From the NCBI RefSeq assembly GCF_000209165.1, contig NC_009042.1, positions 1,302,001-1,366,000 on the forward strand: a stretch of 64,000 nt of DNA. Reading direction: 5' to 3'. The position numbers and the translations under genes are program-made. Below, piece after piece: positions 1 to 64,000 of this stretch (positions are counted from its first letter, which is position 1; every line of letters begins with the position of its first letter). Origin of the DNA: Scheffersomyces stipitis CBS 6054 (lineage: Eukaryota; Ascomycota; Pichiomycetes; Serinales; Debaryomycetaceae). The notes beneath the pieces are model-generated. The model saw only the letters and a list, made by a program, of their open reading frames with translations. It had not been told where the DNA came from and did no database searches.

Positions 1-556
1 TATCGTCAGAATTATCGTCAGAATTATCATCGTCAGAGTTATCAGCTTTGCCAGTACTATCAGACTTGGCAGTACCTCCAGTTTTTGTAGCTGCGGTGGA
101 AGTAGTTTTCAAAACGTAGGTGAAGTGATGAGATGTAGTTGTGTCGTCCTTGTTTTGCTCAGCAGGCTTTTCAGTCTGCTTGGCGTCCTTTTCTGTAGTG
201 GTAGCCTTTTCAGTTTCCTTTTCAGTGGTTTTATCAGTGGCCTTTTCAGTGGTCTTTTTATCTTCATCAGTTTTTTTATCATCAGTGGTCTTTTTATCTT
301 CAGTTGTTTTATCTGCGTTCTTATCGGTTGTCTCGTCAGCTCTTCTCACAATATCCAGTGAGTGGTCAACGCCGAAAAAGTTCTTGAAGGTTCCGAAGTT
401 GGCAACTTCAGTTCCTAACGAGTGCTGTGAAGTCTGGTAAATGACAAAATACGAGGCCAACATCAAAGATGCTATTATAATAGCCTTCAAGCCTCTGTGC
501 TGAGCTGGCGACTTTCTCTGGGTTGTCCCATACAATTCTTCAGTCTTGGAATACAT
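1..556 (-). CDS. Lys/Thr/Glu-rich single-pass membrane protein, C-terminus outside window
   Basis: The minus strand is open from an ATG at 556 to the window edge (about 185 codons) and the gene continues beyond position 1. The N-terminus has a short basic segment and then a hydrophobic stretch at about residues 25-42 (AIIIASLMLASYFVIYQ), which suggests a signal anchor or type II membrane protein. After about residue 75 the protein is low complexity, with repeats of the type KTTEDK/KTTEK and then Ser/Asp-rich NSDD repeats. This resembles a flexible stalk of a secretory-pathway or surface protein. I do not recognise the family, and the missing C-terminus may hold a domain. The gene itself is fairly sure; its function is unknown. 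Confidence 0.7.
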   Translation of the reverse strand, partial: MYSKTEELYGTTQRKSPAQHRGLKAIIIASLMLASYFVIYQTSQHSLGTEVANFGTFKNFFGVDHSLDIVRRADETTDKNADKTTEDKKTTDDKKTDEDKKTTEKATDKTTEKETEKATTTEKDAKQTEKPAEQNKDDTTTSHHFTYVLKTTSTAATKTGGTAKSDSTGKADNSDDDNSDDNSDD

Positions 557-1267
557 TGTGGAATCAATTTTTAAGTATTCAGTGTGTACTGAAAATGTGA
601 AATAAGGATCTTGAGAAAAACGAGTGAATTAGCGAAAGTGATTCAAGTCGATTTTGATATTTGAATTAGCTGTGATTCTCCCAAATATGGCTGTTGCTGT
701 ATTGAAACTCTAGGATTCAAATTTACAGTGTAAACGAATGTGGCGGTTTGTACTCCTTGGTAGATATTCAAAGCCTGAAGCCTGTTTCTGGAGCTCTTCT
801 CTAACTGTACAATTAGTTACAAGAAAAAAGTCGCTGACTCGCTTCTTGAAGCTTTATGTCTCTTACAAACTCTGCTGATGCTGTTTATACCTGTGCTCCA
901 AATGAGAACAAGATACTGGATCGAATATTAGCTGGGATAAAGAAGACTATGAAGCTTCTACAAATCGTGGTGTGCTAAAAATCTTTTCTTAGAAAATGGA
1001 ATCCTGATGAGACAGGGATGGCTATATTTGGCAATTTGTGTTTACACCAGTCCTGATTGGAAGGGCGTTCCATCCTCGCACAAATGAGGTGCATTTTAAG
1101 GAACGAACGAAAAGCAAGTGTGGACTCAGTCAGATGATATATATCACGTTTAATCTCACATGATTAATGTCACGTGCTTTCAATTGATATTCCAAATTTT
1201 TCATCTCATCTACATCTGAATCCAAGCTTTCATTATTCAGATCTACACCAATTCGTCATTGCAAGCC
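557..1267. other. Divergent intergenic region with a CACGTG site
   Basis: This spacer lies between two divergent genes and so holds both promoters. CACGTG at 1171-1176, about 95 bp before the RPB8 ATG, is a Cbf1/bHLH-type core. I see no convincing gene or RNA. Confidence 0.5.
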
Positions 1268-1714
1268 ATGTCGGGAATCTTGTTTGAAGATATGTTTGTG
1301 GTCGAGTCGACTGACTCGGGCCGTTACAACAAGGTTTCGAGAATAACAGGTCATTCTTCCACTTCGCAGGATATCAAGATCTCGTTGGATATCAACAGTG
1401 AATTGTTTCCTGTGAAAGCAAACGACTCCTTGACCATTACCTTGGCTTCTTCTTTGGGAAATGAGTCCTCCATGTTGACCTCCAACGGTTCCTGGAGACC
1501 TCCCAAGCCAGATGACAGGTCTTTGGCCGATGACTACGACTACGTAATGTACGGAACTGTCTACAAGTTTGAGGAAAATGCTGACAACGACAAGATGTCC
1601 GTGTATGTTTCTTTTGGCGGTTTGTTGATGCGTTTGGAAGGTGGCTACCGTTCGTTATCCAACTTGAAACAGGAAAACGCTTACATTCTTATTCGTCAAT
1701 ATAAGGACAACTGA
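1268..1714 (+). CDS. RPB8: RNA polymerases I, II and III shared subunit Rpb8 (ABC14.5)
   Basis: This 148-aa protein matches yeast Rpb8 in length and along its whole sequence. Clear family blocks are GRYNKV near residue 19, [29 protein letters not shown] around residues 79-98, and the C-terminal [10 protein letters not shown]...[11 protein letters not shown]. Rpb8 is an OB-fold-like subunit common to all three nuclear RNA polymerases. The ATG at 1268 gives [10 protein letters not shown], in line with other fungi; there is no in-frame ATG further upstream. It has no intron. The window also holds RET1 and BRF1, but they are far apart and transcribed separately. Confidence 0.97.
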
Positions 1715-2286
1715 GCTGTTGGTTTGATAACCAGTTTGAACAAAAACGATTCAGAAGTGATTTAAATTTTATAAAACGTCACGGCTAGGAGTTAACCTGA
1801 TTATTCAAATTTGTTCGCCTTCTATTCATTCAAAAAGTTCCATAATCTCAATATGGTTCTGTTTCTGATTCTGTTCAGCTCACGTTTCTTACGCATCTGT
1901 GCCATCAAGACTTGTCTTATGCATAATCGGCTAGATTCGATGCTTTGGCATCTAAAACTCATCTGTGTACTATAATATTATAATTAACGTTTCTAGAGAA
2001 TTGTAAAATGAAGAATGGGAGTTGGTGTAAAATTCGTGGCATACACTCGAAAGTAATTAGCTAGTGAGATTATCCGAGAGTATGGATACATGCGTACGTC
2101 TCGTATTCCTTATGATACTTTTCTTCTATTTAAAGCTTGGACTCTCTTCAATAGTTCACATAAATCTTGATTTCTCATTAAGTGAAAAATCCTATCATCC
2201 TTAACTATGAGCACTAGTTAAATATACTTTTTCTCTGCAGTCGTCTCTCCATAGAATCTACAATTACACTCTCTTCTTCATCAACT
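1715..2286. other. Intergenic spacer
   Basis: This is AT-rich spacer between RPB8 and the next plus-strand gene. It should contain the RPB8 3' end and the promoter of the two-exon gene at 2287. I see no ORF or RNA in it. Confidence 0.4.
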
Positions 2287-2770
2287 ATGGACGACACAGA
2301 AAGACGTAAGTATCCTTTATAGCTTCGTTCCTTTTCTTAGGAGAGATCAATTGTCTATACTTTCATTCAGCGTACTAACTTTTCTAGCGGATCCCATTCT
2401 AAGACAGGTTCCTCTCATCAATAACCCAGCCTTTCAACCTCCCAAGGCAATAACACTAAATGCCAATTATGATGTTCTTATTCCCACTCTATCTAATACT
2501 GTAGTTCCCCCCAAGATCAATTTGGCAGATGAAGAAATCCAAGCATGGTTGCGTGATATCAAGAGCACAGAGTTCCAGATCCAGAATGCAATCGAAAACG
2601 ATGAGGATGTCAAGAAGTATAAGCAATGGATCAAAACCCAGCAGATAAAGGTGGCTCCAGGGTTTTCATTTGATGGAGTAATGCAACCACATAAGCAGGA
2701 GGTTAAAGTGCTGAAGAATGAAGAAGAAGTCAACGAATTGGACAAGGTCTTTGGCAAGACAAGCATCTAG
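2287..2770 (+). CDS. Small two-exon protein of unknown function (133 aa)
   Basis: Exon 1 is 2287-2305 (ATG GAC GAC ACA GAA AGA C) and is followed by a GTAAGT donor. The intron 2306-2387 contains an exact TACTAAC branch point at 2373-2379 and ends TTTCTAG. Exon 2 is 2388-2770. Splicing joins the frames exactly and gives MDDTERPDPILRQVPLINN..., with a total of 402 nt including the stop. The product is small and polar, with a charged helical region around residues 60-90 (ADEEIQAWLRDIKS) and no membrane segment or signal. I do not recognise the family. The exact splice signals and preserved frame make the gene itself convincing. Confidence 0.75.
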
Positions 2771-3242
2771 TAAGCATAGACAAAATTGCGTAATCAACTT
2801 GAAGTCATACACGGGATGTATCATTCTTGTTTTAGAATGAAGAGTTTTCTGCATATATTTGCAAAAGTATATTAGCCATGCTCAAGTATTCTTCAAACTC
2901 GAAGTTAGATTGAAGTAGTTTCACGCGGCTTTCTTAGTTTCCTTGAACAAAATACATGCCGTTGAAGGTGATAAATTGCCACACATAGAGCAGAAATACG
3001 TGCCTACCAGAAATCTGTTTTCACCAAGCTGAGTTTCAGAATCAGAGACAGAAGAGAAAGAAGAAAGGAATTGGAAGAAAGCTGGAAGTTTCATGTACTC
3101 AAGTTAGTAGTGACACTCATGATTCGGGTGAATTGGCCTACATTAAAGTGAGTTACTGGGATGACACCAGACTCTGACAGCCATTTAAGGACTACTAAAT
3201 GTATCTGAAAGTGTGTAATTTATGTTATTGTATATTTCAACT
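2771..3242. other. Convergent intergenic spacer
   Basis: This spacer lies between the 3' ends of two convergent genes. I see no supported feature in it. Confidence 0.4.
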
Positions 3243-4259
3243 CTAGTTTTCTAATATCTTCCTCGCTTCTTCTTTGATATCTTCACGACGTTTGAATACT
3301 AACGCTATGCAGAGACTGGTGAGAGCATCCAAATTCACAGAATATATACTTTCATGGTCAACCGTGGGATGGTCGGACGTATTGTTCATGTCTCTCATGG
3401 TGAACACAGCTTTTTGCCTGAAGCGACTAAAAGGGTCGTAGTTCTTGTTTTCGTCCAACGATGCTAGTTGCATTGGAGAATAGTACTCTTTCTTAGTGTT
3501 ACGCGATTTTAACGAGAATGCTTTCAGCATGTAGTCTCCTATCAAGGGGTTATTAGGGTCAAGGGATTTCTCCAACTTGTTTGTTTCTTTGTCCCAATTA
3601 TCTGTCATCGAATGCTGACCCGGAGACAAGAGGTAATTGGAGTAGCAATAGGGAGACTCGTACGACCTTGTTTCGTATATCCACCTGTATCGACTACCTC
3701 TGTACACATAATCCGCAATTGGTAATACACCATGCTTAAATAATACAATGGTGAAGTCCTGGCTTATGTCGTTAGGATCAGGAGAAAACTTCAATTCATA
3801 GGTAGAATATGAACCATGTCGATGTTTTCGTACGATACAGAAGTCATGCAAGTCTTTCTTGCTATCAAAACCTCGAGACCCGATCTTTTCTTTATCTACA
3901 TAGTACCGTTTTATAGTTAAGAATTTGTGAGCATGGAAATCGTGAACATCTGCTCTTATCAACGGAATGCCAATGCCTTGCAGTTGCAATTCGCGATCGT
4001 ATTGAACAGCTTGTGCGCTGCTAGAGTTCTTGAATGATTTGTACTTCTCCACAGAATTAGCCGACACAAAAACCTTTAGATCAGAATTGAAGAAGTTGTT
4101 ACATAACATGAACCTCCATCTTTTGCCGGCATCTACGTTTGTCGGCACATCGGCTGGAGGAGATTCTTCGATCTTTTCAGACAGGAAGGTAATTTCATCA
4201 TCCTGACTGTAATTTGGTAGTTCTTGCTTGTGAGACCCAGAAACATCCCATTCGGACAT
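3243..4259 (-). CDS. Unrecognised 338-aa protein, possibly a tubby-like/LURP-one-type beta-barrel
   Basis: The frame is open further upstream, but the first sensible ATG is at 4259 (MSEWDVSGSHKQELPNY). The upstream extension runs over a TATA-like TATATAAAT at about 4316-4324 on the plus strand and looks like promoter. The protein has an acidic N-terminus, then many alternating aromatic and charged strands (RWRFMLCNNFF, DFTIVLFKHG, YRWIYETRSYESPYC) and ends in a hydrophobic helix with a charged tail (LTSLCIALVFKRREDIKEEA). That arrangement recalls fungal tubby C-terminal-like proteins, but this is only a guess from pattern. There is no signal peptide and no catalytic motif I can name. Confidence 0.7.
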   Translation of the reverse strand: MSEWDVSGSHKQELPNYSQDDEITFLSEKIEESPPADVPTNVDAGKRWRFMLCNNFFNSDLKVFVSANSVEKYKSFKNSSSAQAVQYDRELQLQGIGIPLIRADVHDFHAHKFLTIKRYYVDKEKIGSRGFDSKKDLHDFCIVRKHRHGSYSTYELKFSPDPNDISQDFTIVLFKHGVLPIADYVYRGSRYRWIYETRSYESPYCYSNYLLSPGQHSMTDNWDKETNKLEKSLDPNNPLIGDYMLKAFSLKSRNTKKEYYSPMQLASLDENKNYDPFSRFRQKAVFTMRDMNNTSDHPTVDHESIYSVNLDALTSLCIALVFKRREDIKEEARKILEN

Positions 4260-5157
4260 TGTATATCGATTGTATGTGAAAGAATGCAAACATGGATAAT
4301 TTGAGCCTAACACAGATATATAAATGTAATTATAAGTACCCAATGTCGGCAAAACAGAGAGACGAGCCGATAAAGAAAACGGCTTTTGCGTCAGCCAAAT
4401 TTCAGTGCGCTGCGGAATCAACTTTAGAGCATGCATTCACTATCAAACTGGCGCAGTCTTTGGTGCGGTTTTGAAGAATGGTTGACTACTGGATTGAATC
4501 AAGAGCAACACCTGCTCTCTATAAATGAGGGTCATGAAAGATAGCCGTAAGTGAGATAACGAACAAAAAGCCCTGTCAAATTTGCGGATAATTCTAATTA
4601 GCGGATCTGGCAAGTATTCCAGGAAGAGTCGCTAAAATACAAGAGTGATCAGATAGTTGGAGGACATTACCAACTAGCCAGGTTACGCAGGACACCTGAC
4701 AGCTCCATATGACCTGGCGAGGAGAGCCATTGGAGCTCTTGTTCAAAATAAAGAAGATTGAAACCCTGTCTGCAAAGTGGGTGAACTGCCCGTTCCGTCT
4801 GTAACGACTTCCTCTATAGACATAGTCAGCTAGTAGCTTGAGCTATTGTAATAGTAGTTTGAGCTCTTGAAATATTAGCCCCCCTACAAATTGCAAAAGA
4901 CTTATACACCATGACACTTAAGTTTGGCAGTTTGGTCTCTCTAGTGTTAATGTCAAGTAGCCATTTCTTGCTGATTATTCTGCTTCTAATTATCTCGCTA
5001 ACCTTCGGGTCGCGCGAAATAATTTTTAGGTACAGAATTTATGTTGACGTGAATCAAGCCCGAATTTTTCACAGTTACCAAAGCTTTCAGCTTTCGTTGA
5101 CTCCTTTTGTTCTTTCATTGAAGCCCCCTTCCCTGCTGTTGCCTGTCATCACGAGTC
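4260..5157. other. Intergenic region before the GT71-like gene
   Basis: Both flanking genes are transcribed away from this region, so it holds two promoters. A hydrophobic 94-codon ORF (4911-5195, plus) overlaps the start of the next gene in another frame. It has no recognisable domain and is probably spurious. Confidence 0.4.
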
Positions 5158-7437
5158 ATGAGTTATATGGCAGGCTTAAGAAGAATGGTCTATAATGCGT
5201 TGCGGCGATCGAGAATTCTTATATTAGCACTTCTAATCTTGATAGGATATCTCACATACCATCTGAAAAATCGACTGCCTCCGCCCATACAGATCTCAGA
5301 GTTTGATATAGTCGGTGCCCGAAACTCGTTTATCAATCCTATCTACGAAAAATGGAACTATAAGAAAAACGCAAAATCTATAAACAAATATGAATATCTC
5401 AAAGACGTGCCGTTGGAATCTGTTTGCACAGCTTATTTCGATGAACTTTCGAAATTGTACCCCGGAAATCCTGGACCCACTATTGTTGATTTGGAGGAGA
5501 TACAAGGCACCAAATACGACTCGACAGTATTCAAGAAACAGAAGTGGGTTTCGGCTAGAAGAAGAAACAAAATTATCAGCTTTCGAGGCTCGTCGGGAAG
5601 AATGTCTCAGGAAGATATTATCCAGATTGAGCTCGATTATGCAAAGACATGTCAAACTGTTTCACAGCAAGAAAGATCTGTATTCAACCAATTTGCTCAT
5701 GCCAGAGTATTTGGCAAATGTATTTTAGGAAATCAGAACAGGAGCTCAGAACAGATCCAGAAACTCGATGTGTTGGGCTCTAAGTTCGAAAAGAAACTCT
5801 ACCCATGGGTTTCTCAAGAAATACCTACATTTGAGAGTTGGCTGGGTGAGATGTTGAAAAAGGGCAAAATTCCTGTTCTTGATAATGTAAAATTCGATGC
5901 TTATCAAGAAACTCAAGTGTTCCTCAAAGATTGGCAGAGCAAGAGTAATGGAAGGGGAATTGTAATACCTATTCTCCCAACTTCTTCAAGAAGTATTCAA
6001 GTCGAGAATATTGCCAGATTAATAAAAGTGTTGCGAGGTCTAAAGAACACCTTCCCAATTCAAATAACTCATGTGGGGGACCTCCTGGACCTGGAAAAGA
6101 AGATAATTGCTACGGCTGCCAGAACAGAAGTATCCCGTTTACCTTCTTCTCATAAAGTTTATCTTGATGCTCTGGGAGAAAAAGATCACAAGTTTGTGTC
6201 GACTACTGATTTTCCCAAACAGAAAGTGTGGTTCGTAGACTTAACTCCAGTAAAGAATAAAATAAAGCACCCTCTCGTTGCAAAGAGCTCCGCCTATAAT
6301 AGTGCCCAATTTGTCCTTGCATTGAGCACTATTTTTAATTCCTTTGAAGAATCACTTGTGCTCTTATCATCTTCCATTCCATTAGCAGAGCAATTAGAAA
6401 AGACTTTCTTTGAGAATAAATCCTATAAGGAACATGGAATTTTGTTATTCAAGAGACCTTCATACTACACAAGCAAGATCAGAAGATTCAAACCAGGATT
6501 TCACGAGCTCACCAACCTCATTCGTCAATATATGACTCCTTCTCAGAATGACAAAGATTTCTTTGGTCTTAATTTGAGAAATCCCGAAGTTGAGTCTTCG
6601 AACAGAGTATACGAAGAAAGCTTCCAGAATTTGTTGGATCCTTCAGTAATGGTGATCAACAAGACGAAAGTATTGAGTGGGTTGTTGATGGGAGCGAATT
6701 TCCAATTATATGATCTCTTCAAGCTAAGATTTGCTCCTGTCGAGGACGATTTGAATCCTGAGTTCGTTTGGATAGGACAAGAGTTGGCAGGAACCAATGT
6801 AAAGGTCAATTTCAATCATAATTACGGAGTAATTGCTGGCATTCTAACTCCAGAAGAGAACAAGAGTCCTGTTGCATCTTCTGCCATAGAATTATGCTCC
6901 TCATCATGGGCCCAACTTTCGGATGTTGACGACTACACACTCTTGTATGTTACTTCTCACCAATTAGAGAATTGGATTTACGAGGGTATGACATTCAAAG
7001 AAAACCTAAAAGGCAAGTATGCAATGAAGAAAACTGAATTGGTCGATAATGTGTTCAAGCCTGGAGAAGAAAATAACAAGGTAGAGGTAATTAAAGAAGA
7101 TACTACAATGTTTCAGGAGAAGGTGGTAGCAAACCCATTATTTATCGACACCATATTGCGTCCACCCATAATTAAGAAGCCGATATACACCTCTGAATTT
7201 CAAGAACCTAACCAGGCGTGGTTGAAACAGGATAAATTCGCAGGTTTCTCGGGCCATCAGTACTACTGTGCCTATGATGTAGTTGGGCTGCCTGTGACAG
7301 GTGAAAGAGGATTGACTATTAGTGTTAATGATAAGCTACAAGCTTGGTATAAGTATGTTCTTGACGTATGGTACCACCAAGACAGGATGGACGAAGACAT
7401 AGCCAATCAAATAGTAGAGCAAACAGAAGAAGATTAA
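5158..7437 (+). CDS. MNN1-family (GT71) alpha-mannosyltransferase-like Golgi protein lacking DxD
   Basis: This 759-aa protein has the type II layout of a Golgi glycosyltransferase: a short basic cytosolic tail, a signal anchor at about residues 19-37 (RILILALLILIGYLTY), a stem and a lumenal domain. GT71/MNN1-family blocks are visible: GIVIPILPTS, IKVLRGLKNTFPIQITH, SSAYNSAQFVLALSTIFNSFEESL, then the YKEHGILLFKR segment and the C-terminal HQYYCAYDVVG. Family members add terminal alpha-1,3-mannose to N- or O-glycans from GDP-mannose. Where the family normally has a DxD metal-binding motif right after the FEE helix, this protein reads LVLLSSSIPLAEQL, so the acidic pair is absent. Activity is therefore doubtful. 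A second possible start (MAGLRR) lies three codons in. Confidence 0.88.
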   Translation: MSYMAGLRRMVYNALRRSRILILALLILIGYLTYHLKNRLPPPIQISEFDIVGARNSFINPIYEKWNYKKNAKSINKYEYLKDVPLESVCTAYFDELSKLYPGNPGPTIVDLEEIQGTKYDSTVFKKQKWVSARRRNKIISFRGSSGRMSQEDIIQIELDYAKTCQTVSQQERSVFNQFAHARVFGKCILGNQNRSSEQIQKLDVLGSKFEKKLYPWVSQEIPTFESWLGEMLKKGKIPVLDNVKFDAYQETQVFLKDWQSKSNGRGIVIPILPTSSRSIQVENIARLIKVLRGLKNTFPIQITHVGDLLDLEKKIIATAARTEVSRLPSSHKVYLDALGEKDHKFVSTTDFPKQKVWFVDLTPVKNKIKHPLVAKSSAYNSAQFVLALSTIFNSFEESLVLLSSSIPLAEQLEKTFFENKSYKEHGILLFKRPSYYTSKIRRFKPGFHELTNLIRQYMTPSQNDKDFFGLNLRNPEVESSNRVYEESFQNLLDPSVMVINKTKVLSGLLMGANFQLYDLFKLRFAPVEDDLNPEFVWIGQELAGTNVKVNFNHNYGVIAGILTPEENKSPVASSAIELCSSSWAQLSDVDDYTLLYVTSHQLENWIYEGMTFKENLKGKYAMKKTELVDNVFKPGEENNKVEVIKEDTTMFQEKVVANPLFIDTILRPPIIKKPIYTSEFQEPNQAWLKQDKFAGFSGHQYYCAYDVVGLPVTGERGLTISVNDKLQAWYKYVLDVWYHQDRMDEDIANQIVEQTEED

Positions 7438-8534
7438 ATAGCCATTTGTATTTATAAAGGACTTTGAACGGTTTATGAATTTGGATAGACTGATGGATAG
7501 GTTAGCTAAACAAAATTCGCAGCCAAAGCCAACGGAATTCTTCCACAAAAAATTATATGTGGTAGCGCCGACATTGACATGATTTCAACAAGCTGGATGG
7601 TCATAGTCAAGCAAGGACATCATGTCGAAGAGAATGCCAAAAAAAGCAACGTCACAGACAGGATTCGAACCTGAAAGGAAAATCCCAACACATTCACCGC
7701 AGAATAGCAGGGTGTCGACTGCGACACGTAGTGGCAAGCGGCATTCTCAAAATGCAACAAGTTGATTGAAAGTGGGCGCTACCATGTATAAGCCATTTCG
7801 TAAAATAGAAAATAATGCTTAGCATGTAATTCATATTTGCAATCTAGTTTCTTTCAGTATAATTCGTAGTTCATCATAGATCTTGGAAAAATGACAAGTT
7901 TCTGCTTCAAATTAGAGTATTTCTAAGAGCTTGAAGGCCGCATGGTTGTGAAAATCAATTATGCAAGGTTCGTTTAGTCTGTCTGTTTTATAGGCTCCTC
8001 GCCATTTTCTTGGCACTCATTTATAAAGCACACTAGTTTCAATTTCATAAGCCATTTTCATAAGCCAGCACAGAAGAATGACACCCTTTTGGAGATTTGG
8101 TTTGTTCGTATCATGCTCTTTCATAGAGACTTTAGGTTGAAATAATGCGGGGATAAACCAATGGAATAGTAGTATTTGCTTTCAGCACAAGTAATGCCCA
8201 GGTTTCTATTCGGTTGCAAAGAGAGAAGTATTCTACCAGGAGCTGTTCGAAAGTGAGACTATACCTTGATGTGGAAATTAGAAGTAGGCTCCATTGTTTA
8301 GCTGATTTTCTTCCTAGAGGTTTTACTCAAACTAGCAAAGAGTCGCCTGAGTTACCAAACGAGAACTGACTATCGGAAGTTGCCGCAGCTTTTGCCTTTC
8401 TTGTTCTCATGTATATAAATTAGAAGGTATCTGCGTCTCTCGGTCTCCTGAACAATTGTACTTGAGATAGAATCGAATTATAAGAATCGATTATCAAATC
8501 AACCTCCTAAATTGTTAACTTTCAGGAAGTAGAG
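7438..8534. other. Intergenic region with tRNA relic and TATA box of the next gene
   Basis: Apart from the tRNA relic at 7650-7737 the only clear signal is TATATAAA at 8412-8419, about 115 bp before the ATG at 8535. No other gene is visible. Confidence 0.5.
7650..7737 (-). pseudogene. Degenerate tRNA-Ser(GCT) relic
   Basis: Read on the minus strand, the 3' half is a good tRNA. It has a CTGCTA anticodon loop with GCT at 7708-7706, a serine-type long variable arm, an intact T-arm and B box GGTTCGAATCC (7671-7661), an acceptor 3' strand CTGTGAC with discriminator G, and a T7 terminator (A7 on plus at 7639-7645). About 13 extra bases after the anticodon are compatible with the intron usual in yeast tRNA-Ser(GCT). 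The 5' half does not fit: I find neither the expected acceptor strand GTCACAG nor a box A of the type TGGCNNAGTGG, and the D-loop looks shortened by about 8 nt. The 5' boundary is approximate. Best read as a decayed tRNA. Confidence 0.5.
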
Positions 8535-8903
8535 ATGTCACTCAGCACGTCCCAGGCAATTCGAGAAGCTTTTGTTCCAAATATAACACAGCTTTATTAT
8601 GATTGTGGTTCATACGATATAACTATAGACGTTTATGAAAATATCCCGAATAGTGTAGCCTATTATTGCGGTGTCTACTATGGAAAGGGTCATGTGAATG
8701 TGTCAAATGAGACAAAAATCACTTTTTTTGATTGTGGGACTTATAATATTACATATAATAGTACTTCCGTTGATAGCTATAGAGACTCATATTTCTGTGG
8801 CCGTGATTGGTCTAGGAACTATAAGAATTCAGCTAAAAAGTTGTTGATTTCAAACTTGTGGATGATATGTTTGGGTGTAATGATAATGAGTTGTATTGCT
8901 TAG
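8535..8903 (+). CDS. Small Cys/Tyr-rich repeat protein with C-terminal hydrophobic tail
   Basis: The ORF encodes 122 aa from an ATG at 8535 with a good TATA box upstream at 8412-8419. The body contains two copies of one pattern: DCGSYDIT...AYYCGVYYGKG and DCGTYNIT...SYFCGRDW, each with a paired Cys spacing. Several N-x-S/T sequons are present. The last 20 residues (KLLISNLWMICLGVMIMSC) are hydrophobic. There is no N-terminal signal peptide, so a tail-anchored form is possible. I do not recognise the family; it may be lineage-restricted. The ordered internal duplication argues against a chance ORF. Confidence 0.5.
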   Translation: MSLSTSQAIREAFVPNITQLYYDCGSYDITIDVYENIPNSVAYYCGVYYGKGHVNVSNETKITFFDCGTYNITYNSTSVDSYRDSYFCGRDWSRNYKNSAKKLLISNLWMICLGVMIMSCIA

Positions 8904-10607
8904 TGAAAAAGTGGTTGTGATAATATTCCACGCTCTGAAGGCTCAATTGCCTGTATGGGTCTTCACGATACATGAATCTTCAAATCGGTAGCATCATTCG
9001 AAGAGGATATTATTGCTACATGACCTTGGCACACTGAAGAACAGCCCCGAAAGGTATATGCTTAAAGATGAAACAATAACTTAGGCATTCTATAAAGTCT
9101 ATATACTACACAAAGACAATTTCAAGATACTTCAAAGCAAAGGAAGGCTGAAGTTGAGAGCGAAGCTCATGTAATTCTAATGAGAGTAGTTTAAAGGTCC
9201 ATTTTCTTCTGTATCGCAAACCTCATTCTTGTAAGGTTTGATTCAGCCGTGAATACTTCTATGGGAAACATACATACAGTATTTTCGACATTGCACTCCA
9301 TACCAGATGGCCTATGGATTGATGATAGGTAAGAATTTTGACGAAACACCTATCATGAGTTTGCTTCCAAATAAAGGTAAATGTAATTTAAGATGAGAGC
9401 ATTGAATATTTGGCGCCAGTGCCTTTAGATCAAAAGTCGCTTGGTTTGTTAATGAATTGGAAAAATCGTCATAGGGAAAAGGATTAATTGAATTACACCG
9501 ATCAGAAAGTCTTTCGTCTGGACATTCTTTTACTGATGCAACTCGCCAGCTAGGAATTCCTTCTGGTCATAGATAAAATACAATGAAGCTAAGTTGGAGC
9601 AAAAAGAATTAGATAATATATATTGCGGTCTTGTGTTTCAGACATTCTATCAGGAGATATATTTTGTTTCTCCGAAGCATTTTTAATTATAAATGCACGA
9701 AGCTCATGAATTAAGATGCATAATCCAGAATAAGATTTAATTTCAGCATCCTATGCGAAGATTCTATAGACGTGCTGCGAGTGGAGCGGGAAGATGTGTA
9801 GCCAAAATAGCCACGGGTTTAGAAGGTTAGTGCCTTGAACAAAGTATTGCTTTTGGAGATAAAACCGTGAAATGCAGCGATAAGAATGAAGGTGCAAGAG
9901 CAAATGAATTTCAAATAGAGTTTACCAATTTAGAGTATTAATTAAAGTGAGAAAATACAGCGTAGGCGAACACAAGAGGAAGGTTATGGAATCTGACAAG
10001 TGTGGGAAGATTGACGTCGAGTTAAAAATAGTACAAAAGTGGCTAGCGAGGTCGATCCAGGTACAAGGCGAGAGAATTGTTGGTCGAGTGGCTAAGGCGG
10101 GATACAGTACTGCTTGAAATTAGAGAGATTAAGGCGATCGAGATGACAGAATAGTTGAAGGGTACAGCGCAAAGATGAAATGAAAGAGTAGCGATGGAAC
10201 AGAGGAGAAGAGAAAAGAGTGGCAGAGTTCGAAAGTTGAATTTTTAAAGTCGTGAATCTCGGATAAAGATGGTGCTACTCAGATCGTGATGGTGGGGTCG
10301 ATTCGGAGAATGTAGTATATGTAGTACAGCCACCAGGTGATGCCATGGTTCTGTGCATGAGGTTCCTGGTGAGACGATGGTAGATCCGGAGAACAAACCT
10401 CATGTTGGGAATAATCGGAGAAACATTATTTGACAATGTGTAGAAATTCAGGCAAAGTTGGCATAATCGCAAAATGTGTTGTGCCTATCGGATAATGTAA
10501 CAGTAGGTAGCAATGTTGTAGTGTGTTAATATTTTATATTAGGCTGATCTCGTGTAGAATCAATTTATGAAAATTGGATGAAATAATCCACTTGGTGAAT
10601 GTAAATT

Positions 10608-10629
10608 GGAAAAGTAATGGAAAAGTAAT
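10608..10629. repeat. 11-bp tandem duplication
   Basis: GGAAAAGTAAT occurs twice back to back, followed by a partial third copy (GGAAAA). It is non-coding. Confidence 0.7.
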
Positions 10630-10871
10630 GGAAAATTGTGCAACATTACCAGAACAGATTCAGAGGAAAATAGTGACACTAGTGGAACTGTTCGTACAAC
10701 ATCTAAACTGACTTATTGGGGGACCACAATGGACCAAACATATATGGCAAAAATAATAATTGTGAAAAATTCCACACTAAAAATACGTACAGTTATTGTT
10801 GGCTGGGAATGGCTTAATGGTCCAAAGCGGTGGAGACAATTTTCAGCACCAGCAGCACCAATTCAAAAATG

Positions 10872-10893
10872 TTGGTGAAAAGTTGGTGAAAAG
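10872..10893. repeat. 11-bp tandem duplication
   Basis: TTGGTGAAAAG occurs twice back to back in the distal UGP1 upstream region. Confidence 0.7.
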
Positions 10894-11008
10894 TCTCCAG
10901 AGCTACAACAGCGAATCTCAGTGGCTCTGGTTACATCATTTATCATTACAGTTTCTTCAGATCTGCCATTGCCCCACCTTTGGCGGTGTGCCTCTGTGTT
11001 GAGATGGG

Positions 11009-11013
11009 CCCCT
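11009..11013 (+). promoter_or_regulatory. STRE-like CCCCT in UGP1 promoter
   Basis: CCCCT, the Msn2/Msn4-type stress element core, lies about 180 bp before the UGP1 ATG. UGP1 is stress-responsive in other yeasts. A single 5-bp match is weak evidence. Confidence 0.3.
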
Positions 11014-11027
11014 AACTTTGGGTCCCC

Positions 11028-11040
11028 GCACGACTCGTGC
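11028..11040. promoter_or_regulatory. Perfect 13-bp palindrome in UGP1 promoter
   Basis: GCACGA-C-TCGTGC is a perfect inverted repeat with a one-base centre. It lies 36 bp before the TATA box and about 150 bp before the ATG. The shape suggests a dimeric transcription factor site. I cannot name the factor. Confidence 0.45.
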
Positions 11041-11075
11041 ATGGTGTTGATGGTGGTGGGAGTCTTTCTCGGTTG

Positions 11076-11082
11076 TATATAA
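11076..11082 (+). promoter_or_regulatory. UGP1 TATA box
   Basis: TATATAA lies about 109 bp upstream of the UGP1 ATG at 11191, a normal yeast spacing. Confidence 0.6.
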
Positions 11083-11190
11083 TTGGAGATGAATCCACCT
11101 TATTTGGTGGTTTTACCGTTTTGTTTGTTTTCCGAACTGTTCTTGATTTCGACTCCCTTCAGTTTTCGTTGCTGAATCCAATTGACCACC

Positions 11191-13062
11191 ATGGCCTCCG
11201 TTTCCACCCCTAAGAAGCACACAAAGACACAGTCGACCTATGTAAGTAGCGCTCGTTTAGCAATATGATAGATCTGAATATTGAAATCTGAGATATTACT
11301 GATATGTGAATGCTATTAGTAATAGTAATGGAATTGATATGGTATTTGTCGAACAATGATCCTGGCACAAGTGGTATTATTGTGTTCATTGACATTTTGG
11401 ATATTACGAACACTATTGTGTGGTCAGATTGGTATAATTGATCATATTGATTATACAAATATCTCACCATTGCTAGTCTGGATGCTTTGATATTGATATG
11501 GATGATTCCTGGCGGTATAGCTCTTGTCTATCATTACTGATTTCACTATTTTGCGATACGATCTTTTGCACTACATTCTGCATTTTTGTCAAATACTAAC
11601 AATTCAGGCTTTCGACAACACCGCCACCACCGTGGCTGCATCGCAGATGCGTAACGCCTTGAACAACCTCGCTGACACCGTCGAGAACCCCGACCACCAG
11701 CAGAGATTCGAAAACGAGATGGATTCGTTCTTTGCTCTTTTCAGAAGATACTTGGCCGACAAGGCTTCCGGCTCTACTTTGGACTGGGAGAAGATCAAGT
11801 CTCCTTCTCCTAATGAAGTCGTCCAGTACAATCTGTTGAACGAAAGTGCCGCCACAAACTTGTCCAAGTTGGCAGTGTTGAAGTTGAACGGTGGTTTAGG
11901 TACATCTATGGGTTGTGTTGGTCCTAAATCTGTCATTGAAGTCAGAGACGGTAACACGTTTTTGGACTTGTCCGTTAGACAGATCGAGCACTTGAACAGA
12001 AAGTACGATGCTGATGTTCCTTTGTTGTTGATGAACTCGTTCAACACCGACAACGACACGGCCAAGATCATCAAGAAGTACCAGGGCCACAGAATCAGAG
12101 TCAAGACCTTCAACCAGTCGAGATTCCCCCGTATCTACAAAGATTCTCTTTTACCAGTTCCTGACTCGTACGATGATGAATTGGACTCATGGTACCCTCC
12201 TGGCCATGGTGACTTGTTCGAGTCATTGGTTCAATCTGGAGAATTGGATGCCCTTTTGGCTCAGGGCAGAGAAATCTTGTTTGTCTCCAATGGTGACAAC
12301 TTGGGTGCCACTGTTGACACCAAGATCTTGGACCACATGATCGAAACTGGTGCCGAGTATATCATGGAGTTGACCAACAAGACCAGAGCCGACGTCAAAG
12401 GTGGTACCTTGATCAACTACGAAGGATCCGTCAGATTGTTGGAAATCGCTCAGGTGCCTAAGGAACACGTAGAAGAGTTCAAGAGCATCAAGAAGTTTAA
12501 GTACTTCAATACCAACAACTTGTGGATCAATTTGAGAGCCATCAAGAAGTTGGTGGAACACAATGCCATCGAGGCCGAAATCATTCCTAACCAAAAGACC
12601 ATATCTAAAGGAAACGTAGACATCAACGTTTTGCAATTGGAAACCGCTGTCGGTGCTGCCATCAGACACTTCCAAGGTGCCCATGGTGTTGTCGTTCCAA
12701 GATCGAGATTCTTGCCTGTCAAGACCTGTTCTGATTTGTTGTTGGTCAAGTCTGACTTGTTCTTCTTGGAACACGGTGCATTGAAGTTAGATCCTACCAG
12801 AGATGGATTTGCCAATCCTTTGATCAAGTTGGGCTCCCATTTCAAGAAGGTCAGTGGCTTCCAGCTGAGAGTTCCTCACATGCCTAAGATCTTGGAATTG
12901 GACCATTTGACTATCACTGGTAACGTCACTTTAGGTAGAGGTGTCACCTTGAAGGGTACTGTTATCATTGTCTGTAACGACGGTGACAAGATCGATATTC
13001 CTAACGGTTCCATCTTAGAGAATGTTGTGGTTACTGGTAACTTGACTATCTTGGAACATTAG
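11191..13062 (+). CDS. UGP1: UTP-glucose-1-phosphate uridylyltransferase (UDP-glucose pyrophosphorylase)
   Basis: Exon 1 is 11191-11241 (17 codons, [17 protein letters not shown]) with a GTAAGT donor. The 366-nt intron 11242-11607 has TACTAAC at 11594-11600 and ends TTCAG. Exon 2 is 11608-13062. The 501-aa product is the usual size. It shows the nucleotide-binding loop [12 protein letters not shown] at about residue 109, the VGPKSVIEV block, the substrate segments VSNGDNLGA and NTNNLWINL, and the C-terminal beta-helix region ending ...GNLTILEH. It makes UDP-glucose for glucan, glycogen, trehalose and glycoprotein synthesis in the cytosol. The coding strand uses strongly preferred codons, as expected for high expression. 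One CTG (12865-12867) falls where serine or alanine would suit better than leucine. Confidence 0.97.
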
Positions 13063-13298
13063 TCAATATCGATGTCCCTCCTTCTGAGCTGGTTGCGTAT
13101 TTGTGTTGAAAAATAAAGAAAAATATATTGGTTCTGTATTCTGTCCATATAAATCCCAAAATGCATTGTATTTGTTATATTATTGTACTTTAATTTACTC
13201 TTTTTAAATGTGGTGTTAATACAAATCAAGCTTCATTATTAGACTATATATGCGATGGTTATATAATTGACTTGTCTTCAATACGCTTTACTACTCCT

Positions 13299-13589
13299 TT
13301 AAGCCACCAATTCCTGTGCTGCGGTAATGTCTTCGTCGCCCTTGTAGGTCTTTAAGAATACCTTCAAACCTTCTCTGTGTTCCAGGATCTTTCTGGTGAC
13401 TTCCGGAACCATTCTCTGAGATTCTTGTAACACTTCCATCTGTTTCTTTAACTCGTATTCGTCTGCGTTGTTAGACTTCATGTGCTGCACATACTGCTCT
13501 TGTTCAGCAACTTCTTGTTGGTACAACTTCTCTTCCTTCAACAATCTCTTCAAGGCATTCACCTTGATCTGTAAGGTGGTTGGAGACAT
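13299..13589 (-). CDS. RBL2: Tubulin-binding cofactor A (beta-tubulin chaperone)
   Basis: The 96-aa protein begins MSPTTLQIKVNALKRLLKEE and is helical coiled-coil throughout, like cofactor A/Rbl2 of other yeasts (about 106 aa). The family core IKVxALKRLxKEE...YxQE near the N-terminus and FLKTYKGDEDITAAQEL at the C-terminus are both present. Rbl2 binds free beta-tubulin and buffers its excess. The gene is convergent with UGP1, with about 236 bp between their ends. Confidence 0.93.
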   Translation of the reverse strand: MSPTTLQIKVNALKRLLKEEKLYQQEVAEQEQYVQHMKSNNADEYELKKQMEVLQESQRMVPEVTRKILEHREGLKVFLKTYKGDEDITAAQELVA

Positions 13590-13942
13590 GTTCGTAGATG
13601 GTATTCGTGGAGAAGTGAATGTTTTATTTCGTGTTGTTTGATCTGAAAAATCCTAGACGTGTAGACAAGGTCGTGTAATGGTAAACCTGCAGATGCTGTT
13701 GCATTATTTACCACTTTGGGACACAAGTTGCAACCATTGAACTATTTCACGACTAGCTTTACTTAAGGAAAGAATACCCCTTCTGTATCTCATATGTAGA
13801 GACAAACACATTAAGCACACAAGTGCATAAATTCACCTCTAATTACATTTTGTTGGAATCCAAAATATTATTTGATTAGAACAATGAACACACATATCAA
13901 GAAAACAAAACACAGATAAAAGAAAACAATAACTAAAGACTT
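13590..13942. other. Spacer between RBL2 start and DIT1 end
   Basis: This holds the RBL2 promoter and the DIT1 3' end. It is AT-rich, with no other feature visible. Confidence 0.4.
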
Positions 13943-15533
13943 TTAATTAGACATAAAAACATAATGGAGCTTTCCATCGTCCCATTTTCCAGAACCTCTT
14001 CCCTTCTCAATTGCCTGCTCGACTTTACTAGATTTGACAACAAAGAAAGTCTCCTTGTTATCAATCTTGACGATACAGTTGTGCCAAGGAGTAGGAATGT
14101 GAAGCAAATCGTCAGTACGGGGAATATTATGATCTTCTATTGCCATGATTGCTTGGCATTTATTTGGTCCAACGGGGGAAAGAAGTTGAATTCCAAACTT
14201 TGGACCCAGATTGTTGTGGGAATGGATTGAAAAACGCAAATGAAATGGGAACATAAGCTCAACCAAATTGGAGTAAGCATCATTCCTCTATATTTGTTAG
14301 TATATTCATCTTCAGCAAAGAAAACAAAATAGACATACCTTAATCATTTCAAAAGCCACCTTGGCAACTACCTTCTTAAATTTCTTCTTTGAGAACTTTT
14401 CAACTGAAGGATTGTTGATTAAGTCTTCAGTCATGAACTTAGAAAAACCTCTGAATAGGTGTAATCTTGGATGATTTTCAGTATTGATATCCTTATGCAA
14501 CTTGCCACTATCTGTGTCGCAGGAAGCAACAAGAATCTTTCTGCAAATCTCAGACTCTTTGTCCAATTCTGTTGCAAGGTGATGACTCAAGTGGACATCC
14601 TCAACAAGAGACTCTTCAAAATTCATGGCTTTAAGAGAAAACAATTCTGGCAATGAGCAAAATTTGATTGGGTCTAGCATTGGTGGTTTAATTTTGTTAT
14701 ATAAGTCCTTCAAAGCTTGTCCATAAACATTGACAACAGTATCATTCACAGCAACTATTTTAGGTTAGTAATTGAAAAGCTACACTAGCAAAATCATAAT
14801 AATACTTACTGCAATCACTGAATACATGCCCGTCGCTGACAATCCAGATTATGATACCTGGTGGGTATAACTGCTTGATAGTTTCTGAAAATTGAATTAG
14901 CTTGGTAATTGCCAATTCTTCTCCTTTGTCAGGCAAACTTCCTGCAACTTTCTCAGAGTTGGATGACTTACATGGGAAAGCTGGCAAGACAGCCTCCAAA
15001 GGTTGCCACCTTTCTGTAAAGAATTTTGCTGATTTAATGAACTTTTGCTTTCCTAAAGTTTCCCATTTGTCGTCCTTAACAGTATTCTTTAACTCTTCAG
15101 CAAAAATCTTAGCAACCACTTCAGCATATATTTCTGATCCAATGGCGCCAGGCTTTGGGTAGTCAACATTGGATTCTTTTGCTACCAAATAGAGAAACCA
15201 AGATTCAAATTCAGTAGATTCGAAATCCTCAGTGACAACACCACACCATAAATTCCTTTTTCTATATTCCCAAACAATTCCTGAGCTAATTTTGAACACA
15301 TAGAAGTCATTATATATCTCCACAGCTTTATTGGATTCCCGCACAGCAGAAGAAAAACTGTCTAAGTCAAAATCACAAAACTCTCTTTTACTTACAATTC
15401 CGTCCTTGTCTCTACTATATATTAATTGAATTCTCTCATACGTAGTAGGACGCTTGTTAATACTATCACAATCCAGAGTGGTCTCCAGACTACTCTTACT
15501 GATAGCATCAGAATAATTATTTTCAAATGTCAT
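13943..15533 (-). CDS. DIT1: Dit1-family enzyme (isocyanide synthase/dityrosine pathway), three exons
   Basis: Three open segments join by clear splice signals. Exon 1 is 15533-14810, with GTAAGT next, branch TACTAAC at 14770-14764 and AG at 14756-14755. Exon 2 is 14754-14339, with GTATGT next, branch TACTAAC at 14302-14296 and AG at 14289-14288. Exon 3 is 14287-13943. The total of 1,485 nt gives 494 aa; S. cerevisiae Dit1 has 536. Splicing restores the family block SDGHVFSDCIAVNDTVV across intron 1 and NDAYSNLVELMFPFHLRFS across intron 2. The family (Pfam DIT1_PvcA) acts on tyrosine; in yeast spores Dit1 makes the formyl-tyrosine precursor of dityrosine. It is divergent from DIT2, as in S. 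cerevisiae. Two introns in one gene is unusual for a budding yeast. Confidence 0.93.
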
Positions 15534-15944
15534 TTTTGGAATGGTACCTAAAATACAATTTAAGCAGTAAAGACATGGAACACTTTATATAATTTTTGCT
15601 ACACTAGTCAAATAGAAATAGAAGTTTCCTTTCATCGCACGTCGGCTGATAGTTCTTAGCTGGAGTTACCAATGATGTTGCTTTAATCACACAATAAAAT
15701 GTATCTCTCGCAAATACAAAATAGGAAAAAAGTTGTTCTACATTTAGTAGTTTCAATTTGCATTCATCTACGTCTATTGACTAATATTTGCTCATGCGTG
15801 AAAGCTCGGCTACTCTCACACTATCCAAAATCAGAATGAATAATGATTCCATATTTCTGTTTCGTATTTATAGGAACAATTTCTTGAGTTGTAGTCTCGT
15901 GAAATAAATCTTTGGAAAAGAGAATATTACTAAACAAACTGAAG
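15534..15944. promoter_or_regulatory. Shared DIT1/DIT2 divergent promoter
   Basis: These 411 bp separate the two divergent start codons. The core CGCAAAT at 15709-15715 fits CRCAAAW, the 7-bp heart of the Ndt80 middle sporulation element, but lacks the preferred 5' G. The shared-promoter layout is the one known from S. cerevisiae DIT1/DIT2. Confidence 0.5.
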
Positions 15945-17390
15945 ATGATTTGGGGTGGGTTACAAGTTCATTGGTTTAAGTGTATGATATCAGCTTTAAT
16001 TGTAGGAGTCTTGCTCATTGTGAAGAGTATTATACTTCCCCCTTCTAATTTTCCCAAGTCAATTCCTACCATTCCATTCTACGTTTCGTTTCTTGGTGCT
16101 TATACTAGTATGGATCAAGAAGAAATCTACAACTACTACATGAGGGAAAAGTTGGAGAAGTATGGTGCAGCTAAATTGTATTTCGCTTCAAGATGGAATA
16201 TAGTGATAATAGAGCCAGAATTGTTGCTACAATTGTTCAAGAATGAAAACATTTATGCAAAAAGTGGCAATCAGGAGAAGATACCTTACTCAGTATTAGC
16301 CCAATACACTGGCGAAAACATCATTAGTGCCCATGGGGAGAAGTGGAGATTGTACCGTCGAGTCGTAGCATCCAGTGTTCAATTTCCTAACATGGAACCA
16401 ATTGTTGAAAACTCGAAAAGGTTCCTAGATGTACTTCATCAAGAATTGATCAATAACTCCCCAATAGAAATTATAGATTTACTCCAAAGATATACACTTG
16501 CTAATATTGGGGATTCTGTTCTTGGTGTTAAGTTCAATACTATGGAAGAAAAAGACACAGAAATCCACAAAAGGATTAAACATGTGAAGCGGCAAATTTT
16601 CCAGCCCTTATACATGAACTTTCCTTTCTTAGACAAGTTGCCAATAGCCAGTAGGATGGAAGCCAGGAAGGAGGTGGCACAGTTTAGAAGCTATTTCAGC
16701 AATATACTCAAGACTTGCCAGAATTTTGGCAGGGAAACTGGAGCTTCTAGATTAAGGCAAGCATTGGATAATAACACTTTGACAGAAAAGGAATTCACAG
16801 ATAATGGTATAATTTTAATGGTTGCTGGACATGAAAACCCCTTACTCTTGTTGTTGTCTCTTTTCTATATTGTTGCCAAATATCCCGAAGTGCAACATAA
16901 GATTAGACAAGAAAATGGTGACAATGAAGCACCGTATTTGAATTCAGTTATTTGTGAATGTTTAAGAATGTTACCACCATTAGGTCAGATAATAAATAGA
17001 CGGACTACAGAGAATGTCATATTGGGTTCCAACATCCGAATTCCTAAAGGTACATATGTCGGTTACAACAATTTTGGAACAGGAAGGCATAGGAAGATAT
17101 GGGGTGAAAGCGCAGATGAATTCAAACCGGAAAGATGGGGTAAGACTCCTCAAGAAATCAGCAGAAAATATTTGGAAGCCAAAATCAAAGCTAACCTCCC
17201 TGCATTTCATGGCAGAAAAAGAGCATGTCTAGGTGAAAAATTTGCTCTTGAAGAAGTAAGAGTGCTTATCCAAACATTGTTACAAATGTACCAGCTTCTG
17301 CTTGATCCCAATTGGGTAGAAAAAATAACTCCTGCTGGTCCCATTTGTCCGCTTGGCCTAAAAATTAAGTTTAAGAAGATAGAATTTTGA
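15945..17390 (+). CDS. DIT2: Cytochrome P450, CYP56 family (Dit2-like)
   Basis: The first ATG in frame is at 15945 (MIWGGLQVHWFKCM), giving 481 aa. A hydrophobic N-terminal anchor (about residues 15-31) precedes the catalytic domain. P450 hallmarks are the I-helix AGHENP, the K-helix ExxR as ECLR (E338-R341), the PERW block, and the heme loop FHGRKRACLG with ligand Cys428. In the heme loop the usual fourth-position Gly is Arg. The I-helix has AGHENP where most P450s have AGxxT; this replacement is typical of CYP56. CYP56 couples two formyl-tyrosines to a bisformyl dityrosine. The DIT1 partner upstream supports that role. Membrane-bound, probably ER. Confidence 0.92.
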   Translation: MIWGGLQVHWFKCMISALIVGVLLIVKSIILPPSNFPKSIPTIPFYVSFLGAYTSMDQEEIYNYYMREKLEKYGAAKLYFASRWNIVIIEPELLLQLFKNENIYAKSGNQEKIPYSVLAQYTGENIISAHGEKWRLYRRVVASSVQFPNMEPIVENSKRFLDVLHQELINNSPIEIIDLLQRYTLANIGDSVLGVKFNTMEEKDTEIHKRIKHVKRQIFQPLYMNFPFLDKLPIASRMEARKEVAQFRSYFSNILKTCQNFGRETGASRLRQALDNNTLTEKEFTDNGIILMVAGHENPLLLLLSLFYIVAKYPEVQHKIRQENGDNEAPYLNSVICECLRMLPPLGQIINRRTTENVILGSNIRIPKGTYVGYNNFGTGRHRKIWGESADEFKPERWGKTPQEISRKYLEAKIKANLPAFHGRKRACLGEKFALEEVRVLIQTLLQMYQLLLDPNWVEKITPAGPICPLGLKIKFKKIEF

Positions 17391-17411
17391 ATACACATAC
17401 ACCGTATAATT

Positions 17412-17420
17412 GCCGCAAAT
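17412..17420 (+). promoter_or_regulatory. Middle sporulation element match (Ndt80-type)
   Basis: GCCGCAAAT fits the Ndt80 consensus gNCRCAAAW at every position. It lies between DIT2 and the exporter gene, 284 bp before the ATG at 17704. Confidence 0.5.
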
Positions 17421-17556
17421 TTTGAATGCCAAGAAGACTATATATTCCTATTTGGATTAGTTAATACCTCAAAAGCTCTATGCTATTCTTTCACGCGTAA
17501 AATTATTATCAGTAGGTATTTAAACTTTATGCAGGGGTTTCAAATGGCGTAGAATT

Positions 17557-17565
17557 GCCGCAAAA
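17557..17565 (+). promoter_or_regulatory. Middle sporulation element match (Ndt80-type)
   Basis: GCCGCAAAA fits gNCRCAAAW exactly, 139 bp before the exporter ATG. Its flanks (AATT before, TTTT after) resemble those of the copy at 17412, so the two look like a repeated promoter element. Confidence 0.55.
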
Positions 17566-17703
17566 TTTTCTTAACTTGCGTCTAAAGCTCCTGAAGCAGA
17601 TAATATATTGACTCAGTTATAGGTATTCCCGTGGTATAAATATTTGACTATGAAATAGAGGTTTCTTTTAGCATGTTTCTTCTAAGAATTTTCTATACTA
17701 GCA

Positions 17704-19113
17704 ATGGAAAAATCTGACAGTCCTAAAATTGAAGAGTGCCTTGAGGTTGTTCCTGACCCCCCAGAAAAGCAAATTCTGTATTCAGCCTTTACCAACGGCA
17801 GGAGAAAATTGATCTTGTTCATAGTAACTTTTGCAGGGTTCTTGGGTCCTACCTCTGGCAACATTTACATTCCTTTGTTACCTTTGCTCCAGAGAGTGTT
17901 CAATGTTTCTACTACTTCTATAAATGCCACGGTTTCCGTGTTCATGGCGGTCTTCGCTGTAGCACCACTTTTTTGGGCTTCTTGGGCAGATTTTGGCGGA
18001 AGAAAGACTTTGTACATTATTTCATTATTCTTCTTCATATTGGCTAACCTTCTTCTTGCAGTTGTCCCTGCAAACATTGGCGCATTATTCGTCTTGCGAA
18101 TTCTTCAAGCTTTTGGCGCTTCCAGTGTGATGTCTGTAGGGGCAGGGTCTATAGCCGATATTACAGAACCAAAGCGCAGAGCAACTGCCATATCTTATTT
18201 TCTAATGGGGCCCCAGCTTGGTCCAATCCTTGGCCCAATTCTAAGTCTAATTGCCACAGATGGCCAATGGAGGTGGATATTTGGGTTCTTGACTATCATT
18301 GGATCAATTGTCTATCTCATGATTTTGTTTTTGCTTCCTGAAACTTTAAGGTACCTTGTTGGAAGGGGAGATTCAAGCAAGGGATGGTTCGTTAAACCAA
18401 AATTGTTTCAAAAAAGAACTGCAACTGAAGAATTTCCAAAGCCACCTAAGCCTTCTCTTAGAATCTATTGGAAATTGCTAAAGTTTACACCCTTGCTTCT
18501 ATGCTCACTTAACGGTGGCTTCTTGTTTGCTTCATTTTATGGTGTAAGTATTACATTTGCAAGGGTTTTACAAATTGATTATGGTTTAAATGTGTGGCAA
18601 ACAAGTATTTCATATATTTGTCCAGGTATTGCTATGATTTCTGGTAGTCTTTTTGCAGGCAGACTATTAGACAAGATAAGTACAAAAATTATCAAAGAGC
18701 ATGGAAAACATATTCCAGAAAAGAGGTTTTCGCTACAAGTGATTGGTCTAATAATTTCCATGGCAGGAATGGTTGGATATGGATGGTGTGTTCAAAAGCA
18801 TACTCATTTGGCTCCAATATATATAATGGTCTTTCTTGCTGGATTTGGTATGACATGGGTCTTCGTTGGTAACACCACATATCTTACGGAGTGTTCAACC
18901 GGACAACCTGCAACTAATGTTGCTATTGGAAATGTCATGAGAAATGCCTCCGCTGCAATATCCTCGGCTATTATTGATAAAGTTATTTCAAGGATCGGCT
19001 TTGGGTGGAGTTTTACAATTTTCGGATTTATTGACCTTGTAGGCATTGGTATAGTTTTGGTACTTATGCGATACGGTCAAAAAATGAGAGAGAATTTTGA
19101 ACTAAATAGGTAA
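17704..19113 (+). CDS. DTR1: DHA1-family MFS exporter, DTR1/QDR3-like
   Basis: This 469-aa protein has twelve predicted membrane segments and an N-terminal cytosolic tail. MFS motif A is visible as WADFGGRKTL between TM2 and TM3, and the antiporter motif C as GPQLGPILGP in TM5. The overall sequence (TSGNIYIPLLPLLQRVFNVS..., LRILQAFGASSVMSVG...) is of the drug:H+ antiporter branch that includes Qdr1-3 and the spore dityrosine exporter Dtr1. Its position directly downstream of DIT2, with MSE-like sites before it, favours the Dtr1 role: export of bisformyl dityrosine from the cytoplasm. A QDR3-type assignment is also possible from sequence alone. Confidence 0.8.
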   Translation: MEKSDSPKIEECLEVVPDPPEKQILYSAFTNGRRKLILFIVTFAGFLGPTSGNIYIPLLPLLQRVFNVSTTSINATVSVFMAVFAVAPLFWASWADFGGRKTLYIISLFFFILANLLLAVVPANIGALFVLRILQAFGASSVMSVGAGSIADITEPKRRATAISYFLMGPQLGPILGPILSLIATDGQWRWIFGFLTIIGSIVYLMILFLLPETLRYLVGRGDSSKGWFVKPKLFQKRTATEEFPKPPKPSLRIYWKLLKFTPLLLCSLNGGFLFASFYGVSITFARVLQIDYGLNVWQTSISYICPGIAMISGSLFAGRLLDKISTKIIKEHGKHIPEKRFSLQVIGLIISMAGMVGYGWCVQKHTHLAPIYIMVFLAGFGMTWVFVGNTTYLTECSTGQPATNVAIGNVMRNASAAISSAIIDKVISRIGFGWSFTIFGFIDLVGIGIVLVLMRYGQKMRENFELNR

Positions 19114-19320
19114 GTCTAGAATAGAGTTGTCAAAAATTGAATAAAAAATTGCTCTTTAATGTGATGTATATTGTATTCATATGTAAGTCTATTCTTCCTA
19201 GAATAACCTTAAAGTATATTTGGAAATGCGGCTTCCCCTTGTAGGAAATTATGAAACTATATATATTCCTATCAGAGCCCAGAAGTGAGTCAAATTTGTA
19301 TTATTTAGCATCGAAATAAA

Positions 19321-20943
19321 ATGGAACAGCTGAAAAAGTTGAAAGATCCCACAATTGAGGAGGTAGGATATTCTTCTACCAGTGTTGATGAACAGGACAA
19401 TGATTCTCCATGGGCAAAGAAAAGTATTTATAGAGCTTGGTTGTTGTTATGTTACTCCACAGGTCCAGTAGCTTCTATGTCTAGGACATATGTTCCAGCA
19501 GTTATTCAATCTATTGCTACCGAAGTTGGAAGAAATAGTAAAGGTGGTAGATGTGAAAGAAGAGGAAATGATTGTTACATTGATTTCGGTGTCGGAAAGG
19601 TACACTCCACTTCTTTTGTTCTCTACCTTAAAGCCATTTACACCTCTCTTGAGGGATTGATATCGATTTTTCTAATGGGCATTGCTGATTACTCGAACTA
19701 CAGAAAAATCCTCTTGATAGGTTCAATTACTTTATTTGGTATTTTTGCACTTCCGTTTGCAGCCTTCACGGGAAAGAATTATTCAACCCTAAAAACTATC
19801 TCAGTATTCTATGCTCTAATGAGTGTAATTGATTCCGTCTACCAGATATTAGAGGGGTCTTATATTCCTCTTTTTATGAGGGCAGTGCCTAAAAAGCAGG
19901 ATGAAGTTGAAGAAGCTAGAAACACCAGGGTTTTGCAAAGGGGATCTGTTGTGAGCGTCATGGGATTATTCTTGGGAAATTGCGGTGGACTTACAGCTCT
20001 ACTTATTGGCATAATTATATCTTATGGAAGAGGAGGTCCAATGGAAGATGGTTATCACAATTTCTTGCTTGCAATTACTATAGCAGGTTGCGTTACAGTT
20101 GTCTTCTCTATTATAAGTGCCTTCTATATCCCCAGTGTGAAAGGAAAACCTAAACCAGAAGGCGAAATTTTGTTGTTCTTAACTGCAAGAAGATTTGTAA
20201 CGCTTTTGAAGAACATCCAGAAGTATCCGAATGCTTTCCTCTATTGTGTCTCCTGGGTCATTTGGAATGTCAGCTTTAGTAACTTCATGAGTGTATTCGT
20301 GTTGCTCTTTAGATCAACTCTAGGAATCGGCAATTCGGATTCAGAGTACACTGTTTACACATTTATGTCGTATATTACTGCTTCATTGGGCTCGATTGCT
20401 TGGATGCTTCTTTATCCACAATGCGGAATCAAAATCAAGACTTGGGGATATGGATTTCTTATTTTTTCAGCTTTTACTAACTTTTGGGGGTGTTTGGGAA
20501 TTAGAAAGTCTATTTCCATTGGCTTTAAGAACAGATGGGAGTTTTGGTTATTTGAAGTATTTTATTCAGGATCGAGTTCTGCAATGAGGTCTTTGAATAG
20601 AACCGTCTATAGTTCACTTTTACCAGAAGGAGACGAGGCTCAATATTTTGGTCTTGAAATAATGTTAGGTGTAGCCACAGGATGGATTGGTTCATTGGTT
20701 AATGCAGCCATCCAGGACAGGACTAACAACGACAGATTTCCCTTCTTGCCAAATTGTATTTTGGTTCTTATCTCACTTGTTTTGTATTCCCTAACTGATA
20801 CCGAGCAAGGCATGAGAGATGCTAAAAAATTGGTAGAAGACTCTATTCAAATTAGAGATGATCAGGCACTTGACCAAACAGAAGGTTTGTCTGCTTCTTT
20901 CGACCACAACGAGGAAAACTCTAACAAGTCTCTTTGTAAATGA
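19321..20943 (+). CDS. ATG22-like MFS transporter in the DIT cluster
   Basis: The 540-aa protein starts at ATG 19321 about 200 bp after the exporter. After a polar N-terminus it has about ten to twelve membrane segments. It resembles the Atg22 family: AWLLLCYSTGPVASMSRTYVPA at the first segment, the long loop before LYLKAIYTSLEG, and GLEIMLGVATGWIGSLVNA near the end. Atg22 proteins release amino acids from the vacuole. A paralogue beside DIT1/DIT2 could supply tyrosine or move pathway intermediates; this is inference from context. It may not be the true ATG22 orthologue, which could lie elsewhere. A TATATATA-containing stretch lies about 60 bp upstream of its ATG. Confidence 0.8.
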   Translation: MEQLKKLKDPTIEEVGYSSTSVDEQDNDSPWAKKSIYRAWLLLCYSTGPVASMSRTYVPAVIQSIATEVGRNSKGGRCERRGNDCYIDFGVGKVHSTSFVLYLKAIYTSLEGLISIFLMGIADYSNYRKILLIGSITLFGIFALPFAAFTGKNYSTLKTISVFYALMSVIDSVYQILEGSYIPLFMRAVPKKQDEVEEARNTRVLQRGSVVSVMGLFLGNCGGLTALLIGIIISYGRGGPMEDGYHNFLLAITIAGCVTVVFSIISAFYIPSVKGKPKPEGEILLFLTARRFVTLLKNIQKYPNAFLYCVSWVIWNVSFSNFMSVFVLLFRSTLGIGNSDSEYTVYTFMSYITASLGSIAWMLLYPQCGIKIKTWGYGFLIFSAFTNFWGCLGIRKSISIGFKNRWEFWLFEVFYSGSSSAMRSLNRTVYSSLLPEGDEAQYFGLEIMLGVATGWIGSLVNAAIQDRTNNDRFPFLPNCILVLISLVLYSLTDTEQGMRDAKKLVEDSIQIRDDQALDQTEGLSASFDHNEENSNKSLCK

Positions 20944-21960
20944 ATCGACTGCAGCTTCAACATGGCATTTTTTAATGTGATTCCTTTTTATAATACACGA
21001 ATGCTTTCTTTATAAGATGATTTACAAAACCTACATCTCTTAAAAGCTCAATACGTAAGACTCTACCTTTACTCAAACTCTGTTAATATTTTGATGGTTG
21101 TTTCGTTTGCAGTATGAGACGGAAGGTTTTGGAATTCTGAGGTAACTTCATTTCTCCGAAATTCTTCAATATGTTCTCTAATATTAGCAATATTGAAAGA
21201 AATTTGCCAATGTTAAACGATACCAGCTTCAATGTGTTAGTTATCGTCTTCTTCGTTATAATTACCTAAAAACATAGATTATAACCTTTGAAAGATCCTT
21301 AATTATTGCGGCATGGATGTTTTGTTGATTTTATTTGCAGTAGGGGCGGCTAAAAGCAATTTTTCAACAAGCTTCGTTCCTCATGGCCCAATGGTCAAGG
21401 CGTCTGGCTACGATTACGTAACCACTTCCGGTTGGAACCAGAAGATTCCAGGTTCGACTCCTGGTGGGGAAGCTTTCTTTTTGTATTTCTGAATATACAA
21501 ACAGATTATTTTTAATATTTTGGCACTTGGAATAGCAATTACGTAAAAGCACTAATTACAGAAATGCTTTATCTATTCGTAACTGATAATGAATTACAAT
21601 TTATTCTTCAGATTAATTTGAAGTTGGGTGCAAATTTTATAAAAATTTACTGAATTATGACAATTAGCAATAGCATCCAAGAAGTAATTTAATTCTCCGG
21701 AATTGCGAAGGAAATATCAAGAGGTTCACTAAATATTCATATTTATGCCGTTAATTTGCCATTGTACTTGTATGATGAACGCTTTTCTATTGGTATAATT
21801 GCAAAAGCATAGGTCTCTCCTGATTCACAGCGCGGGAACTAGATCCGAAAATGGTGCAATTTTTCGGAAGCGCAAACCGAGTAATAAAATAGCTGAAAAA
21901 TGCTGTTGAAAAATTCAGAATTGGTATCTACCACTTTCTTCCATTAAGTACTATACGATC
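20944..21960. other. Intergenic region containing tRNA-Arg
   Basis: The only gene in this AT-rich stretch is tRNA-Arg(ACG) at 21377-21472. The rest holds the 3' end of the ATG22-like gene and the BNA1 promoter. Confidence 0.5.
21377..21472 (+). tRNA. tRNA-Arg(ACG) with intron
   Basis: Acceptor strands TTCCTCA (21377-21383) and TGGGGAA (21465-21471) pair fully, followed by discriminator G. The D-arm/box A reads TGGCCCAATGGTCAAGG, the anticodon stem TCTGG/CCAGA, and the T-arm/B box GGTTCGACTCC. The anticodon ACG is at 21410-21412. An apparent 23-nt intron (21414-21436) lies one base 3' of the anticodon, the canonical position; removing it leaves a 73-nt tRNA. A pol III terminator run of five T lies at 21478-21482. 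The anticodon would be read as ICG for CGU/CGC/CGA codons. Confidence 0.95.
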
Positions 21961-22473
21961 ATGCTTCCAGAGCCTATCAACATCAACAAATGGATTGAGG
22001 AAAATGGCCATCTTCTCCAGCCTCCTGTGAATAACTATTGTCTCCATCGTGGAGGTTTCACTATTATGATTGTAGGAGGACCAAATGAGAGAACCGATTA
22101 TCACATTAACGAGACACCTGAACATTTCCACCAACTTAAAGGTGCCATGTGCTTGAAGGTTGTTGATGATGGCGAATTCAGAGATATTATCATTAACGAA
22201 GGCGACTCATTCTTGTTGCCTGGCAATACTCCACACAATCCTGTTCGTTTTGCTGACACTATTGGCTTGGTTGTAGAACAAGATAGACCAGAAACTGCGC
22301 TTGACAGACTAAGATGGTACTGTAGCAACTGTAGAGAGATTGTTCACGAAGCAGCTTTCCATTTGACCGACTTGGGTACGCAGATCAAGGAAGCTATATT
22401 GGCTTTTGATGGCGATAAGGAAAGCAGGACATGCAAGAAGTGTGGAACGTTGAACTACTCGAAGCCCCAATAG
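21961..22473 (+). CDS. BNA1: 3-hydroxyanthranilate 3,4-dioxygenase
   Basis: The 170-aa protein is a full-length small cupin of this family. It shows the opening [11 protein letters not shown], the Fe(II) ligands in [16 protein letters not shown] (His and Glu) and in NTPHNPVRF (His), and the two C-terminal CxxC pairs (CSNC and CKKC) that form a second metal site in fungal and some bacterial enzymes. It oxidises 3-hydroxyanthranilate in the kynurenine route from tryptophan to NAD+, in the cytosol. It starts at the only plausible ATG (21961). Its 3' end faces that of the next gene. Confidence 0.96.
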
Positions 22474-22733
22474 ATGGCGAGATATGACGAGATGAGATGA
22501 CGATTATGAGAATGGTGGTAAAAGACAATGCAAGAATGTTGATGTACAATATAACGACGAGCAGAAAAACTAGTTGAAAAAGGAAAGGTTAAATATTTAG
22601 TAAAACAATTGGTAGAAGATCATGCTGACTATGACGATCAAGATGACGTCAGGAATTCATTTACTCTGTCAATCCATAAGATCTGTTAAGTCTAGACTAG
22701 TTACGTTTATTGTATATATCAGCGATATGTTTA

Positions 22734-23384
22734 TTACTCGAGTTTGGTGCGGGCGTAGAGTTCTTCACCACGGTCAAACACCCAGTCAACAGCCTTTTCG
22801 ACAGGCTCGTCGAAGATGTAAGGCAATACTGGAACTATACCCAAACCTATAGCTACGGGACCGTAGGTTCTAAGTGCACTGATGGACGTGTTCTTGAACA
22901 AAATGGACGAATATCTAACAGCACTGTGGATGGTGAAGGCCGGCAAACCCATAGACGCAATACTTTGGAAGATACCTCTCTTTACAGCAGCGAGTCTCCA
23001 ATCGGACTCCAGCAAAGATGTATGAGTAGATAAGAACTCCAGTTTAGCCTTCTCGTCTACTTTCGTAGGCTGGGTACTCCAGGGCCTCAAACCTGGAGTG
23101 TATTTTCCTTCGGACTTCACCTTGACTTTCCACGAAGCATACGAAACATCGGCCAAAATATACATCCACGACACACCGTAGCCTAGTTTGACAAGGTAGG
23201 GATGGGCCACTGGACGGAACGATTCTCCGATATCCGATGTGTAAGCCACGTATCTGTGGGAAGCTAACAAGATGGTACGGAAACGGTTGGCGTAAGCGGC
23301 ATATCTGAGGCCAGATTCTTGTTCAATGAGAGTGGTGTCGTCATTGACGTCGGTGGAAGAGTTGGCGGTGATGGGCTTCGACAT
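22734..23384 (-). CDS. MTP18/MTFP1-like mitochondrial inner membrane protein
   Basis: The 216-aa protein matches the mitochondrial fission process 1 family. Family blocks are RYVAYTSDIGESFRPVAHP, VKLGYGVSWMYILADVSY (a membrane segment), DWRLAAVKRGIFQSIASMGLPAFTIH (reentrant or membrane segment), and GPVAIGLGIVPVLPYIFDEPVE near the end. Human MTFP1 is an inner-membrane protein affecting fission and respiration. The fungal role is poorly defined. The gene ends shortly after BNA1 on the opposite strand, 260 bp apart. Confidence 0.88.
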   Translation of the reverse strand: MSKPITANSSTDVNDDTTLIEQESGLRYAAYANRFRTILLASHRYVAYTSDIGESFRPVAHPYLVKLGYGVSWMYILADVSYASWKVKVKSEGKYTPGLRPWSTQPTKVDEKAKLEFLSTHTSLLESDWRLAAVKRGIFQSIASMGLPAFTIHSAVRYSSILFKNTSISALRTYGPVAIGLGIVPVLPYIFDEPVEKAVDWVFDRGEELYARTKLE

Positions 23385-24432
23385 TTTTAAACCAGTGGTG
23401 AATTGGAGTTGATCTAAAGATGAGATGCGACGGTGAAGATGCGCAAAAAGTGAATTGTAGATTTGGAAGAGACTTTATAAAGGTCTAGGTTTGCTCAAGA
23501 TGGCAAATTTATCGGTATATGTATCAGCAACAACGGTGAGGGAGGCAAAGAAGAAGGCAAGAAACCAACGGCAAGGGCAAAAACAATGGTTGTGAAATTT
23601 GCATCGGCACAAACTAGACTGGATTCGGATATTAGGGCCGAAGGCGTTGGCACGGGCAAAAAGCAGAGAAATCTACTATTGGTGCGTAGGCGAGCTGCGA
23701 ATATACGAGGCAGAGATTTCTTTCGAGAATTCAACAGTGAAGGAAAATACGAAGTTTATGTCATGGTAGTATGTATGGTGGCAACGGATATACTAGTAAA
23801 GCAATGAACATATGAATACGAGATTGTATTTTATCTTACTTGATATGACGGTAAAGTAAGTTTATGCACATAAGAGTAATATGGTAAAGGATCAAGAAGA
23901 ACAAGAAGATTAGAATATGGAAAAATGGGATTTCGAAGAAACCTAAATACGGACGAAAGTAATATAATTGGGAAATTGCTGAGAGAACAAGAGAAATCAT
24001 GTTTGAGCTAATTATAACCTGAATCTTCCTGGTGAATAATGAATATCATTTTGAAAAGTTTGATAAGAGTCGTAAATATTTTGCCATTAAATGGTTGCGA
24101 AAAAAAAAAATGTTACAATACGAATGCAACAATGGAACTACAGAGAAATGTACATGACCTATAACTGGAAAAGCTTAAAGTTACTTTGTAGTCGATTCTA
24201 ACAACTTTAAAGTTAAGACTAGAATTGTAAGAGAATCATGGTGTCCATGAAGAATGTGCACTGCACACAGCATCTCCAGATTGTATTCATATTCTGGGCT
24301 TTTGAGGATGATTATAATTATCAGGCACTTCTTCCAGGAACAACTTGTGAAATAGAAAAACTAATAACAACATCTTAAAGATACTATTCTCTATATTTGA
24401 GCCCATACAACACCAGCACATATATACACAAA
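23385..24432. other. Divergent intergenic region
   Basis: About 1 kb separates the start of the MTP18-like gene from DSC3. Short ORFs here (for example 23586-23807, plus) show no domain. There is an A10 run near 24101. No RNA gene is recognised. Confidence 0.45.
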
Positions 24433-25461
24433 ATGCGGTTTGTCCTCGTTATACGGTTCACCGATACTTCGTCCTCGACACAGCCTGTGCGGGATCTAGA
24501 CATTCCTCTTGCCATCAACTTCGATAAAGACGACGTCAACAAGCTTGTGAGTGTGAAATGGATCAAAAGCGTGATAAGGGCACGCGTACCACAGGCTGCC
24601 AGCTCCCGTTTGCGTTTAATCTACTCGGGACGCGTTTTGAACGAAAACACAAACTTCAGAGCAGAAGTGTTTGAGCCTCGAATGAGACAATTACAGAAAG
24701 ACAGGGAGGAAACAGCCAGAGAAGTCGAAAGAAAGTCAACAAGGTCGCCAACCACCCCAGTACCTTCGTCTTCCACATCGACACCGGTTTCTGCACATTC
24801 TCCAGCCATAGCATCATCTTCAGCTCTGGCTCCAGTTCCGTCTTCTTCTTCACCTTCTTTTACAGTCGAAGATCGTATTTACATCCATTGTGTGATTGGT
24901 GAAGAATTGACTAGAGAACAACTTGCAGAGGAAAACAAGCTTGACAAGCCCCAAGCTGTAAGTACGACTCCACAGGTTGTCGGATTTGACCGTTTGCTCC
25001 AGCAGGGCTTTTCCCAGGAAGATGTAGATGACTTGAGACGTCAATTCTATCTGATCTACAGCCCCGGACTGCTCGGAAATTCTACCAGGGACCAGATTAG
25101 CGATGTAGAAGAAGAGGAAAACAACCAGCGCGCCATTCATCAACTCGAAGAAAGATGGATAGAGTCTACTGTCAACGGAGGAAACGCTGAAAATGCTACA
25201 GGCGACAATCAACCGTTCAATGCTCCACACACAGCTACTGCCGCACAAGATGCTCCTCCTCAACCGCTGGCAGATCTTGATGATATACACGGCAATGAAG
25301 AACTACTTTTGGGTCTTTTGCTAGGAATCTTCCTTGGAGTCATCAGCATCGTCTTCTTGATGGCAGACGACTCTGTCTTCAACAAGAGAACAAAACACTC
25401 GGTTATCTTGGGGTTTATAATAAATATCGGTTTAGCAGTGAGCAGAGGAAGATGGTTATAG
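24433..25461 (+). CDS. DSC3: Dsc E3 ubiquitin ligase complex subunit 3
   Basis: The first ATG is at 24433 (MRFVLVIRFTDT), giving 342 aa. The N-terminal about 80 residues form a ubiquitin-like fold (DLDIPLAINF...SSRLRLIYSGRVLNENTNF). A Ser/Pro/Thr-rich linker follows, then a second conserved region (IYIHCVIGEELTREQL, FDRLLQQGFSQEDVDDLRRQF), typical of DUF2407 and its C-terminal partner. Two membrane segments lie near the C-terminus (LLLGLLLGIFLGVISIVFLM and SVILGFIINIGLAV). The Dsc complex is a Golgi/endosome ubiquitin ligase. In fission yeast it is needed for SREBP cleavage, and in budding yeast it handles mistargeted membrane proteins. Confidence 0.88.
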   Translation: MRFVLVIRFTDTSSSTQPVRDLDIPLAINFDKDDVNKLVSVKWIKSVIRARVPQAASSRLRLIYSGRVLNENTNFRAEVFEPRMRQLQKDREETAREVERKSTRSPTTPVPSSSTSTPVSAHSPAIASSSALAPVPSSSSPSFTVEDRIYIHCVIGEELTREQLAEENKLDKPQAVSTTPQVVGFDRLLQQGFSQEDVDDLRRQFYLIYSPGLLGNSTRDQISDVEEEENNQRAIHQLEERWIESTVNGGNAENATGDNQPFNAPHTATAAQDAPPQPLADLDDIHGNEELLLGLLLGIFLGVISIVFLMADDSVFNKRTKHSVILGFIINIGLAVSRGRWL

Positions 25462-27535
25462 ACAAGTCTGTCGTATAGCAGACAGTAAACAACATATAGC
25501 AAAATTCAACAATCAATATTCACCTGAAGTTGACTATTCAATATTGCACAGCAAAAGTTTACACTGGTAGGTTTGTTACAAATAAGGCATATTCTAGAGG
25601 AAAAATGATGCAATATTGATGATAACCAATATTCAGTCAAAGAAAAAGTAAAGGGAACTACATTTATCTACGCTTCTTCGAGAGAATGTCTGATCTACCA
25701 GCCCTCACCAGCTCCCATGGAAAATATGGACAAATCCACACCGTCCGATTAGATGCTGATGAAAGGGCGCTAAGATGATCGCTACTCCGCCTCCATATAG
25801 AAAACGGATGATATTCTCGCCAGGAACTTGACGCTCGCCAACTCGTTGGGATAACTGAAAAAGACAAGCAACACGGTAATAGTTCTGGCTGCCGCACGAA
25901 GAAGAAAAGTATGTACAGCTGCTTCGCTATGCTGGGATAGAATTTTTCAGTTTTATAGATGAGACCAGAGGTTACCCGGATGCAGTATTAGGGCTATTGC
26001 GCTAGGAATATAGTATGGGAAGTTAGTAGCCTAGCTTTGCGAATAGGCAACGGCGTTGATGGTTCCGACAAGTCATGGAGAAGAGACGACTACAGCCATT
26101 GATACATATATAAGAGTTCTATTGTGTTTATTTCTTAGTGTAGAGTTGCTAGTCTAGCTGGCAAAATGTTTCAACTGCTAGTGAAAAATTCGCTGGATTT
26201 GCACTACTGAAAAATGTACATAATAAATTAGGTGATGGGCGCAGAAATTGCGCTAGGATTGAGTCAGGCCGGTAACGGCTTGAAGAAACGGAATTATAAG
26301 CGTAGACGAGTCAAGTTATTAATATTAATGAAATTAGAGTAAATTGGAGAAAGGAAGAATATACTTTTGGCTATGTTCACAGTTATGGCCCAGAATGGCA
26401 GCGCTACCAGAATTGTAAGTCTACTAGCTCTTGCCCTGCTCTTAAGTCCTTGTCACGTTCACAACGGGTGTTAGCAGTTCCCAGCTGAGGGGCATAGGAA
26501 AATGTCGGAATCGGTAGCAGCCGGCTGGACCTGAACGATAACGTTTGGTGGGGAAGAGGACTTTGGAGTGAGAAAAATCTACTGAGGATTTAGCGAGAAA
26601 TTTGAGGAGGAGAGGAATTAGAGAAAGCGGTGGGATCGAGGAGGAAAGTCAATGCTGTCGAAACTGGCGTACTTAGAAACTGTAGAGTTTACAATACGAA
26701 CCTTAAGGAGAAGAGAAGAGAAGAGCAACTTTGAATCGGGAATTGCTGTTGCAATTAACATTTCCACTCTACCCTCTTCTCATTAATTCAGTCTAAAGAC
26801 TACCATATTTTCTCCCTAATCTCTCATTATGTTTCATATTATTTCTCGCTACTTTCTCGCTATTTACTTTTCTCTCGCTATCTGCCCCCCTCTGGACCTG
26901 CCTTCAGGACGCGCCAATTTCCGCCCACTGCCACATCTTGTCTCGGAAAATAGTGCGAGAAGTGGGGAGACTTCAAGAAAGAACAGTCAAACGACGAATC
27001 TCCAGTTGACCGGTGCTGTCAGATTCCCGTAGCAAATTATAAAAAAAGATCGGTAAAAGTTACTCTGATTTTACAATTTGAAACCTTTTCTTTCTCTTCT
27101 TTCTCTCTCTTTTTTCTTCTACTTCACATCTTCGTGCCAGTTTCCCATAGAAAACCCTCACCGAAGCGTCTATACCGTAGCTTATCTACCAGTAGCAGCT
27201 CCGCATTTCCCCATACATTTTTTTCACGCTTTTGACTCAGGTGCCTGTAAATTGTCCACCAATTTTTCACCAGCCAACTGTGATATTTCATTTGAAGGGC
27301 ATATTTATTCCTGATACACTTTTCTGATACTATACAATAGGATATAACTCTATATATCCACATACCGATCTATATTCACCAGATATTGTCGCTAAGTCTA
27401 TTGCATTCTAATAGTCTCATAGCTTTACCTCACTGTTTCTTCGATTTACACTGAACTACTTTCGATAATTTTTCACTATCGAAGTTTTCACCAGATAATT
27501 GATAGCTTTTCACTTATTCACATACTACAGCAACA
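25462..27535. other. 2.1-kb region upstream of the ODC carrier gene
   Basis: No gene is supported. A TATA-like TATATAAG lies near 26107-26114 without a following long ORF. The last 500 bp are pyrimidine-rich on the plus strand (runs of TTTCTTTCTCTTC near 27090-27120). The word TTCACCAG recurs near 27267, 27377 and 27489. A long, poly-pyrimidine promoter fits a regulated, well-expressed gene. Confidence 0.4.
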
Positions 27536-28399
27536 ATGTCTGATCCTAAGCCTTTGCCTTTCATTTACCAGTTTCTCTCTGGTGCCATCGCCGGTGTTTC
27601 TGAGATCTTGGTCATGTATCCCTTGGATGTTGTCAAGACTAGACAGCAGTTGGATTCCACCAATGCTTACAACGGTACGATCAACTGTTTGAAGAAGATT
27701 GTCAGAGAAGAAGGCTTCTCGCGTTTGTACAAGGGTATCACCGCACCTATTCTTATGGAAGCCCCCAAGAGAGCCACTAAGTTTGCTGCCAACGACGAAT
27801 GGGGTAAGTTCTACAAAAAGCAGTTTGGTGTCACTCAAATGACTCAATCTCTTGCAGTCTTGACCGGAGCCACTGCTGGTGCTACCGAATCGTTTGTGGT
27901 GGTGCCTTTTGAGTTGGTCAAGATTAAGTTGCAAGATAAGACGTCCAAGTTCAACGGCATGGGTGAAGTAGTCAAGGACATCATCAAGACCAACGGTGTT
28001 CTTGGATTGTACAAGGGTTTGGAATCGACTTTGTGGAGACACATCATGTGGAATGCTGGTTATTTCGGATTGATCCACCAGGTCAAGTCAGTAATGCCTA
28101 AGCCTAAGAACTCGACTGAAAAGACTTTGATTGATTTGACCTGTGGTACGATCGGTGGTACTTTTGGTACCATCATGAACACACCTATGGATGTTGTCAA
28201 GTCCAGAATCCAGGCTGGTTCTACCAAGTACAAGTGGACTTGGCCATCCTTGGTGATTGTCGCTAAGGAAGAAGGCTTTGGTGCTTTGTACAAGGGTTTC
28301 ATTCCTAAGGTTTTGAGATTAGGTCCTGGTGGTGGTATATTGTTGGTGGTTTTCACTACAGCCATGGACTTCTTCAGAGGTATCCACGAAGGAAAGTAG
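27536..28399 (+). CDS. ODC1: Mitochondrial 2-oxodicarboxylate carrier (ODC1/ODC2 type)
   Basis: The 287-aa protein is a three-repeat mitochondrial carrier. The signature Px[DE]xx[KR] appears in each repeat: PLDVVKTR, PFELVKIK and PMDVVKSR. The N-terminus PLPFIYQFLSGAIAGVSEILVM and the second-repeat WRHIMWNAGYFGLIHQ identify the Odc subgroup. It exchanges 2-oxoadipate and 2-oxoglutarate across the inner membrane, serving lysine and glutamate metabolism. Codon use is strongly biased to preferred codons, as in UGP1. Which of the two S. cerevisiae paralogues it corresponds to cannot be told; one pre-duplication gene is likely. Confidence 0.93.
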   Translation: MSDPKPLPFIYQFLSGAIAGVSEILVMYPLDVVKTRQQLDSTNAYNGTINCLKKIVREEGFSRLYKGITAPILMEAPKRATKFAANDEWGKFYKKQFGVTQMTQSLAVLTGATAGATESFVVVPFELVKIKLQDKTSKFNGMGEVVKDIIKTNGVLGLYKGLESTLWRHIMWNAGYFGLIHQVKSVMPKPKNSTEKTLIDLTCGTIGGTFGTIMNTPMDVVKSRIQAGSTKYKWTWPSLVIVAKEEGFGALYKGFIPKVLRLGPGGGILLVVFTTAMDFFRGIHEGK

Positions 28400-28539
28400 A
28401 TGGTATAATTTACATACTGTAATGCGATATACTTGTATAATGCATTGTAAGATATCTGATATATAATACTATTGCAAAGAATAATTTATATATAAATATA
28501 AATGTACATATAGTAATGGTTCCTTGACATTTTTCTCGT

Positions 28540-31461
28540 TCAAGCTTTCAATGCAAAGATGGAATGAAACACTCTTAACATATCACCTTCTACAATAAAC
28601 GTATTCTCATAGCCACGGTTGATATACTTGAAAGTTTCTCTATTGGTGTATGCTGGCTTATCACTTTCCAGAGTCGACATAAGTTTCTTCTCTTCATGAA
28701 CTTCAATGCCATTGGGATACTCTTCGTTAAGAGTATACGAATTGATTTTCTCGATAAGCACAGGCGAGTCAAAGTCGTGGTCAAATAAGTCGAGCTTGGC
28801 GTACCGGTCCGACACCTTGGACTCTTCAGTGAGGTGGAACTCATTCTCAAAGAATGTGAGACATCTGTCCAAGTTGCGGAAGTTCTTTGACTTTCGGAAA
28901 TTGTGTTCCACCATGAGGTCGTTGACTATTTCATAATGCAATAAGATGTTGTAAATTAAATCGAAGCTGATGGACATAAATGCATGGGCTCCAGCAGTTC
29001 TGGCTCCGTTCAATTCATCAGAAACTTGGATTACTTCGTTGAATCGTCTTTCTAGCAAGAAGTTGACAATCAACAAGATCTCTTCCACCATTGACAGCAC
29101 TAGTTCGGTCTGATTTAAACTAAGATAGTACTTTGACGAAATGAGATGTTGTTTTTTAATGAACTTCAAGAGACTGAAAATCGTACTGTCAAACTCATAC
29201 CATGGATACTTCCCTATGTCAATATCCATATCAGCATGAAGTTCAGTAAGTACCTGGTAAATAAGATTGAGTGCCATTTTGAAGTTCACCACATTCAACT
29301 TCTTGTTTAAGTTGAACCGGATCAAGTTCTGAGCTACATCTAGAATGTAGAATAAACTCGATTTGAAACCGAGCTTACCGTTATTGTTGGGAATAAATGG
29401 CAACTTCTGGTGCGACAACTTCCATTTGTACTCGTTGATCTGGTACTGTTTGACATTCTCAAGAAGAGAAACAGTGCCACTGTCTTCTGTTTTAATGAGA
29501 GCATTTCTGGATGTAAGCTTGAGAAGTACTTGCAATGAAAGACGAACACCATATTGCAAGTTTACCGACCTGTATTGGTACTGAAAGACATAAGATAGCA
29601 AACAGAGCCAAATTTCGAAAAGTTCTACTTCTGTATCCTCCTGAGGATTGATAGCTTCTATCTTGTGTACATTGCTGTTATTCTGTTTGCAGAAAAAAAG
29701 CAAAAAGCTGGAATTGGTGGAGTAGGTGTATATCAACAATGCAATGGGTAAGAACTCGGGTATATCGAGGATATCCAAGTCGACAGCGATCTGGTTTTCT
29801 TTTGTTTTTTTCTCGTAGATGTTTTGCAAATCTATTAAGTATGGATCCTTCTCTTCTCCTATCAAGCTTAGTTTGCTATTAGAGAGAAGACTGGTCACAT
29901 TATGAATAGTATCAAAACTCGAATACAAGTCGTTAGAGTTACTACCGGTAAACCAGCCGAATAATGAAGTGCTCTGGACCTTTTCTTCAAGCAAATCAGG
30001 TCTGAAGTTGTAGCAGTAGTTGAATTGCATCGCAAGGAGCGGCACCAAACGCTGGCAAAATTCTACAGAATACTTTTGACTATCAAATACCTTAAGGGTA
30101 TGGATCAAATGCTCGTACGGATTAGGAGTATCATGCAGCAAGTTAGTGATGTCAGACGACAAAGAGACATTTGTCAGCGGTAGAAGCGACGCAGGTATAT
30201 TACTGAGAACTCCAACTATGGTATAGATCTTCAACAATGTCTCGGCTGATAGACGCACCTTAGGAGGCTCATACTTGTCTACTTGATTTTCAAGCTGAGA
30301 AACTATTTTGGTGACGTTGGTGACGCTTAAAAGGGTATCGAAGGTCAGAGAAAAGTCTACCTTGCAAAAAGTATAGACAAGGCTCTTGATGACGACATAG
30401 TCGTTGCTTGTTTCCTTGTGAAGAACAATAGACAAGAATAGCGTCTCCACAATATCTCCAAGCAAGTACACAGACTCTTTGATGGCTGGCAAGTATGTGA
30501 ACAAACCCGATTCAGAGACTTGTATCTCTTCTATTGACGTATCTAGAAAGAATTTTAACTTGTACAACACATTCAGGAGCGTTGATTCGTCAAGCGAGTC
30601 TCTGGAGCCAGGCAAATAGAAGATTTTTGTCATCATATCTACTCTGATGGACTTACCCAAGCTGTTGACCGTTTTCTTGACCTTGTCGTTTGTCTCATGG
30701 ATGCTTTTGAACCAGATTTGAAGGATCTTCAAGATGTTGGAGATCAACTCCGCACGCAACTCGTCCTCAATATCGGCGAAAACGCTGTCTGGAGCGAGCA
30801 AACTCGTCGAAGAGTCCATGGGTATACTTCCTACACTTACTGCACTTTGTCTTCTGTTGTCTAGATTAGAAGAAACTGACTTTACAATTGAATTTACTCC
30901 TCCATTAGCATTGGAGCTGGAGACATTTCCGTTCAACGTGGTGATATCATCACCGTCATCAAACTCTTTGAGCAATTGAGCCGAGGAGCTATCCAGCGTC
31001 AAGCCGTTGAGTTCGGTGATATCATCACCTCCATCATCTAGTTCAACAATAGGCATTGAGAGAGGTTGCAATGGTGGAGCCTGCGACGAGCGACGAGAGG
31101 TTACTGAGCTGGAAACACCATTCAGTAGCGACACTGATTGCTTGAGCAGCAGCGCCAGACTCAGAATGCCGAGTTTGGCCAAATCGTTGTGGATGGTGGA
31201 GGCTGTGTATGGGTTTTCTAAGTCATAGTCGTAGCGTATGGCATCAGCCAAAAGAACAATTCCATGAACCAAAAGCTCCTTTAACACCACAACTGTGTTC
31301 AGCAGCGTGTCAGACGTGAATACCGCTTCAGAATGGGTTACCAACACCGACAGGAGCGAATCGGCGTGGACTGGTGCTGTGAAAAGGGACTTGTAGAATG
31401 CGACATTTCTTACAGTGTTGGGATTGAAAAGTTGTGAATACAACTGAGTCGGAGTGCTCAT
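28540..31461 (-). CDS. Large all-helical protein, possibly ARMH3/DUF1741-like
   Basis: The first ATG in frame is at 31461 (MSTPTQLYSQLFNPNTVRNVAFYKSLF), giving 973 aa; the open frame extends upstream without ATG. The sequence is almost entirely amphipathic helix, as in armadillo/HEAT-like proteins. A Ser/Asp-rich linker around residues 130-240 contains two copies of DDG(G)DDIT(E/T)LNG. Segments such as FEIWLCLLSYVFQYQYRSV and YGVRLSLQVLLKLT recall ARMH3/C10orf76 (DUF1741) proteins, which work with the Golgi PI4-kinase. This is a weak match by eye. There is no signal or clear membrane anchor. Confidence 0.8.
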   Translation of the reverse strand: MSTPTQLYSQLFNPNTVRNVAFYKSLFTAPVHADSLLSVLVTHSEAVFTSDTLLNTVVVLKELLVHGIVLLADAIRYDYDLENPYTASTIHNDLAKLGILSLALLLKQSVSLLNGVSSSVTSRRSSQAPPLQPLSMPIVELDDGGDDITELNGLTLDSSSAQLLKEFDDGDDITTLNGNVSSSNANGGVNSIVKSVSSNLDNRRQSAVSVGSIPMDSSTSLLAPDSVFADIEDELRAELISNILKILQIWFKSIHETNDKVKKTVNSLGKSIRVDMMTKIFYLPGSRDSLDESTLLNVLYKLKFFLDTSIEEIQVSESGLFTYLPAIKESVYLLGDIVETLFLSIVLHKETSNDYVVIKSLVYTFCKVDFSLTFDTLLSVTNVTKIVSQLENQVDKYEPPKVRLSAETLLKIYTIVGVLSNIPASLLPLTNVSLSSDITNLLHDTPNPYEHLIHTLKVFDSQKYSVEFCQRLVPLLAMQFNYCYNFRPDLLEEKVQSTSLFGWFTGSNSNDLYSSFDTIHNVTSLLSNSKLSLIGEEKDPYLIDLQNIYEKKTKENQIAVDLDILDIPEFLPIALLIYTYSTNSSFLLFFCKQNNSNVHKIEAINPQEDTEVELFEIWLCLLSYVFQYQYRSVNLQYGVRLSLQVLLKLTSRNALIKTEDSGTVSLLENVKQYQINEYKWKLSHQKLPFIPNNNGKLGFKSSLFYILDVAQNLIRFNLNKKLNVVNFKMALNLIYQVLTELHADMDIDIGKYPWYEFDSTIFSLLKFIKKQHLISSKYYLSLNQTELVLSMVEEILLIVNFLLERRFNEVIQVSDELNGARTAGAHAFMSISFDLIYNILLHYEIVNDLMVEHNFRKSKNFRNLDRCLTFFENEFHLTEESKVSDRYAKLDLFDHDFDSPVLIEKINSYTLNEEYPNGIEVHEEKKLMSTLESDKPAYTNRETFKYINRGYENTFIVEGDMLRVFHSIFALKA
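30940..31029. repeat. Duplicated coding motif, palindromic word in two copies
   Basis: GGTGATATCATCACC occurs at 30940-30954 and again at 31015-31029 inside the helical-protein gene. Each copy is itself an inverted repeat. In protein it gives the duplicated GDDITxLNG motif. Confidence 0.7.
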
Positions 31462-32986
31462 TAGCAGGGAGACAATATGGAAGCGTAATGGCTGAGTATA
31501 CCAGGAATGAAGAGTCGACAAAAACTAAATCAAGCCAAAAGAAACGGTGGTAAAGCTGTAGAAAGGGTGAATCTAATTTTCAGATTGCAACTGAAAATTC
31601 CTTGTCCATATCTGCTTCTGTATGTAGGTGTCAGGAGTATCCGATCTGGGGAACGACACGCGAAACGGATTCTGTGCCATGTGCTAGAACAGCAGAAAGT
31701 GGAGAGGCTTACGAGGTCAAAAATGAAGAGTCACGACAAGTTGGTTGTGTGAGATTTATGGAATTTGCTGGGTTTGGTTTAATGTCAATTGAGTTGGTTT
31801 TTCTCGTTGCTGGTGTTCCCCATATCTCAGGTTCTTATCTATGGAGAGATTTCGTGAGTGCTGTTCGTATTCTAGGAATAAATGCTAAGAAAGAAGACTG
31901 GCGCAGCCTTTGGGGTCTTTTAGTAGATTATGAACAGGGTCTCAATCATACTGTATTAGCTTGATTACATCTATTTTAGAACCTACCTGTTCTTTGGTGT
32001 GCCATATCTCTTATCGGTTTTGATAAATCTGTAGATCTGCATCAAATTTCGCAGTCAAATTTATTGTACCAGAATACAGTCTCACATTTCTATAATTCTT
32101 GTTTCAAAGGACTAATTTTCTGAATAGGCAACTTTCAGCCAATAGTTAACGATGAAAAGCTTTCTCATCTTGTCCCTACTTGTTCCTTCATCCTCTCTTC
32201 GCTATCTCTATTCTTTCCGTTAACGCTTACCATACTTATCATGCAGTGTACCTGCATGGGTTGTCTCCAGCCGTTTATAACCAGAACAGCCATGGATCAA
32301 TTGTGTACACCTTTAAGAACAAACTTCCAAATGGACAACTCAAAATCTTACATGGAACATTCTATCGTGTAGAAGAAAAATCCCACTTTTTCAACTCCAT
32401 TTCAAGTATTTCTCCTGGACATACTCTTGCTATGCTACCATGTGCATCACGTGCGCCGTTTAGATACCACCTGGACATTTCGATTGAGCAAGTCTGATTT
32501 CCAGCCTTCGATTCTTCCACAGAAAGTAGCGTATAAGATCTGGATTTGCCGTGGATTGTTATTTCATACTCGATTCCCTCCACTCTTTTGACTAGTGCAC
32601 CTTTGGTGATTGAGACAATTTAAGCGAGCTTTTTGAATTTCTCTCACTATCCCACAATTGCATAGACGGTACAAACACAAATACAGATTCATTCACTTAG
32701 TCTCAGAACAGCCTAACAGTTGCAATTCATAACGCCATATTAGGTGATATACTGTTCATGAAAATTGATTTTCAACATTCGACAACCCAAAAGAGTAATA
32801 TTGAACCGAACATATAACATTACTTCACATTGAATTATTAGGCATTGCAATAGTAGTGAAATATTTGAACATTCAATTTAATGACACACTGTCTTCAATA
32901 AGTGCATTTTATCACGTCAACATTAAACCCGACTACCTTGTTTATATCTGAAATTTAACATTACGCCGTCATATACTAATTTCGAT
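31462..32986. other. Divergent intergenic region with possible relics
   Basis: This 1.5-kb region separates two divergent genes. A 68-codon ORF from an ATG at 31759 (MEFAGFGLMSIELVFL...) and a broken secreted-protein-like frame at 32152-32497 are the only coding hints. Neither is recognised. Confidence 0.4.
32152..32497 (+). pseudogene. Possible secreted-protein gene broken by a frameshift
   Basis: ATG at 32152 opens MKSFLILSLLVPSSS, a good start for a signal peptide, but stops after 23 codons. Shifting frame between about 32175 and 32215 continues it as PLFAISILSVNA and then a polar 90-residue body (YHTYHAVYLHGLSPAVYNQN... to ...HLDISIEQV) ending at 32497. Together the pieces look like a signal peptide followed by a small secreted domain. 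The opposite strand is also open (32362-32583) but lacks a suitable ATG. A decayed gene or a sequencing indel would both explain it. The family is unknown. Confidence 0.3.
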
Positions 32987-35863
32987 ATGCCTATTGAAGA
33001 ATACGAACTACTTGATCAAGAGCCAAGAGACTTGGAGCTGCAACAGTCGTCACCGCCAGAATCTGCCTCGACACCTAGCCCCTACAACGAAGTCGAAGAA
33101 GAGCCAGAGTTACGAGATTCGCTACAATCAGATTCGTCTCAACTATTTGACGATATAGACGTTTACATGTCACGTAATAGTGCTGAAATCGATGATTTCA
33201 GCAATAGCCCTTTGTTTCAGTCCGTTTTTCTGAAGTACCAGGGAGCTAACGTGTGGATGAAAAGAGTTTGTATGGGATTATGCATTTTTTCTATATTATT
33301 ATGGCTAGCCGGTCTTCTTGTGTATTCACAGATGTCCCTATCTTCAGCCGTCAAGAGTATAACCTGGCAGACAGACGTAGAAGTTAGTGGTAAGAATATC
33401 ACTTTGAACAAATACAGCCCTAAATACGCCAATTTGACCATTGATCAGATGAGAAAGTCGAAGTACGCAGCATACAAAACGACCATAAAATGGCTAGAAC
33501 CACAACAATACCCCAAAGATACGGCTCCAGTACCTCGTGGATCGGGATTCTACTTAGAAAGAGATTCTGACCGATACAATATAAGGCAGATGAACACCGT
33601 TTTTACTGCCCCTTTTATAGAAAGAACCCAATTTGCATACAGAAACAATTTCTTCTACATAACGGATGTCATATTGAACCCACACAAGCCAATTGACGAT
33701 CCAGACAACTATCATATAGTTGTTACAGACAAACTCGAACAATGGAGGAGTCTGAGTTTCGCATTGTACTGGATATACAATCCATTAACAGCACAGTATA
33801 TACCGATACAACCACCCCAGAATTTAAAGAAACTCCAGAACGATAACCAGTTGCAGGAAGAGATTTTGGACAAGTTGCACTTCGCTGAATTTTCTCCAAA
33901 GGGTGATTTCGTCGTTTTTGGCTTCAATCACGATATCTTCTTGCAAGATGTAGTCTCGAACGAAATTCAGAGAATCACTAATACAGGTTCTACCAGCATT
34001 TTCAACGGGAAACCGGATTGGGTGTATGAAGAAGAAGTGGCTGCTGATTACAAGTTAATTTGGTGGTCACCAGACCAAGAGAACTTGGTGTTTGCTTCTT
34101 TAAATGATACGCTTGTCCAAGAATTTGAATTGGACTACTATATCAAAGACAGCACTGAAGTAGGTACTCAGTACAAAGAACTGCTGGAAAATAAATTCGA
34201 AGATGTCAACCAGTATCCTATAAAGACGTCAATTAAGTACCCCAAACCTGGAACTTCGAACCCTATATTGTCATTATTTAATTACAGACTTTCTGACAAG
34301 TCTATCAAAGAAATCACCAAGTTACAGGATGGCTTGGGAGAAGATTTCATCTTGTATAAAGCTGCATGGGTAGACAGCAAGAACTTTCTCATGAAGCTCA
34401 CAGACAGAACAAGTGCCATTCTCAAGAAAAAGGTATTCCAGCCAGCTATATCATCTGAAGTTATTGAAGTCAATTCTATGAATGTGACTCAGGAGTATGG
34501 AGGATGGGTTGATAAACTTTCGCAAATTGCCATTGTAGAAACAGATGACGACAAGGAAAATCTGTACATTGACAAAGTAGTGGTCAATGGTTTCACTCAT
34601 ATAGCACTCTTCGAATCAGCCACATCCAAAGACTATGCCAGATTATTGACATCCTCCAATACGTGGGAAGTTCCACTTAGCTCTCCATTAGTTCACGACA
34701 AGCAGTTTAACGTTGTCTACTTCTTGACCACTATAAGAAGTTCCATGGACGCCCATCTATATGCTGTTGATCTTTCTACTGATGACAACAAGTTGATACC
34801 TATCACAAGCTCTGAAGTAGACGGGTTGTACCAAGTTGAGTTCGACCAGGCGGGCCAACATTTGAACTTGTTCTACAAAGGCCCAAAACAGCCATGGCAG
34901 AGACTAGTGAATATGGCCGAAGTTCATGAATTCATTTCTTCTGGAGATTTCAAGGGAAATGGTGTAGACGAACTCATCTTGAAGAGTGAAGTCATCAATC
35001 ATTTTGACGTTACTGAAGGTAACTTAAAGGATACCAACATTCCTACAAAAGTGTACAAGACTATTCAAGTAGGCAAATATGACGACGGAAGCCCACTTCG
35101 GTTGAATGTGATTGAAATCTTTCCCCCTAACTTCAACCCTCACAGGGCAAAAAAGTACCCTTTACTAGTGTATGCTTATGGAGGTCCTGGCTCTCAAACT
35201 GTAGACAAGTCGTTTGACATAGATTTCCAGCACATTGCTAGTGCTTCGTTGGATGCCTTGGTGTTGGTTATAGATCCTAGAGGTACAGGTGGGCAAGGCT
35301 GGAAATTCAGTAGCACCGCTAAGAATAGACTAGGCTATTGGGAACCCAGAGATATCACCACTATAACTTCAGAGTATATAACCGTAAACAAGAAGTTTAT
35401 CGACCAGTCCAGAACTGCAATCTGGGGCTGGTCCTACGGCGGCTTCACTTCCTTGAAGACATTAGAGTTTGACCGTGGAAAGACCTTTAAATATGGTATG
35501 GCAGTGGCACCAGTTACAAATTGGCTATTCTATGATTCGGTGTATACTGAAAGGTACATGAATCCACCAAAAGTAAATGGAAACTACGAGAAGTACGGCC
35601 GAATCAGCGATTACAAGAATTTCAAGTCGTTGAAGAGGTTCTTGCTAATGCATGGAACATCTGATGACAACGTCCACCTTCAGAATCTGCTCTGGCTACT
35701 TGACAAGTTCAATCTTGGAGAAGTTGAGAACTACGATGTCCATTTCTTCCCTGACAGTGACCATGGAATCTATTACCACAATGCCAACTCGATAGTTTTT
35801 GACAAGTTGCTTCACTGGTTGAGAGATGCATTTATGGGCAAGTTCGACGGGTTGTATAGATAG
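32987..35863 (+). CDS. STE13: Dipeptidyl aminopeptidase, STE13/DAP2 type
   Basis: The 958-aa type II membrane protein has an acidic cytosolic tail of about 90 residues, a signal anchor (about 93-115, CMGLCIFSILLWLAGLLVY), a beta-propeller lumenal region and a C-terminal serine hydrolase domain. The catalytic triad is readable: Ser816 in WGWSYGG, Asp893 in GTSDDNVH and His926 in DSDHGI. The propeller signature YEEEV is present at WVYEEEVAADY. These enzymes remove X-Ala or X-Pro dipeptides. The long cytosolic tail and overall length (Ste13 931, Dap2 818 in S. cerevisiae) favour the late-Golgi Ste13, which trims alpha-factor precursor, over vacuolar Dap2. Confidence 0.9.
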   Translation: MPIEEYELLDQEPRDLELQQSSPPESASTPSPYNEVEEEPELRDSLQSDSSQLFDDIDVYMSRNSAEIDDFSNSPLFQSVFLKYQGANVWMKRVCMGLCIFSILLWLAGLLVYSQMSLSSAVKSITWQTDVEVSGKNITLNKYSPKYANLTIDQMRKSKYAAYKTTIKWLEPQQYPKDTAPVPRGSGFYLERDSDRYNIRQMNTVFTAPFIERTQFAYRNNFFYITDVILNPHKPIDDPDNYHIVVTDKLEQWRSLSFALYWIYNPLTAQYIPIQPPQNLKKLQNDNQLQEEILDKLHFAEFSPKGDFVVFGFNHDIFLQDVVSNEIQRITNTGSTSIFNGKPDWVYEEEVAADYKLIWWSPDQENLVFASLNDTLVQEFELDYYIKDSTEVGTQYKELLENKFEDVNQYPIKTSIKYPKPGTSNPILSLFNYRLSDKSIKEITKLQDGLGEDFILYKAAWVDSKNFLMKLTDRTSAILKKKVFQPAISSEVIEVNSMNVTQEYGGWVDKLSQIAIVETDDDKENLYIDKVVVNGFTHIALFESATSKDYARLLTSSNTWEVPLSSPLVHDKQFNVVYFLTTIRSSMDAHLYAVDLSTDDNKLIPITSSEVDGLYQVEFDQAGQHLNLFYKGPKQPWQRLVNMAEVHEFISSGDFKGNGVDELILKSEVINHFDVTEGNLKDTNIPTKVYKTIQVGKYDDGSPLRLNVIEIFPPNFNPHRAKKYPLLVYAYGGPGSQTVDKSFDIDFQHIASASLDALVLVIDPRGTGGQGWKFSSTAKNRLGYWEPRDITTITSEYITVNKKFIDQSRTAIWGWSYGGFTSLKTLEFDRGKTFKYGMAVAPVTNWLFYDSVYTERYMNPPKVNGNYEKYGRISDYKNFKSLKRFLLMHGTSDDNVHLQNLLWLLDKFNLGEVENYDVHFFPDSDHGIYYHNANSIVFDKLLHWLRDAFMGKFDGLYR

Positions 35864-36130
35864 AGAGTAGAGATAATTAAACATTGCACGAAATATTTTC
35901 GTGAAATAGAGTAGCGAAAAAAAGTTACCAAGGTAAATTCGTTACTTGGGAATTATGAAATCCAGTTACGTATCAAGTCTACTCATAGCTATAAGATGAG
36001 ATACATATAGAGCAGGGCTATCTATTTATTCTTGTATGTGATAACTGTGCATTAGAGAATCCTCGCTCCATACGGTTTGTAGCCTTTAATAGAGGTTCTG
36101 CATGCAAATTACACAAAACCAAGAATTTGT

Positions 36131-36138
36131 CTCATCGC
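36131..36138 (-). promoter_or_regulatory. PAC element upstream of NOC2
   Basis: CTCATCGC is the reverse complement of the PAC motif GCGATGAG, about 90 bp before the NOC2 ATG. PAC is bound by Dot6/Tod6 in yeasts and marks ribosome-biogenesis genes. Confidence 0.6.
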
Positions 36139-36150
36139 CAAAAATTTAGG

Positions 36151-36160
36151 AATTTTTCAG
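36151..36160 (-). promoter_or_regulatory. RRPE element upstream of NOC2
   Basis: AATTTTTCAG is the reverse complement of CTGAAAAATT, matching the core of the RRPE (TGAAAAATTT). It lies 12 bp downstream of the PAC site, the classical order and spacing in ribosome-biogenesis promoters. Confidence 0.6.
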
Positions 36161-36228
36161 TCTTAAATATTCTCTATCTAAAACCAAGTTTGCTACAGCT
36201 TCCACACCTACAACAAACACCAGCAACC

Positions 36229-38376
36229 ATGACCAAGACGTCGAAGCTGACCAAGAAGTTTCAGAATAAGCACTTGAAACATACGATTGAGCACAGAAGA
36301 GAAGTGCAGAAACACAAGAAGAAGCTTGGAGACAGAAAAAAGAAGAAGCCATCGAGAGATGAGGCTGGAGAACCAACTGGGCCAGTCCGTGCCAATGGAA
36401 AAGCCAAGGAAGTGTTTGAAGATATGTCAGTGGAAGACTTCTTCGAGGGCGGATTTGAAGTTCCCAAGGAAAAGAAGTCGAAGAAGAAGAGAGTAGAAGA
36501 AGAAGAAGAAGACGATGAATCTTCTGAGGAAGAGCAGGATGAAGAAGCCATGAAAGAGAACATGAAAACTTTGGCCGAAAACGATCCTGACTTCTACAAG
36601 TATTTGAAAGAGAATGATGGTGCCTTGCTTGATTTCGAAGGTGTAAACCCGTTAGATGCAATTAGTGATGACGAAGAAGAGGAAGAAGAAGAAGTGGACG
36701 AGGAAGAGGAGGATAACTCAAAGAAGTCAAAGAAAGCTAAGGATGTAGAAGAAAATAAGACTGAAATCACCTTGGACTTGGTGAAGACATGGAACAAGCA
36801 ACTTGAAAAACCTACTGTGAAAACTCTAAGAAACATCATCATTGCTTTCAAGGCAGCAGTGAACATCAACAATGCAGACGATGAAGACTACAAGTACTCG
36901 GTTACCGATCCTAAGGCTTTCACCGAGTTGATGTTGCTTGTCTTGAAGAAGACCCCTGTAGCCATCCAGAAGTTAGTCAAGTACAAAGTCAGTGCCCAGG
37001 GTGTCAGAACCATTCCACAAAAGAATCCTAACGTGTCTCAGATCTCAAAGATTTTGAAATCTCATGCTGGTTCTTTGATCACGTTGTTGAAGGATATCAC
37101 CAACACCGAGACTGCTGCCTTGGTATTGGCTTCCATTCAGGAAATCTTTCCTTACTACTTGTCACATAGGAGGTTGTTGAAACAGATGCTTTCTAGTGTA
37201 GTCAATGTATGGTCCACTACTACTGAGATCGACACCCAGATCGCTACTTTTGCTTTCTTAAACAATGTCGCCAAGGAATTCCCAAAGTCCGTGTTGGAAA
37301 CAATCTTGACATTGACTTACGCTTCGTTGTTGCAGAACTGCCGTAAAACGAACATCCACACCATGCCTCAGATCAACTTTTGCAAGAACTCTGCTGCTGA
37401 GTTGTATGGCTTGGATGAAAACTTGTCGTACCAAGTGGGCTTTGAAAGTGTAAGACAGTTGGTTATTCATTTAAGAAACAGCATTAATGCTACCTCCAAC
37501 GCCAAGGAGGGATTCAAGTCTATATATAACTGGCAATACTGCCATTCTTTGGACTTTTGGTCCAGAGTTATCTCTCAACACTGTAACCCAGAAAAGGAAT
37601 TAAGAAACCACAAGTCAAAGGAATCACCCTTGAGACAGTTAATATATCCCTTGGTCCAGGTCACTTTGGGTGCTATCAGATTGATTCCAACTGCACAATT
37701 CTTTCCATTAAGATTCTATTTGATAAGAGCGTTGATCAGAATTTCACAGTCCACTGGAGTGTTCATTCCAATTTTCCCATTGATATCGGAAATTTTGACA
37801 TCAACTGCCTTCTCCAAGCCTCCTAAGGGCTCATCTTTGCAAGCTGTTGATTTCGAACATAACATCAAAGTCAACCAAGCCTACCTTGGTACCAGAATCT
37901 ACCAGGATGGTTTGTGCGAGCAATTCATTGAACTCACCAGTGACTTTTTTGGCTTATACGCCAAAAGTATTGCATTCCCAGAATTAGTTACTCCAGCGGT
38001 GTTGTTGTTGAGAAGATTTGTCAAGAAGTCCAGAAACACCAAGTTCAACAAGCAGTTGCAGCAGTTGATTGAAAAGTTGAATGCCAACGCTAAGTTTGTC
38101 ACAGGAAAGAGATCTAACGTAGAATATGGTCCTTCCAACAAGATCGAAGTACAGCTCTTCTTGAACGACTTCGAGTGGGAAAAGACGCCATTGGGCCAAT
38201 ATGTTGTCGTACAAAGACAATTGAAAGAAGAGAAGTTGAGAATTATGAGAGAATCGTTGGAAGAAGAAGAAAAGGCAAAGGCTGAACAGAAGAAGAAGGA
38301 ACAAGAGGATGAGTCAGACATTGATATGGAAGACTTGGATGAAGAAGATGGCTCTGAAGAAGAAGACGAGGAATAG
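36229..38376 (+). CDS. NOC2: Nucleolar ribosome-assembly factor Noc2
   Basis: ATG 36229 gives [20 protein letters not shown] and a 715-aa protein; S. cerevisiae Noc2 has 710. The basic N-terminus, the block [19 protein letters not shown], the acidic stretches (around residues 85-105 and 150-170) and the conserved helical body ([34 protein letters not shown]) all fit. The C-terminus is again highly acidic ([19 protein letters not shown]). Noc2 pairs with Noc1 or Noc3 to move pre-60S particles through the nucleolus and nucleoplasm. PAC and RRPE sites upstream indicate ribosome-biogenesis control. Confidence 0.96.
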
Positions 38377-38617
38377 ATATAGTAGCATTACTATTAGTAT
38401 TTATAGACCAGAAAAATTTATAAGAACTACGTTGTTGATACAGGAAGAAGAATAAATTATAATAAATATGCTATCAACGTCATTTGAAAGACATAAATCT
38501 AACAATAGACACGACAAATAGGAAAACAATACTGATATGATGACGAAAATCAACACCGTAATGATATTGATAGTCAAAACGATAATGAAAATAATACAAG
38601 GAATAAAATTTGTTCAA

Positions 38618-39450
38618 TTAAGGGTCAATAGGAATGAAGTTTCCTACTATGCAACTGGGAATGTTGTAGCGATCACGTCTGATGGTGAAGCTAAAACAAC
38701 AACTTTTCCTTTTGATCCCGTCTCTTGTTCTCAAATTACAACTCGTCAATACTGCCTTCTGGCCCTTATCAAAGGCAATAGCACCATACTTCTCCCAGAA
38801 GTTGACGGCACTTTCTTCACTCATCAACTCGTAGATTGCGAGCTTGCCGTCTTTGAGATCGTCCGTCATAACGCCAACCAACGAGGCAAACTCTTTGTTT
38901 CCACGATATATTTCTCCTGTACGTCTCCAGAGACATGCTGGTATAGCCATGGATGTGAAAACACGATCGTAGTCTAACAACATGCGCTCAAAGTTCTCTT
39001 CTACAAGTACCAAATCTACATCCTTCAAAGTTCTGGCAATGGCCCTGAAAGCTGGACGGAAAATAGACAACGGCTTTAAGATCCTTTGCCTGCTCGAGAT
39101 GTTCATGTAGTTGTCCATATAACTCTGTAATCGAGCATAACCCTTTGCATAGTTGTAGGGCTGTAGCAAACCAGCTTCCAACTTTGCTTTAATAACCTGT
39201 TTTAATCTTTCTTCTGGCGAGATTTCTGTAGTTGGATCAGCTGCTGTCAAGAAGAACTTGTCTCTAGCAGAATCTGATATCACAGGTTGGTGCTCCAGCT
39301 GGTTTCCATTAGTATTACTTCCACTGGATGGAACTGTCATCTGTCCAGACTGGATTGGAACAAGAGGCAGAGGCTTTAAGAACTGGTTACTACTGCTGCT
39401 ATTGAATTGGTGCTGTTGTTGCTGCTCTTGTAGCTGCTGATTTAGTTGCT

Positions 39451-39482
<32 letters not shown>

Positions 39483-40885
39483 TGCTGCTGCTGTTGTTGT
39501 TGTTGGTTGAGTTGGTGGGTGTCATTCTGAAATGTGCTTTGGAACAAAGATGGGTTTGGTGAAAAGGAGAGGATATTGTTGAGGTTAGTTGCTGAGTTGC
39601 TGGCTGTGACTGTGGCTCCACCAGCAGCAGTGTTAGCGCCAGTAGAGTCGAAATTGCCAGCAGTCTGGAATGCTAGCATGGGGTCTCCAGCAGTAGGATC
39701 GTCATTGAGAGCTCCATTCACAAGCTCGGGATCGTCAATCATCAGAAGGAAATCGTTAAGAGAACTGAACTCACTTCCAGCGTGCTCAGAATAGAAGAAA
39801 GGCTCCTGGTTATACGGTAATGTTTGTGACAAGACTGAGTTGGAGAGAGACGTGTGCGGTTTATGAAGCTGAAGTTGGCTGTTTACAGATTGAATAGGCG
39901 GACCTGGAAGAGGCTGCGGAACTTTTGAACCAGGTCCGGAATTACTAGTCGTACTAGTATTATTAATAGATCCAACTCCAGAATTGGTAATACCACCACT
40001 GCCAGGATTTGGTGATGAAAGCAGATCTTTGTCTAGTGGACCTTGAAGCTGGCTTTGAAGCTGTTGTTCCAAGGTTACGGGAACAGGTATAATCGGCAGA
40101 GACGACGATACGTTGGGAAAAGAAGTTCTTTCTGTCGATAACGATATCGGAGCGGAGCTATCACTAGTGGATTTACGGAGAGCAGCTGCCTTTTTACGTT
40201 GACGAGAATTGGAAGGCTCGTCGTAACACAAATGACCAATGCCTCTTTTGATACAACGTTGACAGGGCCTAGAATCGTCACAGATCATATGAGACCTACG
40301 ACAATAGACGCAGGCAATTTCTACTTTCTTTTTACGTTTCTTCGACGAAGACGATCCTGATGGCTCAGGCGATGACAGCGCAGTCGTAGAAAGAGTGGTA
40401 GAATGGTGATTATTATTAGTGCTATTGTTATTAGTGTTGGAATGAGAATGAGATTGTGGATTACTGTGATTGTAGTTCGTGCTGTTTGTGGTGCCACTGT
40501 TACTATTGATGGAGTCAGACTTGAAATCTACAGCTGCATAGGCAAGTGAGTCCGAATGGGTGTTGCCAGAAGTATCGCTGTTATTGGAGTTGGTAGTATT
40601 AAGACTATTACCAGCATGAATAATTTTACTATTAGTGTCGTTGCTATTGGTGGTAGTACTAGCAGTATGACTACTATGACCGTTGGTATTGTTGCTGTTG
40701 TTATTACTATTGCCAATGCTATTGTTGTTGTCGTTATTGCTATCACTATTAATATTTCTATTATTGTTGCTATTACCAATATCACTCTTGTCCCGAGATT
40801 CATGAGAATTCACATTGCTATGGCCGGCACTGTCCCGGTCAATGCCGGGCTTCATATCCTGTTCCTGATGACTCGTGGCGTACAT
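38618..40885 (-). CDS. CWT1: Zn(2)Cys(6) transcription factor with PAS domain, CWT1/RDS2 type
   Basis: The first ATG is 40885 (MYATSHQEQDMKPG), giving 755 aa. An Asn/Ser/Thr-rich tract fills the first 180 residues. The zinc cluster (about residues 192-219) reads CVYCRRSHMICDDSRPCQRC with the sixth Cys in GIGHLC, preceded by the basic KKRKKK. A Ser/Pro-rich middle follows, then a polyglutamine tract and a C-terminal PAS-like domain (FTSMAIPACLWRRTGEIYRGNKEF). This layout matches Candida Cwt1 and S. cerevisiae Rds2/Ert1/Gsm1. Relatives control gluconeogenesis and cell-wall or drug responses. TCACGTGA at 41015-41022 stands about 130 bp upstream. Confidence 0.87.
39446..39507. repeat. Polyglutamine CAG/CAA tract within CWT1-type gene
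   Basis: An uninterrupted run of about twenty CAG and CAA codons (read CTG/TTG on plus) encodes polyQ, flanked by further Q-rich sequence. Mixing of the two codons lowers slippage but length variation between strains is likely. Confidence 0.85.
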
Positions 40886-41014
40886 CGTAGGTCGCTGCCT
40901 TGACGGTAATTCCAAGATATTAGGCTCTGCAAAAACTCCGGAGAAAAACTCCCAATCATGTTGTGGCCTGGTTAGGGTTTGTCAAAAAAAATTGATATGG
41001 TTGGGTCCGACGCG

Positions 41015-41022
41015 TCACGTGA
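41015..41022. promoter_or_regulatory. TCACGTGA (Cbf1/bHLH-type) site
   Basis: This is the 8-bp palindrome TCACGTGA, about 130 bp before the zinc-cluster gene start. The same octamer recurs at 43895, 53943 and 61231 in this window. Confidence 0.5.
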
Positions 41023-41433
41023 CAACAATAATAGACTCATTTGTGGGGCATTCCTGTGCCTTCCGGGTCGCTTACGCCAGTGCACCCGGACGGAGCCGGC
41101 AGCTATGCCCAACTTTTTATGGGTGCAAAATTTGCTTAAAAAAGAGGAGTTAAAGAAGCCGTTGAAGAACGGAATAGAGGGGATGGCAATAAAGTAGAAG
41201 GAATCTAGAAGGTAAATGAACGGAGGTTGAGCTCGAATTAGGGATTGGTGGCCTGCTTGGAAAGGAGAATTATGGAACTCGATTATATTGAAAAGGATAT
41301 ACTACTACTTTGTAATAGCGATCTAATCTTCTCCTATTCCCCCCCTTTTCCAATCAAAGCCCGCAGCTTCCTAGCTTTGACATCACATAATCTTTCTATT
41401 CAAGTTCTTAAATTGTATTTCACAGCCATCACT

Positions 41434-41465
41434 CTTCTTCTTCTTCTTCTTCTTCTTCTTCTTCT
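41434..41465. repeat. (CTT)n microsatellite
   Basis: About ten uninterrupted CTT units, with a further imperfect stretch to about 41480. Confidence 0.9.
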
Positions 41466-41671
41466 ACTTCTTCTTCCTCTTACAATTATTGTCTATCTAT
41501 GCTTCTTAATCTCCACCATTGCATTCACTATCCTACTCTAACCCATAATATACACGAATTGAAACTCCTCACTCAGAACCAACATTTGTCGCAGCCATTA
41601 CGGCTGTTCCTACTTCACCCATATACACCGTTAATTTCCGGATCAAACGCACCAGTGCGCCCGTAACCTTA

Positions 41672-43774
41672 TCACGAACTTTGTTCTTTGGTGATAGTCG
41701 ATATCTCCGATGCACCTGCATCGCTATCATTTTTAGACTCTGGTGGAGAAACAAAGCTGTTAACTTTGTGGCTCTTGCTCTTGCTTCCTTTGCTACTCTC
41801 ATTAACAAACTCTCCGGAGTCTATGCTGATGCTAAGACTGCTGAGAAGCTTACCCTCGTTTTCGTCAGTAGTAGACGAGAACTGGCTCAAAATCTGCAGT
41901 GGCTTCGAAAAATACTTGCGAGGTCCTGTGCTGGCAGTCGCATACGTTCTGAGAGAAACGGAGTCGTCTAGTTTGCCCGATTCTAAAGCCATAGTAGAAA
42001 GCGATTTTTGTGGTGAATACGATACAGACAGTTGATCTACAGCAACGTTACCATCAACGGCACTACCGATGGCATCACTGATCGTATCACTATGATTATT
42101 TCCCGAATCTGCAACTCGTGGTGAGGAGCTAGTACTTGGAGGGATGAAGTCGTTGTAGAGCTCTTCCTCTTCGCTTTCGTCTTGTGAAAACGAATCGGTG
42201 ATGAACTCTATACCCCCCTCAGATGAGAGAGGAGGATTGGATTGTGCCTCCAAGTCGGTTTCATCCATGCTGCCGTAGTCGGAAGATGAACTGTCTTGTC
42301 CAGCAAGAAGATACGGCTCCGTAGACGGATTTATCATGACATTGCACAAGGGACAACTTCTTCTGAAGTTGATCAACCAGTTGGACAAACACCGCTCGTG
42401 GTAGATATGCTTGCAATCTAATACAAGCACCCGTGATTTGAGCGGAGAATACTTCTCAAGACATATAGAGCATTTGTAGGCTGGATAGAAGTTTTCAGGA
42501 GCTGTCAAAATATGGAGGGAGTTGGCAGAGGCGCGAATATCTATGCCGTTCACGAGAATGCGATCGAGCGAGGCAAATGAAGACGATGGTGATTGTTTCG
42601 GCGAATCAGAAAAGTTAACTGGAACATCTTTGACAGAGATTGTCAGACTAATGTTCTGGGTATTATTCTGATTCTGATTCTGATTCTGATCTTGACTCTT
42701 TCCCTGACTTTGGCTCTGGCCAGTTACCTTCAAATATGTGCTTAAATACTTAGCATGGATAAGATGGCTACCATTGTATATGTAGACAGGGAGTTCTCTC
42801 ACAAGCTTAGCATTACGGATGTTGGCTTGTCTACGCTTCAACTTCTGGCCACAGATGATGATGGAGTAGAAGATGATGATTAGGAGAGGGGGTGATAACA
42901 CCATAGAGGCAATTATGCTGAACCAGCTGCCTATCGAGGCTGTGCTGAGATCCAAAGTAATATCAGGCACATCCTTTACAGACAACTTCTTCAACACATG
43001 ATAATCTTCATTAGTAATGAACATGATCGGAATTCTAAGCAGACCATCCTGATTGAAGTTGGCCAGAAACATCGTCACCAAACCCCTGTATGGTTCGTCG
43101 TTGGCTACGATGACGGCAGCCGGGTCTAGGCCCAGGTTCAAGATGTTGGAGACCTTATCTACAAACGTGCAATCGCCGCGCAAAACGATTAGTACTTTAT
43201 TCTTGTACTGTTTGTGGCTGAGGTTTAGATCCAGCTTGTTACAGCCATTTGTAGGAAGAATTTTGTACTGTCTTCTCATGTGGTAGTTGAGAATTGGCAG
43301 AAACGAAGCGTACCGGGCGGTGATCTCGTGCCGGCTGATACCAGTATCATTTTTGTTATTGTTGTCATCTTCACTTTCTGGATATGCTTGCGCACTTAAG
43401 AGGGACTCGTCACCCATAGTGTCTACACTGTGTGTAGTGTTGGTTGTGTTGAAAGCTATGAGAGCATCGATAGGGAAGAAAGAATTCACCACACTATTCA
43501 ACGGATAGTCTAGATCGACGTTGAATATCGTAGACGACGTCTGATTGGCCAAACCGTCGTGACGTACGTGTATTCCCCGTGGCATATACGTGTCCTTGAG
43601 CTCTTTGAACGAGTTTCGGGTCAAAAAAAGCGCATCATCGAAGTCAAGCTGGCCCTTCGTGAAATGATCCACACAGTAGAACATCACAAGTACGGCTGCG
43701 AACATCAAGAACAACTGTGGCTGGAAAACCGATCTTGTGCGCTGCCGCTGCTGCCGCTGGACGTGGGGCATCAT
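41672..43774 (-). CDS. PA-TM-RING ubiquitin ligase-like membrane protein
   Basis: The 700-aa protein starts MMPHVQRQQRQRTRS. A signal anchor lies at about residues 19-36 (LFLMFAAVLVMFYC). The lumenal part holds a protease-associated (PA) domain (KVLIVLRGDCTFVDKV...AAVIVANDEPYRGLVTM). A second membrane segment follows at about 285-308 (FSIIASMVLSPPLLIIIFY). The cytosolic part has a Gln/Asn/Ser repeat and a RING-H2 finger, CSICLEKY...CKHIYHERC...CPLC, spacing C3H2C3. This is the architecture of RNF13/goliath-type ligases of endosomes and the vacuole. The last 200 residues are Ser/Asp/Glu-rich. I do not know a named yeast orthologue. TCACGTGA lies 120 bp upstream. Confidence 0.88.
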   Translation of the reverse strand: MMPHVQRQQRQRTRSVFQPQLFLMFAAVLVMFYCVDHFTKGQLDFDDALFLTRNSFKELKDTYMPRGIHVRHDGLANQTSSTIFNVDLDYPLNSVVNSFFPIDALIAFNTTNTTHSVDTMGDESLLSAQAYPESEDDNNNKNDTGISRHEITARYASFLPILNYHMRRQYKILPTNGCNKLDLNLSHKQYKNKVLIVLRGDCTFVDKVSNILNLGLDPAAVIVANDEPYRGLVTMFLANFNQDGLLRIPIMFITNEDYHVLKKLSVKDVPDITLDLSTASIGSWFSIIASMVLSPPLLIIIFYSIIICGQKLKRRQANIRNAKLVRELPVYIYNGSHLIHAKYLSTYLKVTGQSQSQGKSQDQNQNQNQNNTQNISLTISVKDVPVNFSDSPKQSPSSSFASLDRILVNGIDIRASANSLHILTAPENFYPAYKCSICLEKYSPLKSRVLVLDCKHIYHERCLSNWLINFRRSCPLCNVMINPSTEPYLLAGQDSSSSDYGSMDETDLEAQSNPPLSSEGGIEFITDSFSQDESEEEELYNDFIPPSTSSSPRVADSGNNHSDTISDAIGSAVDGNVAVDQLSVSYSPQKSLSTMALESGKLDDSVSLRTYATASTGPRKYFSKPLQILSQFSSTTDENEGKLLSSLSISIDSGEFVNESSKGSKSKSHKVNSFVSPPESKNDSDAGASEISTITKEQSS

Positions 43775-44288
43775 CTTAGAAGATGTAGTTAGCGAAATAT
43801 CGAGACTTTTAGAGGGATGCTGACGAAAGTATAGGTGTTGAAAGAAGTCTTTATCATCATTCCATTATTGTATTAAATGATGATGTCTCCTTGCTCACGT
43901 GACGCTATAATCGTGTGATGGGTGCGAAATCCGGGCTCGTTTTTTCTACTATACCGAACAAACATTCTAAAATCTGGTTTTGAATATGGTGTTTTTCTCG
44001 TTTAATGTTACTTTCTATATGATTATGAATATCTTCACTACAAAGACCGGGAAATAATAATATTTAAGAAGTGTTAATTTAGTCGAGATGGGAATCTGTT
44101 GCAGGATTGATAAAATCTGATAAGTTTAGCACTTTCTTACCATAATCCTTCTTTACAAAATGTAATAGGTTTCTACAATTACTACTATTATCATAGTATC
44201 ACCTACAATTGAATAATTTAATACCATTTCTCTAATACTATATACGATGATACTTTACTATATTACTATTATACATTAAGTAAATGCT
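43775..44288. other. Spacer between RING gene start and RET1 end
   Basis: This contains TCACGTGA at 43895-43902 and AT-rich sequence. No gene is visible. Confidence 0.45.
43895..43902. promoter_or_regulatory. TCACGTGA (Cbf1/bHLH-type) site
   Basis: This is a perfect octamer 120 bp upstream of the PA-TM-RING gene start. Confidence 0.5.
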
Positions 44289-47200
44289 CTAGAACACATC
44301 CCCAAGCTTCAACCGTGGTGCAATGTTCATCGACAACAACTCCTGGAACAACAATTTGGCCGCGTATGGAATCGTCATCTTGATGACATGTTCGAAACTC
44401 TTACATGTGGTACACCACGAGTTGTAGCCCATCAATCCACACTTGTTACATACATCGACCTCGAACGCATCAGACGAAATCATCAAACGTTCCAACAACA
44501 ACTGAGATGCACCGTAGGCAATGACACAGTCTCTCTCCATTTCTCCCAATCTCAACCCACCGTCTCTAGATCTACCTTCTGTAGGTTGTCTGGTCAAGAC
44601 TGCTCTTGGCCCTCTGGCTCTAGCGTGCATCTTGTCGAGAACCATATGCTTCAACTTCTGATAGTAAATAGGTCCAAAGAAAATGTAGGCCTGTAAACAT
44701 TCACCAGTAATACCCGAATACAACATGTCCTTACCCGAGTACGAGAATCCCTTCTCTACGAGGATTTTGGACATGTCCTCAAGCTTGGATCCTCCAAAAC
44801 AAGTACCGTACTCGAGAGATCCGTTCAAAACACCAGCCTTTCCTGATATTAACTCGATCATCTTGCCCACCGTCATACGTGATGGGAAACCATGTGGGTT
44901 CATAATGATATCGGGAGAAATACCATCGTCGTTGAAAGGCAAATCTTCCTGTTGAACAATGATACCACAAACACCTTTTTGACCATGTCTAGACGAAAAC
45001 TTATCACCTAACTCTGGTCTTCTGGTCTGTCGCAACAATACCTTGATCAAGGCCTGGTCATTGTCACTGACAGACATCATCACCTGGTCTACGTACGAAG
45101 GCTCTGGGCCCTTGTAGTAAGCTGCAGCTTCACGATGAGACTCAGCTCCGGCCATTTGTTCATTATGGCCCAAGACAGACTCTCCAGCATTTGTAGGAAC
45201 AAACTTATTGGCATAAACTTGGCCATTTTCCACCCTGGCACCGATTTCTCCCAATCCATCAGGTCCCAAAGCCTTGTGGGGGAAAATGGGCTCACCGTCT
45301 TCGTCAACTCTCATACCAGAAACAATATCCTTAGTATGATTGGGGTACCTCTTCAATTGTATGGTGTTTTTACGAACGACCTGACAACGTCCGAACCCTC
45401 TATCGATGGAAGATTTGTTCAACACCAAGGCATCTTCGATATCGTACCCAGAATATGACATCACAGCCACCGTAGCGTTTTGACCGGCCGGCAACTTGTC
45501 GTAATCGATCAACTCGATGGTCTTGGTCTTGACCATAGGTTGTTGTGGATAAACCATGAAGTACAACAAGGTGTCGATTCTCCTGAACTGGTTGTAGGCA
45601 ATTGCACCTATAGCCTGTTTACCCATCGCACACTGATATGTGTTTCTGGGTGACTGGTTATGGTGTGGGTATGGAATCAAACCAGCCACAGCACCTAACA
45701 CTGTGAAGGGCTCGATTTCCAAATGGGTTACGGGCTGAGAAGGATCTAAGTCCTTTTCGTATAATGCAATCAATGAGTCGTTTTCTTCGTTAACATCAAG
45801 ATACTCGACTAGCCCGTGAGACAAAAAGTCATCAAAAGCCCATTCGCCTTGTCTCAATTTGAGTAAATGCTCAGCCTTCACCATGGGCTCGTTGTTCTTG
45901 ACAATTATCAAGGGACGACAGATTCTTCCCCCATCAGTAGCTATGTGAACAGCAGTTTGGTGAGTGTTAGTATAGATGGAGACAAACTCCGAGATCTTGC
46001 CCGTTCTTCTCAATCGACGGAAGTCTGTCACAAACTTGGAAGGGAACCTGGATGTTCCTATCAAGGTACCGTTAAGATATATACCAAAGTTACCTTGAGA
46101 ATGCAAAGTAGCCGAGTCAATTCCTAAGATGTTTTCACAACCTAAGACGTAACACAACTTTCGGATAGGTGCCTCCTCATCATCTGTGGTGATGTGTGTC
46201 ATCAAGGCTAAGTTCTTAACCAAACCACAGGCTTCACCTTCTGGCGTATCAGAAGTACACAACATCCCAAACTGGGAAGGTTGCAACGCTCTGGGACCAG
46301 ACACCTTTCTGGACTTCTCAAACTGAGATGAAATACGTGTCATCATACCCAAAGCAGAGATATACGACAAACGAGATAAGACATGGGTAACCCCAGCTCT
46401 TTCCATCTTGAAACGTTTCAATGACCAGTTACCGGTGGAAATGGCTCTGTTCAATCCCATGGTGATGTTGTTGGAGTGGATGTTAATCGAAAGTAAGGCG
46501 TCAAACTCTGATGTTCTGCTGGGCTTCTTCAAGATCTTGTCGATGTTAGCCTTAAAGTCAGAGTTGAACTTCTTAAACAAATCTTCAAACAACAAAGACA
46601 TTAACTGGCCTGCCAACTCCAATCTCTTGTTACCGACATAGTCTCTGTCGTCAACCATCTTGGGGTTGTGCATAGTCATAACCACCCTTCTGGCCATGGT
46701 AGCGATGTACAATGCCTTCTCACGGAACTGTAAATCAGCTACAGTTATATGAGCAATAACCGTGGTAGCAATGGCTTCAATACCCTCTTGCAAAACAGAC
46801 AACTTAGCGGCACCGGCTCTTCTGATGGTCTTAACTCTCTTGCCTACATAGTTTAAAGCCTGCTGTTGAGTGAAAACTTCCAACTTGGCTGCCTCTTCGA
46901 AGTTAACTACAAACAAGTCCTGGTACTGTGGATCGGATCCACATACCAATTGTAAGATTTCCAAGTCAGAAGTGATCCCAGCAGCCTTGAGCACAATGAC
47001 AATTGGAATATCTTCAGATATAGAGTTGTGCTTCAAGTAAATCTTGTCGTTTTTGGTGATTACATAAGTTTTGGACTTACGTTCGTGGGTAGACGAAGTG
47101 ACTGAAGCTTGCACTATACCCTTTTTCTCATCAGCCTCCACAATGATTCTATTCTTGGACAATTGTTCTTGCACTAAGATGACCTTTTCTGTACCGTTAA

Positions 47201-47756
47201 CAACAAAATATCCACCGGGATCCAATGGGCACTCGTCAAACTTGGCCATCTGCTTGTCGTTGATGCCGTCTAGGATACATTTGTTGGATCTGAGCATAAC
47301 GGGCATTCTACCAATCTCCAAGTCCTTATGCATAATGATCTTGCGGCCTCTGGTGTACTCTACATCAACGTAAATCGGTGCCGAATATGTCAAATCACGC
47401 AAACGGCATTCGTGAGGAGGCAAAATAACCTCCTTTGTTCCAGGAGCCGAAGAAGACTTGTGGCCAACTCTGATGTCCAAGTACTTCAAGTAGAACTCAG
47501 GGTCTACGTCGGAAAGCACCAATTCGTTGGCCCTGATGATCTTTTTCAAGTCCACATCCACAAAGTAGTTGAATGAATCCAAATGCTGCTTGACCAATCC
47601 CTTCACCTTCAAAAATGCTGGTAATAGGTTCCACTTGTCTTCCGCAGTGTTGATCTCATCGGTCAATTTCTTCCCTCTGTACTCCGGCTGGAACAACTCC
47701 TGAAAAGCTTCGTCCGACTCGGCCTCGAGCTTGACTGCCTTTCTTTTGGGAGCCAT
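44289..47756 (-). CDS. RET1: RNA polymerase III second-largest subunit (C128)
   Basis: The 1155-aa protein corresponds to yeast Ret1 (1149 aa). Pol III-specific N-terminal sequence is [19 protein letters not shown] with [17 protein letters not shown]. Universal beta-like subunit blocks follow: [39 protein letters not shown] (here [16 protein letters not shown]), [15 protein letters not shown], and the clamp/hybrid-binding region near the end. A C-terminal zinc finger [17 protein letters not shown] lies around residues 1103-1119. It forms half of the Pol III active-site cleft that makes tRNA, 5S and U6. Two RRPE-like words lie upstream at 47851-47860 and 47884-47893. Confidence 0.98.
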
Positions 47757-48894
47757 GTCTGCAACGAGTTCTTGCTTGCTTATGAAAAAGAAAACTTTAG
47801 TTGTGCTTATTAAGCAAACGGATCTTGTTTTCAGAAATAGCTCTTCACATAATTTTTCAAGTATATGTATTACGTCAGCTGGGCTGAAAAATTACATAAT
47901 CGCGAAGACCTATCCATACATCTGTAGATATAGATAAATATGTCTGGAACAGTACAAAAAAAGATACAGGAGGAAGAGAATATATGAATGGTTCATGGTG
48001 GAGTTCTGTCGATACATGTTTTGTTACGACTGTAATTTTAATTGGGGTTTACGGTGTTTTCCGTCTTGCCATGCTCGAAGAACCTGAAACCAGATGGAGA
48101 TCAATTTGTTCATTATTACGCAGTATATAACGAGACATCCACAGGAATAGATACGAATTGCATCCTAATCAGAGATTATCTCCCTATAATTAAACTAGAA
48201 AACTTTCACATTCAAAAAGTGATGTGGTGTTAATCATTGTACAATTCTTCGGGCTTATATTCAAATTCTTCAAAATTTAATGACCCAGTCTCATTCATTC
48301 AAATCTTAAACATGAACCTTATCCACATTCAACAGCATTGTATCGCCTCCATTCTTATCATTTTTTTAATTTAAATTTAAATTTGGTTATGAGATCTCTG
48401 GTTATTCTCCCAAGAAATAGTGAAATCAAATAATTTTGCATTCCGCACATTTTTCGCAACCAAGTATCTCAAGCAGAACTTCACAAATTAACTTGTAATT
48501 AGTTTCGACCCAAAGCTCAAAACACAAGAAGTAATTGCATGTGATCAAGATGGTCATAATCAGCATTTTAAAATAACATTTGTAACTTTTCAACTCATTT
48601 TTCTACTCTTTGCTACTCCTAAGTATTGCTCTTATCTGTTGCATTCAACTTCGTGCTTAACTATTTTCAAATTTTTTGAGGAAACTACTATTCAAGATAA
48701 GCAAATAACTATCTACAGACAACTGCAACTTTCCACAACTAACTATATAAGCTTCTTTACTATTTTATCCACAGCTCTCAAAGCAACCATAGAGATGTTC
48801 CGTATTCATCACACGCTGTTAGTCACGTGCATCAAATCAATATATCAATGAGTTTCCATTTTTCATATATCTATTTTCTCCTTGTTTAACAGGC
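47757..48894. other. Divergent intergenic region RET1/TFB2
   Basis: Very AT-rich, including the near-palindrome of ATTTAAA repeats near 48370. CACGTG at 48824-48829 lies about 65 bp before the TFB2 ATG. No gene is supported. Confidence 0.45.
47851..47893. promoter_or_regulatory. Pair of RRPE-like elements upstream of RET1
   Basis: AATTTTTCAA (47851-47860) and CTGAAAAATT (47884-47893) form an inverted pair of RRPE cores about 95-140 bp before the RET1 start, fitting control with ribosome-biogenesis genes. Confidence 0.45.
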
Positions 48895-50442
48895 ATGTCG
48901 TCCAGCAATCTATTCAAGGCTACGGTCAATGAGTACCTCGAGGGCCTTCCACAGCCCGTACAATCTAAGTTGTACGAGGCCCCTGCGACTTGTCTAGCCA
49001 TTTTTAGATTGTTAACACCCATGGCCAAGTTCTATATAATGACGATGTTATTCAACGATCGACCGGTAGCACTTCGAGATTTGGACAGATGGTGCAAGCC
49101 ACATGCAAAAAAGTTACAGTTTGACTCTCTTAAACGGTTGACATCATTGCATTTGATAGAAGAAGACAGAGGAGGGAATCATATACGGCTTAATCCTACC
49201 TTTCGCCAGAACTTTCGCAACTGCTTGACCGGTTCTCAGCAACTGAATGCGTTTGGTAATCTTTGTACAACCACAGATAAGCATAGAGTAGATATCTCGT
49301 TCTTAGATAATTTTGCATCCTCCAAATGGGAAACTATTCTTCATTTCATGGTGGGCACTGAGGCCACCGCTACACCTACAACGTCAGTACTTTCATTATT
49401 GAAGCTGGGAGGCTTGATGGAAGGACCCGGTAATAGTCCCCAAAACCTCAAAATCACCAACACTGGTTTCCAGTTCCTTTTGCAGGACGTCAACGCTCAG
49501 ATTTGGACGTTGTTGCTCCAGTATTTGAACTTGACCCAGGAATTGCATATGGACCCTGTAGATGTATTGAACTTTATCTTTGTGTTGGGTTCACTAGAAC
49601 TTGGTAAGAGTTACTTGGTATCCAGTTTGAGTGCTACGCAGGTGAGTATGTTGGCGGATTTGCGCGATTATGGGCTTGTTTACCAACGAACAGACTCTTC
49701 TGGTAGATTCTATCCCACCAGACTTGCTACAACGTTGACATCAGATTCAGCAGCCTTGAAAACACCTTCTATGGCTATAGAACAAGCACTTGGAGCTTCA
49801 GATGGAGGTGAAGAACAACAGATTGACACTCCAACGGGTAACCAGGGTACTGTAATCATCGAGACAAACTTCAAGTTGTACGCATACACCAACTCTCCGC
49901 TTGAGATAGCTATTCTCAACCTCTTTGTCCATCTAAAGTCTAGATTCACCAATATGGTGTGTGGGCAAATCACAAGAGAGTCTATTCGTAGTGCCTTGTA
50001 CAACGGCATTACCGCAGATCAGATCATCAAGTTCTTGGAAACTCACGCGCATCCCCAGATGAAGTTGTTGGCAAAGGAGAAATTGGACAAGAAGATTGAA
50101 TTCGATACAAGCCATAATATCAACACTGCTGGAGGTGCTCCACAATCAAAAGTGTCAGGTGAAGGCAATGTAGCTCAGCATAAGTTAGAAATTCTTCCTC
50201 CAACAGTAGTAGATCAAATAAAGCTCTGGCAATTGGAATTAGATAGAATCCAAACATTTGATGGGTATCTTTTCAAAGACTTCTCTAACCAACAGGAGTT
50301 CGACACCTTGTCCAATTATGCATCAGAGGTCGGCGTTCTTGTTTGGAGTGACAAAATCAAAAAGAAATTCTTTGTTACAGCAGAAGGGATGACGCAGGTG
50401 GCCGAGTTTGCCAATAGGAAGTTCCAAAGAAACAGACAGTAA
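48895..50442 (+). CDS. TFB2: TFIIH core subunit Tfb2 (p52)
   Basis: The 515-aa product matches Tfb2 (513 aa in S. cerevisiae). It shows the N-terminal winged-helix-like region ([39 protein letters not shown] is split over two helices), the middle helices ([21 protein letters not shown]) and the C-terminal block [18 protein letters not shown]...YLFKDF that binds Tfb5 and the XPB/Ssl2 helicase. It anchors and stimulates Ssl2 in transcription initiation and nucleotide excision repair. The protein lacks membrane or signal sequences. The ATG at 48895 gives the expected [15 protein letters not shown] start. Confidence 0.95.
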
Positions 50443-50596
50443 TATACTAATCACAAGAGTATTGCAAACACAATAACAATTCATAAGAAGGTAACAAAGA
50501 AGTTGAAATATATTTCATCATAAGTGTTGTCATCACACATATCTATTTACATTTATAGTAATTGTATATACAAGGTTAGCTATTGGAAACAAGTTC
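50443..50596. other. Convergent spacer TFB2/RNR
   Basis: This short AT-rich spacer lies between two convergent genes. Nothing else is seen. Confidence 0.4.
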
Positions 50597-53272
50597 CTAA
50601 CCAGAACAAGCTTCGCAGTGTTCGGCGTCTTTTAGCTCACAGGCAACTGGAGTAGAATCGTAGATATCAATTCTTTCAAACAGCTTACTACCAGTTTCAT
50701 ATGGAGATTGCGATTCAGGAGTCACATACGGCTCTTGATTATTCGTTCTCATTTTCTTCCGCTCTTGCGAAAAGGATACATTCTCTTGAATTTCAACAGA
50801 GTCTACTTGTTTGTACCTTTTACGGTGCAAGCTTTTGATGGTGGCACCAGGTGCTGTATCCATATTCTCAATTTCCTCATTGTTGACGGTGAACTGAATT
50901 GCTCTAGACGCAGCTTGCGTTCGCAAATAGTACATACCTGTCTTCAAGCCCTTCTGCCAACCGTAAAAATGGCAGCTTGTAAGCTTTCCAAACGTAGGGT
51001 TCTGAAGATGAATATTCATGCTTTGCAGCTGGTCAATGAATTTGCCTCTGTCAGCAGCCATGTCAATGATAACCTTCTGCGATATCTCCCAGACAGTTTT
51101 GTACAACTCTTTCAACTCTTGAGGTATACTAGAAATATTCTGGATAGAGCCATTATCCACAATGATCTTGTTTCTTACGGCTGAATTCCACAATCCCAAG
51201 TCTATCAAATCCTTAACGAGGTACTTATTGGCCACCTGATATTCACCTGCTAGCACTCTTCTAGTGTACAAATTCGAAGTGTAAGGTTCAAAACATTCAT
51301 TGTAGCCGAGAATTTGAGAAGTGGATGCTGTAGGCATGGGTGCTACCAATAAAGAATTACGAAGTCCATGGGTTTTCACACTTTCCTTTAGAGAATCCCA
51401 ATCATTATAAAGTTCAGAAGGCTTGTGGTCCCATAAATCAAACTGCAATATGCCCTTCGAGGCAGGCGAACCTTCAAAGGAATTATAGGGACCCTCACTC
51501 ATAGCTAATTCGACGGAAGCTTCAACGGCAGCGTGGTAAATGGTTTCAAAGATTTGAATGTTGAGCTTCTTGGCTTCGTCAGACGAAAATGGCAATCTTA
51601 GCTCAAGGAAAACGTCAGCCAACCCTTGCACTCCTAACGCAATTGGACGATGTTTCATGTTGGAAACCTTGGTACTCTCAACAGGATACAATGTGACATC
51701 TATGACTTTATTGAGGTTTCTAGTCAACACCTTAGTTATAGAATGCAATTTTTCGAAGTCAAATTCCAAAACTTCTTCATCCAGATTGTCAATCGAAACA
51801 GATTTGATAAACGCTGGAAGGGCCAAGGAGCCCAAATTGCACACGGCAGTCTCTTCTGAGGAACAGTATTCTACAATCTCACAACATAAGTTGGAAGATT
51901 TGATCGTACCCAAGTTCTTCTGGTTAGATTTTCTATTGCATGAGTCCTTGTACAACATGTAAGGACCACCAGTTTCTGTCTGAGATTCTAAAATTGCGAG
52001 CCAAAGCTTGTGAGCCTTGACGACAGTACGGGCTCTTCCTTCAGCTTCGTACTGGTTGTAAAGGTCTACAAATTCGTCACCATAGCAATCAGCTAGACCT
52101 GGAGCTTCGTCCGGAGAGAACAAACACCAGTCTTCATCGTCCTTGACTTTTTGCATAAACAAATCGGGTATCCATAATGCAAAGAACAAGTCTCGAGCAC
52201 GTAATTCTTCTTTGCCGTGATTTTTCTTCATATCAAGCACAGAGAAGATGTCAGCGTGCCACGGCTCTATGTATATAGCAAATGCTCCCGGACGTTTGTT
52301 TCCACCCTGGTCTACATATCTGGCAGTGTCGTTGAATACTCTGAGCATAGGCACCAAGCCACTAGAGGTTCCATTTGTACTGGCTATAAGCGAACCCGAT
52401 GCTCTAATATTATGCACGTTCAAGCCTATACCTCCAGATGCCTTCGATATTAACGCTGTTTTGTGTAACGTCTTGTAGATGCCATCAATGGAGTCGTCTT
52501 CCATATCGACAAGGAAGCAAGACGACAAGTAGTTGTACTCACTGCCAGCGTTGAACAACGTAGGCGAGGCATGGATGAAGTATCTGCTGGACATCAACTC
52601 GTATGTTTCTACTACGTCGTCGAGGTTGTTTCCATGAATTCCGATGGCTACACGGAGAAACATGTACTGAGGCGTTTCTGCCATTTCGTCGTTGATCTTC
52701 AATAGATACGATCTTTCCAATGTCTTGATAGCGAAATAAGTCAAGTCAAAGTCTCTATCCTTCTCTATGAGGCTATCGAAGAAGTGGCGATGTTGCATAA
52801 CAATCTTGTAGAGACTTTCGGAGACGATTGAATAAGTCCGGGAGGTTTTGTTACCATTACTGCGATTATTAGTGACACTACTTCTATGGTTCCATAATTT
52901 GATAACAGCTCCACTAAAACTCGTGCTGACGTGTTTTTGAATTCGACGAGCTGCTACACGTCCTGCTAGCAACGCGTAATCAGGATGGTAAATAGTTCTG
53001 GAAGCCAAGGTCTCGCTGACTAATCCGTACAATTCATCCAAAGTGACTTTCGCAGGTAACCCGACTTCCACAGTAGAAACTATGCTGTCTAGATCGAGAT
53101 GCTTCACGTCTAAGTTGGTGGTGAGCTTTAGTAGAAATCGACTAAGTCGCTTTATGTCAAAATCTTCGCGTTTTGTGAAGGAATCGTCACTTTTATGTTG
53201 GTTTACTTTAGAGTCTGAATTACCATCGCCATCGCTGCTCTGCGACGACGGTGTAATGTGACTCTTCAGCAT
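50597..53272 (-). CDS. RNR3: Ribonucleotide reductase large subunit, divergent paralogue (RNR3-like)
   Basis: The 891-aa protein is a class I ribonucleoside-diphosphate reductase alpha subunit. Catalytic features are intact: the first redox Cys in YLSSCFLVDM, the radical-site block SNLCCEIVEYCSSEETAVCNLGSL broken here as NLCCE and AVCNLG, the second redox Cys in AVCNLG, and the C-terminal shuttle CEACSG. The specificity site region SKASGGIGLNVHNIR is present. The N-terminus is unusual: about 32 Ser/Asp-rich residues replace the normal start, and the ATP-cone opens FTKREDFDIKRL, lacking most of the usual VxKRDGxxxxF strand. This suggests changed dATP feedback. It is probably the minor, damage-inducible paralogue rather than the main RNR1. 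Confidence 0.9.
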   Translation of the reverse strand: MLKSHITPSSQSSDGDGNSDSKVNQHKSDDSFTKREDFDIKRLSRFLLKLTTNLDVKHLDLDSIVSTVEVGLPAKVTLDELYGLVSETLASRTIYHPDYALLAGRVAARRIQKHVSTSFSGAVIKLWNHRSSVTNNRSNGNKTSRTYSIVSESLYKIVMQHRHFFDSLIEKDRDFDLTYFAIKTLERSYLLKINDEMAETPQYMFLRVAIGIHGNNLDDVVETYELMSSRYFIHASPTLFNAGSEYNYLSSCFLVDMEDDSIDGIYKTLHKTALISKASGGIGLNVHNIRASGSLIASTNGTSSGLVPMLRVFNDTARYVDQGGNKRPGAFAIYIEPWHADIFSVLDMKKNHGKEELRARDLFFALWIPDLFMQKVKDDEDWCLFSPDEAPGLADCYGDEFVDLYNQYEAEGRARTVVKAHKLWLAILESQTETGGPYMLYKDSCNRKSNQKNLGTIKSSNLCCEIVEYCSSEETAVCNLGSLALPAFIKSVSIDNLDEEVLEFDFEKLHSITKVLTRNLNKVIDVTLYPVESTKVSNMKHRPIALGVQGLADVFLELRLPFSSDEAKKLNIQIFETIYHAAVEASVELAMSEGPYNSFEGSPASKGILQFDLWDHKPSELYNDWDSLKESVKTHGLRNSLLVAPMPTASTSQILGYNECFEPYTSNLYTRRVLAGEYQVANKYLVKDLIDLGLWNSAVRNKIIVDNGSIQNISSIPQELKELYKTVWEISQKVIIDMAADRGKFIDQLQSMNIHLQNPTFGKLTSCHFYGWQKGLKTGMYYLRTQAASRAIQFTVNNEEIENMDTAPGATIKSLHRKRYKQVDSVEIQENVSFSQERKKMRTNNQEPYVTPESQSPYETGSKLFERIDIYDSTPVACELKDAEHCEACSG

Positions 53273-53822
53273 TGCACACGTAAATAAAGCGACAATTTGC
53301 TACACGGAGATGAAACGTGTCTGACAGAATTCTATAGACGCGTTAGCGTGTGTTTGACTTGTATTGGTTGTCTTTAATTCAAAGTACGTAGTGATATAAA
53401 TCGTATATATTCTGAAAATGTCTATTACTATATTTTTTGTATGGATAATTTGCCGCACCAAAAGTCGTTGCGACCAAAAATATATGCAGCTCATATGACT
53501 TCCCAAAAAAGTAGCAATTGCAACAAGGATAAGTTACAACTTTGTTAATACAAATGTCATTTAGTGGCAGCATACTTGTCAGATTAGGAGTTGAAACTCA
53601 TTTGAATGTCTCTCCTGAAATTGGTATGAATTAAAGACAACTTCTTGTGCTTTTTGACCCACACTTGAGCTTCTCATACTTGAGCTGACTCTTATTCTCT
53701 TTTCTTAATTGCAACTATTTCCTTCTTTTCTCAGACTTTCAGTTTTGATCCTCGAACAGTACAATTACATCATAGAGACTCTCTGTTACCTTTCAATATC
53801 TCTTAAGTGAAAACAAAAAATA

Positions 53823-53894
53823 AGCTCGCACTCAGGATTGAACTAAGGACCAACAGATTTGCAATCTGCTGCGCTACCACTGCGCCATACGAGC
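53823..53894 (-). tRNA. tRNA-Cys(GCA)
   Basis: On the minus strand the 72-nt molecule starts GCTCGTA, has box A TGGCGCAGTGGTAGCGC, an anticodon stem GCAGA/TCTGT around the loop TTGCAAA (anticodon GCA), and the T-arm/B box AGTTCAATCCT. It ends TGCGAGC plus discriminator T. All four stems pair. No intron. A T6 terminator follows (A6 on plus at 53815-53820). Confidence 0.97.
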
Positions 53895-53942
53895 TTATTT
53901 TGATTAGCTTTGCAAGAACATCAAAATATATGCAGCAAGACG

Positions 53943-53950
53943 TCACGTGA
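53943..53950. promoter_or_regulatory. TCACGTGA (Cbf1/bHLH-type) site near tRNA-Cys
   Basis: This is a perfect octamer about 50 bp upstream of the tRNA-Cys 5' end, followed 3 bp later by a second half site TGAGTCACG. Confidence 0.4.
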
Positions 53951-54052
53951 CTTGAGTCACGCAATATCCAACGAACTGTGAAGTTTTCAGTTGTTCTATG
54001 TTTTCATCTTCATGAGTAAGATGATACTATATTACATCACGATCTTTGATAG

Positions 54053-54336
54053 TTCCTAAGGGAAGTCGAATCACGAAACATATTTTACAATTCAATTGCT
54101 TGGTTCTTCCAGGAACATAAAAAGAATGGTAAAATACCGACGATCGACGATATTATCCAGCGTATCAAAGACACCTGCTCTTACGTGCCACAAAACTCCC
54201 TGGACAAAAAATCGAAGACTTGATAAATGAAAGGATAGATATTTCCCGTGATAAAGAGAAAGCCAGACCCAATGGCAAAAGCGGTAATATGGGAAAATCT
54301 CATTTCACAGGAAAATCAAACGATGGTGATAGATAA
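54053..54336 (+). pseudogene. Decayed coding relic, possibly retrotransposon gag
   Basis: A 56-codon open segment (54053-54220) encodes IAWFFQEHKKNGKIPTIDD and DTCSYVPQN. It runs by an apparent frameshift near 54195-54215 into a second frame, LPGQKIEDLINERIDISRD followed by a basic Gly/Lys/Asn/Ser-rich tail ending at 54336. No ATG start and no longer frame exist. The composition (helical part, then basic low-complexity tail) and the place just upstream of a tRNA gene would suit a Ty1/copia gag remnant, but no zinc knuckle or LTR is recognised. It could equally be the remnant of a host gene. Confidence 0.3.
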
Positions 54337-54843
54337 GGATTCAAGAGTAAAGCCTTTCGGTGCTAAACGCCATGGGCAATAAGGCTTAGTTCTATGAAGC
54401 AGGTTACGTAGTCAATGATGTGTATCAACTATAGATGAAAAGTAAATATAAAATAGATTGCATAAGAAAGACCTGTTCTCCGAACAAGCAAATGATATCC
54501 CAAGAATCCCACCCTCCCGGTCGGCAATATTGGCAGGTGAAAAGTTGTCAGTTATAAATTGTGCTCAAGTGATTATATGAAGAGATGATATAACATGAGG
54601 GGTGCTCCTCTCCTGGAGTAATGTATCTTGAACTGTTTATTAAGGGTAAACGAAGACCAACGATTTGTATTTGTGCCCAACAAATCGATGCAAGTAAAAT
54701 AGGGCTTGCCATCGCTTAATTATTTTAGACCGGTACCAATGCATTTGCAATGTTCACAGACGATGCAGTTTTTGCAATATGAAAGAACTGAATTAGTTTT
54801 GTTGATATAGAAAAGACCTTTTCCTCCAGTAGTCTCCTGTTCA

Positions 54844-55410
54844 TCACGAAGATTCGTTCTCTATTATCCCTTCTGTCTTTTCTCCTTCCTTTGGTGGTCT
54901 CAACCATCGGTAGAACGACACCAATCTTCCCGGCACTTCCTCATAAATGACATTCGACCAGTTCTCGTGTTGTATCTTATCATCTAATATTCTCAAAGAT
55001 TTGGATAACATGTCCACCTTCTTCTGTACCTCCTTCACGTTAACTGTGCGAACCATCTTGATTTCAGATCTCGAATACATATGTGTCCGTTGAGAACAAT
55101 TCGTAACTACCAATCTATGCATCTCTACTTCTCGCTTGAGTTTGTCCCTTTCTGCTAATGCTTCTGTTAAGGTTTTGACATTTTCGTCTTCACTAAATGC
55201 AAATTTAATGTGAGTATTTGTGATGTTGATCTTGGATATCAAGTCAGTCAATTCAGTGTTTAGCTCAACATACTCTCTGGTTAATTCCTCGACGCTTTCA
55301 GGTGGCATATCACCTTCTTGAACTACGCAGTTGTTGGATATTCTTTCCTTCAATTGCTGAAGTCTGGATAAGTAATCCTTTCTTAATCTCAAAGCTTCTG
55401 CTAATTGCAT
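54844..55410 (-). CDS. DIP1984-family protein (bacterial-type), candidate horizontal acquisition
   Basis: The ATG at 55410 gives a 188-aa, intronless protein, MQLAEALRLRKDYLSRLQQL. It is coiled-coil through most of its length. Its pattern is that of the bacterial DIP1984 family (DUF6847): LAEAL with a helical VQEGDMPPESVEEL block, TLTEALAERDKLKREVEMHR at about residue 85, MYSRSEIKMVRTVNVKEVQK at about 115, and LDDKIQHENW at about 150. The family's function is unknown. An added about 30-residue C-terminal tail (WLRPPKEGEKTEGIIENESS) is not part of the usual family. I know of no core yeast gene of this kind, so transfer from bacteria is the simplest reading. A GCN4-like site lies upstream. Confidence 0.82.
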   Translation of the reverse strand: MQLAEALRLRKDYLSRLQQLKERISNNCVVQEGDMPPESVEELTREYVELNTELTDLISKINITNTHIKFAFSEDENVKTLTEALAERDKLKREVEMHRLVVTNCSQRTHMYSRSEIKMVRTVNVKEVQKKVDMLSKSLRILDDKIQHENWSNVIYEEVPGRLVSFYRWLRPPKEGEKTEGIIENESS

Positions 55411-55590
55411 GACTAGGATATAAAAGAGGAATAGATGGTATAAAACAAACACCGGACCGTATTCAGAGTGTCAAAATGAAAGCAATTTATAGTTTTTGCA
55501 ACACCTTATTCTAAGGCTTGGTTGACTATCTAATCGAATGACTAATAGCTAGAAGAGTATAGCAAATAGATTATGATAAGGTATCACTCT

Positions 55591-55636
55591 TTTTGCACCC
55601 AAAGAAAGAGTCATTTTGCACCCAAAGAGTGAGTCA
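55591..55636. repeat. 23-bp tandem repeat with bZIP-like sites
   Basis: Two 23-bp units, each TTTTGCACCCAAAG plus a 9-bp end, differ at two positions. A third partial copy (TTTTGCA) follows. Unit ends read AGAGTCA and TGAGTCA. Confidence 0.85.
55630..55636. promoter_or_regulatory. GCN4-type site TGAGTCA
   Basis: TGAGTCA is the canonical Gcn4/AP-1 core. It lies 220 bp upstream of the DIP1984-type gene; the first repeat unit carries a one-base variant at 55607-55613. Confidence 0.4.
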
Positions 55637-56778
55637 TTTTGCAGAATGCATACCTTTGGTATTGGGATAAACGGTAAAACCCAAGTTAAGGTTGCAAGAA
55701 GATGAAGTAAGAATCAACCTACAGCAATTAGTCATTTCAGCTGCAGTCATATGAGTCTGGAGAAAATGTTTGAATCATTAAATGCGTCTCAGAGGCACCA
55801 ACCAATAGAGAACCGAAGCAAAGTACATACGTCTCAATTAAAAAACCTTGAACTTTATATATTTCAGCTAGAATCTCAGATGGTTCCTAGAAACTTTGCC
55901 CTTGTATGGAAGCGATTGCAAAATTATTGTGCAACAGAATTATAAAGTTGCATGAAAGAATATTCAGTTACGGTTATCATATTTTTCTGCCCCTCCACTA
56001 CTATTTGGTAGCCGCCCTTAGCCGTCGTTTTTTTTTCACCCAAAAACACCACACAGGTCAGGAATGTGGTACACGCCTTTGAAACCCCATCAGTTTACCC
56101 AAATAGTCAAAAAACATATAACCGCGCAACCGAGAAATACGCAACAGGCGGGCTAATGCTGCTTCAATATGTCACGGGTGGTGGCAGGTTCGGGGCTGCT
56201 TTGTTTTTGCTTTTGAGTGGGGCTACAGGGGCTGTCTATTTCATCCTTGTAGTCTACAACTTCCTACTTTTGCATTGGCTATTTTTGCATTGGGTGATCT
56301 CGTCGTTTCGACAGTTCAAGTAGCAGAAAGCTAGCTCTGAATCGTATGTCTTTTTCCAGTTGATGCGTTCTGGCTAGCATACAAAATAATACCTGCTCAT
56401 GTTGCTGCAACCTTAAATTCGATGAGGAAAAAATTTATGTGGTGGGCAAAAAAATACAAAATTTACTACAGGCGGAGTTTGAAATTGAGATTTTTTCCAT
56501 TTTGCGTAGTTTGTAACTTACATAAATTCGTCAATTGCTACAGAAGTATATACAATAATAAGGAAAACCGCCCGAGACACCAGACAGTTACGGTGCCTGT
56601 TTAGTGTCAAAAACTTTCGTTACCAATAAAGCCCCGATTCTAAGCTCAAATAAATAATAACCGTAGTAAATGGATGTAGTTGAAATGAAGTCGTAGCCAC
56701 GACGATGCTGAGATGCTAATAAATAATACATTGATGATGGACATGACCACATCTTTGTCAGAGACTGTAGTCACAAGC

Positions 56779-57690
56779 CTAAGTCAGGATTCTGTTGCGG
56801 ATCACTTCATCGATGCGGTCCATAACAAAATCGTAGTTGTATGTCAAAGGCTTTGCAAAGGTGTAGTCAATGCCGACAGTTTCGTAGACAAGTAGATCAT
56901 GTGCCATCGTTCTAGTAGTGACAGCAATGATGCCAACCAGGTTGAATACCGGCTGTTGTCTCATCTCCCTGGAGATGTCAACGCCTGTGATTTCTGGCAT
57001 TTCGATATCCAAAAAGACAACATCAAACTTGTGGGTTTTGATGGCATTGGCCACCTTTGTAGGATCCTGGAGTTTCTTGATATTACAGTTTGGGTACAAC
57101 TTGAACAAAATACGTTCGAGGATCTTGATGTTGATGATGTTGTCATCGACAATGAGAAAATTGTAAGTAGCAGGGTTTGCTGATTTTCTGCGTATGACTA
57201 GATTGATGTCGATGTTTTCTGATACTGGAGAGTGAGAAGTAAACGAGGGTTTACTTAAGGAGGCAGATGGAGGTTCAGTGAATGGCGTCAATGGAGAGTA
57301 GTCCAGAATTTGTCCGTGGGAAGATTTGTGATGAAGAGGGTTGATCAAACCAAGATTCTCATCGTCTTCGTCGTCCTCGAAGTCGTCTTCTTCATCCATC
57401 TCGCTATTGGTACAGTCAAGAGGAGAAAACAAGAGCGGGTTTCCAGGAATTATTTCGCTGCTTCTGGTGGAGCTGATTTCATTTGAGATCGACACCTTTA
57501 GCTTGGGCTTGATAGAGAAATAGTCTTGGTTGCTGTGTTGCGTGGTATAATTGGAGTGGGTAGAAGATGCTGTGGAAGATGGACCATTGATTGAAACCGC
57601 AGACAATGTTAATGAGTCCAAGGATTTGTTCGTCACCGACGAGCTCATAACAAAGCTCGGTGGCTGGGTGTATGGATCGCTACAATCCAT
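56779..57690 (-). CDS. SRR1: Response regulator receiver protein, SRR1 type
   Basis: The first ATG is 57690 (MDCSDPYTQPPSFV), giving 303 aa. The first 170 residues are Ser/Thr-rich with an acidic patch (EMDEEDDFEDDEDDEN). A receiver domain covers about 177-300: the acidic pair VDDN (Asp182-183), phospho-acceptor Asp228 in VVFLDIEMP, the conserved Thr in IIAVTTRT and Lys in FAKPL. There is no DNA-binding output domain. The layout matches Candida Srr1, a regulator of stress resistance and morphogenesis probably fed by the histidine kinase/Ypd1 phosphorelay. The ORF runs further upstream but without an ATG. Confidence 0.88.
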   Translation of the reverse strand: MDCSDPYTQPPSFVMSSSVTNKSLDSLTLSAVSINGPSSTASSTHSNYTTQHSNQDYFSIKPKLKVSISNEISSTRSSEIIPGNPLLFSPLDCTNSEMDEEDDFEDDEDDENLGLINPLHHKSSHGQILDYSPLTPFTEPPSASLSKPSFTSHSPVSENIDINLVIRRKSANPATYNFLIVDDNIINIKILERILFKLYPNCNIKKLQDPTKVANAIKTHKFDVVFLDIEMPEITGVDISREMRQQPVFNLVGIIAVTTRTMAHDLLVYETVGIDYTFAKPLTYNYDFVMDRIDEVIRNRILT

Positions 57691-59478
57691 ACTGAATGAT
57701 ATATAGGATTTGCGCTGTAGTTCTGGTAGTACAAGTACGGTATAAATATGGGTGCAATTGTAATTGCAAATGGGAACTGCCACCGAGATAGAAGGCGAGG
57801 AGGAGATTCTTACAATAAAAGAACTCAAAGGGATGATAATGAACAAACTTCTGTCACCGACTTTGGTGTGAACCTCAATTTATAATGGGGATAGTCTTGT
57901 ATTTATGGAAGATTATCTGGAATATTCGGTAAGGGCAGAGGAAGGAGGATTTAGATTTTATTTTTTGTGTGCAGCTCAACTTAAACTCGTGCATGTAACT
58001 ACAGGCACACCCGCCTTAGAGTCTTTTATTTTGGTCTGCTTCCATTATCTGGGTCGTGCATATACAACAATGGGGAACCTGCCTGGGAAAAATAAAGTCT
58101 TCTGCCGACTGTAGCAAGGAAATATTAGATTCACACTATATTCAATATGAAATGATGGAGGGGCCAACTTTATTCCGAGACCTATCCGGTGGAAATTTGC
58201 CTCTCATCAGTAGCGTATTCACTGCGGATTCGCGGAAAAAGCTGGAAAAAGCGTTCTGGATCGAATAAAGTAACTCTTCCACACCGCCTTCTTTCCACCG
58301 GCCCAGGACCACCTCTTCCAACTGTCGCATTCTGGTATCGAACAATTGATCTGATCATCTTAGACCCTGTTTGGGACAACAAGCTGATATTTTAGATTGT
58401 ACGGGCAGGACACGACTTAGTCCTTCATACCAACTTCATACGCATTTCCCGATTCTTCCAGCCAACTGATTGGCAATGTGTTGAATGGTAACAAGTCGAT
58501 GGCCAGCAACGATAAGAATCCGCCCCTCGAGCAACAATAACCTACAATGTCATTCATGGCTGCAATATTTATAGTCACAAATTTTATCTCTCCCAGCATC
58601 TCTTTTCGAACTCTAATTTAGCAGACATCCCCTTTCACGTACAATGAATAGTGCTGGGGAACGCGCCAGTATCTGTGATTTGCAATCTAAATCACTTCGA
58701 CTAGATATAAACCTGAAATTGGAGATTAATTCAGGTCGCAACCTCTTTTGCAGATACTTGGTGTTAGTCGAGACTATTTGGCTCTACCATGCAAACCCAT
58801 TTCACCTAGAAAGATCTGAAACAAGCTGATGTGATGAACTTCGAGGGCCAGAATTCCAAAAAGGGAAATTGCCTGCTTTGAAAAGGTGTCAGAAGTGTCA
58901 CCATGTTATGTGGAACTCTGTCGGCACGGGATGGTGATCTGATATCTGATATGGCAAAAGAGAACTGTTGACTGTTCTGAAACGTTTTGTTCCAGAATGA
59001 ACCGATCTTGGTTATAAGCACTTTTGTGTAACATTTAGTCTTTCTTCTAGATGCAGATACATGCCGGCCGTGCAGGGAAAAGCATGGAAACTTAACCGCT
59101 ACAAGAAAGAAGTGATTCCCATTTCAGTTCTGACTGTACTTATTAGAAAGCCTATTTACACAGCTATTTACAGGTTGCTTACACAAAGGTCAAGACGGTT
59201 AGGAAGAGATAATGGAGCAAATTAAGCCCTAAGGGGTACGTGACCATAGTTGTAATGAAATACTCAGATACAACAACGGGAATGATTTGGAAACCGATAA
59301 TGTAGTGAGGATTTTGGGTATTGAATTAGATTTAGGAATTTGCAATATGGAGTATTGGAATTTTATCATATTAACTCCATACAAGTTCACTTGTTACGAA
59401 GGCTTTTCCAGTCTTGTGACATTGTCATTAGTCGCAGAAGATCTATTGTTACTAGTAGGAGTAAGCAGAATGTCAGGT
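57691..59478. other. 1.8-kb region between SRR1 start and MTG2 end
   Basis: It includes the SRR1 promoter. No ORF is convincing. A box C/D-like pair (TGTGATGA near 58829, CTGA near 58976) is too weak to call a snoRNA. Confidence 0.4.
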
Positions 59479-61146
59479 TTACATCAACTTGGCATTCTTC
59501 AGATAGGCTATTTCTCCCATGAGTTTAATACACTTCTCTATGTTCTGTCCCTTCATGGCACACACGGGTACAATTTTCCAGCCGTTTTCGGCCTCAACGT
59601 AGTCACGAAGAATTTTGTAGTTAGCTCCGTCGTCAGTTAAATCCGCCTTCGTAGCCACAACTAGCACCTCTTTGTCTTTCATTCGCTTTGAACCAACCTC
59701 GTTTAGTAGCACTTCGAGATCAGCGACAGGGTTTTCAGATTCGAGAGACACGACAAACACCAAACCTCCCGATCTTTCAATATGACGCAAGAAATCTAAC
59801 CCCATACCTTTGTTCTCCAGCGCTCCCTTGATGATTCCTGGGATATCAGCTACAGTAAAAGGATCCTTATCAATAGTGGTGAAGATCGTGCCCACAGTAG
59901 GTTGCAAAGTGGTAAATTCCCAGTGGCCCACTCTTGGTCGGGCACGAGAAATAGCACGAAGCAAAGTCGATTTGCCAGCATTAGGAAGTCCCACCAATCC
60001 CAAGTCAGCAATCAACTTCAACTCCAATAAGAAGTGTGTTTGGATCCCATCTCTACCCTTCTTGCTGAAGTTGGGGTTCCGGATATCTTTGGTCAAGAAG
60101 TGCATGTTTCCCATTCCACCTTTGCCTCCTTTCAACAAAAGCATAGGTTTCTTACTGGGCCTACTCAAATCAAGGCCCAACAACGGGAACTTGTCAAATT
60201 TAAGCTCTTCCTGAACAAGCTCGCGGTCGTATTCCATCACCTTCTTGTTCAATTCCTGGAAAAAGGGACGGCCCTCGTAGTACTCTTTGTCGCCTTCTTT
60301 AAACAGCCATCCACTTCCAGGCTCATACCCTGGTCTCACCAACTGAATATGATCGTACTCGTCACAACGTAGCTCCATCTTGATGTCATCCAAGTCCTTT
60401 CCTTCTCTCTGGCGTAAGAACTTCTTAAGGACGGCAGGATCTGGAATCCATCTGATCGTGGTGCCTACAGGCACTTCTATAACTATATCCTCACCACTCT
60501 TTCCATCCAACTGACTTCCTTTTCCTGTAGTTCCATGCTTAGCTTCGTAAGTTCTCTTGACTTTATGCAACGAACTCATGTTCTTCTCTGCTACACTTAT
60601 ATATACATCGCCTCCGTCACCTCCGTCACCTCCGTCAGGTGGCCCAGAGGGACGGTTAGCATCTCTGAAATACGAAACACACCCATTGCCTCCATTTCCA
60701 CTTCGCACTTTAATAACTTTCAAGTCTATAAACGTGCGGCTTTCAGTTTTCTTTCCTTGTCTGGCCAAAACATTGTTGGTATTATAAAAAACATGGTGCG
60801 TATGGTGAAGATTTCCCGAGAAGTAATCCGTGAGTGACATCAATCGAGGATTAAGTCCATACTGGTCTACACCACAATCCTGATACTTCACCCGGTTGTT
60901 CTCATCCTGTACGTATTTGATAGAGTCGGGATCTTCGGGAGTCATGTCGTCGATCTTAATTGTGTAATTTGACTTTGGATACATGCTGTCTTCATCACTA
61001 TTTTCGGTATAGATTCCAATGTCATCGTCAATCTCAGTATATGCTTCATTCTGAAGCGTAGAAGAACGAGGTGAAGTCAGCAGAAATGTCCGTCTCAGTG
61101 CAATTGAAGTTCTATGCAGCGGCAACCGCCAAAACGTCCGTAACAT
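59479..61146 (-). CDS. MTG2: Mitochondrial Obg-family GTPase Mtg2
   Basis: The 555-aa protein begins with a basic, Arg/Ser-rich sequence (MLRTFWRLPLHRTSIALRRT) suited to mitochondrial import. The Obg fold follows (FIDLKVIKVRSGNGGNGCVSYF with Gly-rich repeats GGDGGDGGDVY). The G domain has G1 GLPNAGKST (residues 386-394), G3 DIPG, and G4 TKAD. Mtg2 acts in assembly of the mitochondrial large ribosomal subunit at the inner membrane. It is divergent from DBP8 with only 223 bp between start codons. Confidence 0.96.
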   Translation of the reverse strand: MLRTFWRLPLHRTSIALRRTFLLTSPRSSTLQNEAYTEIDDDIGIYTENSDEDSMYPKSNYTIKIDDMTPEDPDSIKYVQDENNRVKYQDCGVDQYGLNPRLMSLTDYFSGNLHHTHHVFYNTNNVLARQGKKTESRTFIDLKVIKVRSGNGGNGCVSYFRDANRPSGPPDGGDGGDGGDVYISVAEKNMSSLHKVKRTYEAKHGTTGKGSQLDGKSGEDIVIEVPVGTTIRWIPDPAVLKKFLRQREGKDLDDIKMELRCDEYDHIQLVRPGYEPGSGWLFKEGDKEYYEGRPFFQELNKKVMEYDRELVQEELKFDKFPLLGLDLSRPSKKPMLLLKGGKGGMGNMHFLTKDIRNPNFSKKGRDGIQTHFLLELKLIADLGLVGLPNAGKSTLLRAISRARPRVGHWEFTTLQPTVGTIFTTIDKDPFTVADIPGIIKGALENKGMGLDFLRHIERSGGLVFVVSLESENPVADLEVLLNEVGSKRMKDKEVLVVATKADLTDDGANYKILRDYVEAENGWKIVPVCAMKGQNIEKCIKLMGEIAYLKNAKLM

Positions 61147-61369
61147 CTCCTATGCGCCTGTCTATAGGAATATTGAAAAGAAGAAATAGTTGCAATCGCC
61201 AAATATTTCACTTTCTCTGGAGTTGTGAGATCACGTGAAAACATCGAAAAATTAATTTCCATGCGAAGAGCATCGGATACAACATGATACGCTACTACAA
61301 GTGAAGATCAGAACACATTCCTCTATTGTTGACGTCTCACATCTCAGAATCACATACTCTTATAACATA
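61147..61369. promoter_or_regulatory. MTG2/DBP8 bidirectional promoter with TCACGTGA
   Basis: The 223-bp divergent spacer contains the octamer TCACGTGA at 61231-61238, 85 bp from the MTG2 ATG and 132 bp from the DBP8 ATG. An RRPE-like CGAAAAATTAA lies near 61245-61255. Both genes serve ribosome assembly, one mitochondrial and one nucleolar. Confidence 0.6.
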
Positions 61370-62707
61370 ATGTCTTTTGAGGATCTCGGAGTTTCCCGGT
61401 GGCTCTCGGAAGCCCTTGCGGCCATGAAGATCCATACACCAACAGCCATTCAGTCAGGATGTATACCCAAGATTCTTCTGGGACACGATTGTATAGGAGG
61501 TGCCAAAACAGGTAGTGGTAAGACAATCGCATTTGCTGCTCCTATGTTAACACAATGGTCTGAAGACCCCTTTGGAATTTTTGGCTTAGTTCTTACTCCT
61601 ACTCGTGAGTTGGCACTTCAAATTGCTGAACAGTTCGCTGCCTTGGGAGCTTCCATGAATATCAAAATTAGTGTAGTTGTAGGAGGGGAAGACTTCGTCA
61701 AACAGACGCTTGAGCTCCAGAAAAAGCCTCATTTTGTCATAGCTACTCCTGGAAGATTGGCGGATCATATCTTGAACAGTGGAGAAGAAACGATCTCTGG
61801 ACTCAGACGAATCAAGTATCTTGTACTTGATGAAGCAGACAGACTTTTGAGTAATAGCTTTGGTGGAGACTTGGAGAGGTGTTTTTCTGTCCTTCCGCCT
61901 TCTGAAAAGAGACAGACCTGTTTGTTCACAGCTACGGTAACTGATGCAGTTAGAGCGTTGAAGGAGAAGCCTCCGGCGCAAGGAAAACCTCCTGTATTCT
62001 TGCACGAAGTAGAAACCGTGGACCAAGTGGCCATCCCTTCGACTTTGTCTATCAAATACGTCTTTGTTCCTTCCTATGTCAAGGAAGCTTACTTAAACAG
62101 CATTCTCCGCTTGCCTCAGTACGAAAAGTCGACAGCGGTGATCTTTGTAAATAGAACCACCACGGCCGAAGTGTTGAGAAGAACACTCCGGAAGTTGGAG
62201 TTCCGAGTAGCTTCGTTGCACTCGGAGATGCCGCAGAGTGAAAGAACGAATTCTGTGCAACGTTTTAAAGCTGGTGCAGCCAGAATCTTGATTGCTACCG
62301 ATGTGGCTTCTAGAGGGTTGGATATACCGTCTGTTGAATTAGTAGTAAACTTCGATATTCCAGCTGATCCCGACGATTTCATTCATAGGGTCGGTAGAAC
62401 TGCCAGAGCAGGAAGAAGTGGTGATGCCGTTACTATAATCGCGGAAAAAGATATCGACAGAATCGCTTCTATCGAAGAGAGAATAAATAAGAAAATGGAG
62501 TTATTGGAAGAAGTCACTGACGATAGTGTGATCACAGACTCGTTGACGGCAACTAGTGTGGCCAAAAGAGAGTCACTCATGGAGATGGACAAGGAGAATT
62601 TTGGAGAGAAGAGAAAGATTAATAGAAAAAAGCGTGGTCTTGAGACTGAAAAGATCAGGGTGGTGAAGAGCAAGAAGGAGAAATCCAAGAAGTCTCTTAG
62701 GCAATAG
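61370..62707 (+). CDS. DBP8: DEAD-box RNA helicase Dbp8
   Basis: ATG 61370 gives MSFEDLGVSRWLSEAL and 445 aa (S. cerevisiae Dbp8 has 431). Helicase motifs are in order: Q motif IHTPTAIQ, motif I AKTGSGKT (residues 45-52), Ia PTRELA, Ib TPGRLADH, II DEAD (154-157), III as TAT in LFTATVTD, IV AVIFVNRT, V ATDVASRGLDIP, VI HRVGRTARAGR. A basic Lys-rich tail ends the protein. Dbp8 works in 18S rRNA processing and is stimulated by Esf2. The codon at 61478-61480 is CTG in KIL-x-GHDCIGG, where serine is usual in this motif, in line with CTG-clade decoding. Confidence 0.96.
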   Translation: MSFEDLGVSRWLSEALAAMKIHTPTAIQSGCIPKILLGHDCIGGAKTGSGKTIAFAAPMLTQWSEDPFGIFGLVLTPTRELALQIAEQFAALGASMNIKISVVVGGEDFVKQTLELQKKPHFVIATPGRLADHILNSGEETISGLRRIKYLVLDEADRLLSNSFGGDLERCFSVLPPSEKRQTCLFTATVTDAVRALKEKPPAQGKPPVFLHEVETVDQVAIPSTLSIKYVFVPSYVKEAYLNSILRLPQYEKSTAVIFVNRTTTAEVLRRTLRKLEFRVASLHSEMPQSERTNSVQRFKAGAARILIATDVASRGLDIPSVELVVNFDIPADPDDFIHRVGRTARAGRSGDAVTIIAEKDIDRIASIEERINKKMELLEEVTDDSVITDSLTATSVAKRESLMEMDKENFGEKRKINRKKRGLETEKIRVVKSKKEKSKKSLRQ

Positions 62708-62877
62708 AATAAAGTGTACATAGATGTATATTAGCTCTGAAAGAAGAATATTAATATGATAAAACTGTAGATATTATTATTGTACTATTCATCCTTGTTT
62801 ATTCTTATTCAGTTTTCTTCTACACAATCCAGCAATCTTCAAAGTTATATATTCATTATTCATTCCATTCATTATTA

Positions 62878-63498
62878 TCATGATTCTTCCAAATATCCCT
62901 GTACGATCAAACTTATACTAATGACCATCAAGGTGATGATTATACAGGTGACACATATCACAGTGGTGATGTTATTGAAACTGTATACCTGTATCTTGTG
63001 GTTGGCGTATCTTTGGATGGTGATAAAGTAGTTGATTCCGCTTATGACCAATGTTGCTAACGCAAGTATAAGCAAGATATATGACACTATTGTTGAATAC
63101 GTGGACACGTTGAAGTGGCCATGCCGATGTTCTGGAGTCCCCAGACCAGGATCATCTGAATCTACACCTGAAGAATTGAGCTTGAAATTAAGAATAATCC
63201 CCAATGCTGTGAAGAATAGAGAGGTTGCGAATCTGATGAAAGTAAGAGTGGTTCTTTCCAGCTGGAGGACATCACGTGGCTCAGAAGTCGACACCTTCAT
63301 AACCAAACTGTACGGGAACCTTCCCAATAGCAGCAGCAGTTCTGTAATGGACGCATAAATCGTATCTGGACCTGGATGGGTGTGGTACCTTAGTTGAGTT
63401 GTGGAGTTAGAAGTGTGGAGCTGATTTCCCAGCGCAGATTCCTGGAAAACGGGACGAAAAAGTCGTACCTGGTCCTCAATATCGTTAGCATCGGCCAT
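62878..63498 (-). CDS. DUF202-domain membrane protein
   Basis: The 206-aa protein has a soluble N-terminus of about 75 residues and three C-terminal membrane segments (about 88-104 LTFIRFATSLFFTALGIIL, 138-160 and 178-200). The motif DVLQLERTTLTFIRFATSL is the DUF202/YidH signature, also seen in fungal VTC-related and small membrane proteins. The function of the fungal stand-alone proteins is not established; a vacuolar location is plausible from the VTC link. Its start region faces that of BRF1, 378 bp away. Confidence 0.82.
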   Translation of the reverse strand: MADANDIEDQVRLFRPVFQESALGNQLHTSNSTTQLRYHTHPGPDTIYASITELLLLLGRFPYSLVMKVSTSEPRDVLQLERTTLTFIRFATSLFFTALGIILNFKLNSSGVDSDDPGLGTPEHRHGHFNVSTYSTIVSYILLILALATLVISGINYFITIQRYANHKIQVYSFNNITTVICVTCIIITLMVISISLIVQGYLEES

Positions 63499-63876
63499 GT
63501 TGATATAGTGGTAACAATTCTGGACGAATTAGACGGTTTTCAAAACAATATAGAAGTATACTAGAAACCAAAATGAACTATGGCAAACAGACTATTCTTC
63601 AATTTGTGATAAAAGATGTCGGATAGTGTGCATGTCGCACACATTTTTGACGACATTTCTCCTACTACTTCTCGCACTCGCGATTACAGACCTGCACCAA
63701 AAGTCAGATTTTCAGTTCTGTTTACACTCAGAATTTTTTCTCATCTTTCTTTTGCTCTAAGCCAGAATTTCCAGACACAAACAACGCTAAAACAGCTATA
63801 TTCAAACTATACACAACAAAGTTATAAATCACATTTATAGTCACCAACTCTATTAACATCACACAACGATCATATC
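63499..63876. other. Divergent promoter region DUF202 gene/BRF1
   Basis: No element beyond AT-rich sequence is named. A 74-codon ORF (63616-63840, plus) without a domain overlaps the BRF1 leader and is not annotated. Confidence 0.4.
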
Positions 63877-64000
63877 ATGAGTTCCAAGGTCAAGAAATGT
63901 GCCAACTGCGGTCACACTGCCTTCACACGTGACCGGTTCACTAATGCCGGTGATATATCGTGCTTGCGATGCGGGACGGTGATGGAGGAGAATCCTATCG
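63877..64000 (+). CDS. BRF1: TFIIIB subunit Brf1, N-terminus only
   Basis: The window ends 41 codons into this gene. The visible part is a zinc ribbon: CANCGH (Cys-x2-Cys), a 17-18 residue loop (TAFTRDRFTNAGDI), then CLRCGTVMEENPI (second Cys-x2-Cys). The motif GTVxEENPI after the ribbon is that of TFIIB-family proteins, and the ribbon sequence resembles yeast Brf1. Brf1 with TBP and Bdp1 recruits RNA polymerase III. TFIIB (SUA7) is the alternative; the short N-terminus before the first Cys fits Brf1 better. Confidence 0.75.
   Translation, partial: MSSKVKKCANCGHTAFTRDRFTNAGDISCLRCGTVMEENPI

Follow-up and report, generated by a model that had tools for sequence, protein, structure and literature searches.

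Members of the DIP1984 family of proteins (DUF6847) occur on bacterial genomes, on Acinetobacter plasmids and in several yeasts; the family lacks an assigned function, and some sources treat it as a putative toxin. In the literature searched, DIP1984 appears in one paper (PMC10889530), where a plasmid gene of that name encodes a hypothetical protein, and no mention of DUF6847 was found. In fungi, the family appears to be already known under the name septicolysin. The Candida albicans gene orf19.716 (CR_06500C) is described as "Similar to the septicolysin family of bacterial cytolysins", and one study (PMC6851284) describes it as not conserved in S. cerevisiae and reports that its deletion strain begins agar invasion at 4 days as against 2 days and shows fewer hyphae in tongue tissue, with a fungal burden like that of wild type in the table. 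Two other papers report that Bcr1 mutants of C. albicans and C. parapsilosis differ in how orf19.716 is regulated (PMC3228736) and that the gene is induced in biofilm (PMC6591175). In Malassezia, a septicolysin-like gene is said to come from bacteria and to be present in five copies in M. globosa (PMC7426719), and such a gene is also treated in PMC12239588. Among the matches listed in our searches, Acinetobacter plasmid DIP1984 genes were labelled septicolysin or septicolysin-like in 1 of 40 (H36) and 2 of 60 (H73, H104) cases, and the UniRef entry P0132 bears the septicolysin name. Because the labelled plasmid genes match the yeast-like proteins P0001 or P0002, and because of the name of P0132, the septicolysin names were taken to denote DIP1984 proteins. 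By its description and this equivalence of names, orf19.716 is very probably the orthologue of the yeast DIP1984 gene reported here. Scheffersomyces stipitis carries a real DIP1984 gene that is probably of bacterial origin, old in the Serinales and known in that order under a misleading name.

The window (the whole stretch of 64,000 nucleotides that was analysed) belongs to a 2.74-Mb contig, and the DIP1984/DUF6847 coding sequence lies at 54844..55410 on the minus strand, as supported by the open reading frame and by Pfam, NCBIfam, PDB and genome matches. It runs from 55410 to 54844 and encodes 188 amino acids followed by TGA, which bears out the intact, intronless 188-aa reading frame of the original prediction, where the strand was not stated. 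The ATG is at the same place as the start of the bacterial members (M-K/Q-LAEAL). A single copy was found in its own genome (8 contigs, 15.44 Mb searched). Its GC content is 39.2%, and its codon score (0.086) falls within the range of 14 neighbour genes (0.008 to 0.239); with this yeast-like codon use and a single copy, contamination or a very recent transfer is unlikely. The gene is chromosomal and lies among yeast genes; one neighbour is the RNA polymerase III subunit RPC2, matched to a PDB sequence over residues 5–1155 of 1155, and another is the ribonucleotide reductase large subunit, matched over residues 36–821 of 891. The best PDB chains for these two are S. cerevisiae chains, and further neighbour genes carry the putative names TFB2, MTG2, DBP8 and others. 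In the reductase gene, codon 749 is CTG and was aligned with Ser in the PDB chain, and from this one site the host probably decodes CTG as Ser.

The decayed relic beside the gene was confirmed as a piece of a Ty/copia-type retrotransposon gag gene, which is unrelated to the DIP1984 gene and lies outside it, downstream of the coding sequence, at 54009..54389 on the plus strand; it was recognised by genome matches, with 5 further genomic places at 74–76%, and the element type was judged by eye. A tRNA-Cys (gca) gene at 53822..53895 on the minus strand lies near this relic, outside the gene. The predicted upstream repeat is likewise present as two tandem units of 23 bp (core TTTTGCACCCAAAGA) at 55588..55633, given on the plus strand, between the DIP1984 gene and a plus-strand ORF at 55751. 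A 31-bp pattern made from both units was found nowhere else in the genome with up to 3 mismatches, and the repeat is a local 23-bp duplication; the 15-base core has loose matches also at 41116 and 56032. The TGCACCC within it presumably resembles the Aft1/2 iron-response site of S. cerevisiae. TGASTCA is the Gcn4-type site, and across the window 10 such sites were seen against 14 expected, which is not above chance. Two short plus-strand ORFs are present upstream of the gene, at 55751–55945 (64 aa) and 56066–56323 (85 aa).

The assignment to the DIP1984 family, made in the original prediction from hallmark blocks, was upheld by database matches. The protein matched NCBIfam NF038048 (E 6e-49, 166 bits against a cut-off of 70; profile 1–146 of 149 over residues 2–152), Pfam PF20935, which is DUF6847 (E 1.6e-46, 158.2 bits against a cut-off of 27; profile 1–139 of 141, residues 10–153), and PDB 3kdq at 2.6e-22. 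The blocks claimed are all present and in the claimed order, namely LAEAL (3–7), LTEALAERD (81–89), YSRSEIK (112–118), TVNV (122–125) and LDDKIQHENW (142–151), and in the alignments the family blocks LAEAL, QEGDxP, INxTN, TLxxAL, SRSE and LDxxIQxxNW were all found. The family domain, delimited by Pfam, NCBIfam, the alignment and the predicted model, comprises residues 1–151 (MQLAEAL ... LDDKIQHENW) and is encoded at 54958..55410 on the minus strand; its predicted model has four long helices (3–28, 40–67, 81–106 and 125–152). Furthermore, R10, N65, R140, Q147 and N150 are identical in 67 of 67 yeast and bacterial rows, and Q31, N62 and R88 are conserved in 62 to 65 of them. No hydrophobic stretch is present, the best 19-residue hydropathy window being 0.45. 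The invariant polar residues together with the missing hydrophobic stretch fit a soluble binding protein. A fold search for a remote function gave nothing beyond 3kdq that stands out of the helical background. PADLOC defence models gave 0 families at E 0.01 for P0001 and P0025, and in PHROGs P0001 had no match and P0025 one weak match of unknown function.

These features bear on the suggestion of the Malassezia and Acinetobacter papers that septicolysin is a pore-forming cytolysin of bacterial derivation, which harms host or competitor membranes. The name is indeed borne by the Acinetobacter plasmid genes, the UniRef entry and the C. albicans and Malassezia genes in papers, and the C. albicans mutant, in the study cited above, invades agar later and shows fewer hyphae. 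As general background, the thiol-activated cytolysin domain (Pfam PF01289) is about 500 aa long. The Pfam scan of the yeast protein gave no cytolysin domain and its entire length is 188 aa; it has no hydrophobic stretch, as judged by hydropathy; the solved member of the family is helical with no close fold neighbour; some bacterial members stand among RNA-repair genes; and weaker invasion after deletion is non-specific. The pore-forming-toxin reading rests on little except a name, and we consider it highly improbable.

The protein continues beyond the family domain into a C-terminal tail (residues 152–188, 54847..54957 on the minus strand), delimited by alignments, a model with low confidence in this region and a genome search. 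The tail holds 37 residues past the W of NW, and the bacterial rows that could be read to their stop codon end 4 to 7 residues past this W. Among the 12 other yeast-like rows, 10 end 5 to 13 residues past W, and P0127 and P0128 have a different, acidic tail of 28 and 32 residues. The eukaryotic-looking addition of about 30 residues noticed originally is real, but it is lineage-specific and not a general eukaryotic feature: none of the 12 other yeast-like rows has it, and of all the rows compared only this yeast's protein carries it. The 431-bp stretch containing the tail DNA has no second place in the genome, from which an extension into the former 3′ flank is the most likely origin of the tail. 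A retroelement origin of the tail was also considered and is unsupported, the tail-holding stretch having no second genomic place.

The relatives of the protein were sought in protein collections that are mainly prokaryotic and contain few eukaryotes. The search from the single sequence gave 1 relative, a profile with bacterial rows gave 3866 (the best 120 of 3866 were listed) and a profile from two yeast rows gave 215 (the best 120 of 215 were listed), among them P0121–P0130. P0124 is from Debaryomyces tyrocola and P0129 from Diutina catenulata, both of the Serinales. None was found when named genome contigs were scanned with P0001 alone, or viral contigs with P0002. A careful, unrooted tree was built from 108 rows, of which 13 were yeast-like (P0001, P0002, P0121–P0129, P0160 and P0223) and 95 bacterial; 339 candidates had been reduced to 96 representatives at 66% identity, and 95 of these were used. 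P0160 and P0223 were taken in by eye for a common C-terminal motif, and L005 (very long branch), P0130 (98-aa fragment) and non-yeast P rows longer than 175 aa were dropped beforehand. All 13 yeast-like rows formed one clade among the 95 bacterial rows, with support of 100/96 and in 200 of 200 bootstrap trees. The sister of this clade was a group of nine bacterial rows at 92/89, a value that is not decisive; the nine are Bacteroidota-like by similarity to P0182, P0193 and P0215, plus L094 from a Bacillota-sample genome. The AU test also accepts a union of the yeast clade with 18 Bacillota rows (p 0.64), path length in a quick tree pointed to Bacillota, and the top-scoring BLAST matches beyond the yeasts were from Sporosarcina at about 50% identity. 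Since the quick and the careful trees differ and the AU test accepts both, no donor is named.

The original prediction had proposed a horizontal transfer, to be supported by nesting inside one bacterial clade with few yeast members. The support for the sister group of nine bacterial rows does not decide on such nesting, with the Bacillota union also accepted, and the expectation of few yeast members fails, as 12 further yeast-like rows join the clade. The gene is present in D. tyrocola, D. catenulata, more yeast-like rows and, by the literature, C. albicans and C. parapsilosis, which suggests that the order Serinales has long had it and has passed it on vertically. A bacterial origin is nevertheless what we hold with considerable confidence: the family was found in at least seven bacterial phyla in the sample and the yeast clade attaches among bacterial rows, though not as an isolated recent transfer. 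We infer the direction and the number of transfers. The alternative, vertical descent without horizontal transfer from an early eukaryotic or fungal ancestor, followed by many losses, would agree with the breadth of the gene within Serinales and its yeast-like codon use. It would need many losses, the family is widespread and diverse in bacteria, and the papers cited above describe the gene as not conserved in S. cerevisiae (PMC6851284) and the Malassezia gene as a bacterial transfer (PMC7426719), so we regard this descent as unlikely on the basis of these papers and of collections with few eukaryotes. The transfer from bacteria is placed in the ancestry of a yeast order and not of one species.

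In bacteria the family is widespread but sparse. Genomes over the family cut-off numbered 13 of 199, 13 of 201, 3 of 200 and 5 of 98 in four phyla (1.5 to 6.5%), each sample counting its centre genome, which had been picked for having a DIP1984 gene. Among the named control genomes it was found in 0 of 14, although 9 of them have RtcB. Matches were obtained in 368 of 72,556 plasmid records, of which 340 were Acinetobacter, and 5 of 50,697 phage records also gave one. In the viral collection, a 178-kb contig carries a DIP1984 gene (L140, 4001–4474) whose start lies inside a longer ORF of another frame, and no RNA-repair neighbour was recognised there by eye. Two genomes of the Bacillota sample, G017 and G103, each carry two DIP1984 copies about 2 kb apart (L090/L102 and L091/L101), and a coiled-coil-like ORF, as judged by eye, lies beside one copy of the pair.

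The neighbourhoods of bacterial DIP1984 genes were examined in 125 loci (L002–L126; 5 plasmid, 80 genome-contig and 40 genome-sample loci, the last with about 1.5 kb of flank each) with 883 neighbour ORFs. The 40 sample loci take in 4 weak matches that fall below the family cut-off (L100, L116, L120, L121), 4 repeats of centre loci (L087, L104, L117, L125) and 2 loci that are second copies in one genome (L101, L102). The search for RNA-repair genes used phmmer and eight single seeds drawn from the same loci, by which divergent genes may be missed, and L071 was added separately; Pfam was run on 30 of the 883 ORFs, chosen by the author. RNA-repair neighbours were found in 16 of the 125 loci, and 17 of 17 such genes share the strand of DIP1984; the choice of families followed the inspection of the neighbours, and related loci are not independent. 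The RtcB family was found within about 4 kb at six loci (L013, L031, L047, L048, L071, L075), the RNA ligase of PF09414 (RNA_ligase) at four (L011, L023, L024, L071), a Pnkp-like protein of 861 aa with PNKP ligase and phosphatase domains at six, all in Paenibacillus, and Tpt1/KptA at one (L026). At L071 the gene order is RNA ligase, DIP1984, RtcB. By NCBIfam cut-offs, the L026 Tpt1 is over its own, the L011 ligase is barely over that of DRB0094 (151.9 against 151.15), and the L071 ligase (DRB0094), the L031 RtcB (RtcB) and the Paenibacillus protein (Pnkp, 191 against 750 bits) are under theirs; these last three pass Pfam. The RtcB gene near DIP1984 at L075 (6121–8070) has an intein domain.

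For 49 loci chosen out of the 80, the background expectation was calculated from genome size and genome-wide copy number (77 genomes were searched overall), with RtcB, RNA_ligase and PNKP_ligase as the three families; fragments were joined into gene copies by hand, and the author did the counting of lineages. RtcB was seen near DIP1984 6 times against 0.076 expected, RNA_ligase 4 times against 0.033 and PNKP_ligase once against 0.007. At least one of the three was present in 10 of the 49 loci against 0.116 expected, which is not a prevalence, because the loci were chosen and every repair-positive locus but five Paenibacillus near-copies was retained. The RtcB excess, when counted as three lineages, gave P 7e-5. 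None of the four RNA-repair families was found nearby in 109 of the 125 loci, all 40 sample loci among them, and the nearest such genes noticed in the sample-locus genomes were at 6.2 kb (RtcB, G001) and 8.7 kb (RNA ligase, G486). No neighbour was common to all 125 loci. The most frequent recurrent neighbour, as judged by eye, was an ABC-ATPase-like cluster (13 loci, 7 genera), which belongs to a very common family. Nothing was recognised by eye among the neighbour ORFs of L094/L137, the Bacteroidota-like relatives nearest the yeast clade (L135–L137 were read for ORFs alone), and no RNA-repair gene was recognised among the ORFs read by eye beside the yeast gene.

Two other neighbour families were noticed. 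A vWA-like protein of about 420–490 aa recurs mostly in cyanobacteria (L011 2020–3489, L017, L023, L026, L080, L124, L125); its Pfam vWA match is under the cut-off (L011, L017), NCBIfam gave none, and we take it to resemble Ro/TROVE proteins, of which it may be a divergent member. A family of 123–144 aa with the motif YRPVGLKEL recurs in cyanobacterial loci (L011 3528–3959, L017, L026, L079), and its L011 member has no Pfam or NCBIfam match.

As background, the yeast machinery for healing and sealing of RNA includes Trl1 and Tpt1. We propose that an ancestor of the Serinales (CTG-Ser) took a DIP1984/DUF6847 gene from a bacterium and that vertical inheritance followed, in which the gene took on yeast composition and stayed intact. 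The product would be soluble and all-helical, with about 150 conserved residues and, in this yeast, a 37-residue extension, and would act as an accessory factor of RNA end repair that may bind broken or processed RNA ends, or the healing and sealing enzymes, and help ligation. The helical platform would present R10, N65, R140, Q147 and N150 to RNA ends or to the ligase; the partners would be RtcB, the DRB0094-type ligase, Pnkp and Tpt1 in bacteria and the host's own RNA healing and sealing machinery in yeast. We infer both the RNA binding and the role in yeast. The explanation as a whole, with an old bacterial transfer into Serinales and an accessory role in RNA repair, seems to us somewhat probable, and the RNA-repair role of DIP1984 taken by itself is plausible but falls short of probable. 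More tentative still is the suggestion that DIP1984/DUF6847 is an unrecognised accessory of bacterial RNA-repair modules which Serinales captured and use in RNA end repair. If true, the yeast might use it, for example, when tRNA or HAC1 is ligated or to withstand killer toxins that are anticodon nucleases, and the septicolysin virulence label in papers on C. albicans, Malassezia and Acinetobacter plasmids would be wrong.

We regard as plausible, though less than probable, that the protein came from bacteria but has a function in yeast unrelated to RNA, for instance as a scaffold of coiled coils recruited to filamentous growth or to biofilm. The slower agar invasion upon orf19.716 deletion (PMC6851284), its different Bcr1 regulation in two Candida species (PMC3228736) and its induction in biofilm (PMC6591175) agree with such a scaffold, and the long helices of the predicted model would fit it. 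Against it, the five residues R10, N65, R140, Q147 and N150 do not vary among the 67 rows from yeasts and bacteria, a point in favour of a shared biochemistry. The slower hyphal invasion of the C. albicans mutant is compatible with the RNA-repair role as well and not specific to it. As a case of transfer the gene is ordinary; its greater interest lies in pointing to what the whole family may do. The bacterial neighbourhoods give a concrete and testable alternative to the toxin, namely RNA repair, which can be tried on the yeast gene with its single copy. Literature pairing septicolysin with two or more of RtcB, RNA repair and TROVE was not found, and the link between DIP1984 and RNA repair is new within the literature searched for DIP1984, DUF6847 and septicolysin with RNA repair.

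In comparison with known systems, bacterial DIP1984 genes have same-strand RtcB, DRB0094 ligase, Pnkp or Tpt1/KptA neighbours in several lineages, whereas most loci have none, and unlike these proteins DIP1984 itself matches no enzyme family. The C. albicans orf19.716 belongs to the same yeast order and bears a name also borne by the DIP1984 family, the likeness being drawn from the description and the shared name. The Malassezia septicolysin-like genes share the name and are likewise reported as a bacterial transfer into a yeast, but Malassezia is a basidiomycete with multiple copies and presumably an independent transfer event. A further close system is 3kdq, the Corynebacterium diphtheriae DIP1984 protein, which shares with the yeast protein the same motifs, a near-complete profile match and, by the predicted model, the same fold (38% identity, rmsd 1.6 over 151 residues). 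Unlike 3kdq, the yeast protein has a 5-residue insert ahead of the LTEALAERD block, and with its C-terminal tail it differs from the usual DIP1984 proteins, which are about 150 aa long and end just past NW, an end that lies outside the NF038048 and PF20935 profile definitions.
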